DNA of 30,690 bases, from the IMG/VR virus record IMGVR_UViG_3300010354_000368, positions 1-30,690 of that record. The stretch is one strand, 5' to 3'. Source of the DNA: a virus. The position numbers and the translations under genes were made by a program. Under the pieces are notes generated by a model. That model saw nothing but the letters and a program-made list of their open reading frames with translations, had not been told where the DNA came from and made no database searches. Below, one piece after another: positions 1 through 30,690 of the stretch. Positions within the stretch are counted from its first letter, which is position 1, and every line of letters starts with the position of its first letter.

Positions 1-107
1 AGAAACTAATATCTGACCAGTACACGCAAGAACAGTATGACGAAGCAGTGAAAAAGCTCTCTGAAGAGGCTGACGAACTTTACAGAAAAGCTGGATTTGT
101 AGCCTAG
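1..107 (+). CDS. 3' end of an unknown gene (partial)
   Basis: An open frame enters from the left edge and ends at TAG (105-107), giving the last 34 residues of a protein. The visible part is charged and helical, with a KKLSEEADELYRKAGF segment near the end. It is followed within ten bases by a strong terminator, which supports a real 3' gene end. No function can be assigned from this fragment. Confidence 0.6.
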   Translation, partial: KLISDQYTQEQYDEAVKKLSEEADELYRKAGFVA

Positions 108-113
108 AACGCC

Positions 114-150
114 AAAAGGGGAACCCTCTTTGCTGGGGGTTCCCTTTCTT
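114..150 (+). terminator. Rho-independent terminator after the left-edge gene
   Basis: Perfect 8-bp inverted repeat GGGAACCC (119-126) / GGGTTCCC (137-144) with a 10-base loop, preceded by AAAAG and followed by TTTCTTTCT. It ends transcription of the + strand gene at the left edge. The A-run on the upstream side means it could also act weakly on the other strand. Confidence 0.85.
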
Positions 151-400
151 TCTGCCCTAATTCTCGCCGCTTCAAAGGCGATTCTACGCCCCTTTTCTCA
201 CGCTTCCGGTTCGGTCTACCCTCACGCCCAGGTGCTGCCCTGCTTTGTCTTGCCCAAATCCAGATTCGCCTTCCAGCTCCCAGAACCCTTTTTTGAAATT
301 TGAATTTGAAAATTGAAAATTGAATTTGAAATTTGAGTTTTGAAATCCGAATCCGAAAACCGGGTTTGGATACGCAGAATCCAAAATCAAAAATCGAAAA
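151..400. other. Non-coding spacer with AT-rich repeats
   Basis: No credible gene is seen here. Open frames on the minus strand run through repeats and have no family resemblance. The left part (151-290) is ordinary mixed sequence. The right part (about 290-400) is a run of GAAATTTG, GAATTTG and GAAAATT units that leads directly into the next start codon. Confidence 0.6.
290..400. repeat. AT-rich heptad-like repeat block
   Basis: Imperfect tandem units of 7-8 bases (GAAATTT, GAATTTG, GAAAATT and relatives) fill 290-345. They pass into GAAATCC / CAAAATC-type units up to the ATG at 401. The same vocabulary recurs before the genes at 726, 892 and 1195 (GAAACCAAAA, CAAAATC). It also recurs, in minus-strand orientation, before the gene starting at 2024. 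The repeats are partly self-complementary. Their role is unknown. Confidence 0.6.
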
Positions 401-676
401 ATGAAAAACCGTTACCCTTCCGTTTGTTCCGCCTGTTCTGAGTCCGTGCCTTCTCAAGCTGGCACTCTCTCCCGTGCTACCGTTAACCGCCGCACAGTGT
501 GGATTGTCACCTGTTCTGGTTGCCTTGACCCCGAGCACCCCGACACTGAGGCTTTAGCCGCGTCGCGCGGCGACAGCGTTTCGTTTGGCGTTGTGACGTC
601 CACCGGTTGGACGGGCTACCGCAATCGTCGTGGCCGGTGCGAAGATGCACCGTGCTGCGGCTGCTGCACGTTCTGA
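401..676 (+). CDS. Small cysteine-rich, zinc-ribbon-like protein (91 aa)
   Basis: Not recognised as a named family. Two cysteine pairs, CSAC near residues 9-12 and CSGC near 38-41, are spaced like a treble-clef or zinc-ribbon finger, with a Trp-Ile-Val-Thr strand before the second pair. A second cysteine cluster (CEDAPCCGCC) sits at the extreme C-terminus. Proteins with this kind of finger are common in phage accessory regions, but no job can be given. The start is the ATG after an A-rich repeat leader; no Shine-Dalgarno is visible. It is the first of four small + strand genes. Confidence 0.6.
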   Translation: MKNRYPSVCSACSESVPSQAGTLSRATVNRRTVWIVTCSGCLDPEHPDTEALAASRGDSVSFGVVTSTGWTGYRNRRGRCEDAPCCGCCTF

Positions 677-725
677 AAATCAAAATCAAAAAACCAAAAT
701 CAAAACTAGTACATGAAATACAAAT

Positions 726-902
726 ATGAATGAAATTGAAAGATTAAAAGAAAAATTAAAGCAATGGGAAGAATGTGCCGATATGCTGTTTGTGTATGCC
801 GATGAAGTAAAATATGGAACACACAATCAGGCTTTATGGGAAGCAGCTTGCCAAGATATCGAGAAATACAAAAAACTAAAAGAACAGACAAATGAGAATT
901 GA
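726..902 (+). CDS. Hypothetical small helical protein (58 aa)
   Basis: ATG at 726, TGA at 900-902. The protein starts MNEIERLKEKLKQWEECADM and is strongly charged and helical, with aromatic and acidic residues typical of small phage proteins that pair or cap other proteins. Codon use is AT-rich. Its last 11 bases overlap the start of the next gene (892), so the two are probably translated together. A competing ATG at 730 is in another frame and soon closes. No function is assigned. Confidence 0.6.
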   Translation: MNEIERLKEKLKQWEECADMLFVYADEVKYGTHNQALWEAACQDIEKYKKLKEQTNEN

Positions 903-1173
903 AACCAAAATCGAAACTGACTACGGAACCGTTAACGTCATTCGAACCGAAGATTACTTCTTCGCCGGGTTCGCGGATGAAAAGGAGTGCCCCTTGCATA
1001 TCGAAGCTTGGCCCGTGGATGGAAAGTTCGGGGCGTACTATTTCCGCTCACACTATACGCTTTTCCACAAGCCCGAGGATGAGAGCTGGCTGGATTTCCT
1101 CGCTGCCCTCGATCCCGGCTGGGCAATCCTGCCTTGGGCACGTGCTTTGGTGGGTGCGGCTTTCCCGGTTTAA
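892..1173 (+). CDS. Hypothetical protein (93 aa)
   Basis: Unrecognised. Its composition is that of a folded soluble protein, rich in aromatic residues (DYFFAGF, FGAYYFRSHYTLFH, SWLDFLAALDPGW), without membrane segments. It overlaps the preceding 58-aa gene by 11 bases. Its last codons GCTTTCCCGGTTTA are identical to those of the next gene, so both proteins end in AFPV. Another open frame starts at 899 but has an unnatural Ser/Lys/Pro-rich product and is judged a shadow. Confidence 0.6.
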   Translation: MRIETKIETDYGTVNVIRTEDYFFAGFADEKECPLHIEAWPVDGKFGAYYFRSHYTLFHKPEDESWLDFLAALDPGWAILPWARALVGAAFPV

Positions 1174-1385
1174 TTTTGAAACCAAAAAACCAAAATGAAA
1201 ATACGTTGTCACCTCATCAACATCGACGGAATCTGGAAGATTGAGCCTCTGCCGCCTGCGGAAGGCTCCAGCAAATGGTGCTTTACGGAAGCAGATGCCC
1301 GCAAATGGGCGGAGGAACACAATCTCGAATTGATTCGCGCTCGCCGGTTGGACACCGACCGCAATCTTGAGGCTTTCCCGGTTTA
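1158..1385 (+). repeat. 15-bp direct repeat at the 3' ends of two adjacent genes
   Basis: GGCTTTCCCGGTTTA occurs at 1158-1172 and again at 1371-1385. Both copies are in the same reading frame and end in the stop codon of their gene, so two otherwise dissimilar proteins share the C-terminal residues AFPV. The copies are 213 bases apart. Confidence 0.75.
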
Positions 1386-1386
1386 G
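1195..1386 (+). CDS. Hypothetical protein (63 aa)
   Basis: Unrecognised small protein with an N-terminal beta-like stretch (MKIRCHLINIDGIWKIEPLP) and a helix containing EADARKWAEEHNLELI. The second half looks like a helix that modifies or supports a small sheet. It starts after an A-rich leader (GAAACCAAAA repeated) with no Shine-Dalgarno. Its TAG overlaps, tail to tail, the TAA of the gene on the other strand (TTAG at 1383-1386), so this is the convergent junction between the + strip and the long - strand cluster. Confidence 0.6.
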   Translation: MKIRCHLINIDGIWKIEPLPPAEGSSKWCFTEADARKWAEEHNLELIRARRLDTDRNLEAFPV

Positions 1387-2024
1387 CCTTCCCCTTCCTT
1401 AGCCGCTCCTGGGTCACCCTTGGGGCGGCTTTCGTCCGTTTGGGGGACTTTCGCCGCCGCAATCTCTACGGCAGGCTTCATCGCGAAAAGGAACTGGTCA
1501 CGCAGTTCCGCATCGTTCGTGTGCACGTGCATGTGCACGGAGCTGACGTTTGCTGCTGCCTGCGCTTCCATTTCCATAAGCGTCTCTGCGGCTTTGTGAA
1601 ACGCCAGCACAGCGTCACGCCCTTCCATTTCCGGGAGGAGTTCCTCAACGCGATCCAAAGCATTTTCCGCCGTTCTCTGAAGCTTACGGCGAAAATTGAT
1701 TTTGAACATATCATTTGCAAACTGGGTATCCTCATCCAGTGCCCGCAGTTTGACGTCCCCGACAACGGTCTTACTTAGCCCGGTGATTTCCGCAATCTGC
1801 ACAATCGTTTTCCCGGAGGTGTATAGCTCCAGGATCTTCTTGCGTTGTTCCTCGGTCACGCTCGCCCAGTAACCCTGGCCGTTAATCTTCTGGATGTGCT
1901 CGCACCCGTGGACGTGATCCTCGATCTTGACGCCATTCAGACCAGCGAGCTGACGCGCCCGGCTCTCGGCGGATCGGTAGACCTTTTTCTTAACTGGCTT
2001 TGCGTTTGGTTTTTGCTTTTTCAT
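1383..2024 (-). CDS. HTH protein, possible small terminase subunit (213 aa)
   Basis: The N-terminus is very basic (about 25 residues, Lys-rich). A helix-turn-helix region follows at about residues 55-90: TEEQRKKILELY, then KTIVQIAEITGLSKTVV. Next comes a long helical region (about 100-160), and the tail is acidic and disordered. A DNA-binding head with helical oligomerisation segments is the usual plan of phage small terminase subunits, which recognise the packaging site. A plain transcriptional regulator is equally possible. No large terminase lies in the window to settle it. The start ATG follows an A/T-rich repeat leader without Shine-Dalgarno. Confidence 0.6.
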   Translation of the reverse strand: MKKQKPNAKPVKKKVYRSAESRARQLAGLNGVKIEDHVHGCEHIQKINGQGYWASVTEEQRKKILELYTSGKTIVQIAEITGLSKTVVGDVKLRALDEDTQFANDMFKINFRRKLQRTAENALDRVEELLPEMEGRDAVLAFHKAAETLMEMEAQAAANVSSVHMHVHTNDAELRDQFLFAMKPAVEIAAAKVPQTDESRPKGDPGAAKEGEG

Positions 2025-2310
2025 TTTTGAATTTGAAATTTGAATTTCGATTTTGCTTTTCCAATTTCAATTTCAGATGTCGCTCTCGATCCCGCTTTCT
2101 TCCCGTGATGATTGAGCACGGATAGCACATCTTCTGCCAAGGTGAGTGCATGGATACCATGCTGCCACACACGGCACACGGCTTTTCCACACGGAATGCA
2201 GCCGTCTCCTTCTGCGTGGGCTTCTCCAGCGGTGGAAAAACAATCCAGCCTTTACGCATTCCGGCCAGCACCACCTTGTGACACTCAGCGTAAAACTCTT
2301 TGGTTAGCAT
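1990..2310 (-). CDS. Small zinc-finger protein (106 aa)
   Basis: Residues about 45-65 hold a CxxC...CxxC finger (CAVCGS, then MCYPCS), followed by a basic stretch GRKRDRERH. The C-terminal 30 residues are Lys/Asn-rich and are read through the AT-rich repeat leader of the next gene, overlapping it by 35 bases. The tail may therefore be low-value sequence. The ATG shares one base with the preceding stop (TAATG), which suggests coupled translation. The role is unknown; a small nucleic-acid or protein-binding adaptor is a reasonable guess only. Confidence 0.6.
   Translation of the reverse strand: MLTKEFYAECHKVVLAGMRKGWIVFPPLEKPTQKETAAFRVEKPCAVCGSMVSMHSPWQKMCYPCSIITGRKRDRERHLKLKLEKQNRNSNFKFKNEKAKTKRKAS
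2026..2085 (-). repeat. AT-rich repeat leader before the HTH gene
   Basis: Read on the minus strand this is GAAATTGAAATTGG..., then ATCGAAATTCAAATTTC and AAATTCAAAA up to the ATG. It uses the same unit types as the block at 290-400 but on the other strand, so the two blocks form a loose inverted pair around the + strand accessory genes. It also encodes the Lys/Asn-rich C-terminus of the neighbouring 106-aa protein. Confidence 0.55.
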
Positions 2311-2552
2311 TATGCGTATGCGATGAGGTTTCCGGGTTCCGTGCTCTTGGCAATCGTACCGTGCTGCGTGTAGATCGACCCTGGTGGCAGTAGTCGTGCC
2401 TGCGACTGTACGCTCCCAGGAATCTCGGTTGGCAGGCTCGTCTTGGGCAGTGTGTCGTTTGTCTGGACAATTGCACGGATGAGCGGTGTCGTCGGGTTAT
2501 AGGCCGCCAGTTGACGGACGGACATGATCTGCGGTGTGGTGTTGATGGTCAT
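2310..2552 (-). CDS. Hypothetical protein (80 aa)
   Basis: Unrecognised. A polar protein rich in Thr, Pro, Ser and Gln with few charged residues and no clear domain. It looks extended or disordered (MTINTTPQIMSVRQLAAYNP at the start). Its ATG overlaps the methyltransferase stop as ATGA, and its TAA overlaps the next ATG, so it sits inside the coupled chain and is probably translated. Confidence 0.5.
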   Translation of the reverse strand: MTINTTPQIMSVRQLAAYNPTTPLIRAIVQTNDTLPKTSLPTEIPGSVQSQARLLPPGSIYTQHGTIAKSTEPGNLIAYA

Positions 2553-3406
2553 GGGTGTGGGTTAGCTGAAAGTTCCTGCATTAAAACTCGGAAGGCTCGC
2601 TCTGCGGTTGCGGGGACGACTCCGTTGCCGAGCATGCGCAGCTCGTCGGTACGATTGTCACCGGAGATGCACAACTTGCCATAGTCCAGCCCACTGGAAG
2701 TCCGAGTAATGTCTCCACCCAGCGCTGGTTGAGTTTGCCTGACGGTTCTAGGCGGCTCCCATGCGTGCTGGAGTTCGCCGGGTTGGCTTGGCCATGCTTG
2801 ATTACTACTGTAGTCAATGACTCCTGACTGCCCTTCATTCCCCGTGAACGATCCTGAAAGCCCTGTCTCACCTCCGATGCCACTGGACTCGGCCAAGACA
2901 AACACCCGTTTCCGTTGGTGGGGCGCACCAACTTCGCTCGCGCTGAATATGCCCCACGTCGTTCGGTAACCCATTCGTCCCAGGTCGTCGAGGACGTCAC
3001 GCAGCCCGAGGGTAATGTGTCCCTCGACGTTCTCGAAGAAACAGATTCTGGGCTGCAAGGTAGCAATTCCATCTGCAATCCACGGCCAGAGGTGCCGAGG
3101 GTCGTCTTTTCCTGCTCGTTTTCCTGCAGAACTAAATGGTTGGCAGGGATATCCGCCAGAGAGGATGTCCACTTTGCCTCGAAAAGACCTCCAAGGAAAG
3201 GACTTGAGATCAGTCCAAATCGGAGCCGCATCAAGCGACCCGCCTTCCATTCTCGCAAGAAGAAGCTCGACTGCGCTGGCTTCGATCTCCGAATAAGCGA
3301 CTGTTCGCAAGCCTGGGATGCAGCGACGGAGTCCGAGGTCAATGCCTCCGTACCCGCTGCAAAGGCTGATATGAGTTGTTTGGGTAGTATCCACATCAGT
3401 CAACAT
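2549..3406 (-). CDS. DNA (cytosine-5) methyltransferase (285 aa)
   Basis: Transfers a methyl group from S-adenosylmethionine to C5 of cytosine in DNA. All core motifs are present. Motif I is SLCSGYGGIDLGL (14-26). Motif IV is GGYPCQPFS with catalytic Cys88. Motif VI is ENV (125-127). Motif VIII is QRKR (164-167). Motif X is LGNGVVP (259-265). The target-recognition region (about 172-250) is short. No restriction enzyme partner lies nearby, so this is probably an orphan phage enzyme that protects phage DNA or alters expression. The start is the ATG overlapping the preceding 19-aa gene. A second long open frame covers almost the whole gene on the same strand (separate entry). Confidence 0.95.
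   Translation of the reverse strand: MLTDVDTTQTTHISLCSGYGGIDLGLRRCIPGLRTVAYSEIEASAVELLLARMEGGSLDAAPIWTDLKSFPWRSFRGKVDILSGGYPCQPFSSAGKRAGKDDPRHLWPWIADGIATLQPRICFFENVEGHITLGLRDVLDDLGRMGYRTTWGIFSASEVGAPHQRKRVFVLAESSGIGGETGLSGSFTGNEGQSGVIDYSSNQAWPSQPGELQHAWEPPRTVRQTQPALGGDITRTSSGLDYGKLCISGDNRTDELRMLGNGVVPATAERAFRVLMQELSANPHP
2581..3396 (-). CDS. Overprinted second frame within the methyltransferase gene (271 codons)
   Basis: An ATG-started frame, +1 relative to the methyltransferase, stays open for 271 codons from just inside the gene to near its end. The product is not random-looking. It has TTWDEWVTERRGAYSARAKL (138-157), LSWPSPVAS (166-174) and GKLNQRWVETLLGLPVGWT (220-238). WPTP-type segments and an LNPxWVExLMGxPxGWT ending are, from memory, characteristic of a group of phage proteins linked to C5 methyltransferases. 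Either this frame is translated, or it is used after a frameshift to give an alternative recognition domain, or it is a passive mirror of a conserved gene. I cannot decide without database comparison. Confidence 0.35.
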   Translation of the reverse strand: MWILPKQLISAFAAGTEALTSDSVAASQACEQSLIRRSKPAQSSFFLREWKAGRLMRLRFGLISSPFLGGLFEAKWTSSLADIPANHLVLQENEQEKTTLGTSGRGLQMELLPCSPESVSSRTSRDTLPSGCVTSSTTWDEWVTERRGAYSARAKLVRPTNGNGCLSWPSPVASEVRQGFQDRSRGMKGSQESLTTVVIKHGQANPANSSTHGSRLEPSGKLNQRWVETLLGLPVGWTMASCASPVTIVPTSCACSATESSPQPQSEPSEF

Positions 3407-3455
3407 AGTAAATGATCACGGCAGCAACGATGACTGCCATCAGGATGTCGGTCAT
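3396..3455 (-). CDS. 19-aa transmembrane microprotein
   Basis: ATG at 3455, TGA at 3396-3398; the product is MTDILMAVIVAAVIIYYVD. It is a single hydrophobic helix with an acidic residue at each end. It overlaps the upstream stop as ATGA and the methyltransferase start by 11 bases, so it fits exactly into the coupled gene chain and fills what would otherwise be a 45-base gap. Function is unknown; small membrane peptides of phages can act in lysis timing or exclusion, but nothing here shows that. Confidence 0.45.
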   Translation of the reverse strand: MTDILMAVIVAAVIIYYVD

Positions 3456-3784
3456 TCGAGTGCCTCTTTTGCTTCTTCGCGCAATCTGTGCAGTGGCAGC
3501 CAATCGGAATATGCGACACGTTTTAAGGCCTCTTGGAGCCTTTCAATGACGGCAGCCTGACCGCTATTCTCGATCCGCAGGTCGTGGATAACCTGCGCTT
3601 GTTGCTCGTTAAGGGCTTCTAGGTTTTTGATGGTATGCTTCAGAATGGCTTCTCCAGCCTTGTTCATGCCACCGTTTAACATCCTGCCGTAGCGCACGAT
3701 GGCTTCCTTAGTCCAATCGTCGAGCTCTACGCCATCACATTGCAGCCCGGCTTCGTACCAACACGTTTCTTCTTTTGGTGTCAT
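3452..3784 (-). CDS. Hypothetical coiled-coil protein (110 aa)
   Basis: Unrecognised. The middle (about residues 45-90) is heptad-like helix (LKHTIKNLEALNEQQAQVI and following), suggesting a coiled coil, followed by LHRLREEAKEALE. The ATG at 3784 is chosen because AGGAG lies five bases upstream. A GTG at 3790 that overlaps the preceding stop (GTGA) would add two residues. It ends in the ATGA junction with the 19-aa peptide. Confidence 0.6.
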   Translation of the reverse strand: MTPKEETCWYEAGLQCDGVELDDWTKEAIVRYGRMLNGGMNKAGEAILKHTIKNLEALNEQQAQVIHDLRIENSGQAAVIERLQEALKRVAYSDWLPLHRLREEAKEALE

Positions 3785-3786
3785 AT

Positions 3787-4149
3787 TCACTCCTGCACCT
3801 CCCTTTTCATTTTCGCGGCGTCACGAAATTGATCTGCCGAGGATTCCTCGGTAGTTGCGCCCCCAACCGTCAAGGATTCCTTGTCAATTGCCGGGGATTG
3901 CTCGGTGCGCCTTGCCCACCATTCCTGAGTGCCCCAGTCATCCTCCAAAACAGCACCAGCACACGGCGCGTCCATAGAATCCAACTGTCTTAAGACATGC
4001 TCGTACTTTTTAACCTTCCAGATCAAATCCATTAACACTCCTGCCGCTTGATTACAGACCCTATAAACTTGTCTGCAAGTTGGGGTTGGAACATCTCCGT
4101 AAAGCGCGGCTGTTTCCACTAGTTCTCTGCAAAGTTGCTCGTTTGTCAT
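3787..4149 (-). CDS. Hypothetical protein (120 aa)
   Basis: Unrecognised. The N-terminal half is helical (NEQLCRELVETAALYGDVPT, later VLMDLIWKVKKYEHVLRQL). The C-terminal half is polar and acidic with a WWARRTEQSP stretch. The ATG at 4149 overlaps the previous stop as ATGA and is preferred over a GTG further upstream. It is part of the tightly packed early gene chain. Confidence 0.55.
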   Translation of the reverse strand: MTNEQLCRELVETAALYGDVPTPTCRQVYRVCNQAAGVLMDLIWKVKKYEHVLRQLDSMDAPCAGAVLEDDWGTQEWWARRTEQSPAIDKESLTVGGATTEESSADQFRDAAKMKREVQE

Positions 4150-4487
4150 TCTGCCGCCCCTTTCCACTTGTCAATCGCCCACAGAAATGCCTCTGCGCGC
4201 TGGCGGGCGGTGGCCCTATAAGTTTTGCCAACTGTTCTGTACCAGATATTATCGCCAACAATTTCCTTTATGTTTGCGAAATAATCTTTCTCCTGCTGAA
4301 GGCTAAGCACCTTCTCCGCCTCATGCATTGCGTTGAGGTCGCAGGTGTATTTTGGAATTGGTTTTCTGTGCGCTTCATATTTGTCTGGCGGAAAACCTCG
4401 CACCCTAAATCCGCCGTTTTCGCATTCACCAATTTCCGTCCACCCACACGCCTCCGCAATCGCCGCGTTGATTTCGTTGTCAGTCAT
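4146..4487 (-). CDS. Phage ABA-sandwich-domain protein (113 aa)
   Basis: The sequence has the features I associate with the phage ABA sandwich domain. The N-terminus is INAAIAEACGWTEIG. The central DLNAMHEAEKVL lies at about 51-62. The C-terminus is TARQRAEAFLWAIDKWK. These proteins are frequent in temperate and lytic phage early regions. Their role is unknown. The ATG overlaps the stop of a 43-aa gene (ATGA), and its own stop overlaps the next start. Confidence 0.8.
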   Translation of the reverse strand: MTDNEINAAIAEACGWTEIGECENGGFRVRGFPPDKYEAHRKPIPKYTCDLNAMHEAEKVLSLQQEKDYFANIKEIVGDNIWYRTVGKTYRATARQRAEAFLWAIDKWKGAAE

Positions 4488-4615
4488 TTTTGATTGTATG
4501 TTTGGTTTAAGACCTGCCTTGCAAGCTGATCCAACTCAATCTGAGAAAACGCAATGTTGTTTTCCAGTCTTTTTAGGTCGATTATTTTAGCGTGCTTATC
4601 TAAATAATCATTCAT
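4484..4615 (-). CDS. Hypothetical 43-aa protein
   Basis: ATG at 4615, TGA at 4484-4486. The product is short, charged and helical, beginning MNDYLDKHAKIIDLKRLE and ending in a Gln/Asn-rich tail. It fills the gap between the 77-aa gene (8-base overlap) and the ABA-sandwich gene (ATGA overlap), which is the main reason to believe it. Codon use is AT-rich like its upstream neighbour. Confidence 0.55.
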   Translation of the reverse strand: MNDYLDKHAKIIDLKRLENNIAFSQIELDQLARQVLNQTYNQK

Positions 4616-4841
4616 TTACTTCTTCGTATGTAATTTTAAATTTAACTAATTCCCAAATTGCTTTTTTTACAGATCCGCTTTCACATCTAATACTGAACTC
4701 ATCTTGTAGTACATTTTTAGCTAACCATAGAATATCAGGATGAAAATCTACACACTCTGCCTGTGTGGAATGAGGATCAAAATATAACCATTTATTTGGA
4801 TAGCCTTTATTCCGATAACCGTAGCGATATTCTATAATCAT
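4608..4841 (-). CDS. Hypothetical protein, AT-rich gene (77 aa)
   Basis: Unrecognised. The product is aromatic-rich (MIIEYRYGYRNKGYPNKWLY) with a helical C-terminal half. The DNA is clearly richer in A and T than most neighbouring genes (for example codons AAA, TTA, ATA and GAT), suggesting a recent arrival. The ATG overlaps the stop of a 22-aa frame (ATGA). Confidence 0.55.
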   Translation of the reverse strand: MIIEYRYGYRNKGYPNKWLYFDPHSTQAECVDFHPDILWLAKNVLQDEFSIRCESGSVKKAIWELVKFKITYEEVNE

Positions 4842-4906
4842 ATCTTTTCGATGCTATAGTTTGTATTGAGTTGCTGCACTAATCTATTTTTTGTTTCTGT
4901 GGTCAT
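4838..4906 (-). CDS. Putative 22-aa microprotein
   Basis: ATG at 4906 overlaps the stop of the 137-aa gene as ATGA. TGA at 4838-4840 overlaps the next start as ATGA. The product is a polar helix starting MTTETKNRLVQQLNT. Its support is the perfect double coupling. It may instead be only a relay that lets ribosomes reach the 77-aa gene. Confidence 0.4.
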   Translation of the reverse strand: MTTETKNRLVQQLNTNYSIEKI

Positions 4907-5316
4907 TTTGTCATCTCTTTGTCGATTTCTCCGAGTGTAAACGTCTTGCCATTCACAGTGATGCGCGTCTCGGGCGGGAGTGCTATTCTTCCGTGCAACT
5001 CCATGAAGTGAGCAAGCTCCTGCTCAAGCTCTGCGATGCGCTGGTGCGCTTTTGCGAGCTGCGCCCCGAGCGTGCGGGGTGCTTTGGCAGGGACAGCAAG
5101 ACCGAAAGCCAAGCAAAGCTCGGTGTAAGTCTTCTTGCCCATCTGCCAGCAGTTTCTGGTGTTTGGGTGGTTAAGCCACTTTACCAGCTCGTCGCGAGTC
5201 TTGTGCTGTGCGGCAAACTTGGCAGCACGGTAGCTAAGTGGTTGCCCGAGGATGCAGCCCAAGTCTTGAGCCGTTTTCTCGCGGAATACTAAACGATCTT
5301 TCTGTGAACTATTCAT
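4903..5316 (-). CDS. Hypothetical coiled-coil protein (137 aa)
   Basis: Unrecognised as a family. An N-terminal folded part (about 1-75) contains NHPNTRNCWQMGKKTYTEL, which could be a small helical nucleic-acid-type domain. It is followed by a coiled-coil helix (AQLAKAHQRIAELEQELAHF, about 85-104) and a short beta ending ITVNGKTFTLGEIDKE. A DNA-binding protein that dimerises through the helix is plausible but unproven. It overlaps the preceding gene by 8 bases and the 22-aa frame by 4. Confidence 0.6.
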   Translation of the reverse strand: MNSSQKDRLVFREKTAQDLGCILGQPLSYRAAKFAAQHKTRDELVKWLNHPNTRNCWQMGKKTYTELCLAFGLAVPAKAPRTLGAQLAKAHQRIAELEQELAHFMELHGRIALPPETRITVNGKTFTLGEIDKEMTK

Positions 5317-5524
5317 TTTCTTGTATGAGTTTGTATGCTTCTGCCATTACCAGATCAGCGTCGAGTAACACTGCCCGGTCTCCAGGCATGGAGTCCATGT
5401 CGTTAATCAGCTTCTGCCGCAAACGTGTGGAAAGTCCTTTGATGACATGCTCTGCCATCCGAGTAAAGTGCCGATGCCGGATCAGTTCGGCACGAAGATC
5501 TGCGATATTTAGTGGATTACTCAT
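5309..5524 (-). CDS. Hypothetical helical protein (71 aa)
   Basis: Unrecognised, entirely helical in appearance (MSNPLNIADLRAELIRHRHF, then GLSTRLRQKLINDMD, ending MAEAYKLIQENE). The ATG at 5524 lies within the 3' end of the 29-aa gene; a TTG two codons upstream is less likely. It is translationally linked to both neighbours. Confidence 0.55.
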   Translation of the reverse strand: MSNPLNIADLRAELIRHRHFTRMAEHVIKGLSTRLRQKLINDMDSMPGDRAVLLDADLVMAEAYKLIQENE

Positions 5525-5606
5525 TATCAATGAACAGGTTTAGTATAGTGCAAACAAAAGCTGCGATGGCGGCCAAAACAATGGCAATGTGTGATTTTTT
5601 CTTCAT
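5517..5606 (-). CDS. 29-aa membrane microprotein
   Basis: ATG at 5606 overlaps the helicase C-piece stop (ATGA); TAA at 5517-5519. The product starts with KKK and then has one hydrophobic helix of about 19 residues (IAIVLAAIAAFVCTILNLF) and ends DNE, so it looks like a single-pass membrane peptide or uncleaved signal anchor. It overlaps the next gene by 8 bases. Function is unknown. Confidence 0.5.
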   Translation of the reverse strand: MKKKSHIAIVLAAIAAFVCTILNLFIDNE

Positions 5607-6193
5607 GGAGCGACAAAGGAAGCAGTCTTTCCAACAAAACGCAAGTCTGTTGCTACGCCGCAAGGGCCATTGCGCTGGAAAGGAATGCTGATCTTGCGGA
5701 TCTCGCTGCCTTCCTCCTCATGGATTTTGATGGCCATGATACAGGTGGCATCCTGCTGGATTGAGCGGCTCTCCCGAGCTTTCCCCTGCTCGTTAAGCTG
5801 GGTAATACCGATGACGAGGCATCCAAGCTCAAGACCGATTAGCCGGAGTGCCCGGCTCACCTCAGCCACCTCACGCTCACGGGTGGACTCGCGCCCCAGC
5901 TCGCACCGCACAAGCTGGATGTAGTCCACCAGCAACACACCCAAGCCATCCGGGGCTTTCGACATAGCTCGAGCGGTGGCCGTGATTGCTGCAATGTCAT
6001 GCAGGTCGTCCCGGATGACAATCTTTGCCCGTGACAGCACCTGTGTGGCTCGTGCAACCGCTTGCATCTCATGCGGGTGCTTCACTCCCTCAGCCAGCGT
6101 GCGGAGCCGCACATTGCCAATCTTGGCAACTAGTCGGTCAATGATCTGCGCCGCTGGCATCTCCAGCGACACGATTAAAATCCCTTTGTCCAT
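5603..6193 (-). CDS. dnaB: Replicative DNA helicase, C-terminal piece (split DnaB, 196 aa)
   Basis: The second half of a DnaB-family RecA-type motor. The protein begins with the beta strand that follows the P-loop helix (GILIVSLEMPA), so the catalytic Glu is E11. Walker B is LLVDYIQLV (87-95). The polar sensor segment is ITQLNEQGKARESRSIQQDA (130-149). QRNGPCG (173-179) holds the likely arginine finger. The ATP-binding P-loop is missing because it lies on the other piece (8005-8697). Together the two pieces make 426 residues, the normal DnaB length. The ATG is preceded by AAAGG at short spacing. Retention of every motif suggests both pieces are functional and assemble. Confidence 0.9.
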   Translation of the reverse strand: MDKGILIVSLEMPAAQIIDRLVAKIGNVRLRTLAEGVKHPHEMQAVARATQVLSRAKIVIRDDLHDIAAITATARAMSKAPDGLGVLLVDYIQLVRCELGRESTREREVAEVSRALRLIGLELGCLVIGITQLNEQGKARESRSIQQDATCIMAIKIHEEEGSEIRKISIPFQRNGPCGVATDLRFVGKTASFVAP

Positions 6194-6422
6194 TACCTTT
6201 ATGTATCTGTTGTGAATTATGTGACTTTTGGCCTCGATCCTTCATCACCTCGATAACCACTTCAATGATGTCACTGGATTGGTTTTCTGGCAGATGACGG
6301 ATCTCTTCCATCTTGGCTCGGCATTCGGCAGTGCTGCCCCGCATGATGACCGTCTGCACGATCTTCGGACGAGGCAGCTTGACGTTGCCGATGACGGTGG
6401 ATTTACGCAACAGAACCGGCAT
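6138..6422 (-). CDS. Hypothetical protein between the helicase pieces (94 aa)
   Basis: Unrecognised. The N-terminal 60 residues look folded (LLRKSTVIGNVKLPRPKIVQ, then an acidic helix DIIEVVIEVMKDRG). The last 30 are polar and partly read through the start of the helicase C-piece, which it overlaps by 56 bases. It overlaps the exonuclease end by 20 bases. Because it ends inside the C-piece it may control re-initiation there. Confidence 0.45.
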   Translation of the reverse strand: MPVLLRKSTVIGNVKLPRPKIVQTVIMRGSTAECRAKMEEIRHLPENQSSDIIEVVIEVMKDRGQKSHNSQQIHKGNGQRDFNRVAGDASGADH

Positions 6423-7224
6423 AACGACGATTCAACACGCGGATACCAGACGGCCCAGGCCATTCGTTCGACTGGCGCATGACAGCAAAGGCGCGGAGTT
6501 CGTTGTCGAGCAACTCATCCTGTGCGTCGAGAGCGTCATCATGCGCCTCCATCAACTGACAGAAATGTGGCTGCTCGGTGTCCACAACGGCGAACAGAAA
6601 GCGGACATTCTCTTTCCCAAGCTGACGAAGTCCCCAAGAGTACCAAAGAGCCTGACGGTCGTATGCCAAGTCCCAGAACTTACGCGGGAACTTGAAGAAG
6701 TCGCTGGTCGTCTTCAGATCAACAATCGTCCAGTGATCGACGTCGCCATGTGGCGGGATAATCAGATCAGGCCGCCCCTTAAACTGGAGCGTACCAAAGC
6801 GTGAGTCCGTCCAGAACATCGATGCTTCCACCCACTCCATCTGGTCATCTGTCGCGGTCTTAGCGCAGAATCCAAGCTGTGCAAGCAGCACCTCAGCAGA
6901 AAGGACAGCACCTTCGATGCGCTGGGCTTCCTCCTGGTTGACGACTTCCTTGCCAGCATTCTCGATGCAAAACGCCTCCCAAGTCTCTTTACCGATCTTC
7001 GTGCGCCTGTCCACCGGCGGACATACTGCGTACTCAATGCGGTTCTCCAACGCCTGAGCGTGGATCAAAGTGCCGAGGATCATGTCCCGGGAAGGCTTGA
7101 AGTCCTGTGTGCGCCGCCATGCGTAGTAGGCTGGGGACTGCACAAACCAGTCAAACTGGTGCTTGGAGAGTCCGTCCATCGAGCGATAGTCGGACATGGG
7201 GAGGTTGTGATGAATAATGTTCAT
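6403..7224 (-). CDS. PD-(D/E)XK exonuclease, RecE/exodeoxyribonuclease VIII-like (273 aa)
   Basis: A predicted 5'-3' exonuclease of the PD-(D/E)XK superfamily (Cas4/RecE/YqaJ side). Visible elements: LSKHQFDWFVQSPAYY near the N-terminus (19-34), GTLIHAQ with His55, KGRPDLI with Asp153, IVDLKTT with Asp169 and Lys171, and YDRQALWY with Gln191. This set matches phage nucleases that resect DNA ends for single-strand annealing. The SSB-like and resolvase-like genes in the same cluster fit a recombination role. It starts in an ATGA overlap with the kinase gene. It lies inside the interval that divides the helicase. Confidence 0.85.
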   Translation of the reverse strand: MNIIHHNLPMSDYRSMDGLSKHQFDWFVQSPAYYAWRRTQDFKPSRDMILGTLIHAQALENRIEYAVCPPVDRRTKIGKETWEAFCIENAGKEVVNQEEAQRIEGAVLSAEVLLAQLGFCAKTATDDQMEWVEASMFWTDSRFGTLQFKGRPDLIIPPHGDVDHWTIVDLKTTSDFFKFPRKFWDLAYDRQALWYSWGLRQLGKENVRFLFAVVDTEQPHFCQLMEAHDDALDAQDELLDNELRAFAVMRQSNEWPGPSGIRVLNRRYAGSVA

Positions 7225-7697
7225 AGTTGTATTATTAAGTCTTCGATTGTGGTGTGCAGATCCTGCACGGTTCCGTTGTTCACGATTTCATAGTGACATG
7301 CAATGTTTTTTTGCTCGGTTTCGCTAACATGCTCAATCACAGGAATGTCTGATCGCACAATTCGCACGAGCTTACCCCCTTGGCGGCGAATCCACTGGGC
7401 TTCGTTCTCGAAGCGCACGTCCGTAATGACGCACGGCTTTCCGTACCGAATGGGGTTGCTCCAGCGCATGTGACGAATCCAGACCTCTGGATCAAACTCG
7501 CGCCCAGCCATGCCGATGTCTTGCAACAGCTTGCGCCCCCGTTCGTCCTTCACGCCATTCCACCCGTAGTGCTGCACGGCAATAGTCTTAATGGGATCAG
7601 CAAAAGCTGCTCGTTGATACCCGGCACGGAAGAACACTTCTGCTGCGGTATCCTTTCCCGCTCCGGCATTTCCAACTAATCCGATGATGTAATTCAT
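7221..7697 (-). CDS. Deoxynucleoside monophosphate kinase (158 aa)
   Basis: Phosphorylates dNMPs to dNDPs to supply precursors for phage DNA synthesis. The P-loop is GLVGNAGAGKDT (6-17), with the GxGKDT form typical of phage dNMP kinases. DVRFENEA lies near the middle (acceptor and lid region), and a HVSETEQ motif occurs near the C-terminal third. The start ATG at 7697 overlaps the previous stop as ATGA; an upstream in-frame extension lies within the other gene and is rejected. It is coupled to the exonuclease gene by ATGA. Confidence 0.85.
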   Translation of the reverse strand: MNYIIGLVGNAGAGKDTAAEVFFRAGYQRAAFADPIKTIAVQHYGWNGVKDERGRKLLQDIGMAGREFDPEVWIRHMRWSNPIRYGKPCVITDVRFENEAQWIRRQGGKLVRIVRSDIPVIEHVSETEQKNIACHYEIVNNGTVQDLHTTIEDLIIQL

Positions 7698-8008
7698 TGT
7701 GCTGCGTTCTTTTCTAGGCTGAGGCATCCCGTGATCTTGCCAGCCGAGTCGCGAATGAACTTGGCCGGGGAAAGCAGATCCTGCCGCTCAGGGTACTGCT
7801 GGCGCACGATGGACGGCACGATAAACGCCACCCCATCATACGGAGCCGGGACACCGGACACACTGAGGATGCGGTTCTCAACGACTGGGATGCCTTGAAT
7901 CTCTCCGGCGTCAATGGTTTGCGCGTTGCAGCGGGCAATCTCGCCGGATGCGTACAGGACGAGGTCGCCAATCTTGATGTCGTGTGGAGTTAAGTTGATG
8001 AGTTTCAT
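7694..8008 (-). CDS. Conserved unknown protein of the INLTPH type (104 aa)
   Basis: It begins MKLINLTPHDIKIGD and later has PAPYDGVAFIVPSIVRQQYP, DLLSPAKFIRD and ITGC near the end. I recognise this pattern as a small conserved family found in phages and bacteria whose function is unknown. It is all-beta-like and soluble. The ATG overlaps the helicase N-piece stop as ATGA, so ribosomes finishing the helicase fragment can start here directly. Confidence 0.7.
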   Translation of the reverse strand: MKLINLTPHDIKIGDLVLYASGEIARCNAQTIDAGEIQGIPVVENRILSVSGVPAPYDGVAFIVPSIVRQQYPERQDLLSPAKFIRDSAGKITGCLSLEKNAAQ

Positions 8009-8697
8009 TCTTGTGTGATGAGATTTGCGATGATGTTGAGGGCAAACATGGTCTTGCCGGATTTGGTTTCGCCCCCGATAACAACGAAGTCTCCGTAGCG
8101 GATCGGGGTAAGGTTGTCGAGTTTCTCGTACCCAGTACGGATACGCTGCGTTTGATCGTCACCGGTCTCGTATCGAGTGACAGCCTCGAGCAACAGTGAC
8201 TGCGTGTCCATCCGTTTCGGCGGAGCGAGCTTGGTCTGGATCGCATCAACCTGCATGCAGACGTCGCAGACCAACTCCGAGGTCGTTACGTCCGTCTTGT
8301 GAATCTTGCCCATCGCCTCGTGCAAGACAACCATCAAGGTGCGTCGTTTGGCGGTAGAGCTAACAATCGCCAGCAACTCTGGCAACGCAGACTCAATCGG
8401 CATGACAGTCCACAGATCTGTCAGGGCTGCGAACTCGACATTCGGGATACGTTCCCGGAGTCGCTCGTAAATGATCCGAGCATCCGCGGCAACGCCCTTT
8501 GTGTTCAGATCAAGGACGATGTCCACGCACGCTCGACTCAGCGGGTCGAACATGTCGTTGCTCGTAAAGCCGCGCTCAGCCATGACGTTGAGCACCGTCT
8601 TCGGGTTGTTGAGCGCAATGGACGCAACTCCACGTTCAGCCTCGAGTGCCTGCGGGAGAGCTAAGTCGTCACCAGGCTTGGTCAGTTGTTTCTTCAT
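8005..8697 (-). CDS. dnaB: Replicative DNA helicase, N-terminal piece (split DnaB, 230 aa)
   Basis: A DnaB-like N-terminal helical domain (LPQALEAERGVASIAL at 14-29; helices to about 110), a linker helix (about 112-155) and the beginning of the RecA-type motor. The P-loop GGETKSGKT is at 208-216, followed by MFALNIIANLITQE and then TGA. The stop comes exactly at the end of the P-loop helix. The rest of the motor is encoded at 5603-6193 as a separate gene. The ATG at 8697 is preferred to an upstream in-frame start inside the preceding gene. No intein sequence follows the break. Confidence 0.92.
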   Translation of the reverse strand: MKKQLTKPGDDLALPQALEAERGVASIALNNPKTVLNVMAERGFTSNDMFDPLSRACVDIVLDLNTKGVAADARIIYERLRERIPNVEFAALTDLWTVMPIESALPELLAIVSSTAKRRTLMVVLHEAMGKIHKTDVTTSELVCDVCMQVDAIQTKLAPPKRMDTQSLLLEAVTRYETGDDQTQRIRTGYEKLDNLTPIRYGDFVVIGGETKSGKTMFALNIIANLITQE

Positions 8698-9235
8698 TGA
8701 GTAAGTTTCCAGATTTAAGTTTACGACGTTCAGCGCGGAACTCAGCAGCTCGCTCAAACCATGACATGAGGAAGGTGCCAAGACCCTTCCTCTTGCGCTT
8801 CTTGCCGGGGTTGCCGATCAGCCACTGAGCAGCCTTCACCATCTCTTCGTGGGTCGTCTGTACGCCGTACTTGTCGATGGCCAAGTCGAGCACGGAGACA
8901 GGCGCAAAGGTTGTGCCGTCCGAGCAGTGAAAAACCATTTTGTAGATGAATGGGTTCCCCTTCTCTCTCCCCGCTTCCTCGCCCCTTTCCTTTCTTTCCC
9001 CCATACCCCCTATCTTACCTAACCCCACTCCATCACCCCTCTTCTCATCCCCTCCGGCCATCATTAAAAGGCTTTCGCTCGTTTTTGCATCGAACATCGG
9101 CAAACAAAACTGCTCGCCAGACGTGCTGACAGCCTCGCCAGACGCCCCAGCAACATCGTCGTGATAGACGACAGCGGAAGCCACTCCAAGAAGCTCAGAA
9201 ACGGTTCCGTTGAGGTATGTCACCATCAGTTTCAT
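8669..9235 (-). CDS. Unknown two-part protein with replication-protein-like C-terminus (188 aa)
   Basis: N-terminal part (1-60) unrecognised. The middle (about 60-95) is Gly/Glu/Lys/Arg low-complexity sequence encoded by a polypurine tract. The C-terminal part (about 97-188) has AAQWLIGNPGKKRKRKGLGTFL followed by SWFERA. A WxxxNPxxRKTxxGxxRFLxxWL-like ending recurs at the C-termini of phage replication and helicase-loading proteins, as I recall. Its position directly upstream of the helicase N-piece (29-base overlap) fits an initiator or loader. This assignment is inference. A good Shine-Dalgarno (GAGG) and an ATGA overlap support the start. Confidence 0.6.
   Translation of the reverse strand: MKLMVTYLNGTVSELLGVASAVVYHDDVAGASGEAVSTSGEQFCLPMFDAKTSESLLMMAGGDEKRGDGVGLGKIGGMGERKERGEEAGREKGNPFIYKMVFHCSDGTTFAPVSVLDLAIDKYGVQTTHEEMVKAAQWLIGNPGKKRKRKGLGTFLMSWFERAAEFRAERRKLKSGNLLNEETTDQAW
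8955..9057 (-). repeat. Polypurine/polypyrimidine tract inside a coding region
   Basis: About 100 bases are nearly all C and T on the + strand, so purines on the coding strand, with only scattered exceptions. The tract encodes a Gly/Glu/Arg/Lys linker in the 188-aa protein and lies about 250 bases upstream of the helicase N-piece start. Such tracts can form unusual DNA structures or serve as unwinding regions. Confidence 0.7.
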
Positions 9236-9546
9236 TCCTCACCCCCTTCTTCGTCCAAGAATTTGCGAGTTGCACGCGCAACGTCACCCAAGCGGAGACG
9301 AACTTCCTCGAGCGAAAACTCCTTCACAATCTCGCGGATGTCCTCGCACACTCGTACCTCCGGGCCGTTCATCTCTTCGAGAGCTTTGATCATCGAGACG
9401 AATGTGCCGAACGCTAAGGCAAGGCTCTCGGTGTAGTGCGGCTCACCCTTGGCTACTCCAGATAGAATAGCTCCATCCTCTTGCCGCATCGTGACGAATG
9501 CCGTGACGACATTCTCTGGTATTTCTATAACGTGTTTTTGATTCAT
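9232..9546 (-). CDS. Hypothetical acidic protein (104 aa)
   Basis: Unrecognised. A short beta-like start (MNQKHVIEIPENVVTAFVTM) is followed by long helices (SLALAFGTFVSMIKALEEM; EDIREIVKEFSLEEVRLRL) and an acidic tail. It lies in the replication cluster between the resolvase-like gene and the 188-aa protein. The ATG follows ACATACTT with no Shine-Dalgarno; the stop overlaps the next ATG (ATGA). Confidence 0.6.
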   Translation of the reverse strand: MNQKHVIEIPENVVTAFVTMRQEDGAILSGVAKGEPHYTESLALAFGTFVSMIKALEEMNGPEVRVCEDIREIVKEFSLEEVRLRLGDVARATRKFLDEEGGEE

Positions 9547-9600
9547 AAGTATGTAGACGTGTGCGCGTTGCCGCAGTCGCGCCCCTGTTAGTATGTAAAC
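9547..9600 (-). promoter_or_regulatory. Short gap with a pair of direct repeats
   Basis: This 54-base gap is one of the few in the early region. It holds AGTATGTAGAC at 9548-9558 and AGTATGTAAAC at 9590-9600 (one mismatch, starts 42 bases apart, about four DNA turns). Between them is a GC-rich segment with the weak hairpin GCGCG/CGCGC. The pair could be binding sites for a regulator such as the HTH protein encoded just upstream. No convincing -10/-35 pair is seen. Confidence 0.3.
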
Positions 9601-9936
9601 TTAGCTCTGCTTCAGACAATCCATGCCTTCTCGCAAAAGCTGGAAGAACAGACAAGAGTCCATCGTGACCTTCCAGGGTTTGCCATTCTTCTTGTGCGCG
9701 ACAATCCAAGACTTCTGCGCCCCAGCATCACGCTCCGCTTGAGCGCAGGCTGCATCAAGGTTGAGAGACTGGACGAACTTGACCTCCATGTGGAGGCCAG
9801 AAAGTTCCTCACAGATCACATCCGGCGAGTCTGTACCCCCGGCGAACTGCTGGCCCCGCCTTGCGGTGAAGCCAGCAGCACGGAGTTCGTCGCGCCACAT
9901 GCGCTCTCCCCGGCAACCTTTAGCCCTGCTGTTCAT
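9601..9936 (-). CDS. Holliday-junction-resolvase-like PD-(D/E)XK nuclease (111 aa)
   Basis: A small nuclease of the Hjc/VRR-NUC-like type. RGER with Glu11 near the N-terminus, GTDSPDV with Asp39, and MEVKFV with Glu51 and Lys53 together form the classic E...PD...ExK active site. The length is usual for such phage resolvases. It would cut branched replication and recombination intermediates before packaging. The ATG at 9936 is chosen (17-base overlap with the HTH gene), because an upstream in-frame extension would lie within that gene. It is grouped with the SSB-like and exonuclease genes. Confidence 0.8.
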   Translation of the reverse strand: MNSRAKGCRGERMWRDELRAAGFTARRGQQFAGGTDSPDVICEELSGLHMEVKFVQSLNLDAACAQAERDAGAQKSWIVAHKKNGKPWKVTMDSCLFFQLLREGMDCLKQS

Positions 9937-10108
9937 TTGACTTGAGCCAAGCCTGCACAGCAGCAAGGTCAAAACGCAGTACACGCTTGTTGAGGCGGAT
10001 CACAGGAATCTTTCCCTGCTTCGCCCACTTAAGCACTACTTGCGAGGATACGCTAAGGAGTTTTGCCACCTCAGCACTGTTTACGAGTTTAGAATCCAAT
10101 GTCGTCAT
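9920..10108 (-). CDS. MerR/excisionase-type helix-turn-helix protein (62 aa)
   Basis: NSAEVAKLLSVSSQVVLKWA (11-30) followed by KIPVIRLNKRVLRFDLAAVQ is the typical winged HTH of the excisionase/HTH_17 group. The protein binds DNA and could be a regulator or recombination directionality factor. No integrase is in the window, so excisionase activity cannot be inferred. It overlaps the SSB-like gene end by 20 bases and the resolvase start by 17. Confidence 0.85.
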   Translation of the reverse strand: MTTLDSKLVNSAEVAKLLSVSSQVVLKWAKQGKIPVIRLNKRVLRFDLAAVQAWLKSNEQQG

Positions 10109-10745
10109 CTTCGAGTTCTTCGGGTTGAGTTTCTTCTTTCTTGGTTTCCTCCTTCGTCAGTGAAGTTGGAAAGGCTTTGGCAAGTCCAGCTCTGTCGCCA
10201 GAGATGAACAAGGAGCTGGCAATAGCCTGCAACTGCTCCGGGGTCAACGTCACCTGGCTGCCAACCCACTGGGCTGCTTTGACAGCCTCGACCATGAGTT
10301 GTGCCGCTTGGAAAAGCACCTGCTTGGCGCCAGCGACGTTTGTGGCCGGAGCGGCAGCAGGAGCCGTCCCGTGGTTAGGCCGAGTCATTTGCTGGGTCTT
10401 CTCCGTCGCGCTGTCGAGGATGGCAGCGTTTTCGGTGACCTTGAGTTCGTTCGCTTTGGAGTGATCGGAGTACTGCACCGTCAAACCAGCGAGACCTTTC
10501 TTGCCTGCGCGGCTTTTGATGACGATGGTCTGCCCCTCGAGATCAGACATGTCATCCTTGATCCAGAACGCACAGCGGACTTCGCCGGTGCCGTCTTCAA
10601 GCATACAGTTCTGCACGCGCCATTCGTCGCCGCGCTTACTTATCCCGGTGCGAGGAGGGAAGACCTTCTTCACACCGACGCGCATCTCGCCGATGGTCGT
10701 CCCATCAGCAAGAGCTTCAATATCTTTAATCTGTGCTACCTTCAT
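10089..10745 (-). CDS. ssb: Single-stranded-DNA-binding OB-fold protein (218 aa)
   Basis: The N-terminal about 110 residues look like an OB fold of the replication-protein type (IGEMRVGVKKVFPPR; WRVQNCMLEDGTGEVRCAFW; TIVIKSRAGKKGLAGLTVQY). They are followed by an Ala/Pro linker, a helical stretch and an acidic tail ending EELEDDDIGF. That tip closely resembles the DDDIPF tip by which bacterial SSB recruits partner proteins. It would coat single-stranded phage DNA and recruit repair or replication proteins of phage or host. It is the first gene after the 101-bp gap, so it probably opens the early transcript. The start has no Shine-Dalgarno. Confidence 0.8.
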   Translation of the reverse strand: MKVAQIKDIEALADGTTIGEMRVGVKKVFPPRTGISKRGDEWRVQNCMLEDGTGEVRCAFWIKDDMSDLEGQTIVIKSRAGKKGLAGLTVQYSDHSKANELKVTENAAILDSATEKTQQMTRPNHGTAPAAAPATNVAGAKQVLFQAAQLMVEAVKAAQWVGSQVTLTPEQLQAIASSLFISGDRAGLAKAFPTSLTKEETKKEETQPEELEDDDIGF

Positions 10746-10846
10746 GTTTAGTGTGGTTGGTTTCGATGTCGCGTAATTGCGACGAAGCGAGACCTACACG
10801 CAGCACAGACTACGCGCAACAACTTTTTTGCGCTACAGAGTGATTT
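10746..10846 (-). promoter_or_regulatory. Gap between late and early genes with two inverted repeats
   Basis: The largest gap in the - strand cluster. Two perfect short inverted repeats are visible: GTCGC (10768-10772) / GCGAC (10779-10783) with a 6-base spacer, and GCGCAA (10814-10819) / TTGCGC (10828-10833) with an 8-base spacer. Neither is followed by a T-run on the minus strand, so they are not clear terminators. They may be operators or RNA hairpins before the SSB-like gene. A promoter is expected here, but no strong consensus is evident. Confidence 0.4.
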
Positions 10847-11002
10847 TTACTTCTTCCTTCTAGCGGCAGCCTGCTTCTTCGCAGCTTCACGCTGGACGGA
10901 GTAAGCGATGGCAAGAGCCTGCTTCTTGGGCACACCAGCACCAAGTTCCTTCTTGAGGTTTGCTGTGAACGCTTTATCGGAGGGAGATTTACGGAGTGGC
11001 AT
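10847..11002 (-). CDS. Small basic phage protein (51 aa)
   Basis: Lys/Arg/Ala-rich protein with VPKKQALAIAYSVQREAAKK in its second half. Small basic proteins carrying a KQAxAIAYS motif are frequent in phage genomes; their role is unknown, possibly DNA or virion association. The ATG at 11002 overlaps the 3' end of the 1523-aa gene by 14 bases. It is the last gene of the virion block. Confidence 0.7.
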   Translation of the reverse strand: MPLRKSPSDKAFTANLKKELGAGVPKKQALAIAYSVQREAAKKQAAARRKK

Positions 11003-14000
11003 AGGACTTTTGGTTTTTGCTGCGAGCCAAGTGTTTACGTTGCGCCTTACCAAGCACATCACCGTACGCTTCACCCACAGCTTCTTGCACTGCTTTACCT
11101 TGTTGAGTGATTGAGTACAACTTGAAGTTGCCGCTCGGACTCTTGATGATGAGCATGTCGCTCGGTAAACGTGGTTCTTGCGCCGGGGTGATGACTGGTT
11201 CGGGCGTTGGTGGAGTCGCTGCCTTGGTCGTCTCCACAAGGACAGGCTCACGTTTGGGCATCTTACGAACTGCATCAGCCATCTGACGCAGAACCTGTTC
11301 CATGTTCTTAACGGCTTTACCTTCGGCCAACAGATCGGTTGCTCGTTCTGGAATTCGAAGAGGAGCAGGAGCTTGTTCTCGAGGAAGGCCAACCGCACTC
11401 AACGCTTCAAATCCTTTGTACACTCCAGCCGGTGTCGCTTTCGGCGGCTCCATCGCACGCTTCACAAACTCAGCCGGAACCTCCGTCATTGCCTGAGCTT
11501 CGAGCGCAGCCCGAGGCGCACGCTTGCGTTTACCGGCAAAGATCTCACGCACCTCATCAGCTTCAAGTGCAGGAACGTCACGCTGCGCCAATCGAGCTTC
11601 TACGTCTGCACGCAGGGCAGCAACTTCACCGGAGCTTAATTGACCAACAGCACCTGCACGGGCGGATCTAGGGCCAACAGAAGAGCGTTGTTCAGCAATC
11701 TTTGCCAAAGCTCGAGCAGCAACGCCATTCTCTGCTTCGGCAGCGTCACGCAAGAATTGTGCGCGTTGACCAGAGCTGACCTGTGCCAGTTGCGGATACC
11801 GCTCTTCCATGCCGCGTATCTCGGCAGACCGAGCTTGAATGGCAGCTTGTTCGGCCAACGACACGCCAACCTTGCCTTTGGCTCGCTGGGGTTGTGCTGG
11901 AGCTTGAGCTTCCTGCTGTTGTCTAGCCGCCTCCGTAAGCCAGGTTGCCATCAAGCGAGAAGGCAACTCAGTCTCCATCTTTGCACGCAACTCTTGAGCT
12001 TGCTGCGCGGCCTTACGGACAGCAGCAGGGCTGCGAGGCGAGAAGCGGATGTCGGCTCGGTTTAACTGCGTCTGAGCATCCTGCAAGCTGTCGTATACAC
12101 CACGCAAAGTGCCGTCAGGCTCGAACACTTTGGTCTTACCGCTTGAAGCAACGAAAGCTCTGCGCCCCGTCTCTTGATCGGTAACAACCGTGGACTCACC
12201 AAGAGTTTCGCGGATAGAACGCTTCGGGCTAAAGTTACTCCGAAGAGTCGGCATCATCTTCTCGAGATTGACGTTTACCGACACAGGTAAGCCACCCCGA
12301 CCTGCGTACAACTGCACGTTGTGAATGCTATCCAGTCGCAGATCTGAGAAAACATTGCGATCACGATACAACCGTGCATTTGCGCGCTCCCTTCCGTAGA
12401 TGTCGTAAGCCATCATCGGCTCCTTCGGAAGTTCTGACAGCGGAATATTCTGCGGAACATTGACTTGAACATCACTCGGGAAAGATTTCCGAGGTTGGAT
12501 GTTGTTGCCTAAATACATTAGGTCTCGCAGGACCGTAGCAGCTTGTTTGTCAGCTTTTGGCTGCATGCTGCGGAACAACTCCACTGCTGGCACAGGACTG
12601 GGAGCAGAATAGTTCTCCAAGTAGGCCTTTACGAACGGCACAAAGTCTTCGAGCGACGTGATGCCAAACTGCTTGAGCGCAGCATCCACCGGCTCCATGC
12701 CCTTCAAAGACCGGTTGAAGTTCACAAGCTCATTGAGCAGAGACATGTTGTAAACGCCAGCAATCGGGCCTCCTTTAGGCGTCTGCTGCATTCCAAGCGG
12801 CAACAACACGCGCTGCACTCGGCCTCCGTACTCTCTGTCTGCTATGTTCTTCCCTAAAGCAACATCGTGATCGACAACAATGAGTTGTCCATCCTTTGCA
12901 GCTTGATTGAGTCGAGCCACAGCTTCGCGAGCCTCAGGCGCAATCAAAGGACGTCCATGATGCGTTTGGACTTGGAACAACTGACCAAGTTCTGCGTCCG
13001 TGAATGATTTGGTGCGAATGATCGGAGAGCCAGGTTCAACCTTGGTCAACTCTCCAAAGTAACCTCCAGCTTGCACCACTCGAGGATCAACAGCACTTTC
13101 GCCAACAATCTGCCCCAACTGATCAAAGATCATCTGGTGATACTGCGCATGACCCTTCGCCTTCTTACTGCCTAGCTTTGTGCGTACCGGAGATCCAGCA
13201 GCTTCCCCGCTAGGCTGCGCCTCGGCATGCGTGTCTTCGTACCGTGGACGAGGAACGACACCAAGCACTCGAGTTCCGTCTGGCAGCACGTCGCCGGGAC
13301 GAATGCCAACCGTGGACGCAGGGCGTGGAGCTGTGCCCTCTGCGCGAGGGCGTCCACGAACAGGCAAATCCTGCGGGAACATGTTGCGACCGTACAGAAT
13401 GCTGTCTTGCAGTTTTTGCGCGACAGATTGCAGCGTTTTGTCCTGTATCAGCTTGCCGTCCTTGTAGAAGAAACCAGTAATAGGATCAAAACTGGAAGCA
13501 CTTGGCTGCGTCATCAGACCAGCGTACAGATTCTCCAGACCTCGAATGATGGGCTGAAAGATCGACTGTGTCCCTCGGGCTGTCTCAAGAATGCGAGGGT
13601 CGCCTTTGGTCAAGATCTCACCAACGCCCATTGCAGCCCATTCCTCGGCCAAACGCACCGCAGCGGCCTGACGCACAGATGCAGGCTGATTGACGTCCTG
13701 AGCGATCTGCAAAGACTTGCCAAACTCAGCGGCAGCCTCGGGATTGCTTTCCTTTTGCGCTTCGTAATATCGCTGCCCCAAGGCAATCAAGGGTTCGAGC
13801 GCACCAGACAATCCACCTCGATCTTTGATGAGTTGACCAACAATGTCTTCAGCAGCTTTCTGCCCAATGAAAGCGTGAGTGACTTCCTCAACGGCAGCAC
13901 CGGGGTTAATCTGATCGACATTGATCAGAATCGTGCTGCGTCCTTCGTTGTCGTTAAGCACTCGAACTCCGCGCCCCATGTTTTCCCCGGAGCCACCAAG

Positions 14001-15560
14001 GCTTTCCGGTAGAGGTGTAGAGTTATCAACGAATCCAACATCGTGCCCGGCATACTCAGCACTCTTTGTAATTGCAAAGATCTGCGCTTTTTCAGTGGTG
14101 CTTAGTTCACGATTGTTAAGCAGCTTGGTTCGGTTCGCGACATCGTTAGTCGGATACTCTGCCTCATTGAAGATAAAGCTGCGGGTCTCTGGACGCTCGA
14201 CGATGTCTCTAGCCATTTCGCGCAAGAACACGCGATTGCGACCAGCAGGAGTCATTTCCATTGCTCCAGGGATAACCCCAAAGAATGCGCCTACAGTGCC
14301 GCCTGTAGCCCCGCCAACAGCCATTTGTTCCGCAACATCCATTTTGGTATTGAATGGATCTGCTGCCGCTTGTACGCCGGATACACCAGCGCCGATCATC
14401 GCTCCAAGAATAGAGCTATCCGCCACAGCTCCGGCAGCACGCAGCACGGAATCCGGCGGAAGAACCTTGGCAACAGCACGCAGCATGGTGCCAGATTTCC
14501 CAGCCTCTTGTGCCGCTTTAATGCCTTCTGCAATGGTTTTGCTGGGAGCTTCGGAAGCAATTAGTTTTCCACCCCATTCAACAAGTGCTGGAATTGCACC
14601 AGCAGCTCCTCCGGCAGTTCGCAATGCAGAACCTGCCAGTCCTTCTCGGCCTATGGTCTCGGCTCCAGCTTTCGTCAAAGCCTCAACTCCAGCACCAACG
14701 GCAGATCCAGTCTTTTCAGCAATCTTGCCAACAACCTGCCGCGTAATGCCAACCGTGCTTTCCTTGGCTAAGTTAGCCACCATTTGCTCTGCGGTCGTTT
14801 TTCCGGCAGTTCCAAGAAACTTGCCAACAAACGGGAAAAGGACAGTTGCGTCCAAGAAGTTGCTGATCTTGTTAGCCTCTCGAGCGGCTTCTGGGCTGAT
14901 TGGCAAAATCGTCTCACCCCGCTGACGACGCAATTCATCAGCCTCAAGCTGCTTCAAGCTGGTGTAGGCTCGGTAGTCGCCGATGCCCAGAGACGCAGCA
15001 AGTCCTGCAATGTTGAGTCCTTTTTCAGTGCCTTGCAAAAAACCTTCCAGCAAAGATCCCGCTGCATTTGCTTGCGCTCTTTGCGCCAACTCAAACTCTT
15101 GCGGAGAAGTTGCGCCAGCAGGAGCTGCTAGCATTACTCCAGCTTTTGCCGCAGAATAAACCCCTCCAACAATTTCTTTTACAGCATGAGGAAGAATTTG
15201 CGCTATTTGAGACAGCCTAGATGGATCTGCCTCACGCTTGTATTTACGAGCCTCATCCATGAGCTTTGACTGCTCCCGGATAAAGTTGAAGTCATCCTCG
15301 GACACAGGCGCAGCCCCCTTGTCCATCATCTGTAACGCTATCGCTTGCGGAGTGCGCGGAAAGTCTGCATCTAGCGTCTTCTGAAGCTCGCTTTGTGGAA
15401 TGTCCTGCTGAATCTCAATCTGCAAAGGCTTTCCATTCGCGTCAAAGTGGTACGGCAACTCCACTATTGTCCCTTGAGGAACAATCGGATCTTGTGCGGC
15501 TACAGGAGGTTCTTCTACTGACCCGACGCCGGTTGTCTCAAGCGGTGCAATGTTTGCCAT
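10989..15560 (-). CDS. Giant internal virion / ejection-type protein (1523 aa)
   Basis: A very large multi-domain protein at the end of the internal-protein genes, where podoviruses encode proteins injected with the DNA. It has Ala/Gly-rich, membrane-active-looking segments at about 140-190 and 280-440. Around 540-660 is a zincin-like region where VEEVTHAF (557-564) resembles HExxH but has Glu558 in place of the first His, followed by AEEW (638-641). FSPKR at 1110 and FSPRS at 1173 look like the linker boundaries seen in phage polyvalent proteins. The C-terminal 350 residues are helical and Ala/Gln/Arg-rich. No lytic transglycosylase domain was recognised. It begins four bases after the preceding TAA. 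Confidence 0.75.
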   Translation of the reverse strand: MANIAPLETTGVGSVEEPPVAAQDPIVPQGTIVELPYHFDANGKPLQIEIQQDIPQSELQKTLDADFPRTPQAIALQMMDKGAAPVSEDDFNFIREQSKLMDEARKYKREADPSRLSQIAQILPHAVKEIVGGVYSAAKAGVMLAAPAGATSPQEFELAQRAQANAAGSLLEGFLQGTEKGLNIAGLAASLGIGDYRAYTSLKQLEADELRRQRGETILPISPEAAREANKISNFLDATVLFPFVGKFLGTAGKTTAEQMVANLAKESTVGITRQVVGKIAEKTGSAVGAGVEALTKAGAETIGREGLAGSALRTAGGAAGAIPALVEWGGKLIASEAPSKTIAEGIKAAQEAGKSGTMLRAVAKVLPPDSVLRAAGAVADSSILGAMIGAGVSGVQAAADPFNTKMDVAEQMAVGGATGGTVGAFFGVIPGAMEMTPAGRNRVFLREMARDIVERPETRSFIFNEAEYPTNDVANRTKLLNNRELSTTEKAQIFAITKSAEYAGHDVGFVDNSTPLPESLGGSGENMGRGVRVLNDNEGRSTILINVDQINPGAAVEEVTHAFIGQKAAEDIVGQLIKDRGGLSGALEPLIALGQRYYEAQKESNPEAAAEFGKSLQIAQDVNQPASVRQAAAVRLAEEWAAMGVGEILTKGDPRILETARGTQSIFQPIIRGLENLYAGLMTQPSASSFDPITGFFYKDGKLIQDKTLQSVAQKLQDSILYGRNMFPQDLPVRGRPRAEGTAPRPASTVGIRPGDVLPDGTRVLGVVPRPRYEDTHAEAQPSGEAAGSPVRTKLGSKKAKGHAQYHQMIFDQLGQIVGESAVDPRVVQAGGYFGELTKVEPGSPIIRTKSFTDAELGQLFQVQTHHGRPLIAPEAREAVARLNQAAKDGQLIVVDHDVALGKNIADREYGGRVQRVLLPLGMQQTPKGGPIAGVYNMSLLNELVNFNRSLKGMEPVDAALKQFGITSLEDFVPFVKAYLENYSAPSPVPAVELFRSMQPKADKQAATVLRDLMYLGNNIQPRKSFPSDVQVNVPQNIPLSELPKEPMMAYDIYGRERANARLYRDRNVFSDLRLDSIHNVQLYAGRGGLPVSVNVNLEKMMPTLRSNFSPKRSIRETLGESTVVTDQETGRRAFVASSGKTKVFEPDGTLRGVYDSLQDAQTQLNRADIRFSPRSPAAVRKAAQQAQELRAKMETELPSRLMATWLTEAARQQQEAQAPAQPQRAKGKVGVSLAEQAAIQARSAEIRGMEERYPQLAQVSSGQRAQFLRDAAEAENGVAARALAKIAEQRSSVGPRSARAGAVGQLSSGEVAALRADVEARLAQRDVPALEADEVREIFAGKRKRAPRAALEAQAMTEVPAEFVKRAMEPPKATPAGVYKGFEALSAVGLPREQAPAPLRIPERATDLLAEGKAVKNMEQVLRQMADAVRKMPKREPVLVETTKAATPPTPEPVITPAQEPRLPSDMLIIKSPSGNFKLYSITQQGKAVQEAVGEAYGDVLGKAQRKHLARSKNQKSYATP

Positions 15561-15564
15561 ATTA

Positions 15565-16512
15565 TTAACGCGGCACTATACGATACAAAGTGCTTCCCCT
15601 TCCAGCAGGAGCTTGCATCTGTTGCGTTCCAGACGTTACGGGTTGCTGTGCTGGCGCAATTATTTGCCCGACTCCGCTTGTAACGGTTAAGCCTGGAGAC
15701 GTTCCAAATGGTGTTGCAACTCCAAAGGGAGGCTCTTCTGCATCCTTGAAGCGATCCATGGCCCTCAATCCGGTAGTCTTGCGAACCCAATCAGGAGATG
15801 ACATCAACGCAAAATCGTTGATCTTTTCATCTCTTGCTTTGGTAAAATTATTGTATATCCCTTTGATTTTCTTGATATAAGAATCTGGATCAGCCTCAAT
15901 AAATTGAGATACACTAATGGCGGGATCTGAAAGAAATGCTGCCAATGAAGCTGGGCTTAATGGATTTAAACTTTTGTCTTTTGTGTAATTAAAATAATTG
16001 GTCATTTCGGGAGAACCCAAAATAAACTCAGCAGGTTGCAAGGCGTCCGCTCCGCCAGTTCCAATTGACTGCACCAGTTTTGGTACAATTGTGCGAATTC
16101 GAGCAGCTTTTTCCTTGGCATCTTTTGCTTTTGATGCGTCTTCTAACTCTAACCGCACAGTGCGAATCATGTCGTCTTTTTGACGAAACCTAGGAAGCTC
16201 GCTCATAATATACTTGGCGTTATCCCGCTCCTCAAATGGTTTCATCTCAGGAACGTCCGCGTCAAGTATGCCGCGCAAAGCCTTTTCTATCGCCTCCTGC
16301 TGCTTTGGATATGCCAACATCTGCTGGGCAATGTACCGCCTTCCAGCAGAACGCCTTTTCTGCGTCTCTTCAAACTCCCGCCGGTAAACGTCGTATGGGT
16401 ACTCCTCTTGAGGTTGCGCTTGAGTTTCGAGCGCAGCAGGAACGGCAGACGCTTCACCTCCAGAGTTTACCAAATCCAAGATTTGCTGAAGTTGTTCGGG
16501 CGTGTAAGGCAT
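15565..16512 (-). CDS. Putative internal virion protein (315 aa)
   Basis: Unrecognised by family. It is mainly helical and charged (about 30-180: FEETQKRRSAGRRYIAQQML and similar), with a Pro/Gly/Ala/Gln-rich, probably extended C-terminus (from about 250). It lies in a set of four consecutive proteins of similar style (17262-18116, 16520-17257, this gene, then the 1523-aa gene), which matches the internal/ejection protein group of podoviruses. The function is inferred from position only. Confidence 0.6.
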   Translation of the reverse strand: MPYTPEQLQQILDLVNSGGEASAVPAALETQAQPQEEYPYDVYRREFEETQKRRSAGRRYIAQQMLAYPKQQEAIEKALRGILDADVPEMKPFEERDNAKYIMSELPRFRQKDDMIRTVRLELEDASKAKDAKEKAARIRTIVPKLVQSIGTGGADALQPAEFILGSPEMTNYFNYTKDKSLNPLSPASLAAFLSDPAISVSQFIEADPDSYIKKIKGIYNNFTKARDEKINDFALMSSPDWVRKTTGLRAMDRFKDAEEPPFGVATPFGTSPGLTVTSGVGQIIAPAQQPVTSGTQQMQAPAGRGSTLYRIVPR

Positions 16513-16519
16513 AGCTTTA

Positions 16520-17257
16520 TTAAAATCCTATAGCTTTAACGTCTGCATCGGATGCTTTTATGCCTTTTCTGCGCCAATCAGGCCCATATTTATCTGACAT
16601 GTATCTATTAAGTATGTCAGCTCCACTTGTCGGATCAAATTGCGGAGTTCTTGGAACTTGCAGTCCCTTAGTTTGCGGTTCGGGCGCAGCACTGGGCGCA
16701 ACACCGGGCGCAGGCTGAGGCGAGACTGGTGTAGGTTGGTTTCCGCCAATAACACTCCTAAGCCCTGCTGCTGCTCCAGAAAGATCCGGCACAGGCTCTC
16801 TTCCTGCCAATGCTTTGTTTGCAGCAGCCTCTTGCTCAAGCCTAGCCTGTTGCGCCTTGAACAGCGTGGGCACGTATTGCTGGAAGAAATCGTACCGCTC
16901 CGTGCTGCTCATCTTGCCTGTAACATCACCAAGTTGCTTGGCTTGTTCTTGGTTCAGACCAAACAATTCTGGGTTCACCTCAAGCATCTTTTTGGCAGCA
17001 CTAGACTTCTTGTCCAACTCGCTGGCTTGAGCGTAGTACTGATTCAGCGCAGAAGGAAAAAGTGCGTTTACTTCTGTTGGATTCATCCCAATCAATCCAC
17101 CCAACGCGCCTCCAACTGCATTAAAAGCAGCATCCCCACGCCGATTTCGTTCTTCTGTGACTTGGTTTGCCACTTGAGATGCTATGTCCAAGTATCCGGG
17201 GGCCATGATGTTTCCATAGCCTCCTCCGCCAGCAAAAGGTTGAATAGGTTGTGCCAT
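16520..17257 (-). CDS. Putative internal virion protein (245 aa)
   Basis: Unrecognised. A Gly-rich start, then a hydrophobic Gly/Ala stretch (FNAVGGALGGLIG), long helices (about 65-140) and a Pro/Ala/Gln-rich disordered part (about 155-195). It ends in a compact segment with YMSDKYGPDWRRKGI. The ATG at 17257, four bases after the previous TAA, is preferred over an upstream in-frame start inside that gene. It is part of the internal-protein group. Confidence 0.6.
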   Translation of the reverse strand: MAQPIQPFAGGGGYGNIMAPGYLDIASQVANQVTEERNRRGDAAFNAVGGALGGLIGMNPTEVNALFPSALNQYYAQASELDKKSSAAKKMLEVNPELFGLNQEQAKQLGDVTGKMSSTERYDFFQQYVPTLFKAQQARLEQEAAANKALAGREPVPDLSGAAAGLRSVIGGNQPTPVSPQPAPGVAPSAAPEPQTKGLQVPRTPQFDPTSGADILNRYMSDKYGPDWRRKGIKASDADVKAIGF

Positions 17258-17261
17258 AAGT

Positions 17262-18116
17262 TTAGTCGAATGCGTGTCCAATAGCTGCGCCGGGAAGCCC
17301 AAATAAAACGCCTCCAATACCTGCACCAAGCCATCCCTTGCTCTTCTTTTGAGAGGCTTGCCATTTAGCCATGTTGTATTGGTTCATGGCTTGCAGGTTT
17401 TGCGAACCAATCTGCGCCCCCAAAGCAGACTCAGGATTGAAGTACTGTGGGCCAGCAAGTTGTTGCTGCGCCAAAGTCGCTTGAGTTGATCCACCAAGTA
17501 ATCCAGCAAAGTCTGGTGTAGCTTGGAATGCAGCCATCGCCGGAGCTGCTTGTTGTTGCAAGAAGCCAGCTGTCTGTGACGCAAAAGCCTGACGTTCACG
17601 TTCACGCCCAGTACGAGCAGCATATCGGTTCATCACTTCAGCAAGATTGGCCTGACCGCCTAGCGCAGTTCCTCGAGCAGCGTACCCAGCACGTGTTTGC
17701 TGTTCGATTTGGCGTTGTTCCTCGGGGGACAATTCTCCGCCTAAAGCCTGCTGCTGTTCTGCGTACTTGCGAAGTCCACTCAACAGATCCGCTGCTCCAC
17801 CTGCCGCTTGGTATGCACCAACAAACCCTGCTCCACGCTCCTGCAAAGCCTGTTGCTGGGCAGTTTGTCTCGCTCGAGCATACTCAGCTTCAAGCCCTGC
17901 ATAACCCGGCATTAAGCCTCGTGTACGGGCAAGATCAGCTTCAGCAAGCTGAGTGGCAACTTGAGATTCAAGCCCAGCGTATTTAGGAATGTACTCCTGG
18001 CTAAGAGCAAACAGTTCTGGAGCAATCTGCTTTTGCGCAGCAAGAGTCTCTTTTAGCTGCTCTGCATACGTCTTGATTATCGGAGCCGGAGGTGCGGGGG
18101 CTTTCTTCTTTCCCAT
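17262..18116 (-). CDS. Putative internal virion / ejection protein (284 aa)
   Basis: Ala/Gln-rich helical protein. It begins MGKKKAPAPPAPIIK, continues with long amphipathic helices, and ends in a Gly-rich hydrophobic hairpin (GWLGAGIGGVLFGLPGAAIG, about 261-280). That ending resembles membrane-inserting segments of podovirus ejection proteins, which form a channel across the envelope during DNA entry. The assignment rests on composition and gene order. Its start lies inside the 3' end of the 163-aa gene. Confidence 0.65.
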   Translation of the reverse strand: MGKKKAPAPPAPIIKTYAEQLKETLAAQKQIAPELFALSQEYIPKYAGLESQVATQLAEADLARTRGLMPGYAGLEAEYARARQTAQQQALQERGAGFVGAYQAAGGAADLLSGLRKYAEQQQALGGELSPEEQRQIEQQTRAGYAARGTALGGQANLAEVMNRYAARTGRERERQAFASQTAGFLQQQAAPAMAAFQATPDFAGLLGGSTQATLAQQQLAGPQYFNPESALGAQIGSQNLQAMNQYNMAKWQASQKKSKGWLGAGIGGVLFGLPGAAIGHAFD

Positions 18117-18492
18117 ACAAAAATCTTTCAGTTAAACGTGGAGTCCACTCAATAAGCCGACCTCGACGGTAGGCATACACTTTGTCCATTCTGCGATCAG
18201 CTTTAGCAATTTCTTGCAGTAATCTTTTAACAGATTCCTTGCTCTTTGCATACAAAACATCCCACCGATACATGGTGCTTTGCGGCTGTTCCCACTCGGA
18301 ATCATCATGCTCTGACCGAATTGGATGCAGTACTGAAAACGCTCCATCCACAATGAACAGATTTCCGTGGATCTGATGAAACGAAAGATATTCGCGCAAA
18401 ATGTCTGCGTCTGTTGTGTGAAACAGAGTTGGATGCTTTTGTGCGACATGGTGTGCAAATTCAATAAACGATTCCCATTCATCCAGCGTCAT
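18001..18492 (-). CDS. Unknown phage protein with run-on C-terminus (163 aa)
   Basis: The first about 125 residues look like a compact alpha/beta domain (MTLDEWESFIEFAHHVAQKH; NLFIVDGAFSVLH; YRWDVLYAKS; VYAYRRGRLIEWTPRLTERF). Phage proteins of this type occur beside internal virion genes, and I do not know their function. The last 38 residues are Ser/Cys/Arg/Asp-rich and are read entirely through the next gene (116-base overlap, far longer than other overlaps here). This suggests that an earlier stop was lost. The ATG overlaps the collar-fibre stop (ATGA). Confidence 0.65.
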   Translation of the reverse strand: MTLDEWESFIEFAHHVAQKHPTLFHTTDADILREYLSFHQIHGNLFIVDGAFSVLHPIRSEHDDSEWEQPQSTMYRWDVLYAKSKESVKRLLQEIAKADRRMDKVYAYRRGRLIEWTPRLTERFLYGKEESPRTSGSDNQDVCRAAKRDSCCAKADCSRTVCS

Positions 18493-19241
18493 ATTTTGAC
18501 GATGTACATCAGAGCCACATTTCGGGGGCGCGTCTCGCTGCCGGTGCTGTTGGAGGATGCAATCGTCACACCGTTGCGTTGTCCTGCTCCAGACCCGGAA
18601 GAAGCTGGAATATCTCCACTGCCCGTAAACGGATTGCTGACGTACTGATAGCCAGCAGGAGGCATGTGTGCGTGAGGCTGCACATCTTGCGCCTGCGGAG
18701 ACAGGATTGTACGCCCCGAGTCCGCTCCTCGGCCATTGTCCCATCCACGGACAAATTCACCCCGCAGATCGGGCAGGTTGGTGCCGTAAATCGGAGTCAG
18801 TGTCGGATAGCCAACAATCGACTGACCATTGCATTCCAGCCAACCAGACGGAGGAGTTGTGCCGCCCCAAAGCATAATTAGCCCAGGGTACAATGCCGCA
18901 GAAATGGCCGAGTCCACGTAGCCTTTGGAAGCTGCCATGGGAGCTGACGTGGGTGTGCTGTTGGCCAACGTCAAGTCGCCGGTCATTGTTCCGCCGGTCT
19001 TGGAAAGAAACAGGGACGAAAAGAGATTGCGAATGCTCTCAATCGTGTACTTGTAAAGCGATCCACTGCGCTCGACCATCACGTAATCCACCTCTTGCGC
19101 AGTACTGCTTGTCTGCGAAGAGATGGCACCCGGCAGCAAAATGGCATCATCTACGTGCCCATTCAGATTGGTAGCAGTAACCTGACTGGTTGCGCCGGGA
19201 TAGTTGGTGTACGTGTACCCTCGTAGAATTTGTTGCGGCAT
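18489..19241 (-). CDS. Tail collar-domain fibre protein (250 aa)
   Basis: Residues about 80-110 carry the fibre repeat GGTMTGDLTL...ASKGYVDSAIS. From about 120 onward is a tail-collar domain: GLIMLWGGTTPPSGWLECNG, LPDLRGEFVRGWDNGRG, and the closing TRPRNVALMYIVKI. Such proteins form or cap short tail fibres that contact the host surface. A clear Shine-Dalgarno (AGGAG, six bases before ATG) sets this gene apart from most neighbours. Confidence 0.88.
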   Translation of the reverse strand: MPQQILRGYTYTNYPGATSQVTATNLNGHVDDAILLPGAISSQTSSTAQEVDYVMVERSGSLYKYTIESIRNLFSSLFLSKTGGTMTGDLTLANSTPTSAPMAASKGYVDSAISAALYPGLIMLWGGTTPPSGWLECNGQSIVGYPTLTPIYGTNLPDLRGEFVRGWDNGRGADSGRTILSPQAQDVQPHAHMPPAGYQYVSNPFTGSGDIPASSGSGAGQRNGVTIASSNSTGSETRPRNVALMYIVKI

Positions 19242-19244
19242 ATA

Positions 19245-21179
19245 TTACTCCTGCGAAATCATTGGTCTGTTCGCTGCTATAGCATAAACAGAAACGCTTT
19301 TCAAAGCTGGTCTTCCAACAACAAAATTGATGGTGCAATCCATGGACGCTCCACGCGCAGCAATCCGGGGGCGCAGTGTGCCATCAGGCTGTCCTCCGAA
19401 GGTGTACTCTAGCAGCGTCTCCGTAATGTCAGGATCATGCGTAGTTCCATCAATTCGCACCACATCATTCTCCACGTTGTTAAACTGCACCTCCGCACGG
19501 CTGAAGCGCTTCTCACTGACCCCACCAAACGTGTACTCTCGAGTGCGCACAAACGCTGGAATAGCCACAAAGTTCTGCTGTGCTGCAACCAAAGTGCTTT
19601 CTGTAATTGTCCCCGGAGCTTCTGGGAAAAGGGTGAACGGAACTACAGGTATTGCGTCCTTAGTGTTGAACTCGTCGCCTTGGGTAAACTCTTCGGCCAA
19701 GAAGACGCCGCCATACTGGTTTGATCCAGCAAAGTTGGTGACCACCATCAACCGACGTTGATTGATGTACGAGCAAATCAGCAGACTGTCGGAGTACAAT
19801 CCATTGGGATAAACATCCACCGATTCCCATGCTTGGTTCAGCGTATTGTAAACCAGCACCCGGTTGTTGCGAGTCGCATTCCCAACAGGAAGAGCAATGT
19901 AGAACCTGTTGGCGTAATACGTCGCAACAGCTTTGTCTACCGTGTCAAAGTTGACCGTCTCAAAAAAGTCTGCAATCGGTTCACTGAGCGGAAGCGTATT
20001 GCCAACGAGCTTCAGATCCAACTGAGGAGTCAGCATGTGTACCCCGTTTGCCGACAGGAAAAACACAAACTGACCAGCAGCAACAATTGATTTTCGAGCC
20101 AAGCAGCCGATCTCAGTCGTTACGATAGTGGTCGAGGACTGAATCCCAGGAGGAGCACTAGTCGTGAAGTCATCCGTCTGAACATAGACAACATAAATGC
20201 TTCTCGTCATAAAAACGAGAAACTGATCCTGCACCCATGGAAGGATACCTACTATTGAATCATTCCCGCCGGTGTTGATGACGAAGTTGTTGAGCGTTGT
20301 GTCGCACTGCTCGCTCAGAATGTCGCTGACAACAAGTTGATAGTCGCCGTACTTCAGCACCAATCTGTTCTGAAAATACAATCCAAACTCAGCGCATGGA
20401 ACAGATTGCGTGATGCCAGTTACAGTGCCACCATCCACAACGAACTTCTGGGGCGCAATCGTCAGCGTAGAGCTGCCCTCCTGCCACACTAGCGGCGGTT
20501 TTCCGCGCCTCGTTGTCCAGTTGGGATCATTCGTGTTTGCGCCGTAAGCAGTGCCAGTTGTGTTCTCGTAGCTAAATGTGAACGTGGTGGAATTGACCAC
20601 CGTGATGACGTAGCTGTTGGTGACATCTTGTTTTGCGGCAGTGGCACTTGTGTAGCCAATCGTCACCTCGTCGCCAGTGGCATACCCATGTGGCGAAGCT
20701 GTGGTCACCGTAATCGTTCCAGACGAACCAGACGGGATACTTGCGTTTGTGGTGGTTGCCGAATAGGTCGTGCTGTCGTATTGACCTCGAAAGATGTAAA
20801 TCTTGTTGAGCGCAGAAACGACATCGCAAACTCCGCCATTTGCTATGCTTCGATTGGAAGGAAAGAAGTTGTAGGGGCCAAGTGTTGCTGCAGGAGTGCT
20901 GCCTTGTTGTGGTCGGTACAAGTACATGCTGTCCGTGAAGACCAGCACGATGTTGTCGCGGCCATTTGAGTCAACGTACAACCCAGACCCCACCATCGTA
21001 AAGTTGATCAAAGACGAGCTGGTAAGCCGCTTCGTGCCTTTACGAGGCTGGGCAATCCCTCGGAACAGTCGCGTGTTCTGAGAGTACTGAAGAATGCCAG
21101 GCTTTAGGTTTGCCGGGTCTAAGCGACTCGAGAAACCAACGAACATGTCGTCGCCTTCAGCCTGGATATTCTCAGCCAT
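19245..21179 (-). CDS. Putative tail nozzle / stabilisation protein, beta-propeller-like (644 aa)
   Basis: Almost entirely beta-strand-like with repeated blade-type segments (for example KIYIFRG; NRFYIALPVGNATRNNRVLV; QFLVFMTRSIYVVYV). The N-terminal GFSSRLDPANLKPGILQYSQ then KGTKRL is a start I associate with packaged-DNA stabilisation/nozzle proteins of podoviruses (T7 gp12 or P22 gp10-like role). It would form the distal tube of the short tail. It shares one base with the preceding stop (TAATG). The exact family is uncertain. Confidence 0.6.
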   Translation of the reverse strand: MAENIQAEGDDMFVGFSSRLDPANLKPGILQYSQNTRLFRGIAQPRKGTKRLTSSSLINFTMVGSGLYVDSNGRDNIVLVFTDSMYLYRPQQGSTPAATLGPYNFFPSNRSIANGGVCDVVSALNKIYIFRGQYDSTTYSATTTNASIPSGSSGTITVTTASPHGYATGDEVTIGYTSATAAKQDVTNSYVITVVNSTTFTFSYENTTGTAYGANTNDPNWTTRRGKPPLVWQEGSSTLTIAPQKFVVDGGTVTGITQSVPCAEFGLYFQNRLVLKYGDYQLVVSDILSEQCDTTLNNFVINTGGNDSIVGILPWVQDQFLVFMTRSIYVVYVQTDDFTTSAPPGIQSSTTIVTTEIGCLARKSIVAAGQFVFFLSANGVHMLTPQLDLKLVGNTLPLSEPIADFFETVNFDTVDKAVATYYANRFYIALPVGNATRNNRVLVYNTLNQAWESVDVYPNGLYSDSLLICSYINQRRLMVVTNFAGSNQYGGVFLAEEFTQGDEFNTKDAIPVVPFTLFPEAPGTITESTLVAAQQNFVAIPAFVRTREYTFGGVSEKRFSRAEVQFNNVENDVVRIDGTTHDPDITETLLEYTFGGQPDGTLRPRIAARGASMDCTINFVVGRPALKSVSVYAIAANRPMISQE

Positions 21180-21433
21180 TAGGAAATGAATTTACTGAGT
21201 TTGTCCACCACACGCTGAAGATCGTCGCGGATCTCCGTCATGCGATCCATGTGATCTCCTTCACCTTCCTCCTCACCGTTCTCGTACTCACCACCTTCAT
21301 CTTTGGATTCACCGTAACCGCACTCGGAGCAAGTGCCGTCCGATTCCATGGGAGAGTCGCACTCGGGGCAGGAGCGTTTCTTGGGTGCTCCAATGATGAG
21401 CATCAGCGCGTCAGACAATGATTTTTTTGGCAT
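21179..21433 (-). CDS. Zinc-ribbon protein with acidic linker (84 aa)
   Basis: N-terminus MPKKSLSDALMLIIGAPKKR, then a rubredoxin-like finger CPEC...CSEC (about 22-37), a Glu/Gly/Asp-rich linker (about 40-60) and a C-terminal helix (IRDDLQRVVDKLSKF). It sits between the endolysin and nozzle genes. The role is unknown; a small scaffold or adaptor is possible. It starts without Shine-Dalgarno seven bases after the... endolysin gene is read first, and the spacing to that stop is three bases. Confidence 0.65.
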   Translation of the reverse strand: MPKKSLSDALMLIIGAPKKRSCPECDSPMESDGTCSECGYGESKDEGGEYENGEEEGEGDHMDRMTEIRDDLQRVVDKLSKFIS

Positions 21434-21436
21434 AGG

Positions 21437-21913
21437 TTAGGAAATTAACGATTGTTTTTGCTCCCTGCGAACACGCAGCACAGCAAGAGAGTGAGGAGTG
21501 TTATACTCGTAATGAGGCGCATCATAGATGGACTTGAAGTTCCCGCCCCAGCGCAGGTTGTGCTTCGGTGCAAGTGCTCCGCATAACTTGTGCATTCGAT
21601 CTGCGAGGCGTTGCTCTTCGGGCGTGCCATCGTCGAGGTAAGCCTTTCCACGAAATACCCCGCAGTCGATTGCCAGTCCGAAGTTGTGCATGCTCGATCC
21701 CGGTCGAGCGTTCGTGACCTTCGGCCCCGGTGCAGTGCGTCCTTTTGCATAAAGAGCTTCTTGAGCTTCCCAAGAGCGGGTGCCACAAATGACACGATAG
21801 TCCAAGCCTTCTTCCTTAAGCAGTTCCTTAGCCTCAAGGACAAAGTCGATAAACGCCTGTTTCACCTCAGGAACAAGCGTCTCGATGTACTTGGATGATC
21901 GCTCGTCAATCAC
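21437..21913 (-). CDS. Endolysin, M15-family L-Ala-D-Glu / D-Ala-type peptidase (158 aa)
   Basis: A peptidoglycan peptidase that opens the cell wall at lysis. The zinc site is clear: SMHNFGLAIDCGVF gives His76 and Asp83, and APHYEY gives His134. GTRSWEAQEALY (Arg46) and RWGG are further family hallmarks. The length is normal for single-domain phage M15 endolysins, with no binding domain or signal peptide, so it needs a holin. The GTG at 21913 is chosen because it overlaps the previous stop (GTGA) and has AAAGAGAAG upstream; upstream in-frame sequence lies within the holin-like gene and is unnatural. Confidence 0.9.
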   Translation of the reverse strand: MIDERSSKYIETLVPEVKQAFIDFVLEAKELLKEEGLDYRVICGTRSWEAQEALYAKGRTAPGPKVTNARPGSSMHNFGLAIDCGVFRGKAYLDDGTPEEQRLADRMHKLCGALAPKHNLRWGGNFKSIYDAPHYEYNTPHSLAVLRVRREQKQSLIS

Positions 21914-22065
21914 AGCTTCTCTTTCCGAATTACGTCTACAGTACCGAGGATTGTAAGGGCGGCGGCACCTACAGCGTCCACGTGGCCAGTCTTCACTCCG
22001 AAACCAGCAAGTAGGATCTTGAGAAGACCGATCCATGTGGAGGGTTGTTTCCAGTAGTTGTTCAT
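21910..22065 (-). CDS. Holin-like small membrane protein (51 aa)
   Basis: Two hydrophobic segments, STWIGLLKILLAGFGV (about 9-24) and VDAVGAAALTILGTVDVI (about 29-46), followed by RKEKL. A two-helix membrane protein with a short charged end directly before the endolysin is the usual setting of a holin, which makes lethal holes that let the endolysin out. No named holin family was recognised. The ATG at 22065 is one base after the previous TAA. Confidence 0.6.
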   Translation of the reverse strand: MNNYWKQPSTWIGLLKILLAGFGVKTGHVDAVGAAALTILGTVDVIRKEKL

Positions 22066-22066
22066 A

Positions 22067-22246
22067 TTAGTCGTGCAGTTGAGAGATCTTTTCCCAGAGT
22101 CGCAGCCGGTCTTGCTCGCACTCGGCAATCTTAGACTCCATCTTAGTTAGTTTAGCGTGCAGATACCAAAGAGCGAGTGCCATCATGGCAAACGACAAAC
22201 CTTGGTTGAAGACGCTGTCCAACAGACGCTGGATGAATGGCTCCAT
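22067..22246 (-). CDS. Small membrane protein with coiled-coil tail (59 aa)
   Basis: One hydrophobic helix (about 17-30, SFAMMALALWYLHA) followed by a charged helix (KLTKMESKIAECEQDRLRLW). A membrane anchor plus coiled coil is the layout of BhlA-like holins and of inner-membrane spanin subunits. The position two genes before the endolysin fits either. It is too short for a normal Rz spanin. It starts two bases after the previous TAG. Confidence 0.6.
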   Translation of the reverse strand: MEPFIQRLLDSVFNQGLSFAMMALALWYLHAKLTKMESKIAECEQDRLRLWEKISQLHD

Positions 22247-22248
22247 AG

Positions 22249-22395
22249 CTACTTCTTCTTTGCGGTTTTTGCTGGAGCTCGAAATGCTGCTGCGGTGGGC
22301 GCACCTTTACTGCCAGGCTTGCGCATCTTCTCTTTGCTGCCAGCCGCGATGCGCTCACGTTTGGCGTGGATATTGGCGTAGAGTCCCTTCTTCAT
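22249..22395 (-). CDS. Small basic phage protein (48 aa)
   Basis: A very basic protein beginning MKKGLYANIHAKRERIAAGS, with KMRKPGSKGAPTAAAF following. I recognise this as a small conserved protein of many environmental phages, usually found near the next gene upstream. Its function is unknown; a virion or DNA-associated basic peptide is possible. The ATG overlaps the previous TGA (ATGA). Confidence 0.75.
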   Translation of the reverse strand: MKKGLYANIHAKRERIAAGSKEKMRKPGSKGAPTAAAFRAPAKTAKKK

Positions 22396-22664
22396 TTGCA
22401 GTTCCAGCGTTTGAGGCTAGCAGCCTTGCGTGTAGGACGACCCTTCTCGTCCTTCATCGGCCCCGGCATTCCGCTCATCCGAGCACAGAACGACTTTCTG
22501 CGGGCAGCATCCTTTGCGGTCTTAGGATGGGGCGCAGGAGCCTTGAGGTTGCTGCCGGTCGCCGCGTTGTACTTGGCGCGTCCCTTGGCTGTCAGGCCAG
22601 CTCCTTTTGAGGCGGGCAGCTTCTCGCCGCGCCCCACTGCTAGTGATACGGATTTCTTTGGCAT
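22392..22664 (-). CDS. DUF6321-type basic phage protein (90 aa)
   Basis: Contains SVSLAVGRGEKLPASKGAGL, then GRAKYNAATGSN, KAPAPHP and the closing KSFCARMSG...ASLKRWNCK. This is a conserved signature of a small basic protein in many marine and freshwater phages (DUF6321 as I recall). The role is unknown. The paired cysteines near the C-terminus (FCARMSG, WNCK) are typical. It is coupled to the 48-aa gene. Confidence 0.8.
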   Translation of the reverse strand: MPKKSVSLAVGRGEKLPASKGAGLTAKGRAKYNAATGSNLKAPAPHPKTAKDAARRKSFCARMSGMPGPMKDEKGRPTRKAASLKRWNCK

Positions 22665-22668
22665 AAGG

Positions 22669-24897
22669 TTAGCGAGCTAGCGCGTACTTGCTGGGTGCTT
22701 CTGCGAAGGCTGCGAAGATGTAGGTGCCACTGGTGTTATTAATAGAACCAGTATTATCGCCGCGCAGTTTAAATCCATTTGAAGTTAAATCAATGTAGTT
22801 TGCCGTTTGCGCACTTTCAATCCCAGCGGTATTTGGCCGTAAATTATTTTGCAACACGTTAAATGTGTCTCTTACAGAATCGTAAACAAACCAATCAAAT
22901 CCAGATGTATCCGTCCGCTTAATCATCACAAACCTCGGCCTAAATCCACAGAACACAAACGGCCCGTCAGCACTGCCATTCCCAGTGTAGCTGCCAAACT
23001 TGCTGAATCCTGCGATCTCAGCGAAGCAGTAGGCGACGTAGTTGATGGCGGACGCATTGACTCCTGCGTTTGATCCAACAGAAAATGAAGATGACGTTGG
23101 AGCAGTGTTGTTCCACATTGTGGAATCTGCTGCTGATCCGTTTGTTTGAGATAACAGCAGTCTGTTTGTTGCTGAGATTGAACTGTGATACACGCACCAA
23201 TCTGCTATTGATCCTCTCGACTTAACAATGATCATGGCCGGAACGGCACCAAGATTATGCGCTACTCCACGCGCACTGCCAGTTCCCGTGTATATCACAA
23301 CATCCACTCCAGCTAGTGCAGCTTCTTTCCACTGCCAAGCGATGTACGAGTTTGCATTTGCGTTGACCAGCGTCGTATCTGTTCCAAGACTAAAGCCAGT
23401 CGTCCCAAATGCCGTCAACGTCTGCGAATTACTTACTTCCGGGCCAATTGTGGTGCTGGACAAAGGAGCGTAAATGTTTGCTCCACGCAAAGAATCAAAC
23501 AACACGTGATTGGTTGCAGCAGGTGTCCGAGACTTGATCCACACCAGATCCGGCTGGAACGCTACTCCATTGGTTGTATTTGCGATTGTACGAGCCGAGG
23601 CATTTCCGGTGTAGGTCGTCGCTGCCATGTAGTTGGCAGGATTTACGATGACCGGCGTGGGTAAATTATTCGTGTTGAGTGCGCGGAAGCCAGCGGGAGG
23701 CGTGTAAGCGAAGGGACGTTGGCCGAAGTTGGCGTAAATAACTTTTGCGTTGGTCAATGATCCTGCATACGGAAAATATCCGCCACCAGTTAATCCTGTA
23801 GCAATTGATGTATATGTCGTTCCATCAACAGTATAATCCAACGCCCCTGTATTTGCGTTAAACCTCAATCCTATTACTGCCGTTGTTGGAGTTACAGTTG
23901 CTGTTATTGCGGAAGTTTTGTAAACGCCAACAAGCTGCGATGCTGTAGCTGCGCTGTATGCAATTTCCCAATACCAACTTCCGCTATCCATTGACATGCT
24001 GCCAATAATATTTTGTGCAGCAGCAGATGTGGTTTCAAGATTTGCAGCAGCCAATGTCGCTGTCGTAAGTTTATCCAACGGATTCAGCACCGCATAATTC
24101 CCCCTGCCATTTGCGCCGTCAGCGTAACTCACCGGGACATCAATCATGCTGTCGTATGTCACGCCAGATGTCACGCTGATGCCGCTCGGCGTCCAGTTGT
24201 TGCCGTTGCCGGAGCTGTCCTTGCCAATCGCAGTAGCTGTCGCTGCACTGGCATCCGCAAACTTGAGATAGAAGCCGTTCGTGCCGTATGTGCCAGTGTA
24301 ACGAATGGGCGACCACACGCCGGTGGACGAATCAAACCGACCAAACGAAGATGGCGTCAGGGCTTGACCGTCGATGAAGTTGATTTCGGTAAGATAGCCG
24401 TCAAAATAAGGAGAAAATCCAATTCTATGTACGCTTGTTGTTCCAGTTACTGCTGTATAATTTAATGGAGGAGGAGTTCCAGTAATTGTTTGCAAAACTC
24501 CATTTACATAAATTAAAGTTTTATTTGGATCAGCAATTGTTGTATTACTTACAACACATACATGATACCATGCTGATGGATCTCTAAAAACAGCATTTGT
24601 AACTACTAAATATGTTAGTCCTGCATCATAAAAAACTCTTAATGTATCACTGTTAAATTCTATATTAAACATTTGCCCAGTTCCACCCGATATGCCTTGA
24701 TAAAATAAACTTGAGCGACCAGCTGGCATTGCGCCTCTCTTAACCCATGCGCTAAATGTTCTTATTGAATCACTAGTAGAATTACTTGTGGGCGTTCTGC
24801 TTAGATAGGCGCTGTTACTCGAGCGGAGTCGCAACGAGTTGGTGATGAAGTTTCCGCGCCTAAGACTGCCAAGTAATGAGAGCATAGAAGAGAACAT
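22669..24897 (-). CDS. Tail fibre / adhesin with LamG-like and SPRY-like domains (742 aa)
   Basis: Residues about 28-220 form a concanavalin/LamG-like fold (RTFSAWVKRG; WYHVCVVSNTT; TLIYVNGVLQT; GYLTEINFIDGQAL). About 265-420 is SPRY-like (SGSWYWEIAYS; ALDYTVDGTTY; VIYANFGQRPFAYTPPAGF). The C-terminal about 320 residues contain strand-rich segments (YIAWQWKE; FVMIKRTDTSGFDWFVYDS; AFAEAPSKYA) of a domain common in phage receptor-binding proteins. Such proteins bind surface glycans. The DNA for the LamG part (about 24400-24800) is noticeably AT-richer than the rest. Confidence 0.8.
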   Translation of the reverse strand: MFSSMLSLLGSLRRGNFITNSLRLRSSNSAYLSRTPTSNSTSDSIRTFSAWVKRGAMPAGRSSLFYQGISGGTGQMFNIEFNSDTLRVFYDAGLTYLVVTNAVFRDPSAWYHVCVVSNTTIADPNKTLIYVNGVLQTITGTPPPLNYTAVTGTTSVHRIGFSPYFDGYLTEINFIDGQALTPSSFGRFDSSTGVWSPIRYTGTYGTNGFYLKFADASAATATAIGKDSSGNGNNWTPSGISVTSGVTYDSMIDVPVSYADGANGRGNYAVLNPLDKLTTATLAAANLETTSAAAQNIIGSMSMDSGSWYWEIAYSAATASQLVGVYKTSAITATVTPTTAVIGLRFNANTGALDYTVDGTTYTSIATGLTGGGYFPYAGSLTNAKVIYANFGQRPFAYTPPAGFRALNTNNLPTPVIVNPANYMAATTYTGNASARTIANTTNGVAFQPDLVWIKSRTPAATNHVLFDSLRGANIYAPLSSTTIGPEVSNSQTLTAFGTTGFSLGTDTTLVNANANSYIAWQWKEAALAGVDVVIYTGTGSARGVAHNLGAVPAMIIVKSRGSIADWCVYHSSISATNRLLLSQTNGSAADSTMWNNTAPTSSSFSVGSNAGVNASAINYVAYCFAEIAGFSKFGSYTGNGSADGPFVFCGFRPRFVMIKRTDTSGFDWFVYDSVRDTFNVLQNNLRPNTAGIESAQTANYIDLTSNGFKLRGDNTGSINNTSGTYIFAAFAEAPSKYALAR

Positions 24898-24900
24898 AAA

Positions 24901-27900
24901 TTACGTTGTTGCATCACCGCTGACGATCCAGCTATTGGAGGCAATCTTGATCAGCGAGATCACAGCATACTGACCATTGGTCTTCAATCCATTTCGACCG
25001 TTGACCGTGACCCCACCTGCTCCGGCTACTGTGACCTGGCCCGCACCAAGCTGCATGACCAGCACCTGCGTGCCAATCGGCAGTACAGTTGCATCCGTAG
25101 GCACCGTCAAAGCAATTGCAGCAGCGTTGTTGGCCGTTACCAAGTACCCTGCATCCGTTGCTACAAGCGTGTAGCTGACGCCCGTCTGCGCGTTGATAAG
25201 GATCTTTGATGTGGCCACCGGCAAACGCTCCGTAGAGGCGTTGGTGACGTACATCTGCGTGCCGTCCCACTCGAGGGCATGAGCAGTCAGAGTCGTAAGC
25301 AGTGTGCCAGCTTGGAATCGAGCAGGAGACACCGTTGGGCCACCACCAGAAAATACTTGGGTGGAAGTGTATGTATTCGATCCAAGTGTGGCGTTTCCGA
25401 TTCTGTTATAAAGAGAGTTTGCAACTAGTCCAGCGGTTCCAATCGTCCAGTTATTTATGGAACCTGACGTCGGAACCATCCCATAGATGTTGCCTTGACC
25501 AGTGCTAGACCTTGGCGTCGTAAACAACAAAGTGCCATTATTCCATGTGGTACCATTCTGATACCATGATGGGCGCGTAAGAACAGCTTGGCTTCCGGCA
25601 GATCCAAGGTTTGTAACTATCCAAAATCCAAAGTTTTGAGTTCCCGAAGATCCTTGAACTGAAACAACCAGATCTCCAACGGATAGCGTTGTTGTGTCTA
25701 AACTGGTTAAAGCTCCATTTGCAGTGACGGTATAGACTTGTCCAACAACCGTCCCAGCTCCCAAGTTCACCCGTCCAGCAACGGAACGAATCTGGTTGGG
25801 GAACCCAAGGTTGGCAATCGCATCATCACCCGTGATCGAGCCAGTTCCGCCGCTCGAGATAGCCAGCGGATTTGCCGTGGTAAGCGCAGGTTGAGCCGTG
25901 AAGGCACTTCCAACAGCATTTGTGAGCCTTCCATAGGCGTCCACCGTAAAGGCCGGAATCTGAGCCGAGGAACCATATGTTCCGGGGGTTATCCCTGTGG
26001 TCGTCAGCGACAATGTACGACTTGCAGAAAGATCTCCACCTCCAGTCAGGCCGTCAACCGTGTTGATGCTGACCTGCGACATCTGGATCTTACTCAGAGA
26101 GATCAAAGCTCCCGTCGAGATGTCGGAGTCAAAAATCAAAGAAGCTGGATTTGAAAGAGCACCATTGATGACTTTAACAACACCAGTTCCGCTTACAGAA
26201 GGAATGGTTGTATGCACATGGCTCGGAGTAGATCCCCCGAAGTCCAAGGTCACCGTATGACCACTGGCAGATGGATTTGCTTGAATGACCACATACAGTC
26301 GGTCAGTTGGCAAAATGTCAGTCTGCGGAATGACCACAGAGATTCCAGTCTGCACCGTTGTTCCATTGTTGCTCGCAATGGCATTTCCAGATGTAGATAC
26401 CAGTGTGGTATTGGTTCCATCCCACAGATAAATCAAACAACGCAACGAAGTTGGAGCGTTGGCGTTTGCGTCACTTCTTGCCCACACGTTAAATTCAAAA
26501 AGTCCAGCAGGCAAAAACTCCAACCCTGGATCAATCGAATCAGAAACAAACCCTGCAACATCCGTCCACACACTTGGAGTCAACGTGCCAGTTGTTACGC
26601 TGCTTGAACTGATTTCAGCAACACGACCAAGTTCTTTTGATCCGGCAGGCGCAGGAGCATCTGGGGAAGTCCCATAGTTGAGGTAGAACAGAACTCCACC
26701 TCCACCAGATCCACCAGAAGCCGCAGCAGACGGCACCCATGCAGTTCCATTCCATGTCAGCACTTGACCGCTTGTGGGAGCCGTTGCAGCCACACTGTAG
26801 CCTTGAATCTTGGAAACAGTAGGATTGGGCAGGTTCCCAGACAGATCTCCGCCCACAGAAGCTGTCGTGGACAATGCGCCCAATGCAGCCAGAGCAGCCG
26901 TCGAATCCGCAGCTCCAGTACCACCGTTGGCAATTGCCACAACCCCGGTCACGTTTGACGCGGTTCCAGTCGTGTTCTGGTTCAGCGTGGGGACATCCGC
27001 AGCTTGAATGGAAGAGAGCGTAACATTCGTCCCATCACCGCGCAGGTATTGACCACTCGTAACCGCCCCGGCAATCGCGTTAAGAGCCGTTTGCTGGGTC
27101 GTTGATCCAGTTCCGCCATTGGCTATAGCAACAGTGCCTGTGACGTTTGCAGCCGTGCCTGTCGTGTTCTGATTGAGAACTGGCACATCCGATGTCTGGA
27201 TGGCAGACATTACGACATTCGTGCCGTTTCCGCGCAAGAACTGTCCACTCGTTGCTGATCCCGCCAAAGCATTGATGGCTCCTTGAGCAGAAGTTGCTCC
27301 AGTTCCACCATTCGAGATTCCCAACGTGCCACCTAAAGTTACGTCCCCTGTCGTTGCAGTTGCAGGAGTAAGTCCCGTGGTGCCTCCAGACACAGACGAC
27401 ACAGTGGCCGCTGTCGTGATGGACGTAGTGCGTCCATACTGGTCAATTGTCAAAACTGGAATCTGTGCTGAACTTCCGTAAGTTCCAAACACAACGCCAC
27501 TTGTAGGCAACTGAGCAGAAGGGAGTGTTCCGCTTGTAATGTTGCTGGCGTTGGTTGTGTCAACCGTTGCCGAAGCTGCCAGTCCGCTAATCTGAGCCGT
27601 TGTCAAACCGATCAGAGCACTGGTTACCCCTGTGATCTGACCAAATTGATTGACGCTCAAGCTGGGAACCTGAGTGCTCGAACCATACGTTCCAGCAGGA
27701 CTGGGAGACAACGCAGCCAGCGAGATTGTTCCAGCATTGGTGATCGTGCCGCCAGACAAACCTTCTCCAGCAGATACACTGGTTACTGTTCCGCCTCCTC
27801 CACCACCACCACCAGTAGCCGCAATCGTGATTGTGCCAGGGCCATTGGTGATCGTGACGTTTGCTCCAGCAGTCAGCGTCGCTTTAGATAGCGTGTTGCC

Positions 27901-28437
27901 GGTACTGTTGCCAATGAGCAGTTGGCCGTCTGTGTAAGTGCTATTTCCCGTGCCTCCCTTATTGACGGCAAGAGTCGTAATGGCAGGTTCGGCTCCAATC
28001 GAGGCTGGAGTAATGGCGGCAATTTGAGCAGAAGAAATAGCTGCAACTTGTGCGCTGTTCGTGAAGCTAGAGATCTGCGACGTAGTGGCAAAACTCGACT
28101 CTTGGCTCGTCGAAATGGCTCCGATTGACGCAGGTGTGATTGCGCTCAGTTGAGCCGTGGTTGCAAAACTCGGGGCGTCAGAAGTCGCCAACGCTCCAAT
28201 GCTGGCAGGAGTAATTCCTGCAAGCTGAGAGGTTGTTGCAAATCCCGGCGCAGCAGATGTTGCCAGTGCGCCAATACTGGCTGGCGTAATTCCCGCAACA
28301 TCAGCAGTGCTAGCAAGTCCAGCAACTAGCAGTGCCTGAGTGGCCGTCTTGGTCGTTCCACCTTGGTTCATCACCAAGATGTCATTGGCGTTGACGCTGT
28401 TTGCTACAGGAAGTTCAGAAATCTTTACGTCGGCCAT
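24901..28437 (-). CDS. Large repeat-built tail fibre (1178 aa)
   Basis: A long extended fibre. N-terminal motif VKISELPVANSVNANDI (4-20) is shared with the next fibre gene. There are 25-residue ITPASIGA repeats (50-150), a Gly8 linker (about 209-216), and several TYGSSxQxPxLTxDxYGR modules. Two near-identical 49-residue modules lie at 397-444 and 460-508, with further VAIANGGTG/GGDLSGNLPNP elements. A beta-sandwich region is at about 580-760, and the C-terminal head is rich in beta-helix-like strands. This is typical of phage side fibres that display a receptor-binding tip. It starts without Shine-Dalgarno after the preceding TAA. Confidence 0.85.
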   Translation of the reverse strand: MADVKISELPVANSVNANDILVMNQGGTTKTATQALLVAGLASTADVAGITPASIGALATSAAPGFATTSQLAGITPASIGALATSDAPSFATTAQLSAITPASIGAISTSQESSFATTSQISSFTNSAQVAAISSAQIAAITPASIGAEPAITTLAVNKGGTGNSTYTDGQLLIGNSTGNTLSKATLTAGANVTITNGPGTITIAATGGGGGGGGTVTSVSAGEGLSGGTITNAGTISLAALSPSPAGTYGSSTQVPSLSVNQFGQITGVTSALIGLTTAQISGLAASATVDTTNASNITSGTLPSAQLPTSGVVFGTYGSSAQIPVLTIDQYGRTTSITTAATVSSVSGGTTGLTPATATTGDVTLGGTLGISNGGTGATSAQGAINALAGSATSGQFLRGNGTNVVMSAIQTSDVPVLNQNTTGTAANVTGTVAIANGGTGSTTQQTALNAIAGAVTSGQYLRGDGTNVTLSSIQAADVPTLNQNTTGTASNVTGVVAIANGGTGAADSTAALAALGALSTTASVGGDLSGNLPNPTVSKIQGYSVAATAPTSGQVLTWNGTAWVPSAAASGGSGGGGVLFYLNYGTSPDAPAPAGSKELGRVAEISSSSVTTGTLTPSVWTDVAGFVSDSIDPGLEFLPAGLFEFNVWARSDANANAPTSLRCLIYLWDGTNTTLVSTSGNAIASNNGTTVQTGISVVIPQTDILPTDRLYVVIQANPSASGHTVTLDFGGSTPSHVHTTIPSVSGTGVVKVINGALSNPASLIFDSDISTGALISLSKIQMSQVSINTVDGLTGGGDLSASRTLSLTTTGITPGTYGSSAQIPAFTVDAYGRLTNAVGSAFTAQPALTTANPLAISSGGTGSITGDDAIANLGFPNQIRSVAGRVNLGAGTVVGQVYTVTANGALTSLDTTTLSVGDLVVSVQGSSGTQNFGFWIVTNLGSAGSQAVLTRPSWYQNGTTWNNGTLLFTTPRSSTGQGNIYGMVPTSGSINNWTIGTAGLVANSLYNRIGNATLGSNTYTSTQVFSGGGPTVSPARFQAGTLLTTLTAHALEWDGTQMYVTNASTERLPVATSKILINAQTGVSYTLVATDAGYLVTANNAAAIALTVPTDATVLPIGTQVLVMQLGAGQVTVAGAGGVTVNGRNGLKTNGQYAVISLIKIASNSWIVSGDATT
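26914..27249 (-). repeat. Tandem fibre modules of 189 bp
   Basis: Two copies (27106-27249 and 26914-27060) encode 49-residue modules of the form TSGQxLRGxGTNV...DVPxLNQNTTGTAxNVTG, each ending AIANGGTG. They are about 80 percent or more alike by eye and are separated by a short variable joint. A third, partial unit with GGTG precedes them. The copies could recombine to change fibre length. Confidence 0.75.
27990..28290 (-). repeat. 25-residue ITPASIGA repeats
   Basis: ITPASIGA occurs at residues 50, 75, 100 and 142 of the fibre, followed in the first three by (L/I)(A/S)TS and a FATT(S/A)Q segment. The first three units are exactly 75 bp apart. They build the proximal shaft just behind the virion-attachment motif. 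Confidence 0.75.
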
Positions 28438-28442
28438 ATGAA

Positions 28443-29276
28443 TTAGTAAGTAAAGTTTTGAACAAACGATCCATACCAGTTTGTTCCATCAGACACAAAA
28501 GTTAAAATATCCAGTTTCCCTAGGATTTCCGTAATAACTGGAGCACCATTGTCGGGCCATTTTACTTCAGTAAATACAGCAGATCCAATTGATCCGGCTG
28601 CGGGTTGCTTAAGATACAAACTAAACGATTTTCCAGCCCCTACCGGAGGCATTGTAAAGGTCGTCGTAAGTCCAGATGTCAGAGTGGCAGTCAGCACGGT
28701 TCCTGCCGTAATTGCCAAAGTCTGACTTGAACCAACACCCCCAAGATTTACCGGCCCTTCTGTGTAACCGTTGATGGTGGGCGTTGCGATTGTTGGACTG
28801 GTCGCAAATACCGCAGATCCAGTCCCAGTCTCATCCGTCAAAGCTGCCGCCAGATTGGAGCTGGATGGAGTTGTTAGGAACGTGTTTACCCCAGCACCCA
28901 AGGAAGAAACTTGCACCGCTCCAATTGCACTTGCAGTGATGCTTACAGAGCTGGCAGACGTGATGCGCCCCTTGGAATCGACCGTAAATTGTCCGACCTG
29001 ATTGGAAGATCCGTAAGTGAAAGCGGCAACTCCGGTGGCCGTAAGAGTTGGATTAGGGTATGTCCCGGTTAAATCTCCGCCAGCAGCACCAGAAGGAGTG
29101 CGGGAATTTGAGAGTCGAATGTCATTCCCTTCGCAAATCGTGTTTGCAGTAGTTCCAAACACACGACGAACCAGTGAAGCATCAGCTTTTTTGGTGACAC
29201 CATTTTGAACAATCGGAACAAGATCCGTATCATTTACGCTGCCAGCTGTAGGCAGATTGGAAATTTTGATGCTCAT
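28443..29276 (-). CDS. Tail fibre protein related to the large fibre (277 aa)
   Basis: The N-terminus IKISNLPTAGSVNDTDLVPI matches the start of the neighbouring 1178-aa fibre, and FTYGSSNQVGQFTVDSKGRI (about 86-105) matches its shaft modules. GGDLTGTYPNPTL is a common phage fibre motif. The C-terminal about 90 residues are a beta-rich cap (TTTFTMPPVGAGKSFSLYL; WPDNGAPVITEILGKLDIL; DGTNWYGSFVQNF) seen in fibre tips. It looks like a short paralogous fibre sharing the same attachment site. It starts three bases after the previous TAA. Confidence 0.82.
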   Translation of the reverse strand: MSIKISNLPTAGSVNDTDLVPIVQNGVTKKADASLVRRVFGTTANTICEGNDIRLSNSRTPSGAAGGDLTGTYPNPTLTATGVAAFTYGSSNQVGQFTVDSKGRITSASSVSITASAIGAVQVSSLGAGVNTFLTTPSSSNLAAALTDETGTGSAVFATSPTIATPTINGYTEGPVNLGGVGSSQTLAITAGTVLTATLTSGLTTTFTMPPVGAGKSFSLYLKQPAAGSIGSAVFTEVKWPDNGAPVITEILGKLDILTFVSDGTNWYGSFVQNFTY

Positions 29277-29279
29277 AAA

Positions 29280-29492
29280 TTAACCGGTCTGGATGCGATC
29301 ACTACTCTCAGTATTAAGAAAATCACCAAGTTCGGTCAATACTTGATCTCCAACAACTGGCGCACCGCCATGACCTTGTTTGGGAAACCTGTACGTAGTC
29401 TTTTTTCCTTCCACGGTTCCACGGGCAACCAACTTATTCCCGGGTGCCGCAGGAGTTCCATTCCGCTTGATGATGTACTTTGTGGTAACCAT
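29280..29492 (-). CDS. Hypothetical small protein (70 aa)
   Basis: Unrecognised. Basic N-terminal half (TKYIIKRNGTPAAPGNKLVA) and a more acidic C-terminal half; probably a small beta protein. It lies between the adaptor and first fibre, one base after the adaptor stop (TAACATG), so it may be a minor virion or assembly component. The function is unknown. Confidence 0.55.
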   Translation of the reverse strand: MVTTKYIIKRNGTPAAPGNKLVARGTVEGKKTTYRFPKQGHGGAPVVGDQVLTELGDFLNTESSDRIQTG

Positions 29493-29493
29493 G

Positions 29494-30690
29494 TTAGTAG
29501 GTGTACACCATGTTCAGCTTTTGATTCTGGCCTTGCTGGCGAATCAGCACGTCAATCTGTTGTTGAACGGACGCTTCTGCCAACTGCTCGAACATCATAG
29601 CTTCCTCGGTACGTCCTTCAGACTTGAGGAAGTCCGAAGACACAGAGTTGGCCAAGTAATCGCGGAACCGAGCAGGAATCTTTAGTGGCTGCCAGCTTTC
29701 TGCTGTTTGATTGATCGGACTGATTCCAGCAATGATGTTGGTGGTCGCCAAAAAGAAATCACCGTTGCTTGGTTTTGATTTGTCGGAGATGTTGTAGCCA
29801 CCTCCGCCTTGTCCAAGGTCAAAGTAGATCTGCGCCCCGGCAGTGTAATTGCTTCCAGCATCGTACTTCAAACCATAGAAGCGCGGCGGCAACAAGCGAT
29901 ACTGCACAAACTGACGATCTGACTTAAATGTCCGCAGATAACTGACATCGTACTCAAACTGCTCTGGCGTTTGATCCGTAAAATCCTCAACGATAAACTG
30001 CAACGGAATAGCCCGCGTCGTTTGACGTGGATCCTGAGAGTAAATCGACAGTCCCTGCAAGGAACCAACCGGGATCTGAATCAGCAACTGCGGGTTGTCT
30101 TTAAAGATTACCTTGGCTGTCATGGGCGCATTCGGCCCAGAATACGGATTGTATGTTGCAATGTTGTATGGCGTTTCAATCGTTACAGACGTAATGTATT
30201 CGCCAATGTCATCAGTTGCCGTAAGATAACTAAACTGATATTCCTGTGAGTCAATTGCAACAGGATCTCCTCCGTCCAACGACACATAAAACGGATTCAA
30301 AAACTTCAAGTACGACTGTCCAATCGTGCCCTTCTTGTACCTGTCATTTGCAAAGTCTTGCAGGTAAATCCGTTTGAAGTTGGTATCAAAGTAAACCTTT
30401 GTCGTGTTGGTATCTAGCCCATTCTCGCTGTAAAGATCTTGGCTATCTTCAGTGGCAAGCGGTTCTCCATCTTCATCTGCCAAAAGATTGATGGAGCCTT
30501 CCACGGACGACACAGGCATCCCCGGCCATGTGTACATGTAGCGTTGTACATCGGGCCAATCTTCTCGATCCCAAATGACCGACAAGCGACGTGCCGTAAA
30601 ATCCCGAATGGCACCAAAACTTTTGTCGTTTAGCGTCGTGCGATCCAAGCCGACAAGCTGGCAAACAGAAGCAAGGATGTCGCTAAACGG
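29494..30690 (-). CDS. Head-tail adaptor / connector-type virion protein (partial, at least 398 aa)
   Basis: The frame runs off the right edge; a TTG at 30648 is only an internal codon, because the 14 codons upstream continue the same helical pattern (FSDILASVCQLVGLDRTTLN). The helical N-terminus (RRLSVIWDREDWPDV), the long beta-rich middle and the C-terminal helices (RFRDYLANSVSSDFLKSEGR; AEASVQQQIDVLIRQQ) match the plan of podovirus adaptor proteins (T7 gp11 or P22 gp4-like role), which join the portal to the tail. The family is inferred, not proven. The window holds no portal or capsid gene, so these probably lie upstream beyond the edge. Confidence 0.6.
   Translation of the reverse strand, partial: PFSDILASVCQLVGLDRTTLNDKSFGAIRDFTARRLSVIWDREDWPDVQRYMYTWPGMPVSSVEGSINLLADEDGEPLATEDSQDLYSENGLDTNTTKVYFDTNFKRIYLQDFANDRYKKGTIGQSYLKFLNPFYVSLDGGDPVAIDSQEYQFSYLTATDDIGEYITSVTIETPYNIATYNPYSGPNAPMTAKVIFKDNPQLLIQIPVGSLQGLSIYSQDPRQTTRAIPLQFIVEDFTDQTPEQFEYDVSYLRTFKSDRQFVQYRLLPPRFYGLKYDAGSNYTAGAQIYFDLGQGGGGYNISDKSKPSNGDFFLATTNIIAGISPINQTAESWQPLKIPARFRDYLANSVSSDFLKSEGRTEEAMMFEQLAEASVQQQIDVLIRQQGQNQKLNMVYTY

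What the first reader, a model, noticed from the sequence alone, without database searches (positions are those of the whole stretch)
5603..8697. DnaB-type helicase cleanly split into two genes around a four-gene cassette
The N-piece (8005-8697) ends exactly after the P-loop helix (NLITQE, stop). The C-piece (5603-6193) starts with its own ATG exactly at the next strand (MDKGILIVSLEM). No motif is lost: P-loop on one piece; catalytic Glu, Walker B and arginine finger on the other; total 426 aa. Joining CACACAAGA of the first to CAAAGGGA of the second restores an uninterrupted ITQDKGILIV. Between them lie an INLTPH protein, a dNMP kinase, a PD-(D/E)XK exonuclease and a 94-aa protein, all apparently intact. 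No intein follows the break. Fragmented but working phage replication proteins are known (for example NrdA of phage Aeh1 split by a homing-nuclease gene). A motor domain cut between Walker A and Walker B, with metabolic genes in the gap, would be unusual. Inference: the halves assemble into a hexameric motor of 12 chains, or the exonuclease cassette arrived by mobile-element-like insertion.
Basis: partly seen in the sequence, partly recalled or inferred. Interest (0 to 1): 0.82.

Follow-up and report, generated by a model that had tools for sequence, protein, structure and literature searches.

The report
Phage helicase encoded in two genes
A large group of uncultured aquatic viruses of bacteria makes its DNA-unwinding motor from two separate genes, cut through the middle of the ATP-burning site with unrelated genes in between, and both halves are kept intact as if they are rebuilt into one working machine.

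Summary
Window 8005-8697 (-) encodes the DnaB N-domain, linker and Walker A motif; 5603-6193 (-) encodes the rest of the RecA-fold motor. Four intact genes lie in the 1.8-kb gap. It is not an assembly error or decay: 104 viral contigs from 91 metagenomes carry the family (87 distinct C-pieces examined), with N-INLTPH-EXO-P94-C in constant order wherever a contig spans it. Catalytic residues are invariant (77 N, 86 C sequences); dN/dS is 0.06 and 0.04; 22 records of 30-45 kb hold no second DnaB. N and C distances stay correlated (partial r 0.79) after removing the genes between them, with which N shows none. A sister phage has the gene uncut; its AlphaFold model places the break in the turn between the Walker A helix and the next strand. 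Split sequences form one clade (99/96): one ancient fission. I found no intein, intron or fixed splice junction. Best explanation: the two polypeptides co-fold into a DnaB hexamer of 12 chains (inferred, not shown). Split phage replication genes are a known kind; a hexameric RecA-fold motor cut between Walker A and B is, as far as I could find, a new variant.

The parts
8005..8697 (-). Helicase N-piece, 230 aa: DnaB N domain, linker, Walker A strand-loop-helix (GGETKSGKT)
   Evidence: PHROG 19 DnaB 6e-17; profile of relatives matches PDB 2r6a 11-230; Walker A invariant in 77 sequences
5603..6193 (-). Helicase C-piece, 196 aa: SLEM catalytic Glu, Walker B VDYIQL, ITQLN, QRNGP arginine-finger motif
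   Evidence: Pfam DnaB_C 50-254 at 1e-30; profile of relatives matches PDB 2r6a 233-440; motifs invariant in 86 sequences
7694..8008 (-). INLTPH protein, 104 aa, unknown function; ATGA overlap with the stop of the N-piece
   Evidence: phrog_30542 3e-16; directly after N in the relatives, usually overlapping it
7221..7727 (-). Deoxynucleoside monophosphate kinase (likely true start near 7697); not always inside the gap in relatives
   Evidence: phrog_139 5e-41, Pfam DNMK; gene orders
6403..7224 (-). Exonuclease VIII-type PD-(D/E)XK protein (EXO)
   Evidence: phrog_412 2e-48; Pfam DUF3799 and PDDEXK_1
6138..6422 (-). P94, small protein of unknown function just before the C-piece; its last 56 bases overlap C out of frame
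   Evidence: Found before C in the relatives whose contig spans it; model without PDB match
8669..9235 (-). P188, gene upstream of the N-piece and overlapping its start; conserved neighbour
   Evidence: tblastn in relatives; no family match
5309..5530 (-). P73, small gene downstream of the C-piece; frequent neighbour
   Evidence: tblastn in relatives

Best explanation
These genes encode one replicative DnaB-type helicase as two polypeptides. The N chain carries the collar domain, the linker and the strand-P-loop-helix that holds ATP. The C chain carries the rest of the RecA core: catalytic Glu, Walker B, DNA-binding loops and arginine finger. The two chains fold together through the central beta-sheet, and six pairs (12 chains) form the ring; each ATP site is then built from the P-loop of one N chain, the Glu and Walker B of its C partner and the arginine finger of the next C chain. 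The split arose once, in an ancestor whose gene was uncut, when a block now bounded by INLTPH and P94 came to lie in the turn after the Walker A helix and a start codon was gained at the next strand. Shown: gene structure, conservation, single derived origin, position of the break. Inferred: physical assembly, helicase activity, insertion as the event.
For: Catalytic residues invariant over both pieces. Purifying selection on both: dN/dS 0.060 and 0.043. Same arrangement in 104 contigs from 91 datasets. N-C partial distance correlation 0.785 against about 0 for N with the genes between. No second DnaB in 22 records; no SF2 (PF04851) or Toprim match in 20 of them; a sibling phage without DnaB carries a different primase/helicase. 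The break falls in a turn of the uncut sister's model, whose fold is DnaB. One split clade, 99/96, with uncut sister and outgroups. A C start with an in-frame stop directly upstream in 15 of 86 loci and variable N tails mean two separate products.
Against: No complex has been predicted or measured. The contigs may be incomplete, and the host DnaB is available, so a phage helicase need not be essential. Correlated N and C history shows co-maintenance, not contact; in 75-column bootstraps its lead over EXO-INLTPH held in only 76%. The N-piece alone has a P-loop lobe that would be exposed without its partner.
Confidence: 0.77

Rival explanations
1. The halves are joined after transcription or translation, by trans-splicing of RNA or by a split intein or other splicing, giving a normal single-chain helicase.
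For: Split-intein helicases exist in environmental phages (gp41, PMC10882715), and an intein sits in the terminase of the uncut sister phage, so inteins circulate in this group.
Against: No intein domain at either end; no intron match. N tails after GKT vary from 11 to 37 residues and in 15 of 86 loci an in-frame stop directly precedes the C start codon, so there is no fixed junction.
Confidence: 0.06
2. The two pieces are not one helicase: they have separate new jobs (for example the N-piece binds or poisons the host DnaB), and the phage replicates with the host helicase.
For: Many phages use host DnaB. Some members of the same terminase group showed no DnaB in the contigs held, though these may be fragments. 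RecA-core-only DnaB relatives exist in mycobacteriophages (PMC4523182).
Against: Walker A in N, and Glu, Walker B and finger residues in C, are all invariant, which has no purpose unless they meet; N and C evolve together; the full helicase length is retained.
Confidence: 0.13
3. Broken, decaying gene or an assembly error in this contig.
For: A split gene in one metagenome contig is often this.
Against: 104 contigs from 91 datasets, dN/dS 0.04-0.06, invariant motifs, no uncut relative in the clade.
Confidence: 0.01
4. On origin only: a homing endonuclease split the gene, as in Aeh1 nrdA, and was later lost, the gap then filling with other genes. This is compatible with the best explanation of the function.
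For: An HNH_3 ORF lies in the gap of one relative (L146 2382-2804). Aeh1 nrdA and T4 gene 60 were split this way (PMC2988022).
Against: Only one HNH ORF was recognised among the gap ORFs of the 77 loci with both halves; EXO and P94 occur apart and without DnaB in a sibling phage, so they look like ordinary phage genes.
Confidence: 0.25

Closest known systems
DnaB replicative helicase family (Pfam DnaB and DnaB_C, PHROG 19, PDB 2r6a, 4esv, 8a3v)
   Same: Same domains, order and catalytic motifs; full length retained
   Different: Two genes instead of one, cut between Walker A and Walker B, with other genes between; the residue before QR in the finger motif is I, F, Y or W, where Bst DnaB has a lysine (from memory), also non-lysine in the uncut L055
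Genes-in-pieces phage enzymes: Aeh1 NrdA, T4 topoisomerase gp39/gp60 (PMC2988022)
   Same: Phage replication enzyme divided into separately translated chains that must reassemble; Aeh1 NrdA was shown active
   Different: Those were split by homing endonuclease genes; here mainly metabolic and recombination genes lie in the gap, the enzyme is a hexameric motor and the cut is inside its ATP-binding core
Split DNA polymerase of OM43 phages MEP401 and MEP402 (PMC10580990)
   Same: An essential-type replication gene split in most members of a phage group with a small ORF between
   Different: A DNA polymerase cut between domains, with one small ORF in the gap
Split-intein 'fractured' genes such as gp41 helicase (PMC10882715 citing Dassa 2009)
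   Same: A phage DnaB-like helicase broken into two genes with others between
   Different: There a split intein rejoins the chains; no intein here
Rad50/SMC ATPase heads (from general knowledge, not tested)
   Same: A Walker A lobe and a Walker B lobe from separate segments assemble into one ATPase
   Different: In nature one chain joined by a coiled coil; ABC-type head, not a hexameric helicase

Membership tests
DnaB-type replicative helicase | DnaB N domain, linker and RecA-like C domain with Walker A, Glu, Walker B and arginine finger | tested here: met
   Over the two chains together; N-domain Pfam score is just below its cut-off
DnaB-type replicative helicase | One polypeptide | tested here: not met
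   Two ORFs in the window and in all 87 distinct relatives examined
DnaB-type replicative helicase | Hexameric ring with ATPase and 5'-3' unwinding | not testable with these tools
   No multi-chain prediction or biochemistry available here
Genes-in-pieces phage enzyme | Uncut homologue in a related phage, both pieces conserved | tested here: met
   L055 uncut, terminase 62-63% identical; dN/dS 0.04-0.06
Genes-in-pieces phage enzyme | Homing endonuclease gene between the pieces | tested here: not met
   None in the window; one HNH ORF recognised among the gaps of 77 loci
Genes-in-pieces phage enzyme | Pieces assemble into an active enzyme | not testable with these tools
   Co-evolution only
Split-intein gene | Intein halves at the end of N and start of C | tested here: not met
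   Chains end and start at helicase sequence; no intein match
Trans-spliced intron gene | Group I or II intron halves flanking the break | tested here: not met
   No match up to E 1 in window 5000-10000; no intron match at gathering cut-offs in 12 other loci

The most novel reading that the evidence does not exclude
A natural hexameric RecA-fold helicase whose ATP sites are each built from three chains (P-loop of N, Glu and Walker B of its partner C, finger of the next C), kept as two genes across a whole viral clade; ring assembly could then be controlled by the meeting of the halves, for instance through unequal or timed synthesis.
Probability: 0.74. Interest if true: 0.8.

Novelty: new variant of a known kind. 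Interest (0 to 1): 0.73.

Why it matters
Split phage enzymes are known, but I found no report of a ring-forming P-loop motor cut between Walker A and Walker B. If the halves assemble, the family is a natural test of how far a RecA core can be divided and still couple ATP to movement, and a ready-made two-part helicase for controlled DNA unwinding in the laboratory. It also shows a fission preserved through deep divergence (N-piece identity down to about 37%), so one can ask why it was never reversed. For annotation, each half alone reads as a partial DnaB, so pipelines may call these phages damaged or helicase-less.

Tried and rejected
Assembly error: rejected by 104 contigs from 91 datasets. 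Intein or intron joining: Pfam, PHROG and Rfam gave nothing at the break. Isolate phage relatives: none close; the best are about 34% for C (P1 Ban) and 24% for N. Second DnaB: none in 22 records. My first split/continuous sorting by a strict Walker A pattern mislabelled ordinary DnaBs with A/G variants; I sorted instead by C-piece identity and upstream open frame: loci at 60% or more are split, those below are continuous or cut by a contig end. A joint alignment of N rows, C rows and L055 (A5) misaligned the halves and was replaced by A6 with full-length relatives. P94 was modelled (pLDDT 79) but no PDB fold matched. Intermediates (uncut helicase beside the cassette) were sought through the terminase in 20 further contigs; none had a DnaB. 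Literature: no split DnaB found in the held library; many subscription journals are missing from it.

Full report
Observation. The two ORFs are present as described on the - strand. The N-piece (8005-8697, 230 aa) ends 14 residues after GKT; the C-piece (5603-6193, 196 aa) starts MDKGILIVSLEM. Family searches give DnaB for both. Profiles built from relatives hit the same PDB DnaB, 2r6a, at residues 11-230 and 233-440, so essentially the whole helicase is present. The gap holds INLTPH (phrog_30542, unknown), a dNMP kinase, an exonuclease VIII-type PD-(D/E)XK protein (EXO) and P94.

Spread. Scans of viral contigs with N, with C and with a C alignment gave 7, 65 and 159 matching loci, overlapping sets. 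The 104 split contigs I could list come from 91 metagenome datasets. Among 87 distinct C sequences the order N-INLTPH-EXO-P94-C is constant wherever the contig spans it, while the dNMP kinase is inside the gap, downstream of C, or not found. A C5 methyltransferase, a ThyX or an HNH ORF can also lie in the gap. The gap ranges from 1.3 to 3.8 kb. So the split stays while the contents change.

Selection. Median pairwise dN/dS is 0.060 for N, 0.043 for C and 0.054 for EXO. The Walker A residues GG..KSGKT, SLEM, the Walker B Asp, TQLN and the QR of the finger motif are invariant in every aligned sequence (77 N, 86 C). Neither half alone has a complete ATP site.

Linkage. In 27 non-redundant genomes the N-C distance correlation is 0.915, against 0.68-0.83 for other pairs. 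The partial correlation is 0.785 for N-C and about 0 for N with EXO, INLTPH or P94, the genes between the halves. With only 75 resampled columns, the N-C lead over pairs of N or C with a gap gene held in 94-99.7% of bootstraps, but its lead over EXO-INLTPH in only 76%. The halves thus appear inherited as a unit while neighbouring genes are exchanged. This shows co-maintenance, not physical contact.

Other helicases. PF03796 finds only the two pieces in each split record (22 records of 30-45 kb). In 20 of them PF04851 and Toprim find nothing, and phrog_35358 only one weak hit, in G014. These records may be incomplete. A sibling phage (G031; capsid 70-74%, portal 71-72%, terminase 68-69% identical to two split phages) has no DnaB but an 840-aa primase/helicase and an SF2 helicase, with EXO and P94 genes 4.5 kb apart. 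In this group, then, the split DnaB seems to take the place of another replication motor (inference).

Origin. L055 is an uncut 421-aa homologue (C part 48%, N part 32%) in a phage whose terminase is 62-63% identical to that of split phages. In the tree the split sequences form one clade (99/96) with L055 as next branch (100/96), and all outgroups are uncut: one fission, derived. AlphaFold on L055 (pLDDT 92), with Foldseek to DnaB, places the break at residues 216-220, the turn between the Walker A helix (203-217) and strand 221-226. N-tails after GKT vary from 11 to 37 residues and usually overlap the INLTPH start. P94 in several lineages runs out of frame into C. Both junctions look like those left by a block of genes placed inside the helicase gene (inference).

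Splicing. There is no intein and no intron match. In 15 of 86 loci an in-frame stop directly precedes the C start codon, and the N end has no constant position. A spliced product is therefore unlikely.

Mechanism. I infer that the chains co-fold through the core beta-sheet and that six pairs form the DnaB ring.

Known or new. Split phage enzymes are established: Aeh1 NrdA, shown active, and T4 topoisomerase (PMC2988022), and the OM43 phage polymerase (PMC10580990); so are split-intein helicases (PMC10882715). I found no report of a hexameric RecA-fold motor divided between Walker A and B. I rate it a new variant of a known kind.

Noticed in passing
L217 10023-12644 (contig IMGVR_UViG_3300034012_002308): The terminase large subunit of the uncut sister phage carries an insert of about 280 aa after LGGNR, in the Walker A region, ending VIHHN before SAKSS, with a Pfam intein-splicing match below its cut-off; probably an intein without a recognised endonuclease.
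   Followed up: partly
L299/L300 (G031, contig IMGVR_UViG_3300032092_000074): A sibling phage with 70-74% identical capsid has no DnaB; an 840-aa primase/helicase, an SF2 helicase and an Erf-like annealing protein form its replication module, with EXO next to Erf and P94 4.5 kb away.
   Followed up: partly
L146 2382-2804: A 140-aa HNH_3 endonuclease ORF with a helix-turn-helix lies in the helicase gap of one relative.
   Followed up: partly
window 2549-3406 (-); relatives such as L147 2617-4032: A C5 cytosine methyltransferase lies downstream of the helicase in the window, whereas a C5 methyltransferase family lies inside the helicase gap in 22 relatives.
   Followed up: no
L152 (JAFMIZ010000069.1): The only match of the split family in the genome collection is a 13-kb contig in a Verrucomicrobiota bin (Pedosphaera sp.), with a ThyX gene in the gap: a weak host hint, since binning of phage contigs is unreliable.
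   Followed up: no
window 10989-15560 (-): A 1523-aa ORF without any PHROG match; part of it (746-1168) resembles a 693-aa protein of the sibling phage G031.
   Followed up: no
L214 1050-2099, L216 48-1916: The major capsid protein of a split relative matches SU10_MCP, and the portal weakly SU10_portal (below its cut-off), which hints at SU10-like virions for this uncultured phage group.
   Followed up: no
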